A stretch of DNA of 54,505 nt, taken from contig DUPC01000039.1 in assembly GCA_012838545.1 (NCBI GenBank), forward strand, positions 1 through 54,505, read 5' to 3'. A program made the translations under genes and the position numbers. Shown piece by piece: positions 1 through 54,505 of the stretch. The notes under the pieces were generated by a model that was given only the letters and a program-made list of their open reading frames with translations, did not search any database and had not been told where the DNA came from. This DNA is from Acholeplasmataceae bacterium (GTDB lineage Bacteria > Bacillota_I > Bacilli_A > ML615J-28 > CAG-313). Position 1 is the first letter of the stretch. Every line of letters begins with the position of its first letter.

Positions 1-92
1 ATATTCCTCCTATGAGCCATCCTTGGAAAGAGGCTTCGTTTATGCAATACGTTAATTCACAGAAACATCAGAAAAATTACGCTAATGTTTAA
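1..92 (+). CDS. C-terminal fragment of an ORF cut by the window edge
   Basis: An open frame enters the window and stops with TAA at 90-92. About 29 residues are visible, beginning IPPMSHPWKEASF and ending NYANV. The Pro-rich, HPW-containing, basic tail recalls the extreme C-terminus of some DDE transposases (ISNCY/IS1202-like), but so short a piece cannot prove it. No inverted repeat marking an element end could be assigned downstream. It points toward the convergent lyase gene that ends at 269. Confidence 0.4.
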   Translation, partial: IPPMSHPWKEASFMQYVNSQKHQKNYANV

Positions 93-210
93 CTTTTTTT
101 GAGAAAAAATCAAAAGATATTGACATTAAAATATGCATATTTTCATCGACTAAATTTGGCAAAAAAATAATCCTCATTTGGCTTTTAAATTTAGGGCAAA
201 ATATATATAT

Positions 211-248
211 AAAAGCCTTGACTGCACTTCTGGCAATCAAGGCTTTTT
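211..248. terminator. Bidirectional terminator between the leading ORF tail and the lyase gene
   Basis: Arms AAAAGCCTTGA (211-221) and TCAAGGCTTTT (237-247) pair perfectly around a 15-nt loop. A T-run follows on the plus strand, and an AT-rich tract follows on the minus strand. The hairpin lies 21 bases past the stop of the minus-strand lyase gene, so it most likely ends that transcript and may also stop the plus-strand ORF. Confidence 0.7.
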
Positions 249-268
249 GGTTAATGAATTTTAAATTT

Positions 269-1717
269 TTATAGACTTTTTCCAAAATCTTTTTGGAAAG
301 CTTCAGCTAATTGTTTTTGCCACGGTGAGGATGGATTAAGTTCGCCAAAGAAGAAACGCAAAATATCCGGTTCTTTGACAAACTTTAATCCGCCTACCAA
401 GTGACGGTGGTTATATAACCAAACGATTCGGTCAATGGCGTAATTGACTTGTGAAAGAGTAAAGACTCTTCTCGGCAAAGCCAGGCGCAGCAATTCCACC
501 TCTGCAAGCCTTTCCCTTCCGTCTGGTTCCCTTTGTTCGGACATGGTACCCCGTTCCATACCTCTGATACCGCTCACTATATATAGCGCTGAAGCCAGTG
601 CCCCTGCCGGGTATTCGGTTTGAGGAACATGAGGGAGAAAACTTTTGGCATCCAAATGACAGCCCAGTCCGCCCGGAGGAGTAACGACCGGCACCCCGTG
701 TTTTTCCAAGGCTTCCACCATATAGGCAATAAACTCCGGACCTTGGTTGATAACTTCTTCATCCATAGTTTCGTCCAAACCAACTGCTATTGCTTCCATT
801 TCTTTGACACTCATTCCCCCATAAGTGAGGAATCCCTCATATAATGGAACCAATTCTTTCATTCTTTCGTATAAATCTTTATCCTTTAAGGCAAGTCCTC
901 CGCCTTTGGCAAACCCGAGTTTGCGAGCCGAGAAGTAAACAATATCAAATAACGAACAGATTTCTTTCGTTAATTCTTTGATGGATTTGTGTTTTTCCGC
1001 TTCTTCTCTTTTTTTGATGAAATACAAATTGTCCTGTAACAGACTTGCATCGAGCACAGTGATTATTCCGTGTTTTTGACACATGGAGACAACTTCCCGA
1101 ATGTTGGCCAGCGAAAAAGGTTGTCCGCCAATTAAATTAGTGCCTGCTTCCATTCTTAAAAAGGCGATTTTTTCTTTGGGATACTGGGAAAAATACTTTC
1201 TTAACTTCTCAAGATCCATATTGCCTTTAAACGGATGGGTGCTTTGAAGTTTAAGCCCTTCGTCAATGACTAACTCGTCGACTTCCCCTCCTTGCAAAAC
1301 AATATGCGATTTGGTTGTGGTGAAATGGTAATTCATCGGCACGCGCATTCCTGGTTTTACCAAGGTTTTGGCGATAATGTGTTCACAAGCTCTTCCTTGG
1401 TGAGCCGGCAAAAAGAACGGTAATCCAAATAACGAGGTAACCTTATCTTCCAATTTGTAATAAGTTGCGCTCCCCGCATACGCATCATCAGCAATCATCA
1501 TCGAGGCGAGTTGTTGATCGCTCATCGCATTGACGCCGCTGTCGGTCAACATGTCCAAAAAGACATCTTCGTTTTTTAGCAGGAAAGTGTTGTTGCCTGC
1601 TTTGGCAATAGCTTCCAAGCGCTTTTCCAGCGGAAGCAAATGAAGTTTTTGCACAATTCGAACTTTGTGCATCTCCAGAGGTTGTTTAGGTAAAAATTTC
1701 ATTTCAATGTTTGTCAT
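269..1717 (-). CDS. Tyrosine phenol-lyase/tryptophanase family PLP beta-eliminating lyase (TPL-like)
   Basis: 482 residues, close to the 456-471 of tyrosine phenol-lyase (TPL) and tryptophanase. These PLP enzymes cleave tyrosine to phenol, or tryptophan to indole, plus pyruvate and ammonia. The PLP lysine is K266 in SARK. D223, Y80 in DDAYAG, R109 in HQGR, N194 before GGQP and the terminal PRR arginines align with TPL active-site positions. MERG in the C-terminal third matches TPL (its Arg381 region) rather than tryptophanase, which has VEIG. The Arg four residues after the PLP Asp (TPL R217) is Leu226 here, and the GGH histidine motif reads GGL, so it is a divergent member and the exact substrate is open. 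Start: ATG behind GGAAGG. The gene is preceded by a T-box leader and follows tpiA. Confidence 0.8.
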   Translation of the reverse strand: MTNIEMKFLPKQPLEMHKVRIVQKLHLLPLEKRLEAIAKAGNNTFLLKNEDVFLDMLTDSGVNAMSDQQLASMMIADDAYAGSATYYKLEDKVTSLFGLPFFLPAHQGRACEHIIAKTLVKPGMRVPMNYHFTTTKSHIVLQGGEVDELVIDEGLKLQSTHPFKGNMDLEKLRKYFSQYPKEKIAFLRMEAGTNLIGGQPFSLANIREVVSMCQKHGIITVLDASLLQDNLYFIKKREEAEKHKSIKELTKEICSLFDIVYFSARKLGFAKGGGLALKDKDLYERMKELVPLYEGFLTYGGMSVKEMEAIAVGLDETMDEEVINQGPEFIAYMVEALEKHGVPVVTPPGGLGCHLDAKSFLPHVPQTEYPAGALASALYIVSGIRGMERGTMSEQREPDGRERLAEVELLRLALPRRVFTLSQVNYAIDRIVWLYNHRHLVGGLKFVKEPDILRFFFGELNPSSPWQKQLAEAFQKDFGKSL

Positions 1718-1765
1718 GTTTTTTTTCCTTCCTTATTCTATTAAATTTTAATAGGGTTGAGGATG

Positions 1766-1796
1766 AAAAAAAGATCCATCCTCGACATAAGGACGA
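1766..1796 (-). terminator. T-box conditional terminator
   Basis: On the minus strand TCGTCCT (1790-1796) pairs with AGGATGG (1776-1782), with two G-U wobbles, and seven T follow (1766-1772). The 5' arm sits just after the T-box sequence, where the competing antiterminator would sequester it. This is the expected switch geometry. Confidence 0.8.
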
Positions 1797-1990
1797 ATCT
1801 AACAATAGACCGTGGTACCACCTTACTTCGCTATTTTTAAAAAATAGCCTCATGTTTGTTTTGGGGGCTGGATTACAAACAACCAGGACAAACTCCCATA
1901 TTGGTATTTCGCTTATCTCCTTTTGAAGCACTCTCACCAACCGTGCTCTCTCTGAACATTAAAAGGAGTTGCTACTGGGCAATATGATCA
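1766..1990 (-). promoter_or_regulatory. T-box tRNA-sensing leader of the lyase gene
   Basis: The minus-strand leader has the hallmarks of a T-box. A long stem I opens with AACTCC and closes with GGAGTT. It contains the conserved AGAGAG and GGTTGGTGAGAG elements. The antiterminator T-box is GGTGGTACCACGG (1810-1822), followed by a terminator hairpin (1776-1796). The 3' side of the specifier loop reads GAAATACCAATAT. The specifier is either UAC (Tyr, 1904-1906) or, shifted by one base, ACC (Thr). Tyr agrees with the TPL-like gene downstream, but the register cannot be settled by eye. T-boxes raise expression when the cognate tRNA is uncharged. Confidence 0.88.
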
Positions 1991-1997
1991 ACGTTCA

Positions 1998-2765
1998 TCA
2001 TTTAGTTTTTATTAGTGCTGCTTGCGTGAAAGTCAAGAAATCTTTCGCGTCAAGACTGGCACCGCCGATTAGTGCGCCATCGATGTGCGGTAGCGCAAGT
2101 AGCGAATCAATGTTGGATGTTTTTACGCTGCCTCCATAAAGGATGCGAATGTTTTCCGCAGCATCATCACCATACATTGTATCGATTAAGAAACGAATAA
2201 AGCCGATTGTTTCGTTGGCTTGTTCGGGTGTAGCGGTTTTACCGGTTCCGATTGCCCAAATCGGTTCATAGGCAATAATCAAGTTTTCCACTTGTTCTTT
2301 GCTTAAACCTTGCAAATCGGCTTGAATTTGGGTTTTGATTACTTGTTCGGTTTTTCCGCTTTCCCGTTCGCTTAAGGATTCCCCCACGCAAAGGATAGGG
2401 ATTAAATCCTTATTAAACGCTGAATGCAATTTTTTGTTTACTGTTTCGTCGATTTCATTAAACATGGCTCGGCGTTCGCTGTGACCGATAATGACATAGC
2501 TTACACCTAAGCTTTTTAACATATCCGGAGATATTTCTCCAGTGAAGGCACCGCTTGATTCATAATGCATATTTTGGGCGCCAATACGTAGGTTTTCTCC
2601 TTGTCGCTTGACTAAGCAACGAAGGACGGTGAATGGTGCGCAAATGACACTTTCCACCAAATCTTGGGAAGGCACTTCGTTATTTACCGCATAAATAAAC
2701 TCAAGCGCCTCTGGGCGGGTTTTGAACATCTTCCAATTACCCGCAATCACCGGTTTTCTCATCAT
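1998..2765 (-). CDS. tpiA: Triosephosphate isomerase
   Basis: Interconverts dihydroxyacetone phosphate and glyceraldehyde 3-phosphate in cytoplasmic glycolysis. 255 residues is the standard length. The family N-terminus RKPVIAGNWKM carries the Asn and Lys of the active site. IIGHSERR holds the electrophilic His, AYEPIWAIGTGK the catalytic Glu base, and LYGGSVK and GGASLD the phosphate-binding loops. It lies 12 bases downstream of pgk and is surely co-transcribed with it. Two adjacent ATGs follow GAGGAAAA; the second (2762) has the better spacing. No GAPDH, phosphoglycerate mutase or enolase gene is next to it. Confidence 0.97.
   Translation of the reverse strand: MMRKPVIAGNWKMFKTRPEALEFIYAVNNEVPSQDLVESVICAPFTVLRCLVKRQGENLRIGAQNMHYESSGAFTGEISPDMLKSLGVSYVIIGHSERRAMFNEIDETVNKKLHSAFNKDLIPILCVGESLSERESGKTEQVIKTQIQADLQGLSKEQVENLIIAYEPIWAIGTGKTATPEQANETIGFIRFLIDTMYGDDAAENIRILYGGSVKTSNIDSLLALPHIDGALIGGASLDAKDFLTFTQAALIKTK
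2009..2036 (-). promoter_or_regulatory. Candidate promoter for the T-box transcript inside the end of tpiA
   Basis: On the minus strand TTGACT (2031-2036) is followed after 16 bases by TAATAA (2009-2014). A start point just past it would give a leader of about 285 nt, a normal T-box length. It overlaps the last codons of tpiA. It is the best sigma-A-like match near the leader, but read-through from pgk-tpiA could also supply the RNA. Confidence 0.45.
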
Positions 2766-2777
2766 TTTTCCTCGTTT

Positions 2778-3971
2778 CTATTTTTCTGCTAAGCATTCAA
2801 TGCCAGGTAATTTCTTACCTTCCAAGTATTCCAAACTTGCCCCACCGCCTGTGGAGATATGGGTAAATTTGGTTTCATAGCCATTGTTGATGGCTGCGGC
2901 CGCGGAATCACCTCCGCCGATAATCGTAATGGCATCTTCCATGTTGGCCAAGATTTCGCATAAACCAATTGTTCCTTTGGCAAAACGTTCAAATTCAAAT
3001 ACACCCATCGGACCGTTCCAAACAACGGTTTTAGCACCTTGCAATTCTTTTTTGAAAAGTTCAAGCGTTGCTTCGCCAACATCCAAACCCATTTCATCGG
3101 TCTTAATGTCGGTCGTAGTGGCTGTCCGCGCCGGAGCGTTGGCATCAAATTGTTTGCTTAACACAACATCGACAGGCAACACAAGTTTGCCTTTGCTTTT
3201 CTCAAGCAAGCCTTTGGCAAGATCCACAAAATCACTTTCGCATTTGGACAATCCTACTTCCTTGCCTTGGGCTTTATAGAATGTATATGCCATGGCACCG
3301 CCAATTAGAATTTTATCTGCTTTCGTCAAAAGGTTTTCAATAACCGAAATCTTATCGCTCACCTTGGCACCGCCAAGAATAGCCACAAACGGACGTTTAG
3401 GCTCATCAACCGCATTCCCCAAGAACTTGATTTCTTTTTCCATCAAGAAACCTGCAACACTATCTTTATGATGGGCGGCAATTCCTACATTGGAAGCATG
3501 TGCGCGGTGTGCGGTTCCAAAGGCATCATTGACAAAACAATCGCCTAAACTTGCCCAATAAGCGCCAAGTTCCGGATTGTTTTTCGACTCTTTTTTACCT
3601 TCAATGTCCTCGAAGCGCGTATTTTCAAACATTACGATTTCGCCTTCTTGCATTGCGTTGATGGTTTGTTCAAGAGTCGCGCCTCTGGTTGTAGAAACAA
3701 ACTTAACGTCTTTCTTAAGAAGCGATGCAAGTTTTAACGCTACCGGATACAAACTGTTGTCATTTTTATCGCTTTCGCTTGCCACTCTGCCCAAATGGGA
3801 AAAAAGAATAACTTTGGATCCTTGATCAAGCGCATATTGAATTGTCGGTAAAGCTTGGACAATTCGGTTGTCATCGGTGATCTTGCCGTCTTGCATCGGC
3901 ACATTGAAGTCCACCCGAATCAAAACTTTTTTGCCTTTTAAATCTATGTCACGAATTGTTTTCTTTGCCAT
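2778..3971 (-). CDS. pgk: Phosphoglycerate kinase
   Basis: Transfers phosphate from 1,3-bisphosphoglycerate to ADP, the first ATP-yielding step of glycolysis. 397 residues, full length. Visible signatures are [12 protein letters not shown] and SHLGR in the N-terminal substrate domain, ENTRF, the [15 protein letters not shown] segment, [11 protein letters not shown] in the nucleotide domain, and GGGDSAAA and [13 protein letters not shown] at the C-terminus. The start ATG is preceded by GGAAGG. It is the first gene of a pgk-tpiA pair. The upstream region 3972-4064 is AT-rich and I could not assign a convincing promoter there. Confidence 0.97.
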
Positions 3972-4064
3972 AACTACCTTCCTTTTTAATATTATTTATC
4001 AATTACATGTATTTTACACTTTTTTAAAGGTTTTTGCAAGAATTAACAAAAGAAAACATTTTCA

Positions 4065-4493
4065 TTATTTGCAAGCAGGTTCTTTCAACAACCTTTCTAC
4101 GGATTTAATTCGGTTTTGCAAAACAGTTATGCTTACATTTAGGATTAAAGAACTGCCGTCTACAAAGGCAATTAAGGATTTTCCCTTATCCATACTCTTT
4201 ACCTCGGCTATTTTAAAATAATTCAGATAAAATTTCCTATTATTCTCTTTAACCGTCATTAAGATAAGGTGTTCGTTAATGAAAATCGGAGTGTTTTTAT
4301 GAAACGAAAAGCGTTGCTTTATCGCATCCAGCCGTCCTTTTAGGGTTGTAAAATGCGACAGGCACAGTTCGTTTAAGAATTTGGCGCATGATTGTTTTAA
4401 AGGTATGATTTGCTTGTTGGCATAGTGGAGTTCGTGAGTTGTCCTTTCGAGACTCTTTTCCTCCACCAAATAAAAGATTCCTTCTCTTGACAT
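4065..4493 (-). CDS. ComK-like competence transcription factor family protein
   Basis: 142 residues. The order of segments resembles ComK of Bacillus: an N-terminal FYLVEEKS strand, a central basic stretch GRLDAIKQRF followed by TPIFINEHLILMTV, then FYLNYFKIAEVK and a C-terminal LILNVSITVLQNRI helix region. ComK activates DNA-uptake genes in Bacillus subtilis, where it has 192 residues. This protein is shorter, lacking the C-terminal tail used for proteolytic control. No competence machinery genes are in the window. The start ATG follows a perfect AGGAGG. A divergent PadR- or LytTR-like role cannot be excluded; the family call rests on pattern recognition alone. Confidence 0.6.
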   Translation of the reverse strand: MSREGIFYLVEEKSLERTTHELHYANKQIIPLKQSCAKFLNELCLSHFTTLKGRLDAIKQRFSFHKNTPIFINEHLILMTVKENNRKFYLNYFKIAEVKSMDKGKSLIAFVDGSSLILNVSITVLQNRIKSVERLLKEPACK

Positions 4494-4503
4494 ATAACCT
4501 CCT

Positions 4504-4534
4504 AAAAAAAGAAGTCATCACGTTGACGACTTCT
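4504..4534 (-). terminator. Terminator after the sugar ABC ATPase gene
   Basis: On the minus strand AGAAGTCGTCA and TGATGACTTCT form an 11-bp stem (4510-4534, one G-U) followed by seven T (4504-4510). It sits directly upstream of the ribosome-binding site of the ComK-like gene, so that gene depends on read-through or on a promoter overlapping the hairpin. Confidence 0.75.
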
Positions 4535-4544
4535 AATTTGATTG

Positions 4545-5678
4545 TTATTCTTGGATTCTTTCTTCGGTTTCAACATCGAAGAAATGGCATTTGCTCATAT
4601 CAAAGGCAAGGGTAATCATATCGTTGATATGAATGTCGGTCCGAGCTTTGATTTTCGCGGTTACAGGTTGACCGGCAACATTCGTGCTTTGAACCCTTAC
4701 GGTAATTAACGATTCAGGACCAAGCAATTCCGCAACATCGACTTTTAGAGTTAAAGTTGTATCTTTAAATTCCGAAATGTCGGTGCTATCGTCTTTAATA
4801 TCTTCCGGACGGATGCCCAATACAATCGGTTTGTTGAGATATTTCTTTTCTTTTAATAAATTCAATTGTTTTTCCGGAACGCGCAAACGGCTTACTCCGC
4901 GTTTGTGGTCGCCACATTCGAAGAAACCGTCATCACCGACGCGGCCTTCAATGAAGTTCATTGGTGGAGTACCGATGAAACCGCCGACAAACATGTTGTT
5001 AGGGAAGTCGTAAATTTCTTTTGGTGCACCGATTTGTTGAATCCAACCATCTTTCATAACAACAATTCTGGTAGCCATGGTCATAGCTTCGATTTGGTCA
5101 TGGGTAACGTAGATAGTTGTGGTTCCCAAACTTTCGTGCAATTTAATTAATTCGGAACGCATTTGAACCCGAAGTTTCGCGTCAAGGTTAGATAGAGGTT
5201 CGTCCATTAAGAATACTTTCGCATCCCGAACGATGGCCCGGCCCAAAGCAACCCGTTGACGTTGACCGCCTGACAAAGCTTTTGGTTTACGGTCAAGGTA
5301 AGGTTTCAAACCAAGTGTTTCCGCTGCCGATTGCACGCGGCGATCGATCTCATCGCGGGAGAATTTGCGCAGTTTCAAACCGAATGCCATGTTGTCATAA
5401 ACAGACATATGAGGATAAAGCGCATATGATTGGAAAACCATCGCAATATTACGATCTTTTGGCGCAACATCGTTCATGACTTCATCGTCAATTAACAATT
5501 GACCACTGGTAATTTCTTCCAAACCGGCAATCATCCGAAGCGTCGTAGTTTTTCCGCAGCCCGATGGACCAACCAAAACAATAAATTCACGGTCTTTGAT
5601 TTTTAAATTGAAATCAAAAACAGCTTGAACGTTATTGTCATAAATCTTGTTGATATTTTTTAGTTCTACAGTTGCCAT
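4545..5678 (-). CDS. Sugar ABC importer ATPase of the MsmK/UgpC/MalK type
   Basis: Energises carbohydrate uptake by ABC importers. The 377-residue protein has the nucleotide-binding domain first: Walker [20 protein letters not shown]-loop [10 protein letters not shown], signature [14 protein letters not shown], Walker [13 protein letters not shown] and switch [11 protein letters not shown]-terminal TOBE/MalK regulatory region (about 235-377) includes [11 protein letters not shown]. No permease or binding protein lies nearby. In many low-GC Gram-positives one such unlinked ATPase serves several sugar importers, and that is the likely role here. The start ATG follows AAGGAGA. A hairpin terminator follows the gene. 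Confidence 0.93.
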
Positions 5679-5744
5679 AAAATTTCTCCTTTACTATTTA
5701 TATACACATAAATTATACCAAAAAATCAAGAATTTAAAATAGAC

Positions 5745-5770
5745 AAACCATCCAAGAAATCGGATGGTTT
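5745..5770. terminator. Terminator after the PucR-type regulator
   Basis: AAACCATCC (5745-5753) and GGATGGTTT (5762-5770) form a perfect 9-bp stem with an 8-nt loop. It lies 17 bases past the stop of the minus-strand regulator gene, with an interrupted T-tract on that strand, and upstream of the ABC ATPase start. Confidence 0.65.
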
Positions 5771-5787
5771 TTCGGCAGTTTGTTAAA

Positions 5788-6627
5788 TTATTTGATATTA
5801 AGCAAAATATTAATTGAACAGGCATGAGAAAAACGATCCAATTTTAACCCCAGTTCTTTTGACAATTGGTCAAGTTTGTAAAGCAAAGTGTTGCGATGCA
5901 TATAAAGGGATTTTGCGGTGGCGGAAACATTTAAGTTATTGTTGAAGAAAACCCGAATGATTTCCAAGGATTCGTCTTTGTCTTTCAGAGAAGCAAAAAG
6001 ACCGTTTTTTATTAATCTTAACATTTGACTTTCCTCGCTTCCGGAAAGCGCAAGAATAAAATCCGCCAAATCGGTATAATCTTTTTTACGCATGACCCCC
6101 TTATCGATTACTGTTTTGGCATATTGCCTGATATGTTCTCCGGGTAGTTGGTCGGTAAAAAAGAAGCCTTCGTGAATCAGGAGTTTGGAGCCGAAGTCAT
6201 CGCTTAAAGTTTGAAAGAGTGGTTCCAATTCGATATCAAAACGGCTAAAATAAAAAACCAAGGTATAATCCAAAAAGGAAATAGCATATATTTCTTGAAA
6301 GATATCCATCAACATACTGTGGAATTGGTCAATGTTGAAATCCTCCAATCCCTGGTATAAAAAGAATTTCCCCCGTTTTAGGGAAAACGGATAACCTTTT
6401 CCTTCCCAAAGATATTCATGGATTTGTTGCATTAACGCATTGTTGAAATGAAACGTTTTTTCGATATACATTGATTTTATTAAATGATATTCATTTTTGG
6501 TTATGGTTTTATCAATACCAAACAATTCGCCGTCTTCATTGAAAAAATAATAAAAGCGCATCGGTTCTAGAGTATTGCTCGGTTTGATAATGCGATTTCC
6601 GTAAATCGAAAGCAGTTTCTTAAACAT
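5788..6627 (-). CDS. PucR-family helix-turn-helix regulator
   Basis: 279 residues from the ATG at 6627, which has AAAGGTGAT at good spacing; an upstream TTG at 6645 overlaps that ribosome-binding site. The C-terminus (about 225-279) matches the PucR/CdaR HTH domain. It includes FFNNNLNVSATAKSLYMHR and NTLLYKLDQLSKELG, the helix-turn-helix typical of this family. The first 200 residues have no recognisable sensory domain. PucR and CdaR proteins usually control purine, sugar-acid or amino-acid catabolism, often next to their targets. Here the neighbours are the orphan sugar ATPase and a rhodanese, so no target is obvious. Confidence 0.8.
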   Translation of the reverse strand: MFKKLLSIYGNRIIKPSNTLEPMRFYYFFNEDGELFGIDKTITKNEYHLIKSMYIEKTFHFNNALMQQIHEYLWEGKGYPFSLKRGKFFLYQGLEDFNIDQFHSMLMDIFQEIYAISFLDYTLVFYFSRFDIELEPLFQTLSDDFGSKLLIHEGFFFTDQLPGEHIRQYAKTVIDKGVMRKKDYTDLADFILALSGSEESQMLRLIKNGLFASLKDKDESLEIIRVFFNNNLNVSATAKSLYMHRNTLLYKLDQLSKELGLKLDRFSHACSINILLNIK

Positions 6628-6733
6628 CTTATCACCTTTAATCAATTATAACATATTTTTTAGATTTTACTGACAAATTTTTATCTTTATTTTCCTTTTG
6701 TGTGAAATATAATACTTTCCAAGGAGGATTAAA

Positions 6734-7057
6734 ATGAACGAAATATCCACATATCAATTTTTTCTGCTTTACCAAACCAAAACCAATATTAAATTGATTG
6801 ATGTTCGCGAAAACTACGAATTCGATCAATATCATATCGAAGGGTCGCAAAATATACCTTTGCAACTTTTGCTTGATAAGCACCACTTATTTGTAAACTC
6901 CTTGAATAATTATTATCTGATTTGCCATAACGGTGCCAAAAGCAGAATTGCAACCATCTTTTTAGCCAATCAAGGGATTCAAGCAACTAGTATTGTGGGA
7001 GGGATTTCGCGATGGCCGGGGCGTTTAGTCAAAACCGCAAAATACAAAAGCTATTAA
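6734..7057 (+). CDS. Single-domain rhodanese-like sulfurtransferase
   Basis: 107 residues make one rhodanese domain. Seen are LIDVRENYEFDQYHIEGSQN (the LIDVRE and HI-GS motifs), the active-site loop CHNGAKSR with catalytic Cys, and VGGISRW near the end. Such proteins move sulfane sulfur or act in stress responses in the cytoplasm. It stands alone on the plus strand behind AAGGAGG. Its stop codon overlaps the stop of the convergent SGNH hydrolase gene, the two sharing TTAA at 7054-7057. Confidence 0.9.
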   Translation: MNEISTYQFFLLYQTKTNIKLIDVRENYEFDQYHIEGSQNIPLQLLLDKHHLFVNSLNNYYLICHNGAKSRIATIFLANQGIQATSIVGGISRWPGRLVKTAKYKSY

Positions 7058-7737
7058 TCATATAAATAAGGTTTTAATTTTTGGACAACTTCCTCATATC
7101 CATTGGTGCTTAAATGAATTCCGTCCAACGTAAATTCGCGTTTCAAATTGTCGTTTTCATCAATTAGGTTATTATAGACGTTGATAAACGGATACCCTGT
7201 TACTAAACATTTTTCTTCCAAAAGCCGATTAACTCTGCGGATTAATGCGTTATTGGCTTTATTGCGAAAAAACCAGGTGAACCGTAAAATCGATTTGTTT
7301 AACGGGAATAAAGAAATGATATATATATGCGGAACTTCGGAAAGGGCTTCAACAATGCCAAAAATCCGTTCGATCATTTCTTCGGGTTTAATTTTGCGTT
7401 TGTGAAAATCATTGATGCCAATCAACAAGAAGAGTTTTTGGGGCTTCAGTTCTATGATGCCTTCAAGACGCTTCATAATGTCAAAAGTATTGTCCCCCGC
7501 AATCCCCCGATTATAAATATCCAAATCCGGAAAAAAATCATTTAACGGAAAGAAGTCAGTTAACGAATCGCCCAGAAAGACAATTCTTTCCCTCTGGGCA
7601 TATTTATTCAAAATCTTAAAATCTTTCGCTTTATCGCTTGCTAATTTTTTAAAAAGTTTCTGGATGATAAAATACAGGACTATGCAAAATACCAATACAC
7701 TGACAACTGATACCATTACAATTTCTAATGCGCTCAT
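7054..7737 (-). CDS. Membrane-anchored SGNH/GDSL-family hydrolase
   Basis: 227 residues. An N-terminal membrane helix (about 3-28) is followed by an SGNH domain with block I FLGDSLTDFFPL (nucleophile Ser), block II GIAGDN (Gly), block III IGINDF (Asn) and block V DGIHLSTNGY (Asp and His). All four catalytic blocks are intact. These enzymes hydrolyse esters of lipids, acetylated sugars or cell-wall polymers; the anchor suggests action at the outer membrane face. The ATG at 7737 is favoured because GAGGA lies six bases upstream. It is convergent with the rhodanese gene. Confidence 0.88.
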   Translation of the reverse strand: MSALEIVMVSVVSVLVFCIVLYFIIQKLFKKLASDKAKDFKILNKYAQRERIVFLGDSLTDFFPLNDFFPDLDIYNRGIAGDNTFDIMKRLEGIIELKPQKLFLLIGINDFHKRKIKPEEMIERIFGIVEALSEVPHIYIISLFPLNKSILRFTWFFRNKANNALIRRVNRLLEEKCLVTGYPFINVYNNLIDENDNLKREFTLDGIHLSTNGYEEVVQKLKPYLYD

Positions 7738-7816
7738 GTTCATTCCTCACTTTACCCTATTATAACAAAAAACGTGATTTATTTTCCATATAGTGCATAT
7801 AAACCATTGGAAAAAC

Positions 7817-7859
7817 AAAAAAGCTAAGAAAGCATGAATCTTTGTTTTCTTAGCTTTTT
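7817..7859. terminator. Terminator after spoIIE
   Basis: AAAAGCTAAGAAA and its complement TTTCTTAGCTTTT (allowing for one offset) form a long stem with T-runs on both strands, located past the spoIIE stop and upstream of the SGNH gene start. Confidence 0.75.
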
Positions 7860-7913
7860 ATTGCTTTCCGAAGATATTTCCTAAAAATAGAGTTTTTCAA
7901 AAAATTCGAAATC

Positions 7914-10106
7914 TTACGCTCCTTTTATTCTTAAAGCGATTAAAGTCATATCGTCATTGTTTTTCAGTTCATTTTTGTTGGCAAAATTGAATAATTCATA
8001 AACGATGCGTTGAGGAGTCAAATCTTTAATTGACTTAAGAAACGTTTCAAGCCGGTTGTCATCAACAATGTTTTCCAGGATGCCGTCGCTGCTCATGATG
8101 ATGACATCGTTATCCTTTAGCGGTACTTCATAATTTTCTACCAATTCTTCAATGCCGAAAGGTAGGCTTTTGTTAATGATTTTTTCAAGCGTTCCGTCTT
8201 CATGAATAATATAAGATGTGCATCCCCCCATTTTATAGAACTTGGCCATTGTTTTAAAACGATTGATTTCCAGAAGATCTAAAGTAGCATAACGTTCCAA
8301 ATAATCTTGAATTACATAAAAGGTGTTGAGGATTTCCAAAGCGGTGGATGAATCAAGGTTTAAGGACAATACATCTTCCACCAACTTTAAAGTGATGTTG
8401 CTTTCATAGAAAGCGCTGTACCCTTTTCCCATGCCATCGGAAATGGCACTGATGAACCTACCGTTGTTGAGGTCTTTTATGACGTAATTGTCGCCATTGA
8501 TTTGGGTACCGTCGGAAGCGATTGCTCCATAACCGTACAACACGTCAATTTTGATTTCTGGGATAATTTTTAAATAAATAGTGTTGCGTTCTTCTTTTTC
8601 GAATAAGACGCTTACCCTTTTTTCCATTACGTTTTGGCAGATTAGGGAGATTGCGGAGTGGATATCATCCCATTCGGATTTGCTGGCTTTAATGCCTAAG
8701 GAAATAAAAAAGTCATTGACAAAGGTGCGTTTGATTTCAAAGTAAGTAATATGGTAACCATAACCGATGATTCTTCTTTTTAACTCAGCAAACACTTCGT
8801 ATTTTAATTCTTCTTTGGAAGCCAAGTCAACAGCGTATTTTCGGATGGCACTGGCGATTCCCCCCATTTGCGCCACCAAAGAATTGTTTTTTGTTTCGCA
8901 TTCATCGAAAATAGTCACGTTTTTCCGCAACATTCTTCCCGTGTATTCGAGCTCCCTCACATGAGGGCAATAGCGGGTAAATTGATAATATTCATCATTG
9001 TCCTGAGCTTGTCCGACAATAATATCGCGAAAATGAATATATAACCCTGCTTTATAATGGCTATAACACTCTTTTTGCTTGTCGCATCTTTGGCAGTGTT
9101 TTTGGACCAAAGTTTTGATTCCGTCACTGATATGTTGGTTGTATTCTTTGGGAAGTTTTATGCCATCGGAAAAGCGTTCCAAAAATGAAGCAAAAGCCAG
9201 AATTTCCTGATTGATTTGCCCGGTGACTTGTTCATATACATTTTCATATACTTCTTCATCAACCACCTTTTCTTTTATCAAAAAGTTTTTAAGAATTTCA
9301 AAAACCACGCTTGTTGCCATCATGGAAAGAAGCGACAATAAATGATAATCGGTTTTTGCCAAAATGGCTACAACTAAAAAAATATTTAAAGAGATTAGCG
9401 GATAAACAAAAGGCATAAAATAAAACGCACAGACAAAAGGCAAAAAAAGCGCTTCATTGATTTCAAAACCAAACAAAAGGGTTAACATGGCAATAACGCC
9501 ATAAAGCATAGCATTTTGCCCCCGGAAAGAAGTTCCAAAATACATCGCAAAATATACCGCTGTCAACAACCCCGCATTTATCCCTTGGTACTCGATAAAT
9601 GTAGCTCCCAAAATTGTCACCAAAGCGATTAAGATTTCCAAAAAGGAATTGTCGTAAAGGCTTCGCATCATTTTTGTAGCTTTCAAAGCTTCAATTAAAC
9701 TGTGTTCCAAATAAACATAAAAACTTAGGGAAATAATGTTCAAAATAACTAGATGCAAAGGCGAAACTAACAAAGTAACTTCCATTAACCCCGCCCGATC
9801 AAGTACTACGCAAGCAACGACATTTAATAAAAGGATGGCGCCATAAACATAAAAACCTTTGGATATCCTATGAAGCAACATCTGCAATACATAAACAATA
9901 ACGGTTAAAAACAAAAAATATACCGCAAACTCTCTGGCAAATAATATTAAAGCAAGCAAACTTGGGACAAAAAGATAATAGATATTTCGGTTGTCTTTCA
10001 AAACGTAAAAGAACAGCAAAGGTAAATAAAGCGTAAAGCCGATAGGAAAAAGCACGGTTAAAACGCTAAAAAAAGCAATAATAATTAAATTTACCTTTTT
10101 AAACAT
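7914..10106 (-). CDS. spoIIE: Stage II sporulation protein E-like membrane serine phosphatase
   Basis: In Bacillus, SpoIIE dephosphorylates SpoIIAA and so activates sigma-F in the forespore; it also acts at the polar septum. This 730-residue protein has about ten hydrophobic segments in residues 1-310, a central region with a Cys cluster (CQRCDKQKEC), and a C-terminal PP2C-type phosphatase domain with ISDGMGKGYSAFYES and SSDGILENIVDD. B. subtilis SpoIIE has 827 residues. The ATG at 10106 is favoured: AAAGGA is nine bases upstream, while the longer TTG start has none. A TATAAT hexamer lies 30 bases upstream (10136-10141). I could not find a clear Spo0A box. Confidence 0.88.
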   Translation of the reverse strand: MFKKVNLIIIAFFSVLTVLFPIGFTLYLPLLFFYVLKDNRNIYYLFVPSLLALILFAREFAVYFLFLTVIVYVLQMLLHRISKGFYVYGAILLLNVVACVVLDRAGLMEVTLLVSPLHLVILNIISLSFYVYLEHSLIEALKATKMMRSLYDNSFLEILIALVTILGATFIEYQGINAGLLTAVYFAMYFGTSFRGQNAMLYGVIAMLTLLFGFEINEALFLPFVCAFYFMPFVYPLISLNIFLVVAILAKTDYHLLSLLSMMATSVVFEILKNFLIKEKVVDEEVYENVYEQVTGQINQEILAFASFLERFSDGIKLPKEYNQHISDGIKTLVQKHCQRCDKQKECYSHYKAGLYIHFRDIIVGQAQDNDEYYQFTRYCPHVRELEYTGRMLRKNVTIFDECETKNNSLVAQMGGIASAIRKYAVDLASKEELKYEVFAELKRRIIGYGYHITYFEIKRTFVNDFFISLGIKASKSEWDDIHSAISLICQNVMEKRVSVLFEKEERNTIYLKIIPEIKIDVLYGYGAIASDGTQINGDNYVIKDLNNGRFISAISDGMGKGYSAFYESNITLKLVEDVLSLNLDSSTALEILNTFYVIQDYLERYATLDLLEINRFKTMAKFYKMGGCTSYIIHEDGTLEKIINKSLPFGIEELVENYEVPLKDNDVIIMSSDGILENIVDDNRLETFLKSIKDLTPQRIVYELFNFANKNELKNNDDMTLIALRIKGA

Positions 10107-10189
10107 ATCAGTCATTCCTTTCCCGTTGCAGACCAATTATACAATGCTTAAAAGGCATAATTTATCATTTTTTGGTTTTGTTTCACACT

Positions 10190-10224
10190 TTCAAAAAATA
10201 AAAAGATGCCTGATTTGGCATCTT
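10190..10224 (-). terminator. Terminator after rubredoxin
   Basis: AAGATGCC (10203-10210) and GGCATCTT (10217-10224) form a perfect 8-bp stem with a 6-nt loop. On the minus strand a T-rich tail (10190-10204) follows. It lies 33 bases past the rubredoxin stop. Confidence 0.88.
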
Positions 10225-10256
10225 GCATTTCCTCGTAATTTTTTTTTAGCTTAGAC

Positions 10257-10412
10257 TTAAATTTCGGTAAAGGCGTCCTTTCCTAAACCACAATCTGGGC
10301 ATACCCAATCATCAGGCAAATCTTCAAAAGCGGTTCCTGGCGCTATCCCTTGCGTTGAATCGCCTAATTCGGGATCGTAAACATAGCCGCATACGCATTC
10401 GTATTTCTTCAT
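10257..10412 (-). CDS. Rubredoxin
   Basis: A 51-residue iron-sulfur electron carrier. The two metal knuckles are visible: CVCG at 6-9 and CPDCG at 38-42, with the YDP and GI-PGT-FEDLP-DWVCP pattern of rubredoxins. It starts at ATG 10412 behind AGGAGG. In anaerobes rubredoxin donates electrons to rubrerythrin, superoxide reductase or oxygen-reducing flavoproteins in oxidative-stress defence. No partner enzyme is adjacent, and the gene appears to be monocistronic with its own terminator. Confidence 0.95.
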
Positions 10413-10493
10413 TTCATTTCCTCCTTGATTGTTTTTAACATTATATCATGAGAAGAACTGCGATGCAACTAAAAGGATTATTTATAGTTATTT

Positions 10494-10811
10494 TTAAAAC
10501 CTTTCTCCACATTGATTGCAATATCTGGCGTTTTCTTCGTTGACCGCATTACACAAAGGGCAGCGTAAATTGACCTTATGGGTAGTTTGTTCGACATCGT
10601 AACCGTCTGAGGAATAGTGGTTGCGTCTGCCGATACTGCTCACTACCCCATACATTATGCCAAAAAAAGCAAATAAAAACCAAGGGATTATCGGCAAAAA
10701 AACACAGCCTCCGCCAACAGCCATAAAGCCGCTAAAAGCAAAAGCAAAAAAAGAAATAATAATACCGACTCCGCAGATAATTTGTAAAACTTTTCTTTTA
10801 TTTCTCGACAT
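10494..10811 (-). CDS. Small membrane protein with C-terminal zinc ribbon
   Basis: 105 residues. Two hydrophobic segments (about 7-30 and 35-60) are followed by a soluble tail ending in CPLCNAVNEENARYCNQCG, a double CxxC zinc ribbon. The function is unknown; such proteins are common and usually annotated only as zinc-ribbon domain proteins. The ATG follows AGAGGTG. It lies 22 bases downstream of the nitrilase-family gene and may be co-transcribed. Confidence 0.8.
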   Translation of the reverse strand: MSRNKRKVLQIICGVGIIISFFAFAFSGFMAVGGGCVFLPIIPWFLFAFFGIMYGVVSSIGRRNHYSSDGYDVEQTTHKVNLRCPLCNAVNEENARYCNQCGERF

Positions 10812-10833
10812 ATTACACCTCTTTAAATTTTAT

Positions 10834-11562
10834 TCAGATTTCCACATAAAGGATACCGTCATTTTCCATTGGCAAATCTTTGATAATGTTGCCGTTTTGA
10901 TAATCATAACAACCCCCTCGCGCAACCGGATTTAGCGATATACTGTTAAACAGCAATACCCGTTTCCCCAAGAGTTTTGCTCTTGTTGCATACTCTTCTT
11001 TTTCTAAATTGTTCCAGGTTTCGCTTGTGTAATTTAAGTAAACCGGCCAAAGCACCACGTCCTTATAGATTTGGTTTGCCCTTTTCACGTTTTCGTCATA
11101 CCAAAAGTCACCGCACAAACCTAACAAAAAGGTTTTATCCATAAAGGAAAAAGTTTGAAAAATTTCTCCTTCCCGGTAGTGTTTTTCCGAAGCAACCGGT
11201 TCTTTCCAACCGGGGGATATGCGTCGGTAGTTATTTAGTATTATTCCCGTTTTGTCAATAAACAAATAACTGGAATATATTTTGTCATCGGATAATTCCA
11301 AATAACCAAAACCCACTGCAATCCCTAATTCTTTAGCTTTTTGACTAATGGCTTCGATAATTCCGTTTTCCTGACTGATGGCAATCTTTCGATCACAGGC
11401 AAAATCCCATTTTAAAGCATCAAAACCTTGCAGGAAGGCTTCGCCGAACAGAATAGCATCGGCTTTATTGTCAAATGCTTCTTTCATTGAATCGTAGATA
11501 GTTTTTAAATTGAGATCTATGCGATTGTTTACAAAACATTTGGACGCCAAGCCTATTATCAT
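10834..11562 (-). CDS. Carbon-nitrogen hydrolase (nitrilase superfamily)
   Basis: 242 residues, a single nitrilase-fold domain. Candidate catalytic residues are E41 in FGEAFLQGFDA, a Lys at 120 in SPGWKEP and the nucleophile C150 in LGLCGDFWYDE. These enzymes cleave amide or nitrile C-N bonds in small cytoplasmic molecules. Substrate is not evident. The usual YRK lysine is replaced by Arg (YRR), so assignment of the catalytic Lys is tentative. The start is ATG behind AGAGGAAGAGG. A zinc-ribbon membrane protein gene follows closely. Confidence 0.85.
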   Translation of the reverse strand: MIIGLASKCFVNNRIDLNLKTIYDSMKEAFDNKADAILFGEAFLQGFDALKWDFACDRKIAISQENGIIEAISQKAKELGIAVGFGYLELSDDKIYSSYLFIDKTGIILNNYRRISPGWKEPVASEKHYREGEIFQTFSFMDKTFLLGLCGDFWYDENVKRANQIYKDVVLWPVYLNYTSETWNNLEKEEYATRAKLLGKRVLLFNSISLNPVARGGCYDYQNGNIIKDLPMENDGILYVEI

Positions 11563-11635
11563 ATCCTCTTCCTCTAAGGATTATGATACCTAATTATTGT
11601 TGTTTTTGCAAGGAAATCGTTAAAAGTCAAACAAA

Positions 11636-11663
11636 AAGCGCTTTAGGAATCCTAAAGCGTTTT
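11636..11663. terminator. Terminator after the YwaF-type gene
   Basis: Complementary arms, CGCTTTAGG and CCTAAAGCG extended by flanking A/T pairs, make a stem of about 12 bp with a three-base loop. T-runs follow on the minus strand. It lies five bases past the stop of the membrane protein gene. Confidence 0.85.
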
Positions 11664-11667
11664 GATT

Positions 11668-12444
11668 TTATTCGCTCTTCAATGCTCTTCGCGCTTTGAT
11701 TTTGGTTAATAGTTCATTGTACCATCTTTGGTCTTTTTCCAGCGTTATTGTTTCATAGACGGTAATGAAAAGCGCGTTAGCAATTACCATCATAAAGGAA
11801 ATAACCCAAGCATTTAAGAATGGTTGGTCTTCTCCGAGCGGCGGAGTAATCAAATACATGGCATTAATGTCAAAACCGTTATTGTTCATGATCCAATTCA
11901 AGATTAACCCAATCGGCAAGAAAATAAAGAATAAGCCATACAAAAAGGCCAGATTGTTTTTCATTTCAATTTTTACGAAACCGGCAATAAAAGCATATAA
12001 ACCGGTTAATAACAATAAACTGTGCGAAAGAAAGGACTTAAAACTGCCCCAAGCGAAAATGTTTCCGCCATTGTAAAAAGATGACGGTTCAAAAAGCGTA
12101 ATTATGCCGCCGTAGATGCTGTAGTAGGCAAGAAATGTTATTAGGAATTTGCGTGTTTTTTCGTTAAACAAAAACACAAACGGCCAAAGCATCATTGTAA
12201 CATTGCAAGGATAAATCGGGAAAAAGGTCGATAATCCCGTTTCGCTGCTATGAAGAACAATCATATTGTGATAGTAAATGCTGATGTGGGAAAGTAAGCA
12301 CAGAAGCGCAAAAATTTTAAAAATCGCTTCTTTGGTTGTCTGTTTCTTAACGGTATAACGCAAAAGCAAAAGAATCGCAACCGTTAAAACAAGCGAAATA
12401 ATAACATAAAGGAGCCATTTAATATCATAGGTACCTGAACCCAT
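11668..12444 (-). CDS. YwaF/TIGR02206-type integral membrane protein
   Basis: 258 residues with about seven predicted hydrophobic helices. The central YPCNVTMMLWPF and HSLLLLTGLYAF segments fit the YwaF/TIGR02206 family of membrane proteins of unknown function. The first helix begins near residue 8, so it is membrane-inserted without a cleavable signal. GAGG lies ten bases upstream of the ATG. No operon partner is apparent; it ends at a strong terminator. Confidence 0.65.
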   Translation of the reverse strand: MGSGTYDIKWLLYVIISLVLTVAILLLLRYTVKKQTTKEAIFKIFALLCLLSHISIYYHNMIVLHSSETGLSTFFPIYPCNVTMMLWPFVFLFNEKTRKFLITFLAYYSIYGGIITLFEPSSFYNGGNIFAWGSFKSFLSHSLLLLTGLYAFIAGFVKIEMKNNLAFLYGLFFIFLPIGLILNWIMNNNGFDINAMYLITPPLGEDQPFLNAWVISFMMVIANALFITVYETITLEKDQRWYNELLTKIKARRALKSE

Positions 12445-12581
12445 AAAACATGAACCTCGTTTCTTTTTTAAAAATTATCTAAAAAATTGTAACATATTAC
12501 AACATCTTTTGCAATACGGTTTTGTGCTTCTTAAGGGCCATATTATGCCTTTTATCCTTTTTTGCTTCAAAAATAAAAAAA

Positions 12582-12597
12582 AACCAGCTTTCTGGTT
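12582..12597 (-). terminator. Terminator after the decayed ABC exporter
   Basis: AACCAG (12582-12587) and CTGGTT (12592-12597) form a six-base stem with a four-base loop. On the minus strand nine or more T follow. It is the first clear terminator downstream of the long minus-strand run that begins at glmS. Confidence 0.75.
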
Positions 12598-12605
12598 AAT
12601 TTTTC

Positions 12606-13397
12606 TCAAGATGCAAACTCTTTTTTGATAAAGGTTTGGTAAGATAACAAAAATGAGATTAGTGCCATAATTATGAAGGTTAAAAAATTAACCAATTCCA
12701 AAGTATAATTGCTTTTTAAACCACAAGGGGATTGCTGAAAGTAAACGGAGTTATATATTTCCAAGCATCCAACCACTTGTTATCGGATAAAGAAGCTATC
12801 AATTATGCTATATATAGAGAAAACGGTATCACCATAGCTTTAAGTTGCTTAATGTTTTTCTTGGACAGTGTCCCAAGCAAAACACCGAAACAAACTACAA
12901 TGTTTAAGAATACCTAGCTCAATAAGCTAAATAGAAAAAGCCTGGAAAATGATTCGTAATCATTAACGACAATTATACCCAAAATGATAAAGAGCAAATT
13001 GCCCATCATAAAAGATTGTGATTTGGCTTAAACAAGTCATCATCTTGCTTAAGAAAAAGGCTTTTCGGGATACCGGAAGAGTATAAAAAAAATCAGTGGA
13101 TTTTTCCCGTTCTTCTTTGGTGATTGTACTATAACCTAATAGGGTTGCCTAAAGGGCGCCGGTAAGTTGAAATATCATTCCGCCTTCCATTGCAAAGTAT
13201 TTAATCAAATTGCCGGATATTCCGCCAAACAAATCCACAAGTTCCCTAAATTCTTTAGGCAATTGGTCAAAAACATCGTCAACCAGCGGATAAGAAATAA
13301 GAATTACCAACATCGATAAACCAACGGATACCGTCCAAACGATTAAACTTTTGAAGTTGCGTTATAACTCCATTAAAACAACTTTGTAATTAATCAT
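12606..13397 (-). pseudogene. Decayed ABC-2-type permease
   Basis: The frame starts at ATG 13397 behind AAGGAGAAC. It soon has an in-frame stop after MINYKVVLMEL, another stop at the end of MIFQLTGAL, and later frame losses. Translated pieces still show exporter permease features: hydrophobic IVWTVSVGLSMLVILISYP, then GYSTITKEEREKSTDFFYT and LPVSRKAFFLSK. These match the cytoplasmic motif of ABC-2 permeases (E-R-E near PVSR). A final hydrophobic piece before 12606 looks like the C-terminal helix. It overlaps the ATPase pseudogene by eight bases as in an intact operon. The gene is broken and should make no functional protein. Confidence 0.85.
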
Positions 13398-14256
13398 GGT
13401 AGTTCTCCTTATGGTAGTAATTCAGGAAGATTTCATCCAAGGTTAAATCGAAAACTGCTAATTCGGTTAAGTTGCACATTGATAAAGCTTTGGTTAATTG
13501 GTTTATGTCCCCTTTAAACGAGTATTCCGCCTTGTTTTCAGCGGTTTTTAATAATTTCAAACCTTCCAACTCAAGATTCGTTATTGGGGGAATTTGGACC
13601 TTTTAATAAGAAGATGATTTGATTGATTCAATTGTGTCGCTAAACAGAATTTAACCTTCTTTAATCAAAACCACGCGATCGCAAACCTTTTCGACTTCCG
13701 CCAACACGTTGCTGGAAAGTAAAATCGAAGCACCGCGTTTTTTGCCTTAGCAAGTAAAGACAAAAAGGTTTGTTGCATAAGAGGATCCGAGCCGGAAGTT
13801 GGTTCGTCCAAAATCAACAGTTCCGGTTCATGCATCAGGCTGGCCACAATACCTATCTTTTTCTGATTTTCCGAGCGATAGATCCGCAATTTTCTTATTC
13901 TAATCCAGAACCAAAGTTTCTGCAAGTTCTAAATAAGATTCTTCTTTTACTCTACGCGAAGACGCAAAGTATTTCAACTGGTTATATACCGTCATTTCCG
14001 AGTATAGATAAATTTCATTCGGCAAATAACCGATTCTTTGGTTAATTTTGGGGCTCGGTTTTGCTCCGAAAATAGTAACGCTGCCGCTCGTAATATTCAA
14101 CTAATTCATTAAAACCCGAATAACCGGGGATTTTTCCGCTCCGTTCGGACCGATAAAACCCAAGATTTCTCCTTGTTTCAAAGAAAAACTGACATCCTCC
14201 ACGCCCCGGGAAGTACCGTAATATTTCTTCAAATGGTCAATGGCAACAATATCCAT
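13390..14256 (-). pseudogene. Decayed ABC exporter ATP-binding subunit
   Basis: The frame opens at ATG 14256 with MDIVAIDHLKKYYG and runs to Walker A, which reads GPNGAEKS instead of GPNGAGKS. An in-frame TAG near 14100 follows, then frameshifts. Recognisable pieces continue: SVTIFGAKPSP, RIGYLPNEIYLYSEMTV, and MHEPELLILDEPTSGSDPL for Walker B and D-loop. The ABC signature region is damaged. It pairs with the permease pseudogene and lies 20 bases downstream of the cobalamin adenosyltransferase gene, so it was probably once part of that transcript. The Walker A substitution plus several disruptions argue for relaxed selection and not for sequencing error. Confidence 0.88.
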
Positions 14257-14276
14257 GGCCTTATGCTTCCCTTTCT

Positions 14277-14756
14277 TTATTGATTTTGTTGATCAAATTT
14301 TAAAGCCAAATAATAAAGGTAAGTGGAGAGTTTGTTAAGATAAGAAAAAATCAATTCATCTCCGGCGTATTTGGCAAATACCTGAGCATAGGAAAGTTCC
14401 GCTCTTCTTGCTACCGCCCGTACGACGTGGGTTTTAGCGCCTAACTTGGTAACACCCGGCGTAACGAACCCTTTTTCGGGAATCGTTTGGGCTTTTTCTT
14501 TTTCAATCAAACCAAGCATTTCAACAACTTGGCTTTCGCCAAAGTCGACAGCCGCGCCAGCGACTTTCCCCATGATTTTGGAAAGAGTTGCAACAATGTT
14601 TTTTAAAGTCTTCTTGGTTTCTTCACTCTCTATGTGGTGGGTTAGTTCCATCACAAAACTCGATAATTCATCGACCGCGCCAAAGAAATTGATGCGTTCG
14701 TCGGTTTTGATAGTTTCCCCGCCCACCAGTGCGGTTTTTAAAGGATTCTTTTTCAT
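14277..14756 (-). CDS. PduO-type cob(I)alamin adenosyltransferase
   Basis: Adds the adenosyl group of ATP to cob(I)alamin to make coenzyme B12. 159 residues from ATG 14756 (ACGAGG upstream). The four-helix core is seen in VDELSSFVMEL and in VVRAVARRAELSY, the Arg-rich ATP-contact helix of this family. The usual N-terminal TKTGD-type ATP loop is absent or replaced by LKTALVGGE, so it is an N-terminally reduced or divergent member. It starts 13 bases after the histidine kinase gene. Its placement suits glutamate mutase, the coenzyme-B12 enzyme at the head of the same gene run. Confidence 0.82.
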   Translation of the reverse strand: MKKNPLKTALVGGETIKTDERINFFGAVDELSSFVMELTHHIESEETKKTLKNIVATLSKIMGKVAGAAVDFGESQVVEMLGLIEKEKAQTIPEKGFVTPGVTKLGAKTHVVRAVARRAELSYAQVFAKYAGDELIFSYLNKLSTYLYYLALKFDQQNQ

Positions 14757-14769
14757 AAATGACCTCGTG

Positions 14770-16500
14770 TTATTTATTAAAAGTAATGGTAAACTCGGTT
14801 CCTTCATGCAAGGTGCTTTTTACATCAAGCGTCGCGCCGTGAACCGCGCCCACCTTTTTAACAATCGTTAAACCAAGACCTGTTCCGCCCGTTAAGCGAC
14901 TTCTGCTAGTATCAATCCGATAAAAACGGTCAAAGATTTGCGTTAAGTGTTTTTCGTCCATGCCGATTCCGGTGTCTCCCACAATCAATTGGACCTTACC
15001 TTCGAGTTCTTTCGTTTTGATGATAACCAAACCAAAGTCTTTATTGTATTTAATCGCATTGTCCACTAAATTGTCGACTAAGTTGCGAATCAGGGTGCTG
15101 TTGCCTTTAAAGCTTACGGGAGCGATTTCTAGTTGAAAATAGATATTATTGCGTGTTGCCATGTCTTGATGGGATATCACTGATTCGTTGATGATTTTGG
15201 CTAAATCGACATCCTCAGATAAAGGAACTTGATTGTTTTGGTATTCAAGGTTCGATAAGTACAACAAATCGTCAATCGTTTCTTGCATGCGTTTAGCTTC
15301 CATATATATCCGTTCAATATAACCTCGGGTTTTTTCGTCGCATTCGCCATAACCGTTGATAATTAATTCGGAAAAACCGCTGATGGAAGTTATCGGAGTT
15401 TTTAGTTCATGCGAGGCGTTTGCGATAAATTCTGCTTTGGCTTCTTCGTTTTTGCGTTCGTCGGTGACATCCATAATCAACACAACCATGACTTTGATGT
15501 TTTCCCCTTCGTCAAGCCAGACATTTTCCAAGTGGGTAATGGTAAAACTATATATATTGCCTGATTGTTTATCATGATAATCAAATGTTTTGTTTTGTCC
15601 GCTGCTTATACAATGAGATAATTGAACCATCAATTCCTCATTAAGGGGAATTTCGCTGAATTTGGCATTTTCTTTTTGTTTGGCATCAAGATGCAAGCTT
15701 TTTAAAGCATACTCGTTGATTATTAACAAACGTTCTTTTTGGTCGATAATCATGATGCCTTGTTGCATGTTGTTAATAATGAAATTTATTTTATCGCTTT
15801 CGCTTTTGATTTTCAGGATACTGCGGGAAATGTTTTCGTTTATTTCGTTGATTTCTTCCAAAGAAGTTTTGACTTCAATGAACTTATGATCGGGATTTAT
15901 CCTTTCGTAATTGCCTTCATTAACGGTTCGTAGATGATTTCTAATATCGTTGAACACATCGATAATAATGTCGCTGGTTTTTTGGTTGTAGATGATGCTG
16001 AAGACGAGCACGCCGATAATCAAAAGAAGCATATAGAAAACACTGTTTAAAATATATCCGGTATTGTTTTCGCTGGGTACGCTGGTGCGAACGATAATAT
16101 CGTTATTGACTTTTTTGATGTAAAAAATCGATTGCGTCATTTTATCGAAATATACGCGCTTCTGATCCACCTTTAAAGAATTGGCAAGATGGAGTTCGTC
16201 TTTCGTTAAATTGCCTGACGGATTGTCGGTTTTACTGTCATAAATGATGGTACCGAGACTAGTGGCAATCGATATATCCATCCAGCGGGGATTGGTCGAA
16301 TATTGATTGATTAATTGCAAAATTTCATTTTCCGATTCGGTTGCAAGTACTTGTGTGCAAAAGACATTGGATATATATACCAGATCGTTTTCAATCTTTT
16401 TTCGGTTGTTGTAAGACGTAATGAATAAAGAAACAAAAAAGAAGATAACAAGTCCGATAACCGTAATGATGGTATTGCGTTTAATGATTTCGTTTCTCAT
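14770..16500 (-). CDS. PhoR-like sensor histidine kinase
   Basis: 576 residues. Order: membrane helix (about 9-30), an extracytoplasmic sensing region (about 31-155), a second helix (about 156-180), a HAMP-like linker, a PAS-like region (about 245-345), then a HisKA domain with phospho-acceptor His in ASHELKTPITSISGFSE, and an HATPase domain with N-box NLVDNLVDNAIKY, G1 GDTGIGM, F-box FDRFYRID and G2 GGTGLGLTIVKK. All kinase motifs are intact. ATG 16500 has AGGA upstream; a GTG three codons earlier is possible. The partner regulator is directly upstream. The external domain could sense glutamate, polyglutamate or envelope state; that is inference from position only. Confidence 0.92.
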   Translation of the reverse strand: MRNEIIKRNTIITVIGLVIFFFVSLFITSYNNRKKIENDLVYISNVFCTQVLATESENEILQLINQYSTNPRWMDISIATSLGTIIYDSKTDNPSGNLTKDELHLANSLKVDQKRVYFDKMTQSIFYIKKVNNDIIVRTSVPSENNTGYILNSVFYMLLLIIGVLVFSIIYNQKTSDIIIDVFNDIRNHLRTVNEGNYERINPDHKFIEVKTSLEEINEINENISRSILKIKSESDKINFIINNMQQGIMIIDQKERLLIINEYALKSLHLDAKQKENAKFSEIPLNEELMVQLSHCISSGQNKTFDYHDKQSGNIYSFTITHLENVWLDEGENIKVMVVLIMDVTDERKNEEAKAEFIANASHELKTPITSISGFSELIINGYGECDEKTRGYIERIYMEAKRMQETIDDLLYLSNLEYQNNQVPLSEDVDLAKIINESVISHQDMATRNNIYFQLEIAPVSFKGNSTLIRNLVDNLVDNAIKYNKDFGLVIIKTKELEGKVQLIVGDTGIGMDEKHLTQIFDRFYRIDTSRSRLTGGTGLGLTIVKKVGAVHGATLDVKSTLHEGTEFTITFNK

Positions 16501-16512
16501 TTTTCTCACATC

Positions 16513-17193
16513 CTATTTAGGAATAATATAACCGATTCCTCTGATGGTTTCGATATAGACATCGGAAGTTACTTTGGCAAATTTGTCGCGAATGGTTTTG
16601 ATGTGTACATCAAGCGAACGCGTTTCCGCAAACTGGTCATAACCCCAAATATCGCGCAACAAGCGTTCCCTGGTGATGGCATTGCCGACGTTTTCCATTA
16701 AAAGTTTTAACACTTGATATTCTTTGACGGTTAAATCTAAGGGCACATTGCATAAAGTGCAACTGTGTTTATCAAGGTTTAATTGCAAATCTCTGACAAT
16801 CAGAACGTTTTGGTTGATTTGATCGACTTTTCGTAAATTGGCCCGAATCCGGGAGATAAATTCCAAAACACCAAATGGTTTGGTGATATAGTCGGACGCC
16901 CCCATGTCAAGACCCTTAACGATGTCGGGTTCCGAGGATTTGGCGCTCAAGATAATTACAGGGATATGCGAAAGCTGAGAATTGCTTTTAAGATGCTTCA
17001 ATACTTCAAAACCGTCCAGGTTGGGTAGCATTAAGTCGAGCACGATTAAATGGGGCTTTTCTTCCTCTAAAACCTCAAGCATAGCAAGGGGTTCCACAAA
17101 ACCGCGTTTTTCATATCCTCCTGCGGATAGCGCTGCTTCAATCAAATAATAAATACTCTCGTCATCTTCGACAAAAAAGATTTTTTCTTTCAT
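16513..17193 (-). CDS. OmpR/PhoP-family response regulator
   Basis: 226 residues. Receiver domain 1-120: acidic pair in FFVEDDESI, phospho-acceptor Asp in LIVLDLMLPNLDG, Thr/Ser switch in IILSAKSSEPD, and Lys in DYITKPFG. Winged-helix DNA-binding domain about 130-226: TVKEYQVLKLLMEN, the recognition helix region RSLDVHIKTIRDKF and a C-terminal IRGIGYI hairpin. It partners the kinase encoded just downstream. Three direct half-sites of the kind bound by such regulators lie upstream of glmS, the start of this gene run, so autoregulation and control of the whole cluster are plausible. Confidence 0.94.
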   Translation of the reverse strand: MKEKIFFVEDDESIYYLIEAALSAGGYEKRGFVEPLAMLEVLEEEKPHLIVLDLMLPNLDGFEVLKHLKSNSQLSHIPVIILSAKSSEPDIVKGLDMGASDYITKPFGVLEFISRIRANLRKVDQINQNVLIVRDLQLNLDKHSCTLCNVPLDLTVKEYQVLKLLMENVGNAITRERLLRDIWGYDQFAETRSLDVHIKTIRDKFAKVTSDVYIETIRGIGYIIPK

Positions 17194-17207
17194 AAACACC
17201 TCAATAA

Positions 17208-18293
17208 TTATTGCTCATTTCTTTTGTAAAAGTACAGAAATACCAACAAGAAACCAGATAAACCAAGGGTTACAATCGGAATGGTTATGTTGTATTTTTT
17301 CTCCATATAGACATCGCCCATACCGACTTCAAAAGGTACTATCGGGTCATAAGGCAAATTATATTCGTAAGCAAGTCCTTTGATATTTAGCATATGAATT
17401 ATCGGAATTCTTTTATTTAAATAGCGGTCAAGCAAACCTTGGTTTCCGGAATTTTTCCCGAATTGGTTAGAAAAGTAACTTGGTTTGATAAGACCGTTTT
17501 TTTCGATAAACGCTGCTTCTTCTCTACCCATCGACACTAAATTGCCCCCTACATTGATAAACATTTTCATGTCGGGAACATCTTGGTCAAAATATGCCAT
17601 CCGTTTCTTGATGTTGGTTTCAAAGTCCGATTCAAAGATAAAGGTTGCAGGATATTGTTTTATTCGCTGAATGATTTTTTCTCTGGAATCTTCCTCAAAT
17701 TCATCGCCCAAGTCATTATTTCCCCCTAAAGATATGTAATTAATAGGATTGGAAAAAACTTGTTCTTGATAAAGATAGTCAAACATTTCTAAAAAGGTAA
17801 ATTCTGGATGATTGGCGCCATAACTGGAAGCCCCAATCGAAATCATGATACAAGGTTTTAATTCAAATATTTCGATTGCGCTTAATACCGAAATATTTAT
17901 GGCAGGAAAGGACCCTGAAAAAACAACTCCCACTTCATCGCCTTTTTCGATGCCCCCTTCTTTAAACATATCGATTATCACAGCCGCAAAATTCGGATTA
18001 AGCGAAGTTCTTTTGGCTTCCAAAACACCAAAAGTGGTGGAAATACTGGTATAACGCTCGCCTAACAATCCTGTTTGCAGGATATCTTTCGTGGCCATCG
18101 GAATACCGAGTTCAGCTTTACGTTCCTTTATTTTTTTCATCGCTAACTCACTTAAATTTGATGCTTCCTGCTTTTCTTCCACATACCGACAAAAATCGGT
18201 AGTTGTGATACTGAAAGTTATTCCATTTGCGACAATCAGAGTCAATGCCCAAACAATATATAGAACTTCAATATAAAACGGCGTTTTCTTCAT
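17208..18293 (-). CDS. pgsW: Poly-gamma-glutamate system protein PgsW
   Basis: 361 residues with one membrane helix at each end (about 8-28 and 335-355) and a large extracytoplasmic domain between. The arrangement directly behind pgsB and pgsC, and segments such as GVVFSGSFPAINI and NPNFAAVIIDMFK, fit the family named poly-gamma-glutamate system protein. That family accompanies PgsB and PgsC in fusobacteria and clostridia. Its molecular function is not known to me; it may replace PgsA/CapA, the polymer-export protein missing here. It starts four bases after the pgsC stop. Confidence 0.82.
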   Translation of the reverse strand: MKKTPFYIEVLYIVWALTLIVANGITFSITTTDFCRYVEEKQEASNLSELAMKKIKERKAELGIPMATKDILQTGLLGERYTSISTTFGVLEAKRTSLNPNFAAVIIDMFKEGGIEKGDEVGVVFSGSFPAINISVLSAIEIFELKPCIMISIGASSYGANHPEFTFLEMFDYLYQEQVFSNPINYISLGGNNDLGDEFEEDSREKIIQRIKQYPATFIFESDFETNIKKRMAYFDQDVPDMKMFINVGGNLVSMGREEAAFIEKNGLIKPSYFSNQFGKNSGNQGLLDRYLNKRIPIIHMLNIKGLAYEYNLPYDPIVPFEVGMGDVYMEKKYNITIPIVTLGLSGFLLVFLYFYKRNEQ

Positions 18294-18297
18294 TTTG

Positions 18298-18732
18298 TCA
18301 GCCCCAATATTGCACTACTATCGCGATTAACTCGATGATGCCTACAACTATAACTAACGAAGGAAGCGTCTTTTTTATGCCTTGTTTGTAAAAATCGTTT
18401 GCAATCAACCCCGCAAGCGTATAACCGATAATGGAAATGTTGAGCATGCTTATGGAAAATGATTTTAACAGAAGCTGTAAAATAAAGTTTAAGGCTAAGC
18501 TAACCACAATCAACAATACGAACCGTCTTCGGCCAAAAATGATAAAATAGCGCGATGCCCATTTAACGACCAAATAACTGAATAAGGCAATGATAACCGT
18601 GTAAATCATCCGGTCAATTTGGTTGACATATAGAACCATTAATCCCGGAACAATGATTCCTCCGGGGGAAATTTCCGTAATTTCAAAATAAATGATACTG
18701 ATTAGTAAGCCGATGATAATAATGTTTGTCAT
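18298..18732 (-). CDS. pgsC: Poly-gamma-glutamate synthase membrane subunit PgsC/CapC
   Basis: 144 residues, near the 149 of Bacillus PgsC. Four to five hydrophobic helices are visible. The family motif near the N-terminus, EITEISPGGIIVPGLMVLY, is well kept. PgsC forms the membrane part of the polyglutamate synthase with PgsB, which uses ATP. The start codon overlaps the pgsB stop by four bases, as usual for this pair, so the two are translationally coupled. Confidence 0.93.
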   Translation of the reverse strand: MTNIIIIGLLISIIYFEITEISPGGIIVPGLMVLYVNQIDRMIYTVIIALFSYLVVKWASRYFIIFGRRRFVLLIVVSLALNFILQLLLKSFSISMLNISIIGYTLAGLIANDFYKQGIKKTLPSLVIVVGIIELIAIVVQYWG

Positions 18733-19838
18733 GAGTGCACCTCTAAAGCGTTCCGGAAAAATTGCAAGATTTCCATGCCCGGACCAGCAATGTTTCCGAT
18801 TGCATAGATGATTTTTTCTTGTTTTAAGTCTTCAATAGATTTCAAAATTTCAACTTTAACATGATATTTTTTGTTAAGTTTTCTTTTTATGAAATGAGTG
18901 TTTGTTCCGGTTAAAATGATTTTATGGTCGCTTAAGCGGTTTAGCAATTCGATATGTTGCAAAACCCGGCTAGGACGGTCGTTTCGGCTGTTTAAAAGTA
19001 TCGTTATATCTTCTTTTGGATATTCTTTCAAAAGCGATTGATAGACCAACATAATGGAATCGGGATCGTTGATGGAAAGGCCGTTTAAGAAAACCGTGCT
19101 TGGCGTCTTAATGGTTTGAAAAGCCCCTGGATCGGGGTGGTAGTTTTTCATCCCTTCATAGAACGCGTCCAAATCAAGTCCTAAAACTTTGGCGACTTCC
19201 ATGGCAATGTTAATATTTTCGGGAAATGTGTTCAAAGTATCCTCAACATTATTAACTTCTGCAACATGAACTGCGGTATTGTATTTGTTGGCTTTTTCTT
19301 GGAAAATGTTGAAAAATTGCGTATCGCCCAATACCAAATGTTTAGCTTTGGGGATAACATTTGCAAGCGACACCGCAATCTCCGGCAAAGTGGAACCCAT
19401 TTCATGGAGATGGTCAAGCCGAACATTCGAGATAACCACTATGTCTGCTTCCAACATTTTTTCTTGAGATATATATTGAAGTTGGGGATTGACCGCCATG
19501 CATTCAATTACCAAAATTTCGGCTTTTTCTTTTTTGGCCAGACGCATCATCCTAAGTTGTTCCCTTATATTGGCAAGTCCCAGTCTGTTAATAATGATTT
19601 GTTCGTTGGAAGTATTGATAATCGTGGGAATGGTTCCGGTTGTTTTGGAAAATACCCGGTATCCACAATTCCTGAGACCTGCATCAATCAATCTCGTTAT
19701 CGTGCTTTTTCCTCTGGTTCCGTTGACATGAATGACATGCTTAAAAGTTTTTCGTAAAGCTTTTTGATAAAACCGTTCAAAAACAATATAACCGATACAG
19801 CACAGTATCAGGATGGCAACAATAATATCACTGACCAT
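18729..19838 (-). CDS. pgsB: Poly-gamma-glutamate synthase ligase subunit PgsB/CapB
   Basis: 369 residues; Bacillus PgsB has 393. An N-terminal membrane helix (about 5-22) is followed by a Mur-ligase-like amide ligase domain. P-loop VNGTRGKSTITRLI is at about 42-55, then IECMAVNPQLQ and SNVRLDHLHEMGSTLPEIA, and further on LNSRNDRPSR; all are typical of CapB/PgsB. PgsB activates the gamma-carboxyl of glutamate with ATP to extend the chain. It overlaps the preceding DUF6305 gene by 11 bases and pgsC by four. No CapA/PgsA or PgsE gene is found. Confidence 0.94.
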   Translation of the reverse strand: MVSDIIVAILILCCIGYIVFERFYQKALRKTFKHVIHVNGTRGKSTITRLIDAGLRNCGYRVFSKTTGTIPTIINTSNEQIIINRLGLANIREQLRMMRLAKKEKAEILVIECMAVNPQLQYISQEKMLEADIVVISNVRLDHLHEMGSTLPEIAVSLANVIPKAKHLVLGDTQFFNIFQEKANKYNTAVHVAEVNNVEDTLNTFPENINIAMEVAKVLGLDLDAFYEGMKNYHPDPGAFQTIKTPSTVFLNGLSINDPDSIMLVYQSLLKEYPKEDITILLNSRNDRPSRVLQHIELLNRLSDHKIILTGTNTHFIKRKLNKKYHVKVEILKSIEDLKQEKIIYAIGNIAGPGMEILQFFRNALEVHS

Positions 19839-20499
19839 TACTTGCGTCCCCCGCCAATAGTTTTAACACCAATCCAATGTTACCGACATAATCGATTTGG
19901 TAACACGGAACATCGTTTTCAAGCACAATACCGGTTAAAAACTTGTCGCTGTTGCCGTAAGTCAAAAACAAATCAAAACTGGCTCCGCTAAAGACGAGTT
20001 CGATGATTTGGTCTGAAGTGGAACCTCGTCTTGCCATTCCGCCGATATGCCAAGCAATGAAAGTGATGCGTTTGTTTTTGGTTTCTTCCATAAAAGCTTG
20101 GGAACGCGCAATTTCTTCTTCCAGAGTCATATGGACACTGCTTAATCCTTTGATGCTGCAACCAACAATCGCCATTACGACTGCACCGTCCGGAACTTCT
20201 TCGGGTTGCAACATGTTGTCATGAGTATATTCGAATAGTTTTAAGTAATCGACCTCAATCAAAAAATCCTCAATATCGATGGCTTGTCCAATCGAAGTAA
20301 TGTAAACCTGTTTGTTTTTTAGAATTCCTAAAAATTCATTCGGAAACACATCAAAAGTGACATCTGGTAGAGGAGGATCTTCCGGTTTTTCGCAACTTGA
20401 AATCAAAAGAAATAACGTAACGAAAGTAACAAAAACCAAACCCACCAAAGCGATGATTCTAATTTTTTGTTTTCCGATATGTGGCAATTCCTTTTTCAA
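19828..20499 (-). CDS. DUF6305-family lipoprotein, copy 1
   Basis: About 223 residues. A basic N-terminus and hydrophobic stretch end in a lipobox LLISSC, so it is likely a lipoprotein on the outer membrane face. The mature part has the features I associate with DUF6305: YITSIGQAIDIEDF near the start, AIVGCSIKGLSSV, WHIGGMARRGSTSDQIIE and a closing domain. Function is unknown. Copy 2 is at 28375. The TTG at 20499 has AAGGGA at eight bases; ATG 20508 is the alternative. Either start overlaps the fumarase beta gene by 41-50 bases. It also overlaps pgsB, which argues for a role with the polyglutamate proteins. Confidence 0.75.
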   Translation of the reverse strand: MKKELPHIGKQKIRIIALVGLVFVTFVTLFLLISSCEKPEDPPLPDVTFDVFPNEFLGILKNKQVYITSIGQAIDIEDFLIEVDYLKLFEYTHDNMLQPEEVPDGAVVMAIVGCSIKGLSSVHMTLEEEIARSQAFMEETKNKRITFIAWHIGGMARRGSTSDQIIELVFSGASFDLFLTYGNSDKFLTGIVLENDVPCYQIDYVGNIGLVLKLLAGDASNGQ

Positions 20500-21022
20500 A
20501 TAAATCATTCCCTTCACTATCGTAAGTGACTATGGCGTAGAAGTTCTCGACTTCTAACTTATGAACGGCTTCCGCTCCCAAATCGGGATAAGCGATTACT
20601 TCGCTTTTTTTAACCGCTTCCTGAATTTTCGCTCCCGTCCCGCCAATAGCAGAAAGGTAGACCGCGCCGTATTTTTTAATTTGTTCTTTGAATTCGCTGC
20701 TTCTTGGGCCTTTGCCAATCATCATTTTCAAGCCCTTTTGCATTAAGGCTTCCGAATAAGGATCCATTCGGTAGCTGGAAGTCGGCCCACACGACCCAAT
20801 CGGTTGATCGGGTTTCGGAGGGGTTGGCCCGACATAATAAATGGCGCTGCCCTGTAAATCGAATGGCAGTTCGGTTTTGTTTGCAATTGCTTCCACCAAG
20901 CGTTTGTGAGCGGCGTCGCGACCTGTATAAATGGTTCCAGAAAGATAGACAATATCTCCGGATTTTAAAGATTTTATCTCAGAATCGGTTAAAGGAGTTT
21001 TTAAGTATTTTATTTCACTCAT
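20459..21022 (-). CDS. Class I fumarase-type hydratase beta subunit, probable mesaconase beta
   Basis: 187 residues, the C-terminal half of class I iron-sulfur fumarases made as a separate subunit. Visible are LSGTIYTGRDAAHKRL and IGSCGPTSSYRMDPY, the substrate-binding parts of the beta domain. Proteins like this hydrate fumarate or mesaconate. Because every other enzyme of the methylaspartate pathway is encoded in this run, mesaconate to S-citramalate is the likely reaction. The alpha subunit gene is directly upstream. ATG 21022 has AGGTG at six bases. Confidence 0.9.
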   Translation of the reverse strand: MSEIKYLKTPLTDSEIKSLKSGDIVYLSGTIYTGRDAAHKRLVEAIANKTELPFDLQGSAIYYVGPTPPKPDQPIGSCGPTSSYRMDPYSEALMQKGLKMMIGKGPRSSEFKEQIKKYGAVYLSAIGGTGAKIQEAVKKSEVIAYPDLGAEAVHKLEVENFYAIVTYDSEGNDLFEKGIATYRKTKN

Positions 21023-21031
21023 TATTATCAC

Positions 21032-21871
21032 CTACAAAACCACGCTTTTATGCCTGGAAGCATGGCATTGAATGTTAATAGCAACCGGCAAACTGGCGAT
21101 ATGGCAAGGATAAGTATTTACCTTTACCGCTAAAGCGGTAACGGTTCCGCCTAAACCCATCGGCCCCACACCCAGGTCGTTGATTTCTTGAAGCAACTCT
21201 TGTTCAAGTTGCCTGGCAATTGGGTCGGTTGCTTCATCGTCAATTTCTCTTAATACCGCTTCTTTGGCCAGAAACGCAGACTTTTCCAAATTGCCCCCTA
21301 GACCGATACCGACGATAATCGGCGGACAAGGTTTCCCCCCCGCATTAAAAATCGTATCAAGCACCAATTTTTTGATGCCTTCAATACCATCGGCGGGAAT
21401 CAGCATTTTTACTAAACTCATGTTTTCGCTTCCGGCACCTTTTGGAGCAACCGTTATTTTTACGGTTTCGCCCGGAATTATTTTGGTATGGATAATGGCT
21501 GGAGTATTGTCTTTGGTGTTAACGCGGTCCAGTGGATGGCGCACCACCGATTTTCTTAAGTAACCGTCAATATAGGCTTCTCTTACCCCTCGGTTAATCG
21601 CTTCATAAATATCCCCGTCAAAAACGACTTGGGAACCGATTTCCAAAAAGCAGACAACCATTCCGGTATCTTGGCATATCGGCACATGGCGTGTCATGGC
21701 CAGCAAACCGTTTTCGATGATTTGGTCCAAAATGCTTTTGCCGAGTGGGTTTGCTTCTTTTTCTTTAGCTTCCCGAAGTCTTTCAATTACATTAACCGGA
21801 ATTTTTTCGCAAGCCTCGATTAACATCTTTTTTACCGCTTGGGTAACGAGGTTCAAATCTAATTTACGCAT
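21032..21871 (-). CDS. Class I fumarase-type hydratase alpha subunit, probable mesaconase alpha
   Basis: 279 residues, the N-terminal iron-sulfur half of class I fumarases. Cysteines expected to hold the 4Fe-4S cluster lie in VPICQDTGMVV, in GGKPCPPIIVGIGLGG and in NIQCHASRH. VRHPLDRVNTKDNTPAIIH is the characteristic substrate segment. Together with the beta subunit it forms the hydratase. It is oxygen-sensitive by family, in keeping with an anaerobe. In the context of glutamate mutase and methylaspartase its natural substrate is probably mesaconate. An extended -10 promoter lies 22 bases upstream of the start. Confidence 0.9.
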   Translation of the reverse strand: MRKLDLNLVTQAVKKMLIEACEKIPVNVIERLREAKEKEANPLGKSILDQIIENGLLAMTRHVPICQDTGMVVCFLEIGSQVVFDGDIYEAINRGVREAYIDGYLRKSVVRHPLDRVNTKDNTPAIIHTKIIPGETVKITVAPKGAGSENMSLVKMLIPADGIEGIKKLVLDTIFNAGGKPCPPIIVGIGLGGNLEKSAFLAKEAVLREIDDEATDPIARQLEQELLQEINDLGVGPMGLGGTVTALAVKVNTYPCHIASLPVAINIQCHASRHKSVVL

Positions 21872-21892
21872 AAATAATCACACCTTTTTTTA

Positions 21893-21901
21893 ATTATACC
21901 A
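21893..21901 (-). promoter_or_regulatory. Candidate internal promoter before the mesaconase/pgs segment
   Basis: In the 70-base gap upstream of the hydratase alpha gene, the minus strand carries TGGTATAAT, an extended -10 element (TATAAT at 21893-21898). The -35 region is weak. It could let the hydratase, pgsBCW and two-component genes be transcribed apart from the upstream catabolic genes. Confidence 0.45.
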
Positions 21902-21941
21902 TGTTTAGCAAAATCATAAAAGATTTTTAGTTACTTTTATT

Positions 21942-22415
21942 TTAACCGACAATCCCGTTTTCCTTAGGGTGATAGAACAAATTAATGAGCCATGTAACAA
22001 CGCTTGCCACTATAAACCGAATGATTACGATTAACCATCCAACAGCCCCAAAGGAAACAAAGAGCAACGTGTCTTCAATAATCGCATGACATAGACAAAG
22101 GAATACACCTACCAACACGACATCTTTTTTGGTCATTTCTTTGTTGGTATAACTTGCAAGAATCGCTCCTGCGCCATAAGTAATTCCCAAAAGAATTCCT
22201 ATTAACAGCGGCGTCGAAGCTTTGGGGGTAATTCCTAAATGTTTGGTAAAAAAATAAAGAATTTTATTGAGCCAATCCAAGACCTTTAAAGCCTTTAGGA
22301 TTTCCAAAGCAACCATGATGACCGCAATAATAATCGCAATCTTTAACAACATCCAAAAAAGACTTTCCAAAGTCGGAGGGAAAAACTCCGTAATGAATTT
22401 AATTACCTTTTCCAT
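21942..22415 (-). CDS. Nucleoside-recognition (Gate) domain membrane protein, SpmB-like half
   Basis: 157 residues with about four hydrophobic helices. GILLGITYGAGAILASY and LCLCHAIIEDTLLFVSFGA match the Gate (nucleoside recognition) domain seen in SpmA/SpmB and some nucleoside carriers. Its start codon is two bases from the stop of the paired gene upstream, so the two probably form a heteromeric membrane complex. Despite the SpmB-like fold the context is glutamate catabolism, not spore maturation, so a transport role for glutamate or gamma-glutamyl peptides is an open inference. Confidence 0.78.
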   Translation of the reverse strand: MEKVIKFITEFFPPTLESLFWMLLKIAIIIAVIMVALEILKALKVLDWLNKILYFFTKHLGITPKASTPLLIGILLGITYGAGAILASYTNKEMTKKDVVLVGVFLCLCHAIIEDTLLFVSFGAVGWLIVIIRFIVASVVTWLINLFYHPKENGIVG

Positions 22416-22416
22416 A

Positions 22417-22854
22417 TTAAGCTACCTTCCATACAAGGTTTATAATGAGGCCGATGGTTGCGGCGGCCAGGATTCTAACCAATATTTGCAAATAACGAGG
22501 TATCTTAATTCCTTTAAGAATGGATGTCTCCATGACCAATGAGTGCGAAAAACAAATCATTAAGGCTAAGGTGGTTATTTCTTTGACGCCAAGCTTAAAA
22601 ACTATCGTTTCAAGCACCGCCAGTCCGGCATAGATATTTATCCCGTTGGCAACCAAAAATACTAAAGCGGTTTCTCCGGGAAGTCCAAAAATCTTCATGA
22701 TTCCTTCAAACCATGAAGCAATAATATCCAACAGACCAGAATAGTCAAGCAAAGATACCAGTAAATAAACCGGGATTATTATTTTAAAAATTTTCAGAAT
22801 CAGTTTCCATGTTTTTAATAAGCCTTCTTTGGTGGCTTTAAATAAAAGTGTCAT
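22417..22854 (-). CDS. Nucleoside-recognition (Gate) domain membrane protein, SpmA-like half
   Basis: 145 residues from ATG 22854 (GAGGAAACGAATT upstream); a longer frame would run into murI. Three to four hydrophobic helices. FLVANGINIYAGLAVLE and MICFSHSLVMETSILK are the conserved Gate-domain segments, mirroring the partner gene just downstream. As a pair they resemble SpmA and SpmB. Membrane location is clear, substrate is not. The gene begins 17 bases after the glutamate racemase stop. Confidence 0.78.
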   Translation of the reverse strand: MTLLFKATKEGLLKTWKLILKIFKIIIPVYLLVSLLDYSGLLDIIASWFEGIMKIFGLPGETALVFLVANGINIYAGLAVLETIVFKLGVKEITTLALMICFSHSLVMETSILKGIKIPRYLQILVRILAAATIGLIINLVWKVA

Positions 22855-22871
22855 AATTCGTTTCCTCTTTT

Positions 22872-23642
22872 TTACAACTCTTGAATTGGTTGATGTGGTA
22901 TGGTGAACCACTTTATTTTTGCTTCAAAGTCCTCTTTTTTACCGGTAGTATATATTTCGATATAACCTTTCGAAGTATAATCAATAGTTAACTGCAACAC
23001 ATTTCCCAAGAGGAAACTTGTGGGATATCCACATTCTACATATGTGACATCATCCAAAACTTTTTTCATTTGAAACTCCAATAATCCAAAATGCGTACAG
23101 CCGTGAATTAAAGTATCTACCCCCGCGCTTTTTAAAGGCAATAGTTTTTCCGTTACGGTTTTTAGGGCATAGTTTGAATCCATTTCGTTGCTTTCGATGA
23201 TTTCGACGAATGAGCTGGCAGGAACAGGATATACTTCTACACCGTTTTCCTCAAGAATTTTTTGGTATTTGCCGTTTTGAATTGTTGCGTTGGTCGCAAG
23301 CACGGCTACTTTTTTGCTTTTGGTCAGCTCAATTGCCCTTAAAGCGGTCGGTTCAATTACGCTGATTACCGGAGTATCGGTAATGTTTTGGAGTGATTGC
23401 TTAAATAAGGAAGCGGTATTGCAAGCAATGACAATTGCTTTTACGCCGCGATTTAGCAGATACTTGCCGATTGTTAGGACTCTTTGTTCAATTTCTTCTT
23501 TAGTTTTGGTTCCGTATGGACAGTATCCTTGGTCTGCTACATAGATAAAGTTTTCGCTCGGATACATTTCCACCAGTTTTTCCAATACGGTTAAGCCCCC
23601 TACACCTGAATCAAATACGCCGATAGGTTTTTTATTGTTCAT
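22872..23642 (-). CDS. murI: Glutamate racemase
   Basis: Interconverts L- and D-glutamate without cofactor. 256 residues. Both catalytic cysteines are present, in IACNTAS and in IHGCTHFG, along with the N-terminal IGVFDSGVGGLTVL that carries the Asp-Ser pair. In most bacteria MurI makes D-glutamate for peptidoglycan. Inside this cluster it could also convert D-glutamate released from poly-gamma-glutamate into the L-isomer needed by glutamate mutase. Start ATG follows AAGGAG. A large hairpin separates it from the upstream lipoprotein gene. Confidence 0.95.
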   Translation of the reverse strand: MNNKKPIGVFDSGVGGLTVLEKLVEMYPSENFIYVADQGYCPYGTKTKEEIEQRVLTIGKYLLNRGVKAIVIACNTASLFKQSLQNITDTPVISVIEPTALRAIELTKSKKVAVLATNATIQNGKYQKILEENGVEVYPVPASSFVEIIESNEMDSNYALKTVTEKLLPLKSAGVDTLIHGCTHFGLLEFQMKKVLDDVTYVECGYPTSFLLGNVLQLTIDYTSKGYIEIYTTGKKEDFEAKIKWFTIPHQPIQEL

Positions 23643-23663
23643 TTGAATTACTCCTTTAGTGAA

Positions 23664-23712
23664 AATGTCATGCGTAAAGCATGTTTTTTACTTCATGATT
23701 ACGCATGACATT
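23664..23712 (-). repeat. 14-bp inverted repeat hairpin between lipoprotein gene and murI
   Basis: AATGTCATGCGTAA (23664-23677) is exactly repeated in inverse as TTACGCATGACATT (23699-23712). A further CATG/CATG pair lies inside, giving an interrupted stem of about 18 bp and a small loop. On the minus strand only four T follow, then the murI ribosome-binding site. It may be a weak terminator, an mRNA processing or stabilising element, or an attenuator that sets murI level. Confidence 0.85.
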
Positions 23713-23740
23713 GTCAAAGATTTAACTTTTTCGATATCTA

Positions 23741-26700
23741 TTAGCTGAGTTTCGTTACGCTTAATTCACTAGGATTGACAAAGCTTAATTGCCAGTATGT
23801 TCCTGTTCTTGAATTTAATACAGCATAAATCGTTCCGGTATAACCGATTTTTGGATTAGTTTCAGTTGGACCAACAAAGGCTTCCGGAAGATCAAAGATA
23901 GTTTGCCACCAATCGACGCCTAAGTTTGCATCGTTAACAGCCTTTTTGAAACTGAATGTTTGACCTTCGTATTTTGTACCGTTATTATCAACAGCTTCTT
24001 TATTGAAGAAGAATTTGTAGTTGATGGTACTTGGCTTGCTACTTGAACCGCCAAAGAAGAATGGGTTATCGGCTGTTCCCACAAATTTGATTAACACGCC
24101 AAATTGTGGGTTTTGAGCAAAGGCCAGCAAATCTTCGTCACTGTCAATTACGATTGCTTTGGAAGTATCCCATGTAACGGTGTTATCGGTTGATGTAGTG
24201 GAAACAACTGAATCGGCGGTTGCAAGGAGCGATTTGCGGTATTCTCCATTCGTATAGGTTACATCGGCTAATACGATTTCGTCGCCAATGGCAAGCAGAC
24301 GACCATCCTTGTCTTTAAAGTCTGGATATAAGTCGCTATTAGGAGTTTTTTCCATTCCGTCCACAAGAATTGTGTCTTTGGTTGTTTTATCCATGAGGAT
24401 AATACCGCGAAGATCGCCCGAGGAAGTACCGTCGGATTGGAAACCGACAACCAAGCCTTGCACATTCATTACGATGCCATCGATACCGCTTGCCAATACT
24501 TGGCTAACCGTTAACGGTTCCACTGGAGGCGGAGCTATAACGGTGACCGTTAAGTCTAGTGTATATTCGGTTTCTTCAAAGACATAAGCAGCCGTTAGTG
24601 TTACTTCGGTGTTTTCGTCAACTTTTGCGACAGTCATTGTTTCGAGGTTGATTACGCTTGGGTTACTCGATGTCCAGGTGATTTCGCCAGTGTGACGGGT
24701 TGTTAGCGGTAAAGTGAATGGTCCTTCTTCAAAAGCAGCTGGAACTTTGGCATCAAGAGCAGCTTCAAATTGTTCAGGAGTGTAAGCTTGACGAATGGTA
24801 GAAGCATCAACCGCTACGATACTCATTTGATAATATGTTCCGGTTTTTGCGCAAACAACAGCGTAAATTTCGCCTTCGCAAGGAATGGCAGGTATGGTGC
24901 TAGATGGTCCGACAAAGGCTTTCTCAACATCAAAGATTGTATTCCACCATTCTTCGCCGGCATTCGGAACGTTAACATCGGTTTTGAACGCGAAGATTTT
25001 ACCGTCGTATTTTGTTCCGTCATTATTGGTTGCAGGTCTTAAGAATACCTTCATATTGAATGGGAAGCTACTTGACGAACCGCCAATGTAAACCGGTGCT
25101 TCTTTTGTTCCAACAAACTTAATGAGTTTTCCGTATTGTAAGTCATCGGCTAAGCCTTGTAAATCGTCGTCAGAATCAATTACAAGCGCATTTTCGAAAT
25201 TTAAGTTAATTTCTTCTACTGTGCTTTCATATAGAACGCTGGAACCGGCAACATTCAAATCCAAGTGTTTTCTGCCGTCTTGGGCAGGACCAGAACCGAT
25301 TCCCGCAGCATTCAATAAGTACTTGGCAACAAGAATAATCTCATCGCCGATAGCAAGAGGATTGCCTTCGCTGTCAAAATATGCGCCATAAGCACTTCCC
25401 GGATTCATGTTTCTCATTCCGTTGACTAAAAGCATATCGCCGGTTTCGTTATCCATAAGGATGACACCGTCTCTAGCAGCATTATCATTACCGTCAGAAG
25501 AATAACCGACAATTACGCCTTTGACTTTAACGATATCGCCGTCATTCATGGTTTCCAATACTTGGGAAACGGTTAAGACTACTTTAGCTCTAACCACGAC
25601 AGTATAAGTGCTTTGATATTCAACGCCTTCATAGGTATAGGTAGCGGTTAAGGTTACTTCGGTGTTTTCTTCAACAAGTGAAACCACGCCAGTTGTTGGG
25701 TCAATGATTTCCGGATGCGAAGAAGTCCAAACAACATCTCCGGTTACTTTTTCATGAGTGGTTGGAAGAACGATTGTTCCTTCTTCAATGCTGGTTGGGA
25801 TGTTTTGGCCAAGTTCGTTTTCGATTTTTAATTGTTCGGAGAATTGCCAACAACTCCAATCAGGAATTATGAAAGCAAGATAGGTTTCGGAAACATACAT
25901 TGCATATGCGTAAACTACGCCTTCCAATTGAATGGCTGGTTCATTGACAAGCGGAATGTCAAACACCTTGTACCAATCTTCGGAACCTAAACTTTCATTT
26001 TGGGCAGCGATTAAGAAAGCAAAATAAAGTCTGCTTTCGGATGGTCCGTGGCCGATATTGCCGGATATTTCATCATAACCTAAACGTACCCAGTTGGTAT
26101 CTGCCGGAGGGAAAGAAGTCGAGAAGTTAACAAATGGGTTTTCGAATTTAACTAGTTTGTTTAGGAAAGGATAAAGATCATCGCCAAAGGCTTGGTAGCT
26201 TGTTTCATCTTTTAAGACAAAAGCATTGGCAAAATCATGTTCCACAGGATTACCCGAAGATACTATTTCCATTTCGGTAACATCCGTAACGGTTGGACGG
26301 CCGGTTAAACGGTATTTACCAGTTATAATGATTTCATCGCCCAATTGGATTTCTTTAAATTCATCGCTGGAGTGAAGTATTCCTTCGCCGGAATTGCCAA
26401 AGTCAACCGAGCATGTTTCTTTGGTTTCAGGGTCTTGAAGGATGAAAGAACGTAGGGATAAAGATTGATTACGGGCAATGTTGACAACAACGCCGCGAAC
26501 AATAACCACGCTCATGTTAACAGCTGGGGAATTCTGATTGAGATCGGTTACCGTTCTTTCGGTAATAGCTTTCGATGTAATCTCATAATCGACAGTTTCC
26601 GAATCTGTTCCGTCGGAAATCGTAACCTTTAGGGTAACTTGTTGGTCGGTTTCGCTTAAGGTAATCGTAACATTACCGTTTTGGTCAATCGATACATAGT

Positions 26701-27511
26701 CGTTAGGAACAACTTCCCAAGCATAAGTAATGAAACTGTTGACTAAATGTCTGGTAGGAAGATCCAAAGCACCATAGATTTCTCTCGGAACTCTTGCTTC
26801 GATGTCTTCCATGGCTCTTTCGATGACATCCTCAAAAGTAAGCGGTGTTTCAGCAATCGCTTGGGCATTTCCGGCAAACGATACTTGCCATTCATTTTCC
26901 GAAACACTGTAGTTGTGTAGGATTACCGGCAAGGTAAGGCGTTTATCTAAGAAGTTTTGCAACACATTGACATTCGATTGATCATATACAAAAACGGCAT
27001 TTCCTTCATCGTCGGTCAAAGTGTACATATTAGCCGCATTCTTGCCTACGGTTGCCACGAGTTCAACTAGTTCGCCGTAAACACCGGTTCTAAGAGTCTT
27101 GTCTTTGGCTTTTAGTTCGGTCACTGTAGTGGTTGTTTTGGTAATTAGGAGGTAATTGTTTTTACTAGCGACTTTTAATTCTTTAACGTTTTTGATTTGA
27201 GGGAAGTTTGCAACATAACTGAATTGAGCACTAAGTTGGACTTTATCGCCAACTTCAACATTCGGTGTCCAAGAACTTCCCATGACAACGAATACCCGTC
27301 CGAGTTCGGAATCCGCTACATAGAAACCGTTCTTGATTACGCCATAAACAACGCCTTCGACTTGGATGTCGTCATTGTTGCTTGCTTCTTGCAAAACAGT
27401 CTCGATGGGGGTAGGGGTAAATGGTTCTGGTTTTGGATCTTTTTTACAGCTCCATAAACTGACTGCAACTACCAATACGACGATTGATAATAATAAACGT
27501 TTGATTTTCAT
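23741..27511 (-). CDS. 1256-residue lipoprotein with repeated OB-like and atypical Ig-like domains
   Basis: N-terminus MKIKRLLLSIVVLVVAVSL ends at lipobox SLWSC (Cys 22), so it is a lipoprotein on the outer face. The mature chain alternates beta-rich modules. OB-fold-like parts recur around QVEGVVYGVIKNGFYV, VKVKGVIVGYSSDG and MNVQGLVVGFQSDG, each followed by an IGDEI motif. Ig-like parts of the aBig type recur as DVVWTSSHPEIIDP and EITWTSSNPSVINL, each ending in a NTEVTLTA strand. A third module with VIDSD, IKFVGT and GGSSS closes each unit. The last two units (about 360 residues each) are clear tandem copies. No catalytic motif was seen. It is probably a binding or scaffold protein for the polymer-degrading enzymes beside it; that is inference. 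Confidence 0.8.
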   Translation of the reverse strand: MKIKRLLLSIVVLVVAVSLWSCKKDPKPEPFTPTPIETVLQEASNNDDIQVEGVVYGVIKNGFYVADSELGRVFVVMGSSWTPNVEVGDKVQLSAQFSYVANFPQIKNVKELKVASKNNYLLITKTTTTVTELKAKDKTLRTGVYGELVELVATVGKNAANMYTLTDDEGNAVFVYDQSNVNVLQNFLDKRLTLPVILHNYSVSENEWQVSFAGNAQAIAETPLTFEDVIERAMEDIEARVPREIYGALDLPTRHLVNSFITYAWEVVPNDYVSIDQNGNVTITLSETDQQVTLKVTISDGTDSETVDYEITSKAITERTVTDLNQNSPAVNMSVVIVRGVVVNIARNQSLSLRSFILQDPETKETCSVDFGNSGEGILHSSDEFKEIQLGDEIIITGKYRLTGRPTVTDVTEMEIVSSGNPVEHDFANAFVLKDETSYQAFGDDLYPFLNKLVKFENPFVNFSTSFPPADTNWVRLGYDEISGNIGHGPSESRLYFAFLIAAQNESLGSEDWYKVFDIPLVNEPAIQLEGVVYAYAMYVSETYLAFIIPDWSCWQFSEQLKIENELGQNIPTSIEEGTIVLPTTHEKVTGDVVWTSSHPEIIDPTTGVVSLVEENTEVTLTATYTYEGVEYQSTYTVVVRAKVVLTVSQVLETMNDGDIVKVKGVIVGYSSDGNDNAARDGVILMDNETGDMLLVNGMRNMNPGSAYGAYFDSEGNPLAIGDEIILVAKYLLNAAGIGSGPAQDGRKHLDLNVAGSSVLYESTVEEINLNFENALVIDSDDDLQGLADDLQYGKLIKFVGTKEAPVYIGGSSSSFPFNMKVFLRPATNNDGTKYDGKIFAFKTDVNVPNAGEEWWNTIFDVEKAFVGPSSTIPAIPCEGEIYAVVCAKTGTYYQMSIVAVDASTIRQAYTPEQFEAALDAKVPAAFEEGPFTLPLTTRHTGEITWTSSNPSVINLETMTVAKVDENTEVTLTAAYVFEETEYTLDLTVTVIAPPPVEPLTVSQVLASGIDGIVMNVQGLVVGFQSDGTSSGDLRGIILMDKTTKDTILVDGMEKTPNSDLYPDFKDKDGRLLAIGDEIVLADVTYTNGEYRKSLLATADSVVSTTSTDNTVTWDTSKAIVIDSDEDLLAFAQNPQFGVLIKFVGTADNPFFFGGSSSKPSTINYKFFFNKEAVDNNGTKYEGQTFSFKKAVNDANLGVDWWQTIFDLPEAFVGPTETNPKIGYTGTIYAVLNSRTGTYWQLSFVNPSELSVTKLS

Positions 27512-27539
27512 TTTTCCTCCTTTTCTAATTATTAATTAC

Positions 27540-27559
27540 CATGCAAATTCGCTTGCATG
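27540..27559 (-). repeat. Small hairpin between M14 hydrolase and lipoprotein genes
   Basis: CATGCAA (27540-27546) and TTGCATG (27553-27559) form a perfect 7-bp stem with a six-base loop, starting right at the stop codon of the M14 gene. There is no T-run, so it is more likely an mRNA stability or processing element than a terminator. Confidence 0.5.
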
Positions 27560-28363
27560 TTAATTCCAGATTTTTTGAAAAAAGATATTTAGCAAATCAT
27601 TTTGTTGTTTCATCCGTTTGGCTAAACCTAGTTGTCTGTTGGTTTCGAAAGTAAACACAATCGCATCAAAGTTTTTGCCGAAGTAGTAATTAAAACTGCC
27701 TTCTGGGGGATTGGCATCAGTGATGAATGGGGTATCGGCGGGTTCTAAAGTTTCATTAAAATCTTCCACCATTTCCAGTGCCATCATGGCGCTTTTTTTG
27801 TTACCGTAAATAATTTCGTCACCGATTAAAGGGTTAGGGTCGGAATAACTTCTTCGTGATTCATGTAAATCAATTAAATAAGCGGGGGAAAATTCCGTGA
27901 TTACCTCAACAATTGCATAAGCAATTTGTTCGGTTACGGTACCATCGGTTTTACCAGGAAAAGCCCTGTTAAGATCGGAATATTTCACGTTATTGTAATA
28001 ACCTTTATTGGTGCTTCCGGGATAACGTTGTTCAAGTTCGGTTGCAAGGATATTTGCCCGGGGAATGACCATGACTTCACCTTTAAAGTCGTCTCGTTCC
28101 ACTAAGGCTTCAGCTACCATCCAACCCGCGATTTCATCGCCGTGGATTCCGCCCACAATCGCTACTTTTGGTCCCGGCAAGTTGCTTTTAAAGTAATATA
28201 CTTCGGTTTCGTAAATGGTACCGGTTAAGATTTTTTGACTTGATTTATCTACTTTGTTTTCGTGGTTAGGGTCTGGTTGATCTTTACATGCCACTAAGGT
28301 CGAAGCAAAGATGACAATGCTAAATAATAGGCAAAACCTTGTAAAGAAACCTTTTTTTGTCAT
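27560..28363 (-). CDS. Lipoprotein zinc hydrolase of the M14/AstE type, copy 1
   Basis: 267 residues. Signal peptide with lipobox LVAC (Cys 26). The catalytic domain has zinc ligands H74 and E77 in GGIHGDEIAG and H167 in LIDLHESR. Substrate Arg residues are in PRAN (R102) and LNRAFPG (R133), and the likely general base is E240 in FTFETNR. All positions of the family active site are present. Relatives remove acyl-amino-acid or C-terminal peptide residues, and some M14-fold enzymes cut poly-gamma-glutamate. A role in releasing glutamate outside the cell is inferred from context. No strong ribosome-binding site; probably coupled to the upstream gene. Confidence 0.82.
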   Translation of the reverse strand: MTKKGFFTRFCLLFSIVIFASTLVACKDQPDPNHENKVDKSSQKILTGTIYETEVYYFKSNLPGPKVAIVGGIHGDEIAGWMVAEALVERDDFKGEVMVIPRANILATELEQRYPGSTNKGYYNNVKYSDLNRAFPGKTDGTVTEQIAYAIVEVITEFSPAYLIDLHESRRSYSDPNPLIGDEIIYGNKKSAMMALEMVEDFNETLEPADTPFITDANPPEGSFNYYFGKNFDAIVFTFETNRQLGLAKRMKQQNDLLNIFFQKIWN

Positions 28364-28374
28364 AAGGTGTCATC

Positions 28375-28995
28375 TTACTCGAATAGTTTAGCAAAAGCAG
28401 GAACCATTTTAGTTGCTTTGGAGAACAAATATAATGGAATGCCCTCGTTTTTGTTGAAGTTAGTGAATAAGTTGTCTTTATCCCCGTCTTCAACCACAAG
28501 CATCAAGTCTGCGCCTGGGCAAGCAGCATTCAATACCGGGTCGCTCATCGAACCTCTGCGGGCTTCGCCGCCGACATGAAGCACGATTAGCGTAATATCT
28601 CCCGCTTTAGCTTTATCGGCAAATGCTTTTGCCCGGTTGGTTTCTGCTCCCACATCGGTGGAAGCAGCTCCCAAACCTTTACCCGATGTTCCGGTAACCA
28701 TGAAGACTATCGAACCATTGTTTACTTCATTAGCTGTTAACATATGGTCGCGAACGAAGTCTTCGTCTTCAATGAGTTCAGTCGCAGTTTCCAAAATGTT
28801 TTGCACGATGTCGATATCGGCTTGGCCGACAGTAGTTAGATATATTTCTTTGTCTTTGGCAAGCGATATAAAAGTTTCCGCAAGTTCCAAATCAACCTTT
28901 TTTTCATCTGGTGGGGTTGGACCATCATCGCCGCCACAGCTTACTAAAGCAAAGCTTAAGACAATAACGCCTAATAATAACCATAATTTTTTCAT
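28375..28995 (-). CDS. DUF6305-family lipoprotein, copy 2
   Basis: 206 residues. Signal peptide ends at lipobox ALVSCGG (Cys 20). The mature part has IYLTTVGQADIDIVQNIL, VTGTSGKGLGAAS, LHVGGEARRGSMSD and ADLMLVVEDGDKDNLF, the conserved order of DUF6305. It is closer to the family pattern than copy 1 at 19828. The GTSGKGLGA loop and Rossmann-like spacing suggest a small-ligand-binding fold, but no function is established to my knowledge. It lies between two M14-type hydrolase genes, behind AAAAGGAG. Confidence 0.82.
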   Translation of the reverse strand: MKKLWLLLGVIVLSFALVSCGGDDGPTPPDEKKVDLELAETFISLAKDKEIYLTTVGQADIDIVQNILETATELIEDEDFVRDHMLTANEVNNGSIVFMVTGTSGKGLGAASTDVGAETNRAKAFADKAKAGDITLIVLHVGGEARRGSMSDPVLNAACPGADLMLVVEDGDKDNLFTNFNKNEGIPLYLFSKATKMVPAFAKLFE

Positions 28996-29008
28996 AATCT
29001 ATCTCCTT

Positions 29009-30172
29009 TTATTTTTTTATTTCTTTTAAGTAATGGCCAATGCCATTAGTTAAAACATCTTGATAACCAGGGAATCCGTTTACCTTTAATTCTCCAAGTT
29101 GTTCAGTTCCGTAGTACTTGTTATAAGCTTGAATAATTTCATAAATCGTATATACATGACGGGCAACCCGTTCGTCGAGACTAACCGGAGGGGCGTAAAG
29201 GATTTTTCCGATTCCTTTTTCCAGCGCTTTATCGTAGAATTTGTCGCTTCCGTTTAATACCAATTCTTCCGTGAAAGCTCCGCGGATTTTACCTTGGGAA
29301 GCATTGGAAGTTTCCAATAAAAACGCCAAAGTATCGGTATAATCGCCCAGTTCGCGATGCGTCAATCCGTGCAAGTTTTGGGGGGACTCTTCATAACGGA
29401 TGTCGACATCGTTCAATTCCATCATCAGCGTAGTTTGGGCGGCGATTTTAAGAGCTTCTTTCCGGTTGTGGGAAACAATTGTGTTAATGGTTTGATATTC
29501 GGGGGAAGCTTCATGCAAATCGATTGTAATGGTAATATTGTTTTGTCTGATGCATTCGGTAATCGCATAAGCTACCCGTTCGGTATAAGTACCGTTTTCG
29601 CTTCCCGGATAAGAGCGGTTTAGGTTTCTCGTATCGACGCTGGATAACTTTTGGCCGGAAGTCCGATGGACATAGACATCGGGATTAGGCCATTGTTGAT
29701 TGGTGTTGGTTGCCCGGGAACCGAACTTGAAGGTTCTTACACCGTAAGGTGTTTCAATTCCGAAGTATTGAATTGAAGCTTCTTGGGGGTGAGAATGGGT
29801 ATAAGCGCTTCGATTGGCTTCGGTTATGATAAATACAGTTCCGCGTTCCACCGTTAAGTTTTCCAACAGGAGGGTTGAGCTTAACTGTCCCGCCGGTTCA
29901 TTGGGGTGGGTTCCGCCAATGATAAGAACACTCGGACCAGGTTCAGCACCCTCTATGACATATATATCGCTATCGCCGACTGTGCCTTTCAAACGAGGAG
30001 AATATTTGCTGAATTTTTCAATCCGTGTTACCACGTCTTCCCGAATCGCAAATTCGGTTTCATAGTGGGCAAAATCATAAAAGTTTTTGCCACTCCAAAA
30101 AGTTAGAATTAAAGCCAATATGATAAAGCAAGAGGAATAAAGAATTCCTTTTTGTTTTTTACTTAATTGCAT
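29009..30172 (-). CDS. Membrane-anchored zinc hydrolase of the M14/AstE type, copy 2
   Basis: 387 residues from ATG 30172 (GGAGG nine bases upstream). One N-terminal helix (about 10-27) acts as an uncleaved anchor. The catalytic domain carries H89 and E92 in GGTHPNEPAG, Arg in LNRSYPG, H220 in TIDLHEAS and a general base E287 in FLLETSN. The active site is thus complete. It is distinct from copy 1: longer, anchored by a helix, with insertions around 130-175. Two such enzymes with different anchors suggest two cleavage steps on a gamma-linked glutamate polymer; this is inference. Confidence 0.8.
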   Translation of the reverse strand: MQLSKKQKGILYSSCFIILALILTFWSGKNFYDFAHYETEFAIREDVVTRIEKFSKYSPRLKGTVGDSDIYVIEGAEPGPSVLIIGGTHPNEPAGQLSSTLLLENLTVERGTVFIITEANRSAYTHSHPQEASIQYFGIETPYGVRTFKFGSRATNTNQQWPNPDVYVHRTSGQKLSSVDTRNLNRSYPGSENGTYTERVAYAITECIRQNNITITIDLHEASPEYQTINTIVSHNRKEALKIAAQTTLMMELNDVDIRYEESPQNLHGLTHRELGDYTDTLAFLLETSNASQGKIRGAFTEELVLNGSDKFYDKALEKGIGKILYAPPVSLDERVARHVYTIYEIIQAYNKYYGTEQLGELKVNGFPGYQDVLTNGIGHYLKEIKK

Positions 30173-30185
30173 GTTCTTCATCCTC

Positions 30186-30344
30186 CTATTTAATTAAGAA
30201 TATCCTAAGAATTAGGAATACCAACATTAACGCGCCAATTAGTTTATCGGTGAAACTTTCTGTTTCAAACATATGCCAGACAACCATCACGGTTATAACC
30301 ACAAGCATTAGGATATATATTACTGTCAAGATTGTGTAAAACAT
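30186..30344 (-). CDS. 52-residue two-helix membrane protein
   Basis: An open frame from ATG 30344 to TAG 30186 with AGGAGG at ideal spacing. The peptide starts MFYTILTVIYILMLVVITV and ends LVFLILRIFLIK, two hydrophobic helices joined by a short polar loop with ETESFTDK. It begins nine bases after the carrier gene and ends 13 bases before the M14 gene. Its position suggests a small subunit of the DctM-like carrier, though it is far shorter than a TRAP DctQ subunit (about 160 residues). I recognise no family. Confidence 0.75.
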   Translation of the reverse strand: MFYTILTVIYILMLVVITVMVVWHMFETESFTDKLIGALMLVFLILRIFLIK

Positions 30345-30353
30345 ATATACCTC

Positions 30354-31637
30354 CTATGGCCAAATCTGCGCAACCACGACGATAAAGATCATTGCATAAC
30401 CTATCGAAACCAAAAGCGGTATAAACGCATTTTTCGTAATTGTTGTGTATTTTTCTTCGTCCACTATTTTGGCGCTGAGGGTAGCGGACATTGCGGTTGG
30501 GGGTAAGAACTCCCCAAGCGAAGCAAGCAACGATAAACTGGAGGCTACAATAATCTCGTTGTAAGCAAGCAGTGCCATAACAAACGGTCCACCCAAAATC
30601 GAGGATGATCCAAAAGCCGAAATGCCGCCAAAGATAGGCAAGCTTATCGCCATGCTGATGTATTGGAAGATGTTTGGCAGAGTTAAAGCGTTAATTACAA
30701 AGTATCCTCTCACACCGTTTAAAGTAATGATTTGGATAAACATGCCAACACCAATTAGTAAAGCCATGGCCGGGAAAGCTTTAATAACGCCGTTTTTAAT
30801 TGTTTTAATAATGTTGAATTTTTTGCCAAACCAAGGCGTAAAAGCTGTGGCAATGACAAAGATAAGCGGCATTCCCAAACTTCCAAAAACCAATGGGAAA
30901 ACACTTTGAAGAATGATTAACGCAACTAAGACAATTATCGGAAGATAAATCAACTCCGAATATTTGTCTAAGTAATCAAAATGTATTAAATCTTTTAAAG
31001 AATCTAAATCAATTTTAGTAATGTGCTTGCGTCCCAAGAATAAGACAATGAAAATTGCCAGAGGGATTGTTAGGGCTAAAAGCGGTAGCGTAAAACCGGT
31101 GAAAGGAATATCTACCACGTCGCAAATCAACATTACCGGAATATTAATCGGGGGAGCAACCATCCCAAGGATGGCGCCAAAGGCGATGATGGCACCGACT
31201 TTGGCTCTTGGTATGCCGATTTTAATCATAATCGGGGCAACCAAGGCACCCGATGTAACGATGCAAGAAAGGGACGAACCCGTTATCATGCCAGGGAACA
31301 TGATAATAAACATCAGACATACCAAAAGAATTGTTGGAGAACGATAAAAGATTTTAATGAGCGCGGCACTGAGGTAATCAAGCGCACCGCTTTCTTCAAG
31401 ACCCCCGATAAAAATCATTGCGGTGGTGATGACTAAAATTGTGTCAAAGTAGGCAAATCCGCCTTCCACAAAATGATGAATAGATAAGTCGGTTTTTGAG
31501 ATGATTGCGGAGAGGACTGCGCCAACAATGGATGATACCATTAAGGCTAGACCTGCCCGCATTTTGAATTTGAGTAGTAATAGGACGAAAACTCCGATCA
31601 TTACTACGAAGTATAATAGTTCAATTTGCCAAAGCAT
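30354..31637 (-). CDS. DctM-like secondary carrier (ion transporter superfamily)
   Basis: 427 residues, about eleven hydrophobic helices. Repeated re-entrant motifs typical of TRAP large permeases are seen: PGMITGSSLSCIVTSGALVA in the first half and FGGISAFGSSSILGGPFVMA in the second. A TRAP system would also need a binding protein and a DctQ subunit, and neither is nearby. The next gene encodes only a 52-residue membrane protein. It may be a stand-alone sodium- or proton-coupled carrier. Sitting between gamma-glutamyltransferase and two hydrolases, glutamate or short gamma-glutamyl peptides are the likely cargo; inferred from context. Confidence 0.78.
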   Translation of the reverse strand: MLWQIELLYFVVMIGVFVLLLLKFKMRAGLALMVSSIVGAVLSAIISKTDLSIHHFVEGGFAYFDTILVITTAMIFIGGLEESGALDYLSAALIKIFYRSPTILLVCLMFIIMFPGMITGSSLSCIVTSGALVAPIMIKIGIPRAKVGAIIAFGAILGMVAPPINIPVMLICDVVDIPFTGFTLPLLALTIPLAIFIVLFLGRKHITKIDLDSLKDLIHFDYLDKYSELIYLPIIVLVALIILQSVFPLVFGSLGMPLIFVIATAFTPWFGKKFNIIKTIKNGVIKAFPAMALLIGVGMFIQIITLNGVRGYFVINALTLPNIFQYISMAISLPIFGGISAFGSSSILGGPFVMALLAYNEIIVASSLSLLASLGEFLPPTAMSATLSAKIVDEEKYTTITKNAFIPLLVSIGYAMIFIVVVAQIWP

Positions 31638-31649
31638 TATATCCTCTTT

Positions 31650-33470
31650 CTAGTATCCTAAAGCTTTACCGTCACGGCGTGGATCGGCGCCACCATGCAT
31701 TTTGTTTCCTTCAATGAACCGAACGCCTTGAACACCTCCAAAGTATAAATCAATATCGCCGCTGCCTTGGAAAATAAGATTATAACCAAGGGCGCTTAAG
31801 CCATTTCTGGCATCATCGTCAAATGCTTGTTCAAGATAAAGATCTTTTTTGTTAGTGAATGTTTCGTCGCTTCCCACTGCATAGCAGTAAATTCTCGGAT
31901 ATTCAATTGCTTCTTGAATGTTCATGCCAAAGTCAATCATATTTATGAGTACTTGGAGTACCGCTGCCGGTATTCTCATGCTTCCCGGAGAACCAAGTGT
32001 AGCATATGGATTACCGTCTTTCATAACGATGGTTGGCATAATATGGCTAACCGGTTGTTTGAGCGGTTCAATATAAGATGCGCTCGAACTGCTGAATGAA
32101 AAACCGCTTAATTGGTTATTCATAAAGAAGCCAAAACCAGGAACAACCAAACCGTTACCGAAGAAATAGTTGATAGTTTGCGTTACTGAAACGATATTGC
32201 CCTCTTTATCAACTACGGAGAAGGTGGTGGTACTGTAATGTTCGTCATAATCGACTGGTTCGAAGTTTACGGTTTTAGGAGTTGTGTTATATGGCCAAGG
32301 GTTTCCGTAGTCGTTTTCGCCTTGGTTGCGGCCTAAATATGCTTTGCTTGGGTTAAACTTTTCCCATCTTTCCGCTGCATATTGTTTGCTAATGATACCC
32401 GCAATCGGAACATCGATAAATTTGGTGTCGGCGATGTATTTGCGTTTGTCGCCATAAGCAAGCTGTTGGGCAACCGCCAAGACATGAAGCAGTTCGGCAC
32501 TGTTGCGTTCCATTCCGCTGATTTCGCCATATACTTCAAGCATATTGAGAGCTTCAAGGAGAATCATACCGCCCGAAGATGGAGAGGTTACGGTTGCAAT
32601 GTCATAACCGCGATAATTACCTTGGATCGGGGTTTCGATAATCGGATAATTATTCATGGCATATAGCAAATCGTTATGTGTAATTAATCCGCCCTTTTCT
32701 TCTTGAAGAGCAACAATCGCATCCGCAATTTCCCCTGTATAGAAAGCAGGGGCGCCTTGTTGGGCAATCAATTCCAAAGCTTTGCTATAGTTTTCTTGAA
32801 CAAGAAGATCACCTTCTTGAAGCGGAGTAATACCCATATCCGCAAACACATTCTTGGTTTCTTCTTTCGAACGCATTACTTTGTTGAAGTTTTCGCTAAT
32901 TGCATTCGCAAGTTCTGGGGTAACAGGGAAACCTTCTTTAGCGTATTTGATGGCAGGGGCCATAACGGTTTGACGGGTCAAATTTCCATGGTTTTCCAAA
33001 ACTCGCAACAAACCCGTAACCTGGGTTGGAACACCACTCGCTTTGATTCCATCATCGACATCCGCATCCCTATTCGGGAAAGCGCTAGCTTCGCCTGCAG
33101 ATGGCACAAATTCACGGAAGTTATAGGAAATAAACTGTCCGGTCTTGGCTTCATAAGCCACCAAGATTCCTCCTCCTCCGATACCGGAAGCATTAGGTTC
33201 AACAACACCTAAAGCAAATGATACAGCCACCGCCGCATCAAAAGCATTTCCGCCGGCTTTTAGGACATCCAGACCCGCTTTGGCCGCATAAGGACTGGCA
33301 GCGGAAACGACACCGTTAGAAGAAATTACATCGCGAACGCTTAAATCGGTGAAATCTGAATCTTTGTCTTCATGGTCATCTTTGTCTTTTCCGCAGCTAA
33401 CAACGGTAAAAGCAAGCAACAGAAGCAAAATGATAAAGAATAGTTTACTTTTCTTAAAGCTTAAATTCAT
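31650..33470 (-). CDS. ggt: Gamma-glutamyltransferase, lipoprotein form
   Basis: 606 residues. Cleaves gamma-glutamyl bonds by transfer or hydrolysis; in bacilli GGT also trims poly-gamma-glutamate from its end. The precursor normally self-cleaves before a Thr. T414 in HYSTTTFSVVD aligns with that residue of the E. coli enzyme (T391), followed by the small subunit with NNQLSGF and GSPGSMRIP. PSSGGMILLEAL and the N-terminal NAFDAAVAVSFALGVVEP are also family motifs. The N-terminus has lipobox VVSC (Cys 26), which would hold the large chain at the outer face. ATG follows AAAGGAG. Confidence 0.95.
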   Translation of the reverse strand: MNLSFKKSKLFFIILLLLLAFTVVSCGKDKDDHEDKDSDFTDLSVRDVISSNGVVSAASPYAAKAGLDVLKAGGNAFDAAVAVSFALGVVEPNASGIGGGGILVAYEAKTGQFISYNFREFVPSAGEASAFPNRDADVDDGIKASGVPTQVTGLLRVLENHGNLTRQTVMAPAIKYAKEGFPVTPELANAISENFNKVMRSKEETKNVFADMGITPLQEGDLLVQENYSKALELIAQQGAPAFYTGEIADAIVALQEEKGGLITHNDLLYAMNNYPIIETPIQGNYRGYDIATVTSPSSGGMILLEALNMLEVYGEISGMERNSAELLHVLAVAQQLAYGDKRKYIADTKFIDVPIAGIISKQYAAERWEKFNPSKAYLGRNQGENDYGNPWPYNTTPKTVNFEPVDYDEHYSTTTFSVVDKEGNIVSVTQTINYFFGNGLVVPGFGFFMNNQLSGFSFSSSSASYIEPLKQPVSHIMPTIVMKDGNPYATLGSPGSMRIPAAVLQVLINMIDFGMNIQEAIEYPRIYCYAVGSDETFTNKKDLYLEQAFDDDARNGLSALGYNLIFQGSGDIDLYFGGVQGVRFIEGNKMHGGADPRRDGKALGY

Positions 33471-33494
33471 GTCTTACTCCTTTACAATTATTTT

Positions 33495-34751
33495 TTAATG
33501 TAGATAAAAGGTTTGTTTTAACAATTTTAGGAAAATTGTTACAATTAATAGGTCAGCACTCCCCCCAAAGCTAATGTTGTTTTCAATGCAGAAGTTGGTA
33601 ACTTCGGTTATTTTTTCGAGATCGTATTCTTTGATTGATGTAACCAATTGCTTAAAATACTGGTATCTTTCCATGGAACCTGCACGTTTCAATAAAACAG
33701 TGTCTTGGCAATCGCGGATAATTTTAATCAACAACATTGTTAGTGAAGCGGGCTCAAAGGATATTTCTTGAGATGCGAGGTTGTTTTGAACAAGCAAATA
33801 CCCTTGAGCAGCTTCATATCTTGCACCACCAAGACCATAACGTTGATAAGCAAGAACGCCAAAAGACTCGGGGGGTGTTGAGAGTTCTTGCATTAAATCA
33901 ACCGTCATGGCTTTTATAGTGGAGAAGACCGAGGAAAAAGATAGATGGCGGCTAATTACATAACCGCTGGATGCTAGAGTCAAACCCAGCGAAAAGATTA
34001 ATCCTTTGTAGGCATTGATGTTTCCGGTTACCTTTAACATGGATTCTTCCGCCAGTTTTCCAATTTCCCGGCATTCTTTAAAGAGTTTAATTACATCGTT
34101 TCCCTTTAACCCTTTAAAGAACATTTCGACCAGATAAGGCATTATTGCCGCTTGCGCTTTAATCATTAAGTTGTAATCCATGTCGGGATGGCTTCCTTGG
34201 CTATAGGGGGTAACCAAGCCAAATTTTGGATGAATGTCTAACTCAAGCATCATGCTTGTTTTAACCATGTTGGTTATGTTTTTTTGAATTTCGGAATAAA
34301 CATTTTCTTCAATTACATTAATCAATTCCCCATAAGGGTGCGTTTGCTTTTTATTGCAAACAAAAGCGGGATTATCGCACAAATAACATTTTCTTAACAA
34401 TTTTCTGGTTTTGCTGAAGTAGGAGTTTTGGTAAACATCGATATCGATAAATCTGCCAAGCGGAGTTGCTTCTTCAATTTCCATCATCTGAGGTTTATAG
34501 TCTTGTTCAGCATCTACCTGATAGATATATGTAGGTCCATCGAATCCATCGATAATTAAAGGTTTCCTACTTAACAAGCGGTTCAAAATTGCGCCATAGT
34601 ATTGAACCAAAAGATAAGCTACGGGGATGCGTTTTTCGCTTCCCGGGATATTGGCTCTTAAGGTAATAGCCCCAAACCCTTTATCGATGATTGTTTTAAT
34701 GTAATCGATTCGCTTTTCCCGGTCTTCCAAAATTAAATTAGTTTGCTTCAT
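33495..34751 (-). CDS. citXG: CitX-CitG fusion: prosthetic-group synthesis and transfer for the CitD-type carrier
   Basis: 418 residues. The first 170 are CitX-like (holo-carrier synthase): GRFIDIDVY and CYLCDNPAFVCNKKQTHPYG. The rest (about 180-418) is CitG-like (triphosphoribosyl-dephospho-CoA synthase), with LELDIHPKFGLVTPYSQGSH and DMDYNLMIKAQAAI. Together they make and attach the 2'-(5''-phosphoribosyl)-3'-dephospho-CoA arm on the acyl carrier subunit. CitXG fusions are known in other bacteria. ATG 34751 overlaps the end of citC by 14 bases and has no Shine-Dalgarno, so translation is probably coupled. Confidence 0.88.
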   Translation of the reverse strand: MKQTNLILEDREKRIDYIKTIIDKGFGAITLRANIPGSEKRIPVAYLLVQYYGAILNRLLSRKPLIIDGFDGPTYIYQVDAEQDYKPQMMEIEEATPLGRFIDIDVYQNSYFSKTRKLLRKCYLCDNPAFVCNKKQTHPYGELINVIEENVYSEIQKNITNMVKTSMMLELDIHPKFGLVTPYSQGSHPDMDYNLMIKAQAAIMPYLVEMFFKGLKGNDVIKLFKECREIGKLAEESMLKVTGNINAYKGLIFSLGLTLASSGYVISRHLSFSSVFSTIKAMTVDLMQELSTPPESFGVLAYQRYGLGGARYEAAQGYLLVQNNLASQEISFEPASLTMLLIKIIRDCQDTVLLKRAGSMERYQYFKQLVTSIKEYDLEKITEVTNFCIENNISFGGSADLLIVTIFLKLLKQTFYLH

Positions 34752-35742
34752 ATTTTTGTTTCGCAAGCGGTTTTAGGATGGAAGCAATGCTTCTTGGCAC
34801 CAACTCCAAAGCTTCTTCAATTTTGTTTTCCATGATTAGTTTCCGAACGGTTGTGGCGCTAATCGGTTTTCCGTTTTTTTCGAACCTCGGCATGATGGTT
34901 AATTGGTCTGGCAATACTTCTTTTAAAGCATTGTTATAATCTACCATCACGGAATCGGTTTCGGTTCCCAAATACCGGTGGCTGATGTTCAAGTGTTTCA
35001 TAAAATAGTTTTTAAAAAGCAAAGCGTCCAACATCGTATATTCTTTGTTTCTTTCTTCTTTGGTTTTTAAAAAATAGGTTGGGAAAGTAAGAGCGGATAC
35101 CATATATTTCGTTGATGGTAAAACAATGACATTTCCCAAATGCGATACCGCCAAATAAACCATGGAAAAGCGTTCCGGGAATGTAAAGAGCGAATAATCT
35201 TCTTCTACAACAAAGAGAATAAAATAATCATGGTTTTTAGCCGAACTTTCAATCAACTGCAAGTGGCCAAGCGTAATCGGATTGCAATTGACAACCATGC
35301 AGCCGATGTTGTAATCCTTAGGGTTAATCCCCAGTTTATACTTGATTTGCACTTTCATCTTTTCAATTTCGTCTTCAATTGAAGGATGTCCTCCTTCCAA
35401 AATCGCCACATTGGCAGTGGAAACCAGGAGTCGAAAGTTCATGTTTTCAAACAATTTAATGTTTTTTCTTGGGGTAAAAACGCGATAGTGATAGATGTGA
35501 TTGCTTGATAAGGAATTTATCATTTCGGTGACAAGTTTTGAGGCATAGTTTTCGCTTTGAAATCTTTCATCCACCGCAAGGCATTTCAAAATATTTTGTT
35601 CACGCGATATGGTTGCCACAATCTCATCGTTTTCTTCGATATATAATGTTTCGGTTAAATTGGGTTCTAAAGTTAACCCGTGCTCAGCAAGCAATGCTTT
35701 GATTTTGGAAAATTCACTTTGGTCGATGGCTTGTTTAATCAA
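34738..35742 (-). CDS. citC: Citrate/citramalate lyase acetate ligase
   Basis: 334 residues. An N-terminal GNAT-like region (about 1-125, with FQSENYASKLVTEMI) precedes a nucleotidyltransferase-type domain with GCMVVNCNPITLGHLQLIE (HxGH-like). That is the layout of CitC, which uses ATP and acetate to acetylate the thiol of the lyase carrier, switching the enzyme on. The start is a TTG at 35742 with GAAGGTG six bases upstream; no ATG gives a full N-terminus. It follows citF and overlaps the CitX-CitG gene. Given the pathway here it probably activates citramalate lyase. Confidence 0.9.
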   Translation of the reverse strand: MIKQAIDQSEFSKIKALLAEHGLTLEPNLTETLYIEENDEIVATISREQNILKCLAVDERFQSENYASKLVTEMINSLSSNHIYHYRVFTPRKNIKLFENMNFRLLVSTANVAILEGGHPSIEDEIEKMKVQIKYKLGINPKDYNIGCMVVNCNPITLGHLQLIESSAKNHDYFILFVVEEDYSLFTFPERFSMVYLAVSHLGNVIVLPSTKYMVSALTFPTYFLKTKEERNKEYTMLDALLFKNYFMKHLNISHRYLGTETDSVMVDYNNALKEVLPDQLTIMPRFEKNGKPISATTVRKLIMENKIEEALELVPRSIASILKPLAKQKYEAN

Positions 35743-35757
35743 ACTGTCACCTTCTTT

Positions 35758-37269
35758 TTATTTGTATTGATAAAGCAAATCGATAATCGCTCCATCGCGA
35801 TAGCGTACCAAACCAATCACTTTATTCTTTAGTTCAATGCGATTCGGTTCCCCCGTGATTTTGTGACTTGTTTCCAACAATTTTTCAATCGGAACAATCT
35901 TGAGTTTAGAATTAGTTAATTTTTGTAGCAAATCGGTTCTTTTGGGGTTGATGGCAATGCCACGTTCCGTAACCAAAATATCGACGTCTTCTCCCGGAGT
36001 GGTGATTATCGTAACTTTATCTTTAATGATTGGAAGACGTGATTTGATAAGAGATGATGTAATAATAGTGACTTTTGCGCCGAAGGCGGTGTCAGAATGG
36101 CCGCCGCTTCCCCCAATTATCAAACCTTTAGAATCGGTTGTGACATTGACGTTAAAGTTTGTATCGATTTCAGTTGCACCCAAAATGACAAAATCCAATT
36201 TGTCAACGATGACTTTTGGGTCAAAAGGATTTGCATAAACCGAAGCGGACATTGGAATATGGGAAGGGTTGGTTTTGATGGATTTGACTGCTTGTAAATC
36301 AAAGCATTGAACATCGTATAATTTTTCAAACAATCCTTCCTTCAACATATCGACGATGTAACCGGTAATACCTCCGGAAGCAAAGGAACCTTTGATTTGT
36401 TTTTCCTGCATTTTTTCTTTGACATATTGTGCTACAGCTAAACTTGTTCCTCCCGCACCGGTTTGCATCGATAAACCCTCTTTGATGAATCCCAGTTCAT
36501 CTAAAAGTTTAACGGTATTACGGGCGATTTTTAAACCTATCGGATCTTTGGTAATCTTGGTGGTTCCGGAAACAATCCCTTTGGGGTCGCCGATTTTATC
36601 GAGTTTCACGACATAGTCGACATATTCATTAGGGAAGTCTACTCTTTTCAAAGAATCAATTACATAATCGGTTACCAATACTACCTTTTTAGCATATTTC
36701 AAATCGCTTATCGCATAACCCAAAGAACCACAGGCGCTTGGTCCTTCGATTCCGTTACCGTTACCCAAATGGTCTACTGCCGGAGTGGAAAGGATGGCAA
36801 CATCGATTTTTAAATCCCCACTTTCAATGGCACGGGCTCTGCCACCATGGGTATCCATGATTAACAGTCCTTGCATTTTGCCTTGACCGATGGTTTCGGC
36901 TACCGGACCGTTTAAATAATTTGTGGTTATATTGGTAACATTGCTGTTCTCAATCAATTCGGATAACCCTTGGTTATTGGGAAAGATCGCACTTGGCGCT
37001 AGATGTATATTTTTTAAGTTTCTTCGTTTTATTTCTTCCATCACCATGTTAAAGACATAATCGCCGTTACGCAAGTGATGGTGGAACGATAAAGTCATTC
37101 CGTCGGTAATTTTTAATTCATCAAATAGCGATGGAATACTGTGTAAGTAAACAACATTTTCCGACTTTTCCTTTTCGGGAATTAATGTTCTTTCCTTTTT
37201 TGTAAAAGCAGAACTGGAAGCAAAAGGGACAAAAGAAGCAGGCAAAAGCTCTGGATTGAATCTTGACAT
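35758..37269 (-). CDS. citF: CitF-type lyase alpha subunit (CoA/acyl-carrier transferase), probable citramalate lyase
   Basis: 503 residues, normal for CitF. Exchanges the acetyl on the carrier arm for the incoming hydroxyacid. Visible family segments: SFHHHLRNGDYVFNMV near the N-terminus, VAILSTPAVDHLGNGNGIEG, GASG-type loop MQTGAGGTSLAVAQYV, and GGSGGHSDTAFGAKVTII towards the end. ATG 37269 is chosen, with AGGTG six bases upstream. With glutamate mutase and methylaspartase in the same run, the expected substrate is S-citramalate, giving acetyl carrier exchange and then pyruvate. Confidence 0.92.
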   Translation of the reverse strand: MSRFNPELLPASFVPFASSSAFTKKERTLIPEKEKSENVVYLHSIPSLFDELKITDGMTLSFHHHLRNGDYVFNMVMEEIKRRNLKNIHLAPSAIFPNNQGLSELIENSNVTNITTNYLNGPVAETIGQGKMQGLLIMDTHGGRARAIESGDLKIDVAILSTPAVDHLGNGNGIEGPSACGSLGYAISDLKYAKKVVLVTDYVIDSLKRVDFPNEYVDYVVKLDKIGDPKGIVSGTTKITKDPIGLKIARNTVKLLDELGFIKEGLSMQTGAGGTSLAVAQYVKEKMQEKQIKGSFASGGITGYIVDMLKEGLFEKLYDVQCFDLQAVKSIKTNPSHIPMSASVYANPFDPKVIVDKLDFVILGATEIDTNFNVNVTTDSKGLIIGGSGGHSDTAFGAKVTIITSSLIKSRLPIIKDKVTIITTPGEDVDILVTERGIAINPKRTDLLQKLTNSKLKIVPIEKLLETSHKITGEPNRIELKNKVIGLVRYRDGAIIDLLYQYK

Positions 37270-37278
37270 CTTTATCAC

Positions 37279-38136
37279 CTAATCCAAACGGTATTTTTGG
37301 GCCATTTTGATAATCTTTTGAGCACGTTCGATAATTGGTTTATCAACCATTTTGCCATCGAGACTGAAGACGCCTAAGTTTTTCGCTTGTGCTTCTTCAG
37401 TTGCTTTTAAAATGCGTTTAGCCCATATGATTTGTTTTTCGCTTGGCGAAAATACTTGGTTGATAATATCGATTTGGTTAGGGTGGATTGCGGCTTTGGC
37501 ATTTAACCCTAATTCCTTGGCTTTTAAAGCATCTTCTTTTAAACCCTCGTTATCGGAAGTATCGGTAAAAGGTGTATCGATGGCATCGATTTTTAAGGCT
37601 TTGCAAGTATAGGCTAGTTTTGCTCTTGGATACCAAATTTCCGTACCCTTTTTGGTTCTTTCTACCTCCATGTCAACCGAAAGGTCTTCTGCGCCTAAAA
37701 GAATTCCGTTAATCCTCGGCATCTTGGCAATTTCACCCATTTGAAGAACGCCCGTGGCGGTTTCTATGATGGGAATAATGCCGATTTTTTTATTCATCTT
37801 TTTATCATTTTCAATGATTGTCAAGACTTGGTCAATCAAGAAACAAGATGCGGGACTGGCTTTTGGCAACATTATGGCATCAATCTTTTCGGAAACCACT
37901 TGTTCTAAATCATCTTCGTAGTATGGGGTATCCGGCGCATTGATGCGAATAACTATCTCCATCGGAACTTCGGTTAAACTTTCCAAATAGCAATGAACGA
38001 GGTTCCTGGCATTGTCTTTTTCGTTTACATGCACCGCATCCTCCAAATCGATAATTACCGCGTCGCTTTCGAAACAATCAGCATTTTGAAGCATGGCGGG
38101 ATTATTTCCCGGTATAAACAACAAACTTCTTCTCAT
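37279..38136 (-). CDS. citE: CitE-type lyase beta subunit, probable citramalyl-carrier lyase
   Basis: 285 residues. RRSLLFIPGNNPAMLQNA at the start, VIIDLEDAVH (Mg-binding acidic residues), RINAPDT, IMLPKA, PIIETATGVLQMGEIA and AAIHPNQ are all conserved in CitE/HpcH aldolase-like lyases. It cleaves the acyl-carrier intermediate to pyruvate (from citramalate) or oxaloacetate (from citrate) and the acetyl carrier. It overlaps citD by four bases and lies next to citF. Citramalate is preferred on pathway context. Confidence 0.93.
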   Translation of the reverse strand: MRRSLLFIPGNNPAMLQNADCFESDAVIIDLEDAVHVNEKDNARNLVHCYLESLTEVPMEIVIRINAPDTPYYEDDLEQVVSEKIDAIMLPKASPASCFLIDQVLTIIENDKKMNKKIGIIPIIETATGVLQMGEIAKMPRINGILLGAEDLSVDMEVERTKKGTEIWYPRAKLAYTCKALKIDAIDTPFTDTSDNEGLKEDALKAKELGLNAKAAIHPNQIDIINQVFSPSEKQIIWAKRILKATEEAQAKNLGVFSLDGKMVDKPIIERAQKIIKMAQKYRLD

Positions 38137-38390
38137 AGGCTTTTCTCCATTCTTTGGATAGCGGTAATTAACCGCGCTTTGATGGTATAATCGAGGGCGC
38201 CCTTATCCTCGCAAATGACTTTTATTTTACTAATGTTTAACTCTTTTAAAGTATCTTCAATTGTTTTCACAATTGAATCATGAAAGAATTCATCGACAAT
38301 GCTTTTAACTTTGATAATTAACGAATCACTTTCTTTGACCGTAATCATCGTGTCGTTCGATTCAAGTGTTCCGGCTATTCCAATTTTCAT
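38133..38390 (-). CDS. citD: CitD-type lyase acyl carrier subunit
   Basis: 85 residues. AGTLESNDTMIT near the N-terminus holds the Ser (S10) that carries the dephospho-CoA-derived arm in CitD proteins; DKGALDYTIKARLITAIQR is the conserved C-terminal part. It is the gamma subunit of citrate or citramalate lyase. ATG follows AAAGGAGG and overlaps citE by four bases at the other end. Confidence 0.92.
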   Translation of the reverse strand: MKIGIAGTLESNDTMITVKESDSLIIKVKSIVDEFFHDSIVKTIEDTLKELNISKIKVICEDKGALDYTIKARLITAIQRMEKSL

Positions 38391-38414
38391 ACCGAAACCT
38401 CCTTTATTCGTTAT

Positions 38415-39659
38415 TTATTTTCTGCTATTGGCAAGCGCAATAACACGATTCATAGCATTTTTAACAATCATGAAACCTTCATCAACACCCATTCCGGGTT
38501 TTGCCAAACATTGTGTGGCTTGGCAAGCAATGGCAATATTGGTTGTAACTTCGCTGGAGATATTAGTTTCGTTGCATGTGCCGCCGCAGTAACTGCCGAC
38601 GCCCATTTGATTGCAATATATAATTGCTTCCGCTACATTATTTACCCCGCCTAAATCAGGGGTTTTGATTTGCAACATATGTCCGGCACCGTTTTCCGCA
38701 AAATACTTAATATCTTCCAAAGTATTACACCATTCATCGGCTACAATTTCCAAAGTGCTGTTAAAAGCATTTAGTTTTAAGGTTAAGGCTTGTAAATATT
38801 TCATGGTTCCTTCGCGGTCTCCGGTGTCAACCGGACCTTCGATGCGCAATTTAAACGGTTTTGCAACCTGTTCCAATTCCCTCAAATAGTTAACCATTTT
38901 TTCGACATCATTACCAAAAGCAATGCCGATTGTTCCATATACATCAATATGAAGGATTGGATTATAGGTTTCGTTCTTGCGATGAGTAAGGATTCGGTTT
39001 CTTAACCACTCAACGTATTCAAGCAACAATTCGCCGTTTTGGCCTAGTTTGGTTTCGACATTGTTAATCAAGGCATGAGGAAGCACATCGGCTTCTTTGA
39101 TAATCATCTTATCCGCATTTATATATCTGTCATCCCCGCTTTGGGTAAAGACAGGAATCGGTTTATATTCTTTTTCGGTTATCCCGTATTCTTTTCGGAT
39201 AACTTCGGCCATCGTTAAATGATGGTAATTTGCACAAGCATTTAGGAATGCTTGGGTTAAACCGTAACGTATCGCTGTGTGGAGACGTTTTCCGTCAATC
39301 GTTAAAGCATCGTATTTTTCGGCTAAGGTTCTGAAACTATCGATTTCTTCTCCGATTAACATCGGCACGATTTTTTGTTCGATAAACGGTATGAATTCAT
39401 CCGCTAAGAAGAGCGGGTCTCTTCCACCAGCTCCCGAGTATTGGACAGCTGCGCAATCTCCGATACCGGTTACGTCGTTTTCCAAAACAATTTGCACAGA
39501 AATGGCTTCTCCAGTTTGGCGGATGCTTTTAAACCCCGGTGTTTTGGGTTCGCCCTGATAGATAAAACCGTCGTTTTTGGCGCCTTTTTTTATGGCCAAT
39601 TGGTCATCAAAATAAAAGCCAGTATATGATTTCGATAATATGACGTTTTTTATTTTCAT
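38415..39659 (-). CDS. mal: Methylaspartate ammonia-lyase
   Basis: Removes ammonia from (2S,3S)-3-methylaspartate to give mesaconate, the second step of the methylaspartate route. 414 residues, against 413 in Clostridium tetanomorphum. It has the enolase-superfamily fold: HIDVYGTIGIAFGND supplies a metal Asp, EGPVD and DEWCNT the others, and the base Lys sits in MLQIKTPDLGG. VFTQSGDDRYIN and GGTCNETNIS are also typical. Start ATG with GGAAG upstream. It follows the glutamate mutase E gene by five bases. Confidence 0.97.
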   Translation of the reverse strand: MKIKNVILSKSYTGFYFDDQLAIKKGAKNDGFIYQGEPKTPGFKSIRQTGEAISVQIVLENDVTGIGDCAAVQYSGAGGRDPLFLADEFIPFIEQKIVPMLIGEEIDSFRTLAEKYDALTIDGKRLHTAIRYGLTQAFLNACANYHHLTMAEVIRKEYGITEKEYKPIPVFTQSGDDRYINADKMIIKEADVLPHALINNVETKLGQNGELLLEYVEWLRNRILTHRKNETYNPILHIDVYGTIGIAFGNDVEKMVNYLRELEQVAKPFKLRIEGPVDTGDREGTMKYLQALTLKLNAFNSTLEIVADEWCNTLEDIKYFAENGAGHMLQIKTPDLGGVNNVAEAIIYCNQMGVGSYCGGTCNETNISSEVTTNIAIACQATQCLAKPGMGVDEGFMIVKNAMNRVIALANSRK

Positions 39660-39664
39660 ATATA

Positions 39665-41146
39665 TTACTTCCTTCTATTTGGATTATTTTTGTTATTGTT
39701 AGGCCGTCCGATGAGATGACCGTTGCTGACGGCATATACGTCGTCAATCGTTAACTGGAATGATATTGGACGATTTTCATAAGCGGCACGCTCAGCAATC
39801 TTTTTCCAATGGAATTCTTTGATGTCTTCGGTGAAGCCGAGATTTCCGAATTCCAATATTCTAATATTTCCTTCATTGTCGCGAGCAGGCAACACCAACC
39901 CCGCATTGTATTTGCTTGGGGCAAACGGCACATCAATTAAGCCTTGGGCGAATGCTTTGACGACACCTTGGGCCAAGTCGCCTTCGCCGGCTTTTAAGAT
40001 GCAATCCATTAAGCAATCAACTTCTTTTTTGATTTGAGCGATTTCGGCCAAAAGTTTTGGACTCTCAGGCATTTCTTGGTCCTGCAATAATGTTACAACA
40101 AATTTGGAAGCTTTGATACCCATAGCGTTCGCTTCTTTGGTTGGGACGCCAATTGATTCGTGAGGGGTTTTGGTGATCATTTTGGTTGCTTTCGAAAGGG
40201 CGGCAACCGTGGAACTTAATGAAATTAACCCCATTGCTTCCGCTTCATCCTGAGGGAATCCGCCCATCCACTGGTGGAATACGGTGGTCACAACGCAATC
40301 GTTATAACCGAACTTGTGCAAGTATTCTTCGGTTTGTTCTTGCAAGGCTCTTACAGCCGCAACATCTTGTACAACATTTCCGCCCATACCGTAACCCACG
40401 GTAATGTTTTTTACGCCTTGTTCAGCCGCAAGCAATGCTTCGATAATACCAACTGTATTAGAAATCGATGGCGGTACAAGCGTTCCGGTTAACGGTCCAA
40501 ACGGTTCGCGGTTGATGGAAACACCGTGTTCTTCATAGTAACCGACCAAACGGTCGCAATATTGCCAGTATTTGATTGTCGCTTCAATCGAAACATCCTT
40601 GGCATAAGGAATATTGTAAGAAATCGCTCCGCCTTCATTGGAGGTCCAACCCGCTGCATGAATTATTTCTGCAAGCAACCGGGCATCCGGGGTACCATGA
40701 CGGGCTTGGATTGGAACATTAACAGCCTCTTGAACTTGTTTGCATTTCTCTACACCGTGGTTTACCGCCGGAAAGCCGTTGAGCAATGCGCGTCCCAATT
40801 CTTCGCTTTCTTTGATGCCGCGTTCTGCTTCATTGTAACGGTTTTGTCTAGTGTAACTGTCAATGGTTGATGGAACAAAATCCGCTCCACTTGCTTCTAA
40901 ATATTGCAACAATTCGATATGCGAACTTAAGACCGGTACACCAGCCCGCGGTTGAACAAGGGTGCGCCCTTGTTTTTTGGCCTCAGCAAGCTTTAAAGCA
41001 AAATTCTTATGAGCGGGAATGGTTTTTAAATATTTCACTGCTTCAAGTAAATTTAGTTGAGGATCTTGGCCGGTTTTGTAACTGGCAAGCACCTCCTTAC
41101 GTTCCGCAAAAAACGCATCGATTGATAATTTTTCATTTTTAGCCAT
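39665..41146 (-). CDS. glmE: Glutamate mutase epsilon subunit
   Basis: 493 residues (C. tetanomorphum MutE has about 485). The TIM-barrel subunit carries the radical rearrangement of L-glutamate to 3-methylaspartate with coenzyme B12. Conserved segments include [69 protein letters not shown] and [14 protein letters not shown] (glutamate-contact regions). Start ATG 41146 with AAGGA upstream. Located between glmL and mal as expected for this pathway. Confidence 0.97.
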
Positions 41147-41162
41147 ATATATCAAAGTCCTT

Positions 41163-42548
41163 CTAAATCTTTCTCATTCTTTTTTTCATGATTTGCAAGG
41201 CAAGAAGCGGATCTTCTTGTGCCAATAGTCCCATTGAGGCAAGGATATAATCCTGGTCGATTAAATACTCCGGATGCAAGGGACGAAGTTCCATCCGATT
41301 GAGTTCATGATTCGTCATTTTGGTTAAAATATAACCAGGGTCAGCGGAGTTGATAACAACTGCCCCGGTACCGATGATATAAGTAATATCGCTTAAGTCT
41401 TTTCCGGTTTGATAATACATCATACCGAGCGGTGTATATACTTCTTCCATTTTTCCGCAATGCCGCTGCATCGCCTTGTCCGCGCAAACCCCAGCTAAAA
41501 CTTTTTCGATTATTTCTTCGGTTTCGGTTTTCGGCAAATCCTCTACATGTTCGTGGTGGTACTCGCATTCTTTGGCGATGTCGATAGCAAAAGTCTTGTT
41601 GATTCGTTCTTGTTCTTCTTTGCTTAAGACGCTTAAGATGCCCAATGCGGAATAACGCATACCCAGATCGCCTTCAACGGTGCGTTTGGCAAACGGTTCT
41701 TCAAGACCTTTAACGATTACATTGCTTTTTGAAGTGTTGGGATTGGAAATCGAATAAACATCGGTAGTAGCTCCGCCAATATCGAGTACTACGATTTCGC
41801 CTAAACCGGGTTCATCTAAATAACCTTTGGCTAAAAGTTGGGATGCCTGAAGCACCGCATCCGGCGTCGGTTGAACTACTTTGTCAATTTCGGTTTCGAT
41901 TTTCTTTATGCCTTTGGCAAGAATTATCCGTTTTAAGAATATTTCTTTAATCTTTTCTTTGGCGCTGTTAATGTTTAATACATTGAGCCTAGGCATAACA
42001 TTTTCGCAAATGTAACCTTCAATTTGATATTTTTGAAAGATTTCTTCGATTTGGTCTTGGCAACTTTTGTTCCCTGCGTAAATCACGGGAATCTTAACGC
42101 CGATTTCGCCTAAAACTTTGGCGTTGTGAAGCACGCAGTCAGAGTTTCCGCCGTCGGTTCCCCCTGCCAAAAGTACAATATCAATTTTTTTGTCAATAAT
42201 CGCTTGTAGTTCTTTCGGGGTGCAATAATGAGAGAAAACCAAATCAACTTTGGCTCCGGCACCAAGGCAAACGCGTTTTGCGGCTTCGACGGTTAGTTCT
42301 TCAACGAGGCCGATAGCAGCCATCTTGAGACCTCCGGCAGCGGATGAACAAGCGATTTTTTTGTCAAACTCGATTGTTCTGCCTATTTTTTGATGAAGTT
42401 TTTCCAAAGCTTTTTTGTAACCTACCGTGATGTCGGTAGCAACCGTGGTGAAGGAGTTTGCGGTGGCGATGATATCGCCTTTTTCTTTATCGACTGCGGT
42501 TAATTTGGTATATGTTGACCCAAAGTCGATTAACAGATAATAGTGCAT
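41163..42548 (-). CDS. glmL: Glutamate mutase reactivase MutL/GlmL
   Basis: 461 residues. MutL proteins are ATPases of the actin-like fold that lie between the two subunits of glutamate mutase and are thought to repair the inactivated enzyme. Motifs: phosphate-1 [26 protein letters not shown], and [24 protein letters not shown] fits the adenosine part. Start ATG 42548 has AGGTG upstream and sits two bases from the end of glmS, so translation is coupled. Confidence 0.94.
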
Positions 42549-42549
42549 A

Positions 42550-42954
42550 TTACTCACCTAAATCATGGGCGATGTCGTCTAATGCTTTATCAATTGGTGT
42601 TCCTGGTGGATATACGCGGTTAAAGCCCATCTTCAGGAATCTATGTTCGACTTCTTTGAAGTCTTGTTTTCCGACAACGATATTGCCCCCCACATACAAA
42701 ATAATATCGCCGATTCCGGCTTCGATGCATTTTTCCCGCATGCCTCTGCAATCAATTTCGCCGTGACCGTAAAGGGATGATACTAAAATCATGTCGGCAT
42801 TCGTTTCGATTGCAGCATTGATGAAATCTTCTTGTGAAGATAACACACCTACGTTTACAACATTGTATCCTGTGTTTTTTAAGGTGTATTCAATAATCTT
42901 GTTGCCCACCGCATGCACGTCGGCACCAATAACACCAATTACAATTGTTTTCAT
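42550..42954 (-). CDS. glmS: Glutamate mutase sigma (B12-binding) subunit
   Basis: 134 residues, the Rossmann-like cobalamin-binding subunit. [10 protein letters not shown] near the N-terminus is the DxHxxG motif, with H14 replacing the lower axial base of cobalamin. [13 protein letters not shown] and [13 protein letters not shown] complete the B12 pocket. First gene of the long minus-strand run. The upstream region has a good promoter, a cre-like site and repeated half-sites. Confidence 0.97.
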
Positions 42955-42975
42955 ACTATTCTCCTTTGCTAATTG

Positions 42976-42989
42976 TGAAAGCGTTTTAT
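42976..42989 (-). promoter_or_regulatory. Candidate cre (CcpA) site in the glmS leader
   Basis: TGAAAGCGTTTTAT on the plus strand reads ATAAAACGCTTTCA on the minus strand. It agrees with the CcpA palindrome (TGAAAACGCTTTCA) at 12 of 14 positions. It lies just downstream of the -10 element, where CcpA binding normally blocks transcription. It would link glutamate fermentation to sugar supply. Confidence 0.5.
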
Positions 42990-42995
42990 ATTAGC

Positions 42996-43024
42996 ATTAT
43001 ACTATAACGCCCCTTTTAATTCAA
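42996..43024 (-). promoter_or_regulatory. Promoter of the glm/mal/polyglutamate gene run
   Basis: On the minus strand TTGAAT (43019-43024), a 17-base spacer and TATAAT (42996-43001). This is a near-consensus sigma-A promoter; the start point would be about 35 bases before the glmS start codon. It is the only strong promoter seen ahead of the 28-gene run. Confidence 0.8.
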
Positions 43025-43032
43025 TACAGCAG

Positions 43033-43059
43033 TGTAAAGATTACGTTAATTTTCCGTAA
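43033..43059 (-). promoter_or_regulatory. Three direct half-sites upstream of the glmS promoter
   Basis: On the minus strand TTACGG, TTAACG and TTTACA are spaced 4 and 5 bases apart, about one helical turn each. They end nine bases before the -35 element. This is the layout used by OmpR/PhoP-family activators, whose PhoP-box half-sites also look like TTAACA. The regulator encoded at 16513 in the same run is the obvious candidate binder. Confidence 0.5.
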
Positions 43060-43264
43060 GTTTTTCTAACAATTATTGGAAATACACTCCGATATACAAT
43101 ATTATTTAGGAAATTTTCGCTTAACTGTTTTGTAAAAACACTCCATTTTTTGACGAACGAATTTTCAATCTTAAGAAAATTTTACATTTTTTAATTAACA
43201 AATATCTTGTATAAACCGCTCAATTATGTTAACATTATTGATAGTTATTAATAGGAGGATAAAT

Positions 43265-43909
43265 ATGAAAATCTTTATTGATACGGCGAACGTTGACGAG
43301 ATAAGACAAGCATGGGATTTGGGGATTATCGATGGCGTTACCACCAACCCAACATTGATTATGAAAAGCGGAAGAGACTTAGTCACCACCTTAAAAGAAA
43401 TCAGCGAAATAGTTGACGACTGCATCTCCGGTGAAGTTATTAGCATGGATGCAGAAGGGATGATTAGAGAAGCTCGCGAATTAATGAAAATCAGCAAAAA
43501 AATCGTTATTAAAGTTCCAATGACAAAAGAGGGCTTAAAAGCAACCAAACAACTGTCCAAAGAAGGCATTCGTACCAATGTAACGTTGATCTTTTCCGCC
43601 AACCAAGCACTCCTAGCCGCAAAAGCCGGTGCAACTTATGTTTCACCGTTCCTTGGCAGACTTGACGACATCAGTCAGGAAAGCCTCATTTTGATTGAGG
43701 ACATTAAACAAATTTTTACCAATTACGAAATTAAAACCGAAATTATCTGCGCCAGCATCCGTTCACCGCTACACGTATTAAACTGCGCCAAAATCGGTGC
43801 GGATATTGCCACTGTTCCTTATAAAACCCTCATGGAAATGTTCAACCATCCATTAACCGACATCGGGATTGAACGTTTCCTTCAAGATTACGCGAAATCC
43901 GTTAAGTAA
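43265..43909 (+). CDS. Transaldolase/fructose-6-phosphate aldolase family protein
   Basis: 214 residues, the short transaldolase-like (TalC/FSA) class. Motifs: [21 protein letters not shown], Schiff-base Lys K83 in [30 protein letters not shown] and [10 protein letters not shown]. Small members act as transaldolases in Bacillus or as fructose-6-phosphate or sedoheptulose aldolases; the sequence alone does not decide. ATG 43265 follows AGGAGG; an upstream start at 43226 lacks one. Divergent from glmS and convergent with gerKB. Confidence 0.9.
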
Positions 43910-43926
43910 TTTACCCCCTTTAATTT

Positions 43927-43977
43927 AAAAAAGACACCTCATTACTTTAGCTTTTAAAGTAACCAAGGTGTCTTTTA
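43927..43977. terminator. Bidirectional terminator between the aldolase gene and gerKB
   Basis: AAAAGACACCT and AGGTGTCTTTT form an 11-bp outer stem, with ACTTT/AAAGT pairing inside. T-runs occur on both strands. It separates two convergent genes and should serve both. Confidence 0.88.
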
Positions 43978-45090
43978 TTTTGCTTTTAAATCCTTTGCCT
44001 GATTCCTTCGGAAGAAGGAAAGCAAAATCAAGAGAAAGGGAATTATAATTTCAAAGATTAAATTCGCATATTTGATGATGTACTTGATGCGAAAGTCTAG
44101 AATAAGAATGTAGTTTTTAGGTGCGAAAATACAAATACCAAAAACCACCAACAATCCCACAATTACGGGTATATTTGGTTTTTTCAACTTAAAGACATAA
44201 CTAATCATGTATTTGGTTGTGGTAAGTAAAACAGTTAATTTGATGATTATCAAAACCATCATGACATTGATGACGATAATGTCAAAACGCTGCAAAAACA
44301 CCGCTATCTCAATTCTCCTCGAGATTCTTAAGGAGGGGTGAATATCGAGCGTCATAGCAATCGGTCCCAAAATAACGGTATTCATTAAAGTGATAATCAA
44401 GAGAACCGCACCGGCCATTATTAATCCATAAACCCCATAGCGATAATGGTATTCTTTTTGCTTTACATATTGATAAATACCCAACAAAGCAAACAATTCG
44501 CCAAACGGTATGGCATAGGACATTTTTAGGGCGGGTTTTATCAATTGGCCGAAACCATATTCCATAATCGGAAAGATATAATTAACATTGATTTTGTTGA
44601 AACTGATGATTAATGTGGAAAAGGAAACAAAGATAACAATTGTAACATAAAATAACATTGTGGTTAAACGGGAAAATACTTCAATTCCTTTGGCGATAAT
44701 GTAAAACAGTAAGGAAAGAACCAAAAAAGCAAACCAAAGCAATTTCACTTCCTGAACCAAGTAGATATTTACAACTTCATATATATCACGCAAATTAAAG
44801 AAAACCAAAACAATAAAATAAAGAGAGTAAAGAATAAAAAGAATATAACAAACAACCTTGCCTACAACATGCGTCACCGTATCCCCGAAATCTTTGTCAA
44901 CAACATTTCGATAAAGCATGGTATAAACAAAATAAACCAAAACCCCTCCGATTACGCCAAGGATAACCGTTAACCAAAGATTGTTCTTTAAATCTTTGGC
45001 GTAAATTCCACGGATTAAGTCATTGGCAAAGACATACATAAAAACAATTAACAGATACTGACTGCGGGAAATGTGGGTTTTTTCCTTCAT
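43975..45090 (-). CDS. gerKB: GerKB-type spore germination permease
   Basis: 371 residues with about ten hydrophobic helices, an amino-acid-permease-like (APC) protein. The opening IVFMYVFANDLIRGIYAKDL and helical layout fit the GerAB/GerKB subunit of germinant receptors, located in the spore inner membrane. It binds the germinant. It is the last gene of the A-C-B operon and starts ten bases after gerKC, behind AGAGG. Confidence 0.88.
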   Translation of the reverse strand: MKEKTHISRSQYLLIVFMYVFANDLIRGIYAKDLKNNLWLTVILGVIGGVLVYFVYTMLYRNVVDKDFGDTVTHVVGKVVCYILFILYSLYFIVLVFFNLRDIYEVVNIYLVQEVKLLWFAFLVLSLLFYIIAKGIEVFSRLTTMLFYVTIVIFVSFSTLIISFNKINVNYIFPIMEYGFGQLIKPALKMSYAIPFGELFALLGIYQYVKQKEYHYRYGVYGLIMAGAVLLIITLMNTVILGPIAMTLDIHPSLRISRRIEIAVFLQRFDIIVINVMMVLIIIKLTVLLTTTKYMISYVFKLKKPNIPVIVGLLVVFGICIFAPKNYILILDFRIKYIIKYANLIFEIIIPFLLILLSFFRRNQAKDLKAK

Positions 45091-45099
45091 AAAAACCTC

Positions 45100-46242
45100 T
45101 TATTTAAGTCTTGTTCTATCAATTGTGGTATTAAATTGATACTTGACTTTGATAGTCGGAAAAATTGCGTCATAATTTTCTTTGATACTTTGATAGTATT
45201 TAGGGTTTGCCCTATGAATTGCTTCGCAAAAAGCAAAGATATCCGCGTTGTACTTGTTTTGTGCTACATCAACAGCCATTTCCATTAAACGCTTTACGTC
45301 TTCGTTGATTTTTTCCATAAGCATATCCATTTCGTTTGGACCAAATTGTTCCGAAACCGACACATTCATTTTGTGTTTTAAAGTGATTGTCGGTTCGTTA
45401 TTGATAAGCGCAAAACTAATTTTGCAGGAGGTGTTTTTGACACCTATATATAGTTTTTCATTATTATGCATAATGTGCAAAACGGATATTTCGATTTTGT
45501 CAAAGATATGGCTAAAGCCTAATGATTCTTCTTCCGAAAGCCAACCAACCATTTTATCGTTTTTAAATACGGCGATAGTTGAAACTTTTAAACGCATTTT
45601 AGGATCGGTGGTTTGGGTTGATTCATTGTCTTTGCCTTTTTCCTTGTCGCCGACAATGGCAATGCTGGATAAAGACAGGCAGGTATTGGGCTGATACAGA
45701 TAAGTAACGATTTCATCGATAAAAGTAATTTTACCCATACCATAAATTTTTTCCGCATTCTCCAATTTTGATTCTACCGCCACCGCCGGAATGTTTTCCA
45801 AAACTGAGCGCATTTTTAAGATGTCTTCCGCTTTTTCGTCTTGAGCCACAACAATATTGAAATTATGTTGCGTCTCCCAGTGGAAGACAAAGAACTTAAT
45901 GTGTTTTTCAATTCCCTCTTGAGCTAATTCCGAGCCTATTATCAAACATTGGATGTGAAAGATATATAATTTATTAACCGAATAGTTCGATAGTTTCACA
46001 AAGGCTTCATAAATCGAAGCTGCTTCTTCCGCAAACACCACAACTGGCGAGCTTTGGGAAGGTTTACTTCCCAAGACAAAATCATTAACCGCTTGAACGG
46101 AAACTTTAACCCCTTTTTCTGATTTGTCAATTCCCATCGCTATAACCGTTGTATAATCGCTAACATCGAGTTTTCGACACCCCGAAAGAAACAACAAGAC
46201 AAAACCAATCAAAAACAAGATATATATTTTCCTATGTTTCAT
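45100..46242 (-). CDS. gerKC: GerKC-type germination lipoprotein
   Basis: 380 residues. Signal peptide ends at lipobox FLSGC (Cys 22). DVSDYTTVIAMGIDKSEKGVK, the VFAEEAASIYEAF region and the C-terminal DVKRLMEMAVDVAQNKYNAD are typical of the Ger(x)C family. It is the lipid-anchored subunit of the germinant receptor on the spore inner membrane. It lies between gerKA and gerKB, nine bases from each. Confidence 0.92.
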   Translation of the reverse strand: MKHRKIYILFLIGFVLLFLSGCRKLDVSDYTTVIAMGIDKSEKGVKVSVQAVNDFVLGSKPSQSSPVVVFAEEAASIYEAFVKLSNYSVNKLYIFHIQCLIIGSELAQEGIEKHIKFFVFHWETQHNFNIVVAQDEKAEDILKMRSVLENIPAVAVESKLENAEKIYGMGKITFIDEIVTYLYQPNTCLSLSSIAIVGDKEKGKDNESTQTTDPKMRLKVSTIAVFKNDKMVGWLSEEESLGFSHIFDKIEISVLHIMHNNEKLYIGVKNTSCKISFALINNEPTITLKHKMNVSVSEQFGPNEMDMLMEKINEDVKRLMEMAVDVAQNKYNADIFAFCEAIHRANPKYYQSIKENYDAIFPTIKVKYQFNTTIDRTRLK

Positions 46243-46251
46243 AAGCGCTCC

Positions 46252-47883
46252 TTAATGAGGGTATTCGGCGGATATGTTTTTCTTCCGCCTAAAAATCTTA
46301 TCAATTCGCGTTCTTATTACCGAATCTTGCATACCCGAAGCGCAAAACGGTGTATAAGGGGATAAATAGTTGAAGCCGAAACTTCTCAAACTGCATAAAT
46401 GTGTAAGCAGCGCAATCGAGGCAAGAGTAACGCCATAAAAACCGCCGATGACCGCTGCACCCCAAAAAAAGTACCTTAGAACGGTTAAAGTGAGGTTCAG
46501 GAAATAATCGGGAATTGTTAAGGAGCAAATAGCAGTAATGGTTACGACAATTACGATAATAGATGAAAATAGTCCTGCCTGAACTGCCGATTCCCCGATG
46601 ATAATCGCTCCCAAAAAGGATAGCGATGACCCCAGCGAAGTCGGCATCCTTGTTCCGGATTCCCTCAACAAATCAAAGAAAAACATGATTAGGAGAATTT
46701 CCAAAAAACCCGGGAAAGGTATGGCATAACGTTGCCCCGCAATGCTTAAGAGCAGATTTATCGGCAATAGTTCTGAATGGAAATAGATTAACGATATATA
46801 TATGGCTGGTAAATACAATCCCAAGAAAAACGCCACAATACGGGTGAAACGGACAAACGAAGCAATATAACCTTTCATGTAATAATCTTCCAGTGATTGC
46901 AGACCCTGAACAAACAACATTGGCGCAACCAGCGCAAACGGCGATCCGTCAACCAGTATCGCCACTCTTCCTTCGAAAAGACTGGCTACCACTGAATCGG
47001 GACGTTCGGTGCTGAAGATGGTTTGAAACATCGTCCATTGTTTTTCTCTCAGATAAAAGGAAACATATTCCGAATCCAATATGTTTTCTACATCAATCCC
47101 TTCAATTCTCGTTTTTACCTCTTCAACCAATCCCTCATCGGCTACGCCTTTGATATACATAACAACAACACTTGTATTGGATTTTTTTCCTAAGATATAT
47201 TTTTCGATTCGAAAATGTGAATTTCGAATTCTGCGCCTTATTAAACAAATATTGGTGGAAAGCGATTCATTAAAGGCTTCATTCCCGCCTTTGACCGAAA
47301 CCTGAGCCTTCGGTGCTTCGATTGCCCGCTCGTTTTTGATTTTGGAATCAACCAAAAAACACTTTTGCGATCCTTCAACTAGAATTATTGCATCTCCGTT
47401 TAATAGGGTAATGATTAACTCACCGAATTCGTCGGTGTTTCTTACCGACGACAAAGTCATAATAAAATTGTTGAAAAAATCAAAGACGCTGTCGTTTGTG
47501 TTTAGTGGTTTCGAGATTTTTCGATAATTATTGGTTATAGTATGAAGAATGGATTCATCAATAATGTTTTTGTCGCTAATGCCGGATATATATATAATGG
47601 CAATTCTTTGCTTTCCCCAAACATTTTCTAAATGTATCGAACGAATCACCAAATCAAAACAGTTTCCTTGGATGGCTTTGATATAAGCAATGGTATCGTC
47701 AATATTTTCATATAAGGGCTTGTTTAGGTAACTGACTTCGGGTTCTTCCGACATTTGCACAAGTTTTTCGGTATCGCTATTTGATTGAGTGTATTTTTTG
47801 TGTTGTTCATTTTCTTTGGTTTCCTTTTTCTTGGGTGGCTTAGCCAAGAGAATCCTCAGTGCTTGAAAAAAACTTTTTTTCAT
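46252..47883 (-). CDS. gerKA: GerKA-type germinant receptor subunit A
   Basis: 543 residues. The long soluble N-terminal domain is followed by four to six hydrophobic helices from about residue 330, including PFPGFLEILLIMFFFDLLRE and RMPTSLGSSLSFLGAIIIGE, both hallmark GerA segments. EGRVAILVDGSPFALVAPM is also conserved. It is the first gene of the receptor operon. The order A-C-B matches gerK of Bacillus. The germinant is not predictable. Confidence 0.95.
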   Translation of the reverse strand: MKKSFFQALRILLAKPPKKKETKENEQHKKYTQSNSDTEKLVQMSEEPEVSYLNKPLYENIDDTIAYIKAIQGNCFDLVIRSIHLENVWGKQRIAIIYISGISDKNIIDESILHTITNNYRKISKPLNTNDSVFDFFNNFIMTLSSVRNTDEFGELIITLLNGDAIILVEGSQKCFLVDSKIKNERAIEAPKAQVSVKGGNEAFNESLSTNICLIRRRIRNSHFRIEKYILGKKSNTSVVVMYIKGVADEGLVEEVKTRIEGIDVENILDSEYVSFYLREKQWTMFQTIFSTERPDSVVASLFEGRVAILVDGSPFALVAPMLFVQGLQSLEDYYMKGYIASFVRFTRIVAFFLGLYLPAIYISLIYFHSELLPINLLLSIAGQRYAIPFPGFLEILLIMFFFDLLRESGTRMPTSLGSSLSFLGAIIIGESAVQAGLFSSIIVIVVTITAICSLTIPDYFLNLTLTVLRYFFWGAAVIGGFYGVTLASIALLTHLCSLRSFGFNYLSPYTPFCASGMQDSVIRTRIDKIFRRKKNISAEYPH

Positions 47884-47904
47884 TTTTCCCCTTTTCCTTT
47901 AGTT

Positions 47905-47935
47905 TATTATTAGCGGTTTAATTGTTACATATTCA
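47905..47935 (-). promoter_or_regulatory. Candidate sigma-G promoter for the gerK operon
   Basis: On the minus strand TGAATA (47930-47935) matches the sigma-G -35 element. After 18 bases AATAATA (47905-47911) matches the -10 consensus CATACTA at five of seven positions. The gene start lies 21 bases further on. Forespore expression is the norm for germinant receptor genes. Confidence 0.55.
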
Positions 47936-47947
47936 TAAGAAAAAAAG

Positions 47948-47977
47948 AAAAAATGGCAGAAAGGAAAACTGCCATTT
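47948..47977. terminator. Terminator after the Nudix gene
   Basis: AAAATGGCAG and CTGCCATTTT form a ten-base stem with a ten-base loop. On the minus strand a T-run with CTTTTTTT follows. It ends the SIS-kinase-Nudix group before the gerK promoter. Confidence 0.85.
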
Positions 47978-47983
47978 TTATTT

Positions 47984-48472
47984 TCAATAATTTAAAGGGT
48001 CTTCTTTGATTTCGCCCAAATAGTCAAAGTCGTGTCCGTATTTGCACAAATACTTTTTGAATTCACCTTTTAACATATTCGGAAAAAAGTATGGTATGTT
48101 CCCTGCAATCCCCGAATTCTTTTCATCCATAATCCAATCAATTGTTTTCCAATCGAGGATACCTTCCATAGTTTTGACAGGAGTCGGTTTTTTTAACTCT
48201 TTGGGGATTTCCGCCCAAAAACAATACATCCCCCCCAGTGTGTCAGGATTATCATTTACAATCCATCCCACATGAGCCAAGCATTTGATTTCGTTTACCC
48301 AAACACCGGCTTCTTCCCAAAGTTCTCTTTTAGCGCTTTCTTCAGGGCTTTCATGGGGTTCAATGTGGCCGCCAAGGCCATTCCAGCGTCCCATCCAAGA
48401 AGGTTTTTCACGATTAATCAATAAGATTTCATCTTCGCATTTGAGAAAAATGAGTGTATATTTCAGTTCCAT
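47984..48472 (-). CDS. Nudix hydrolase (MutT/8-oxo-dGTPase type)
   Basis: 162 residues. The Nudix box reads GGHIEPHESPEESAKRELWE followed by EAG, with all the conserved Gly and Glu residues. WMGRWNGLGG precedes it, as in 8-oxo-dGTP diphosphatases of the MutTA/YtkD kind. It hydrolyses damaged or excess nucleoside polyphosphates in the cytoplasm; the exact substrate is not shown by sequence. ATG has GAGG upstream and overlaps the kinase gene by ten bases. Confidence 0.9.
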   Translation of the reverse strand: MELKYTLIFLKCEDEILLINREKPSWMGRWNGLGGHIEPHESPEESAKRELWEEAGVWVNEIKCLAHVGWIVNDNPDTLGGMYCFWAEIPKELKKPTPVKTMEGILDWKTIDWIMDEKNSGIAGNIPYFFPNMLKGEFKKYLCKYGHDFDYLGEIKEDPLNY

Positions 48473-49413
48473 TTTTTTGCAACCTCTTTTTCGTATTCCT
48501 TTAATATTTTCTCTACTTCATTCTTTTGGGGAAAAGCATTTAAACAATACTTTTTGGTGACGCTTAAACCAGAAGCAACTGTCGCGAAAGATATGGCCTT
48601 TTTAAAATCTGTGTTTTGAGCCAATTGATAGGCAAGAGAGGCATTAAAGGCATCGCCCGCACCAGTTGTATCCATTACTTCTTCATCCCTTAGCGGTAAG
48701 GCGGGAAAATGTAAGAAGTCATTGTTATGATAAAATAATACACCGTCTTTTCCCAAAGTAATAACCATTTGGCGAAAATTGCTTTGCCTTATATTTTCCT
48801 TAAGTTCTTCCCTTGATGCATCCGGCGAAAGAGAAAAAAGCATTTTGGCTTCAACTTCATTGGGAGTAAGCAAGAAGGCTTGTTCTAAATACTCATAAGC
48901 AGTTTTTAAAAAGGGGGCAGGATTGATAATTGCTTTTACGTTATGTTTTTTGGCAATAGCCAGTCCCTTTTCGATAATAGAAAGCGGATATTCCAATTGC
49001 ATAAGCAAGATATCGCTTTGGGCAATTATCTCTTCATAAGGCAAAAGCATATCGCCATTGATATTTTCCGATACCCCGGGGTGAACGATAACCGTGTTTT
49101 GGCCGGTTCTGTCGGTTAGAATTGAAGCAACCGCGGTTCTTTGGTTGAAAACTTTAATAACCGTTGGGTTAACCTTGTAGCTTTTCAATTTTGTATAAAT
49201 CTTTTTGCCATAATCGTCATCACCTACAAAAGTGATAAAATTAACGCTTGCGCCAAGTTTTGCCAAAGCAATTGCTTGGTTAAAACCCTTTCCTCCCTGC
49301 TCTTCATGAACCTTCCCCGCAAGAACCGTTTCTCCGGTTTGAGGAAGCTTGTCCAGTTCAAAAAAGAGCGATTGTCCGCTTAAACCAATAACTGTTATAA
49401 CCTTATTTTTCAT
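48463..49413 (-). CDS. PfkB-family carbohydrate kinase, ribokinase-like
   Basis: 316 residues. The N-terminal signature EEQGGKGFNQAIALAKLGA corresponds to the ribokinase GGKGANQA motif. DTTGAGDAFNASLAY carries the catalytic Asp and anion hole. NPAPFLK and LTPNEVEA are typical of ribokinase. It phosphorylates a sugar or nucleoside; ribose is possible, but no ribose transporter is near and the sugar-phosphate SIS protein upstream hints at another hexose derivative. ATG 49413 has GAGG at eight bases. Overlaps the Nudix gene. Confidence 0.88.
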   Translation of the reverse strand: MKNKVITVIGLSGQSLFFELDKLPQTGETVLAGKVHEEQGGKGFNQAIALAKLGASVNFITFVGDDDYGKKIYTKLKSYKVNPTVIKVFNQRTAVASILTDRTGQNTVIVHPGVSENINGDMLLPYEEIIAQSDILLMQLEYPLSIIEKGLAIAKKHNVKAIINPAPFLKTAYEYLEQAFLLTPNEVEAKMLFSLSPDASREELKENIRQSNFRQMVITLGKDGVLFYHNNDFLHFPALPLRDEEVMDTTGAGDAFNASLAYQLAQNTDFKKAISFATVASGLSVTKKYCLNAFPQKNEVEKILKEYEKEVAKKWN

Positions 49414-49442
49414 AACCATAGCCTCTACCCTTTATAATTGAT

Positions 49443-49464
49443 GGGGGTAAAATTTATTACCCCC
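49443..49464. terminator. Hairpin after the SIS-domain gene
   Basis: GGGGGTAA (49443-49450) and TTACCCCC (49457-49464) form a perfect 8-bp stem with a six-base loop. It lies between the SIS gene stop and the kinase start. There is no long T-run on the minus strand, so termination may be partial, lowering kinase and Nudix expression. Confidence 0.6.
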
Positions 49465-49478
49465 AAATTATTATTTTG

Positions 49479-51251
49479 TTATTTAACTTCTTGCGTTGGG
49501 TCAAAACCTAAACGTTTCAACGTTTCAACAACATACGATTCGCGATATTCTTCTTTTGGATCGCGGCCAAGGTAGGATTTAAAGAATTCTTCGCAAGCTT
49601 CCTCATAAGGAATACCAGCGATGTTGGAAATAATTCTGGTGCTGCGGTCAATAAGTTTCTTGTTGGTTGGAAGCACTTGAATCATCCAGTTGGACCAAAC
49701 GCGGCCCATTTTAGCCATGGTTCCGGTGCTTAGGATGTTGAAAGCAAGTTTGACCAATAAGTGCGTCATAAGGTCAGTGCAAGTTCTTGGCACTTCCACC
49801 GGAATATGGATTTCGTTTTCCAAAAGTTTATTGTTTGGAATATTTCCCAAACGAATGACGATACCGTCGTCAAATTTAGCGATATTGTCATGATACCACT
49901 TCGTGACTTCCGGAGTAGCAGAACCGTTGATGTCAACGCAAACCAAACGGGCCGGACGCCGAGAGTATCTTGATGGGTCATCGACATTGCCGATATTGTA
50001 TTGTTCAACTTCGCTGCTGGCTACTTTCGGAGGATTATTGATAATCGCTTCGCTTGCCTTCAAACGTTTATAGTCTTCCACGGTCCAGTCTAATCCTTTG
50101 ATTGGGCGACGGAAAACGTGTTGCCAAGCCACAGTATTCGGATACAATGGATCTTTCGCATAAGCCCAACTTACTTGCGCTTCGTTATCATAAAACTTTT
50201 TGAATGGCGGAAGCGTAAATGTTGGTTGACGTTCGGTTGTATCGGTTAAGATGTCAAGCAAATAGTCATGGGTTATATATGTGATTAAACCATTTTTCTT
50301 GTAAGTTTCGGTTTCGAATTCCACGGCTTTCGCTAAACCTTCCAAAGCTTTTCCGCTGGATAAAGCTTCGTTTAGTTTAACAAATTCTTTGGCGTATTCT
50401 TGCAAGTCTAAAGCAGGAACGCCGATTACTTCCAATTCCTCTTCCGTCAAGTTTTCTTTTAACCATCTTGCGCAAGCCACTTCAATAGCAGCACCGACCG
50501 TTAAGAGTTCCACGGTGGTAACTTGCATTCTGGTTGAACCGGCAATCGCCATATTACCTACGAAGCAATTGATTTTAATGATATTGTCCCGTTCAAATAC
50601 CAAACGGCAACGTTCTAAGTGGTTGACTAAGATTTCTTTCGGGTTGCAAAAGATATAATAAGTTGTGCATCCTTGTTTGTCAGCTTCAATAACCGAACCG
50701 TTGATGCTGGCAGAAAGTCCGCATTCCGCTAAGCCCACAACAACGTCGCCTGGTCCGACTTTCGCATCAATGATTTGTTGGGCCCCGAAGGTCATATAGT
50801 CTTCAAAGTTTTCGACAGATCTAACCAAAGCGCGGTCGCCCCCGGTCGTTAGACTGTTGGAACATTCGCTGATTTCCAAAAATTCTTTTCTTTTGGCAGG
50901 AAGTTTTTGAATAAGCGAAGTCCAGAAATAACGCCACGCGGCATCAAGTTGCAACGCCAAACGGCCTGATGCACCGACGCTTGAAAATAACACAGTTCTT
51001 CTTTCATCAATAACCCGCTTAATATCATCGATTAAGCGTTGAAATTCAGGTGTTTCAAAAGCTTTAGATGCGACAACGGGAATCTCGCTATCAGCCGATA
51101 AAATCATCTTGATTCCTTGGGCGGTATCCTTGGAAATCACAAAACTCAAATTTTTAGTTTTCGGGTTTGGCTGTTCTGTTGGAATTACCCCTAAGTGAAA
51201 TTGTTTTTCGTTTTCGATGAAGTTTCGTGCGGCCTCTTTATAATTCAACAT
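49479..51251 (-). CDS. Large two-SIS-domain protein of the MurQ/GCKR-like group
   Basis: 590 residues, about twice bacterial MurQ (about 300) and close to glucokinase regulatory protein (about 625). The first SIS part has FSSVGASGRLALQLDAAWRY, TTGGDRALVRSVENFEDY and VVVGLAECGLSASINGSVI, which parallel the MurQ/GCKR motifs (GTSGR, GGxxAL, and the Gly-Leu-Ser loop). A second SIS-like part follows at about 340-590. The family handles N-acetylmuramate 6-phosphate or binds sugar phosphates. The fused form may be an etherase, isomerase or regulator. Placed upstream of a sugar kinase, with AGGAGG before ATG. Confidence 0.7.
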   Translation of the reverse strand: MLNYKEAARNFIENEKQFHLGVIPTEQPNPKTKNLSFVISKDTAQGIKMILSADSEIPVVASKAFETPEFQRLIDDIKRVIDERRTVLFSSVGASGRLALQLDAAWRYFWTSLIQKLPAKRKEFLEISECSNSLTTGGDRALVRSVENFEDYMTFGAQQIIDAKVGPGDVVVGLAECGLSASINGSVIEADKQGCTTYYIFCNPKEILVNHLERCRLVFERDNIIKINCFVGNMAIAGSTRMQVTTVELLTVGAAIEVACARWLKENLTEEELEVIGVPALDLQEYAKEFVKLNEALSSGKALEGLAKAVEFETETYKKNGLITYITHDYLLDILTDTTERQPTFTLPPFKKFYDNEAQVSWAYAKDPLYPNTVAWQHVFRRPIKGLDWTVEDYKRLKASEAIINNPPKVASSEVEQYNIGNVDDPSRYSRRPARLVCVDINGSATPEVTKWYHDNIAKFDDGIVIRLGNIPNNKLLENEIHIPVEVPRTCTDLMTHLLVKLAFNILSTGTMAKMGRVWSNWMIQVLPTNKKLIDRSTRIISNIAGIPYEEACEEFFKSYLGRDPKEEYRESYVVETLKRLGFDPTQEVK

Positions 51252-51375
51252 AAATACCTCCTAATGTATTTACCAAAAAGGTAATTTAAATTAGCCTTTC
51301 AATATGTTAATTATACCATACCCCCCTATTCAATGCAAGCAAATGCAAATGTGACTTTTATTTCCCCCAAAAGAA

Positions 51376-51398
51376 AAAGCTCAAATTTTGTGAGCTTT
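51376..51398. terminator. Terminator after the cation efflux gene
   Basis: AAAGCTCA (51376-51383) and TGAGCTTT (51391-51398) form a perfect 8-bp stem with a seven-base loop. On the minus strand TTTTTCTTTT follows. It separates the CDF gene from the SIS gene. Confidence 0.85.
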
Positions 51399-51423
51399 AA
51401 GTTTTTACTATTCTGGAAAAAAA

Positions 51424-52395
51424 CTATCTTTCGTTGGGTTCAAAATGGGCAATCAATTCGACTTTTTTGTTTAATTTTTCTTGAAGGATATTCTCTAAGC
51501 GATGCGACAATTCATGCACTTTTAAGACGGTTAATTGCGGTTCGGTAATAATGTGAAGGTCGATATAGATATGTTCCAAGCGTCCTCTGCTTCTGATTTT
51601 GTGAACATTTAAAACTTCCGGTTCCGCCTCGATGATTTGTTGGATATCGACTTCGTTGACGACGGTTTTATCCACTAAAACACCTAGCGTCATTTTAAAA
51701 ATTTCCAAACACGAAAACAAAATAAAGATGGCAATAACAATTGACACGATTGGATCAATTATCGGTGGCAAACCTAATTTAATTAAAAGCAAAGAAACTA
51801 ACACACCAAGTGAAATTAAAATATCGCTTTTGGTATGGTGCGAATCAGAAATCAACACATCGCTATTTAATTTTCGTCCCATTTTGTGTTCGTAATAAGC
51901 CACAAATCCGTTGATAAAAATTGTTAATACCAAGGTTACGAGGGTTGCGGGGGTAACGGAAAAAACAATTGGATTAATAAACCACTCAATTGCTTTACTG
52001 ATAATATTGATTACCATCCAAATCAATAGAAACCCAATAGTGAACCCTGCAATCGTTTCAAATTTTTGATAACCGTAAGGATGACTTTTATCAGCCGGTT
52101 TGGATGATAATTTGATTCCGATAATACCGATAATATTGGAAATGCTGTCGGTAAACGAATGATACCCGTCAGCTGTTAAACTGTTGATATTAAACATTAA
52201 CCCCCAAAAAATTTTTCCAAAGGTAACAATTAAGTTTAAAAATAAGATTATGAATAAAATTCGGGCAATTTGCTTGTATTTTTGCAAATAGTCTTCACCG
52301 TCCAAAACATTAATCAATATTAATTTATTCAACAAAAACTCTTTGGTGATTATTTTGAAACACCAATTTCTCAATAGTATTCGTCCCTCTATCAA
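51424..52395 (-). CDS. Cation diffusion facilitator metal exporter
   Basis: Up to 323 residues. Six hydrophobic helices from about residue 45. Metal-site residues occur in SLTADGYHSFTDSISNI (the Asp/His site of helix 2) and in VLISDSHHTKSDILIS (helix 5 site), followed by the cytoplasmic domain with VHKIRSRGRLEHIYIDLHI and a final AHFEPNE. CDF proteins export Zn, Mn or Fe in exchange for protons. There is no ATG start: frames open with TTG at 52395, 52374 or near 52284, the last just before the first helix. The true N-terminus is uncertain. Monocistronic. Confidence 0.88.
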   Translation of the reverse strand: MIEGRILLRNWCFKIITKEFLLNKLILINVLDGEDYLQKYKQIARILFIILFLNLIVTFGKIFWGLMFNINSLTADGYHSFTDSISNIIGIIGIKLSSKPADKSHPYGYQKFETIAGFTIGFLLIWMVINIISKAIEWFINPIVFSVTPATLVTLVLTIFINGFVAYYEHKMGRKLNSDVLISDSHHTKSDILISLGVLVSLLLIKLGLPPIIDPIVSIVIAIFILFSCLEIFKMTLGVLVDKTVVNEVDIQQIIEAEPEVLNVHKIRSRGRLEHIYIDLHIITEPQLTVLKVHELSHRLENILQEKLNKKVELIAHFEPNER

Positions 52396-52496
52396 AAAAC
52401 GACCTCTTTCTCAAGAAAAAATTAGTATATTCATTTAAATGCATTTTTTGTTAATAAAATGGACCATTAAGTTAAAAATAAATAAAAATGTTGATT

Positions 52497-52519
52497 TTTA
52501 TGCAAAAAAGTTGCATAAA
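52497..52519 (+). repeat. Nine-base inverted repeat before the RloA-like gene
   Basis: TTTATGCAA and TTGCATAAA flank a five-base spacer, ending just before the AAAGGAGG ribosome-binding site. It could be an operator for autoregulation or a small RNA hairpin controlling translation of the gene pair. Confidence 0.6.
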
Positions 52520-52537
52520 CCTAAAGGAGGTGATATA

Positions 52538-53782
52538 ATGAAAAGACTTGGAGGAGGGATATCGGTGCTATTAAATTTTTCTGTTAAAGGTTTTAAAGTT
52601 TTTTATGATGAAGTCCATTTTACTATGCAATCGAACAATCGTATAAAGAAAAATTTAGACAACCTTATCAAGCAAAGAGCGTCCGGAAAAGAATATTCGG
52701 TTGTTAAATCTGCAATATTATACGGACCAAATAATGCAGGAAAATCTTGTTTTTTAGAATCAATTGAATATTTGACAAACTTAATAAAAAACAAAAAGAC
52801 AAAAACTTTTTTTGAACAAAACTTATTTTCTGAAACAAAAGAAATTTCTTTCAAAATCGATTTTATTGAAAACTCAAAGTTATTTAGATATGAACTTGTC
52901 CTAGAGAATAAAAAAGTAATAAATGAGATTCTATTTATAAATGAAAAAATAATTTTTAATAGGAAAGAAGAATTTTTCTCTGATGTTGTTATTAAAAATC
53001 TTTACTCTTTAATTGGTGGTTACGATGATAGATTATTTGTTTTAATGCTACCAATCGAAAAATATGGGGAGGATGTGAAGGATTTTCAAAACTTTTTTGA
53101 TCGTTTTGAATTTGTCAAAGCTGACCATACTGATTATGATGAAGATGAATTGAAGGACTTTATTTCATATTTTTCAAAATTAAAAAATAATAATCCATTG
53201 CTTAAAATGATTAAAAATTCTGATTTATATATCAACGATTTACAAGTTGACCCTTCTTTTTATCAAGACCTTATGGCTCAAGAAGAAAACGGACAAATTT
53301 CCGATCAAACAAAGCAATTACTAAGCCTTTGGTCCATTTTTAATTTCAAAGGAAAAAATTATGCTTTACCGTTTATTACAGTTAACTCGCTAGGAACCCA
53401 AAAAATGGCAATATTTTCAAAAAAAGTGCTTGATGCATTAAAAAATAATAAAATTTTAATTATTGATGAAATTAGTCGTGGATGGCATACGATTTTAACA
53501 AAAAATCTACTTTCTTTTTTTAATAGCGATATAAACTCCCAAGCCCAAATGATTTCAACAAGTCATGACTTGTTATTATTGGATGATGTTTATTTATTTA
53601 GAAAAGATCAAATTTGGTTTGTTTACAAAGATTCTGATGGAAATTATCTATATAGCTTGAACGATTTTAAAGATAATAAAGAAAATGATGCTCGAGGAAA
53701 TGTAATGATTAGATATCTTAAAGGTTTATATGGTGCTTTACCTTTACCGACCTTGGGAGATATATTTAATGAATCCAACTAG
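52538..53782 (+). CDS. RloA-like AAA-family ATPase, probable defence component
   Basis: 414 residues. The family N-terminus LLNFSVKGFKVFYDEVHFTM is followed by Walker A ILYGPNNAGKSC. Walker B ILIIDEISRGWHTI and STSHDLLLLDD (switch His) sit near the C-terminus, as in AAA_15/RloA ATPases. Such proteins pair with RloB-like proteins in restriction loci and abortive-infection systems. ATG 52538 has a perfect AAAGGAGG. A GTG at 52565 behind GGAGGAGGG would give the more usual family start. Base composition is far more AT-rich than the rest of the window, suggesting transfer. Confidence 0.82.
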   Translation: MKRLGGGISVLLNFSVKGFKVFYDEVHFTMQSNNRIKKNLDNLIKQRASGKEYSVVKSAILYGPNNAGKSCFLESIEYLTNLIKNKKTKTFFEQNLFSETKEISFKIDFIENSKLFRYELVLENKKVINEILFINEKIIFNRKEEFFSDVVIKNLYSLIGGYDDRLFVLMLPIEKYGEDVKDFQNFFDRFEFVKADHTDYDEDELKDFISYFSKLKNNNPLLKMIKNSDLYINDLQVDPSFYQDLMAQEENGQISDQTKQLLSLWSIFNFKGKNYALPFITVNSLGTQKMAIFSKKVLDALKNNKILIIDEISRGWHTILTKNLLSFFNSDINSQAQMISTSHDLLLLDDVYLFRKDQIWFVYKDSDGNYLYSLNDFKDNKENDARGNVMIRYLKGLYGALPLPTLGDIFNESN

Positions 53783-54398
53783 AAGAAAACCAAATACTAA
53801 AGAAAAACTTTATATCCTTGTTGAAGGAATGGGAGATAAAAAACTATTGGAAAACTTGTTTGCAAATAAAAACAACCATGAGAACTGCATTCAAACCCAT
53901 TTTGATATTGTTTTTATCAACGTTGAGGGTGTAGACAATATTATATATAAATTAATTGAATTTAAACGAACTTTTATCCATTCTAATGTTTTTATTTTTA
54001 TTGATTTTGATGACAAAGGAAAACAAAGAGTTGAAGAGATTTTACGAAAACTAAATAAGAAGGGTGTTAAAAAATTCTTAAAGACTTCTGATATTTTTTT
54101 TGTAAATCCCATTATTGAGTACCTTTATGTATTAGGAAAGGATTTTAAAAACCCAAAATTTTATTTCAAACATCAATATAAACCTTTAATTAGAAGACTT
54201 TTTGGAATTGATAACTATTGTTCAAGCGAAGCACAAATCAACATAATGATAAAACAATTAAAAGAGGATAAATTCAATACTTTCTTAATCAATGTTACAA
54301 AAATTGAATCTAGTAAAGAAACTTTACCCTCATCTAACATAAATGAATTAATTAAAAGAATTAAAAAATTAAAATTCCTTTGTGTTTATAGCTTTTAG
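53769..54398 (+). CDS. RloB-like protein, probable defence effector
   Basis: 209 residues. EKLYILVEGMGDKKLLENLF is the Toprim-like opening (catalytic Glu) of RloB proteins. VFIFIDFDDKGKQRVEEI gives the acidic DxD-type motif, and FFVNPIIEYLYVL the conserved helix after it. RloB partners an AAA ATPase and may be a nuclease. ATG 53769 overlaps the upstream ATPase gene by 14 bases, so translation is coupled. It has the same strong AT bias as its partner. Confidence 0.8.
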   Translation: MNPTRRKPNTKEKLYILVEGMGDKKLLENLFANKNNHENCIQTHFDIVFINVEGVDNIIYKLIEFKRTFIHSNVFIFIDFDDKGKQRVEEILRKLNKKGVKKFLKTSDIFFVNPIIEYLYVLGKDFKNPKFYFKHQYKPLIRRLFGIDNYCSSEAQINIMIKQLKEDKFNTFLINVTKIESSKETLPSSNINELIKRIKKLKFLCVYSF

Positions 54399-54426
54399 AC
54401 TGTCGACAAAGCCGGCAGTTTTTTCA
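54398..54426 (+). terminator. Terminator after the RloA-RloB-like pair
   Basis: ACTGTCG and CGGCAGT (one G-U pair) form a stem just after the rloB-like stop, and six T follow. It ends the plus-strand pair. Confidence 0.7.
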
Positions 54427-54505
54427 TCCTGAATAATTATCCCCAAAATTGTATAATAAGTATAAAAATGTGTTGTGAAAAAGATTACGAAAAACAGTAA
54501 CAAAC
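54427..54505. other. AT-rich window end without a recognised gene
   Basis: A TATAAT hexamer at 54452-54457 could be the -10 of a promoter reading off the window, but the matching -35 region is poor. No complete gene is present in these last bases. Confidence 0.4.

Follow-up and report, generated by a model that had tools for sequence, protein, structure and literature searches.

Why should a T-box, an element that raises expression when its cognate tRNA is uncharged, stand in front of a gene for an enzyme akin to lyases that destroy tyrosine? An earlier note, made from the letters of the DNA alone, saw this paradox at positions 269-1990 of the window (the whole 54,505-nucleotide stretch that was analysed, from an Acholeplasmataceae bacterium). 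It offered three ways out: the enzyme runs in the synthetic direction, it acts on another substrate, or the specifier is not tyrosine.

The leader upstream of the enzyme gene is a genuine, full-length tyrosine T-box and a member of a known RNA class. In a focused covariance search, Rfam model RF00230 aligned with window positions 1786-2000 (minus strand) across model positions 1-219 of 219, taking in Stem I, the linker and the antiterminator domain, at 80.9 bits (E 4.3e-18). Because this score falls under the Rfam gathering score for RF00230, 93 bits, a default-threshold Rfam scan of the window missed the leader and reported nothing. The internal (specifier) loop of Stem I is GCGAAAUACC, and the covariance-model alignment together with the sequence yields the specifier triplet UAC (Tyr) at 1904-1906 (minus strand). 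The genome contains a tRNA-Tyr(GUA) with the 3' end A-CCA (discriminator A), and the UGGU bulge of the leader, within GGUGGUACCACG, pairs with the ACCA end of this tRNA. The leader thus has what a T-box should have, a specifier cognate to a genomic tRNA and a bulge of the UGGN type that can pair with the 3' end of that tRNA.

The 3' part of the leader forms a switch. The antiterminator with the T-box bulge UGGU (AAGUAAGGUGGUACCACG...CGUCCUUAUG; 1786-1828, minus strand), placed by the covariance-model alignment, has a folding energy of -9.0 kcal/mol when folded alone. A terminator scan located an intrinsic terminator at 1766-1800 (minus strand), with a 12-bp stem and a T run laid out as AGAUUCGUCCUU-AUGUC-GAGGAUGGAUCU-UUUUUU and a folding energy of -14.5 kcal/mol, again alone. 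Both structures use the segment AGAUUCGUCCUU, which is the 3' arm of the antiterminator, and they are therefore mutually exclusive, as is expected of a T-box. With both of them intact, a degraded leader is ruled out. The T-box and the tyrosine specifier reported in the earlier note are accordingly upheld, its coordinates agreeing with ours within ~10 bases. We also looked for the combination that it regarded as fatal to its reading, a specifier for an unrelated amino acid together with a broken antiterminator, and found UAC and an intact antiterminator instead.

In RNA class, tyrosine specifier and transcription antitermination architecture, the leader is similar to the T-boxes of tyrosine genes surveyed in PMC2494555. 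It differs from them in its target, a TPL/tryptophanase-like enzyme: the tyrosine T-boxes of that survey precede tyrS, a tyrosine biosynthesis operon and, in the B. cereus group, phenylalanine hydroxylase, and the known targets make, import or attach tyrosine (PMC2494555). The word 'lyase' is absent from the survey, and a search of open-licence papers did not find a T-box paired with TPL or tryptophanase, a pairing that may be described elsewhere. The RNA class itself is known; what seems new is the T-box on this enzyme family and, possibly, a new physiological route to tyrosine.

On the minus strand, the gene order is pgk (phosphoglycerate kinase, 2778-3971; best match to the PGK part of NF010569), tpiA (triosephosphate isomerase, 1998-2765; NCBIfam TIGR00419, 188 bits against a cut-off of 130.6), the T-box leader, and the open reading frame of the 482-aa PLP enzyme (269-1717). 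The tpiA stop codon overlaps the first T-box bases (window positions 1998-2000), and a promoter scan found no minus-strand promoter-like site from the leader up to pgk. The nearest such site on this strand (4039-4011, TTGCAA-17-TAAAAT) lies upstream of pgk, the first gene of the likely transcript. With its start at the tpiA stop codon and no promoter-like site back to pgk, the T-box is probably an intercistronic attenuator inside the glycolytic pgk-tpiA transcript. An attenuator that senses an amino acid thus seems to be fed by a glycolytic operon.

A scan of ten near neighbours of the enzyme gene found nothing aromatic. At 7914-10136 (minus strand) the window holds a gene resembling that for the sporulation phosphatase SpoIIE (169 bits, under the curated cut-off of 490.8), although the whole genome measures only 1.7 Mb. 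Eight other T-boxes were found in this genome, before valS, alaS, asnS, serS, trpS, thrS, pheS and hisS (loci L022 to L027, L029 and L030; gene names assigned from the translations). Apart from the lyase-like gene, every T-box target there is a tRNA-synthetase gene; none of the eight others was found before a transporter or biosynthetic gene.

The kinship to tyrosine and tryptophan lyases that had been read from the translation is borne out: the 482-aa protein scores 592 bits against the NCBIfam tryptophanase/TPL subfamily PRK13238 and matches PF01212 (E 2e-50) and solved TPLs (E 5e-113). The sole curated family that it passes bears the name 'tryptophanase'. It lies under the cut-offs of the TPL equivalog TIGR02618 (446.9 bits vs 720.7) and of the tryptophanase equivalogs TIGR02617 (347.4 vs 825.8) and NF053783 (404.5 vs 750). 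In a tree, 99/99 sampled members of its family fell on a single branch with a support of 100, and TPL and tryptophanase stood together on the other side. Family members are 59-76% identical across phyla, and homologues from genomes of the same phylum form two groups, at ~59-67% and 35-41% identity, with none in between. At least 585 homologous matches were obtained from a genome collection; the best 80 of these, at 63-76% identity, belong to Firmicutes, Proteobacteria (Rhodobacter, Rhodopseudomonas and Azonexus among them), Spirochaetes, Actinobacteria and others. No conserved operon partner of the family appeared among 80 loci, and an IMG/VR search gave matches at 38-39% identity only. The fold of an AlphaFold2 model (mean pLDDT 74) is closest to TPL (TM 0.81, 40% identity); the model is informative on the fold alone, since several loops of the active site are of low confidence. 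Judged by sequence, the enzyme is a member of a third, uncharacterised family, or deep branch, beside TPL and tryptophanase, and our search found no characterised member. The same genome also encodes a separate, canonical tryptophanase-like paralogue (L019, G000:C34:35170-36519), which has D124, I381 and H448 (TPL numbering) and is not preceded by a T-box.

Five positions separate tryptophanase from TPL: Asp137/Thr124, Phe304/Met288, Val394/Met379, Ile396/Arg381 and His463/Phe448 (PMC5805759). Four of the five are TPL-type in the third family, T124, M379, R381 and F448 being kept in 90/90 members examined; position 288, Met in TPL, is Phe in all 90, as in most tryptophanases compared. The tryptophanase set Asp137, Val394, Ile396 and His463 (E. 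coli numbering) is replaced by Thr, Met, Arg and Phe. The window enzyme resembles tryptophanase (TnaA, EC 4.1.99.1) in fold, PLP site and NCBIfam subfamily, but lacks its residues D124, V/I381 and H448 (TPL numbering). With TPL (EC 4.1.99.2; e.g. Citrobacter freundii, PDB 2ez1) it shares the fold at ~40% identity, the catalytic Y71 and K257 (invariant in the 90 members), the PLP-site residues D214, Q98 and R100, and the four tyrosine/phenol-specific residues. It differs from TPL in its sub-threshold TIGR02618 score, its own branch, its Tyr T-box control, a C-terminal extension that has near-invariant W, F and D in its family, and five changed positions. These changes, E69D, R217L, K256R, N262R/K and H343L, occur in 90/90 members, at positions that do not vary among the TPL, tryptophanase and paralogue sequences used for comparison. 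We take E69 and N262 to lie at the monovalent-cation site of TPL and R217 to lie near its PLP 3'-oxygen; because the changes hit these residues, cofactor handling or cation dependence may differ between the third family and TPL.

Curated cut-offs, residues and tree together rule out an ordinary TPL or tryptophanase. Of the catabolic-type, tyrosine-destroying lyase that had been proposed, the lyase kinship stands and the identity with catabolic TPL does not, given the equivalog score, the deep branch and the five family-specific changes. The four retained tyrosine/phenol-specific residues also speak against action on another substrate as a way out of the paradox.

The T-box is not peculiar to the window. 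Leaders of this kind precede 28 family members in diverse Firmicutes, including the window's; 21 of them exceed the Rfam gathering score of 93, that of the window falls a little short of it, and the other six were picked out by motif only and read by eye. The specifier is UAC in 28/28 homologous leaders, a few of these triplets having been read by eye, and in one case (L037) the leader lies ~400 bases upstream of the gene, which makes its assignment less sure. UAC is the only triplet common to all 28 leaders at the specifier place. This rules out a non-tyrosine specifier, and with it one of the three ways out of the paradox. T-box presence requires at least nine changes on the gene tree, and the pairing has therefore been gained or lost repeatedly. 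Most family members, including those of photosynthetic Proteobacteria, are without a T-box, absence at the other genome-collection loci being judged from motif patterns rather than by covariance search. Purple bacteria (Rhodopseudomonas, Rhodobacter, Rhodovulum, Rhodoblastus and Rhodomicrobium) are among the carriers of T-box-less members (L052, L056, L062, L071, L073, L074, L079, L085 and L098). At L063, a locus whose family gene is under T-box control, there is a second T-box (10249-10494, minus strand) on the other strand, ~4 kb downstream of that gene.

How tyrosine is obtained in these organisms bears on the role of the enzyme. We examined the pathway gaps of the window's genome family by family. 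In this genome, which is 96% complete, neither prephenate dehydratase nor prephenate dehydrogenase (PF02153) was found, the latter giving only a 21-bit fragment under the cut-off; phenylalanine hydroxylase was not found either, and chorismate synthase is present. Formation of tyrosine from phenylalanine by this hydroxylase is ruled out by the absence of its gene, and intracellular phenol from a UbiD-type decarboxylase by the absence of any such gene from the genome.

Among family members for which both facts are known, many of them from incomplete metagenome assemblies, prephenate dehydrogenase is missing from 21/28 genomes with the T-box vs 4/40 without it, or 21/28 vs 3/29 when 11 loci of other phyla are left out; the T-box carriers are related, and the association is not phylogenetically independent. 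Independent contrasts between T-box and prephenate dehydrogenase came to only three well-supported pairs, which gives no power. Most T-box-less members tested have prephenate dehydrogenase, and for the family taken together there is no enrichment in genomes that lack it (8/11 in the sample from the phylum, where the base rate is ~79%). Within the phylum, then, it is only T-box presence, and not family presence, that tracks the loss of prephenate dehydrogenase. Most T-box carriers without prephenate dehydrogenase also lack prephenate dehydratase. Such carriers need phenylalanine from outside and could import tyrosine too, which is a point against synthesis.

We propose that the T-box switches on a tyrosine-supplying enzyme, most likely one that runs TPL chemistry backwards; we infer the direction, the substrate and the phenol source, and the proposal seems to us evenly poised between right and wrong. 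Uncharged tRNA-Tyr would pair through its GUA anticodon with the UAC specifier and through its free ACCA end with the UGGU bulge. Its binding would hold the antiterminator, and transcription from the pgk-tpiA operon would run on into the enzyme gene. When tRNA-Tyr is charged, the 12-bp terminator would end transcription after tpiA. The RNA parts of this switch are seen in the sequence, and read-through on tRNA-Tyr binding is what the established T-box mechanism predicts. The enzyme would join phenol from the surroundings to aminoacrylate, which would derive either from pyruvate plus ammonia or from serine, and a cell that has no prephenate route to tyrosine could still charge its tRNA-Tyr.

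A tyrosine-supplying role is suggested because a tyrosine-consuming enzyme would worsen the very signal that induces it, and because the pairing is conserved with a single specifier. Synthesis from phenol and a three-carbon unit is the simplest proposal, since the phenol-recognising residues are kept and TPL chemistry is reversible; PMC7508748 describes its use to make tyrosine and L-DOPA. The phenol would have to come from outside, because the genome has no UbiD decarboxylase and the gene has no conserved neighbour. Of the ways out that had been offered, it is the synthetic direction that we favour, because the Tyr T-box recurs and most of its carriers lack prephenate dehydrogenase. It is tempting to extend this to the third family, as an oxygen-independent and prephenate-independent tyrosine synthase in vivo that uses scavenged phenol and a three-carbon unit and is controlled by a Tyr T-box in Firmicutes without prephenate dehydrogenase. 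We hold this wider claim tentatively and rate it somewhat short of an even chance.

The enzyme could also supply tyrosine from a source other than phenol, for example by transamination of 4-hydroxyphenylpyruvate or by release from modified or conjugated tyrosine, and the T-box logic would be unchanged. The substitutions at E69, R217, K256, N262 and H343 suggest altered chemistry or cation dependence and, like the missing phenol source in the genome, would fit such a role. However, the phenol-recognising T124, R381, M379 and F448 are invariant, as are the catalytic Y71 and K257, and we consider a non-phenol source unlikely.

Less likely still is a plain tyrosine-destroying lyase over which a tyrosine T-box gained control by chance or for the sake of pyruvate or ammonia, in which case regulation and function conflict. 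Homology to TPL and the TPL-like fold are consistent with it, and the TPLs characterised so far are generally regarded as catabolic. Against it, 28 genomes share the pairing and its specifier, the protein is not TPL by the curated cut-off, and a genome without prephenate dehydrogenase would defeat its own ends if tyrosine shortage induced tyrosine breakdown. We find it similarly improbable that the substrate is tyrosine-like or cysteine-type and belongs to some other process, such as phenol detoxification or the making of a beta-replacement product, which the T-box would couple to tyrosine supply. TPL-type enzymes do accept several beta-substituted amino acids, and the wide distribution of the family in organisms with prephenate dehydrogenase and its want of conserved gene neighbours agree with this idea. 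Yet detoxification would need no sensing of tRNA-Tyr, none of the leaders has a specifier other than Tyr, and the residues specific for tyrosine are retained.

If the family does make tyrosine, as we favour, phenol would turn from what is usually regarded as waste left by the breakdown of tyrosine into a precursor of it, and strict auxotrophy would no longer hold for many genomes that are at present scored as tyrosine auxotrophs. The route would work without oxygen, unlike that of phenylalanine hydroxylase, whose oxygen limit is noted by GapMind (PMC7311316). In this case the T-box specifier provides independent evidence for the direction in which a reversible enzyme runs.
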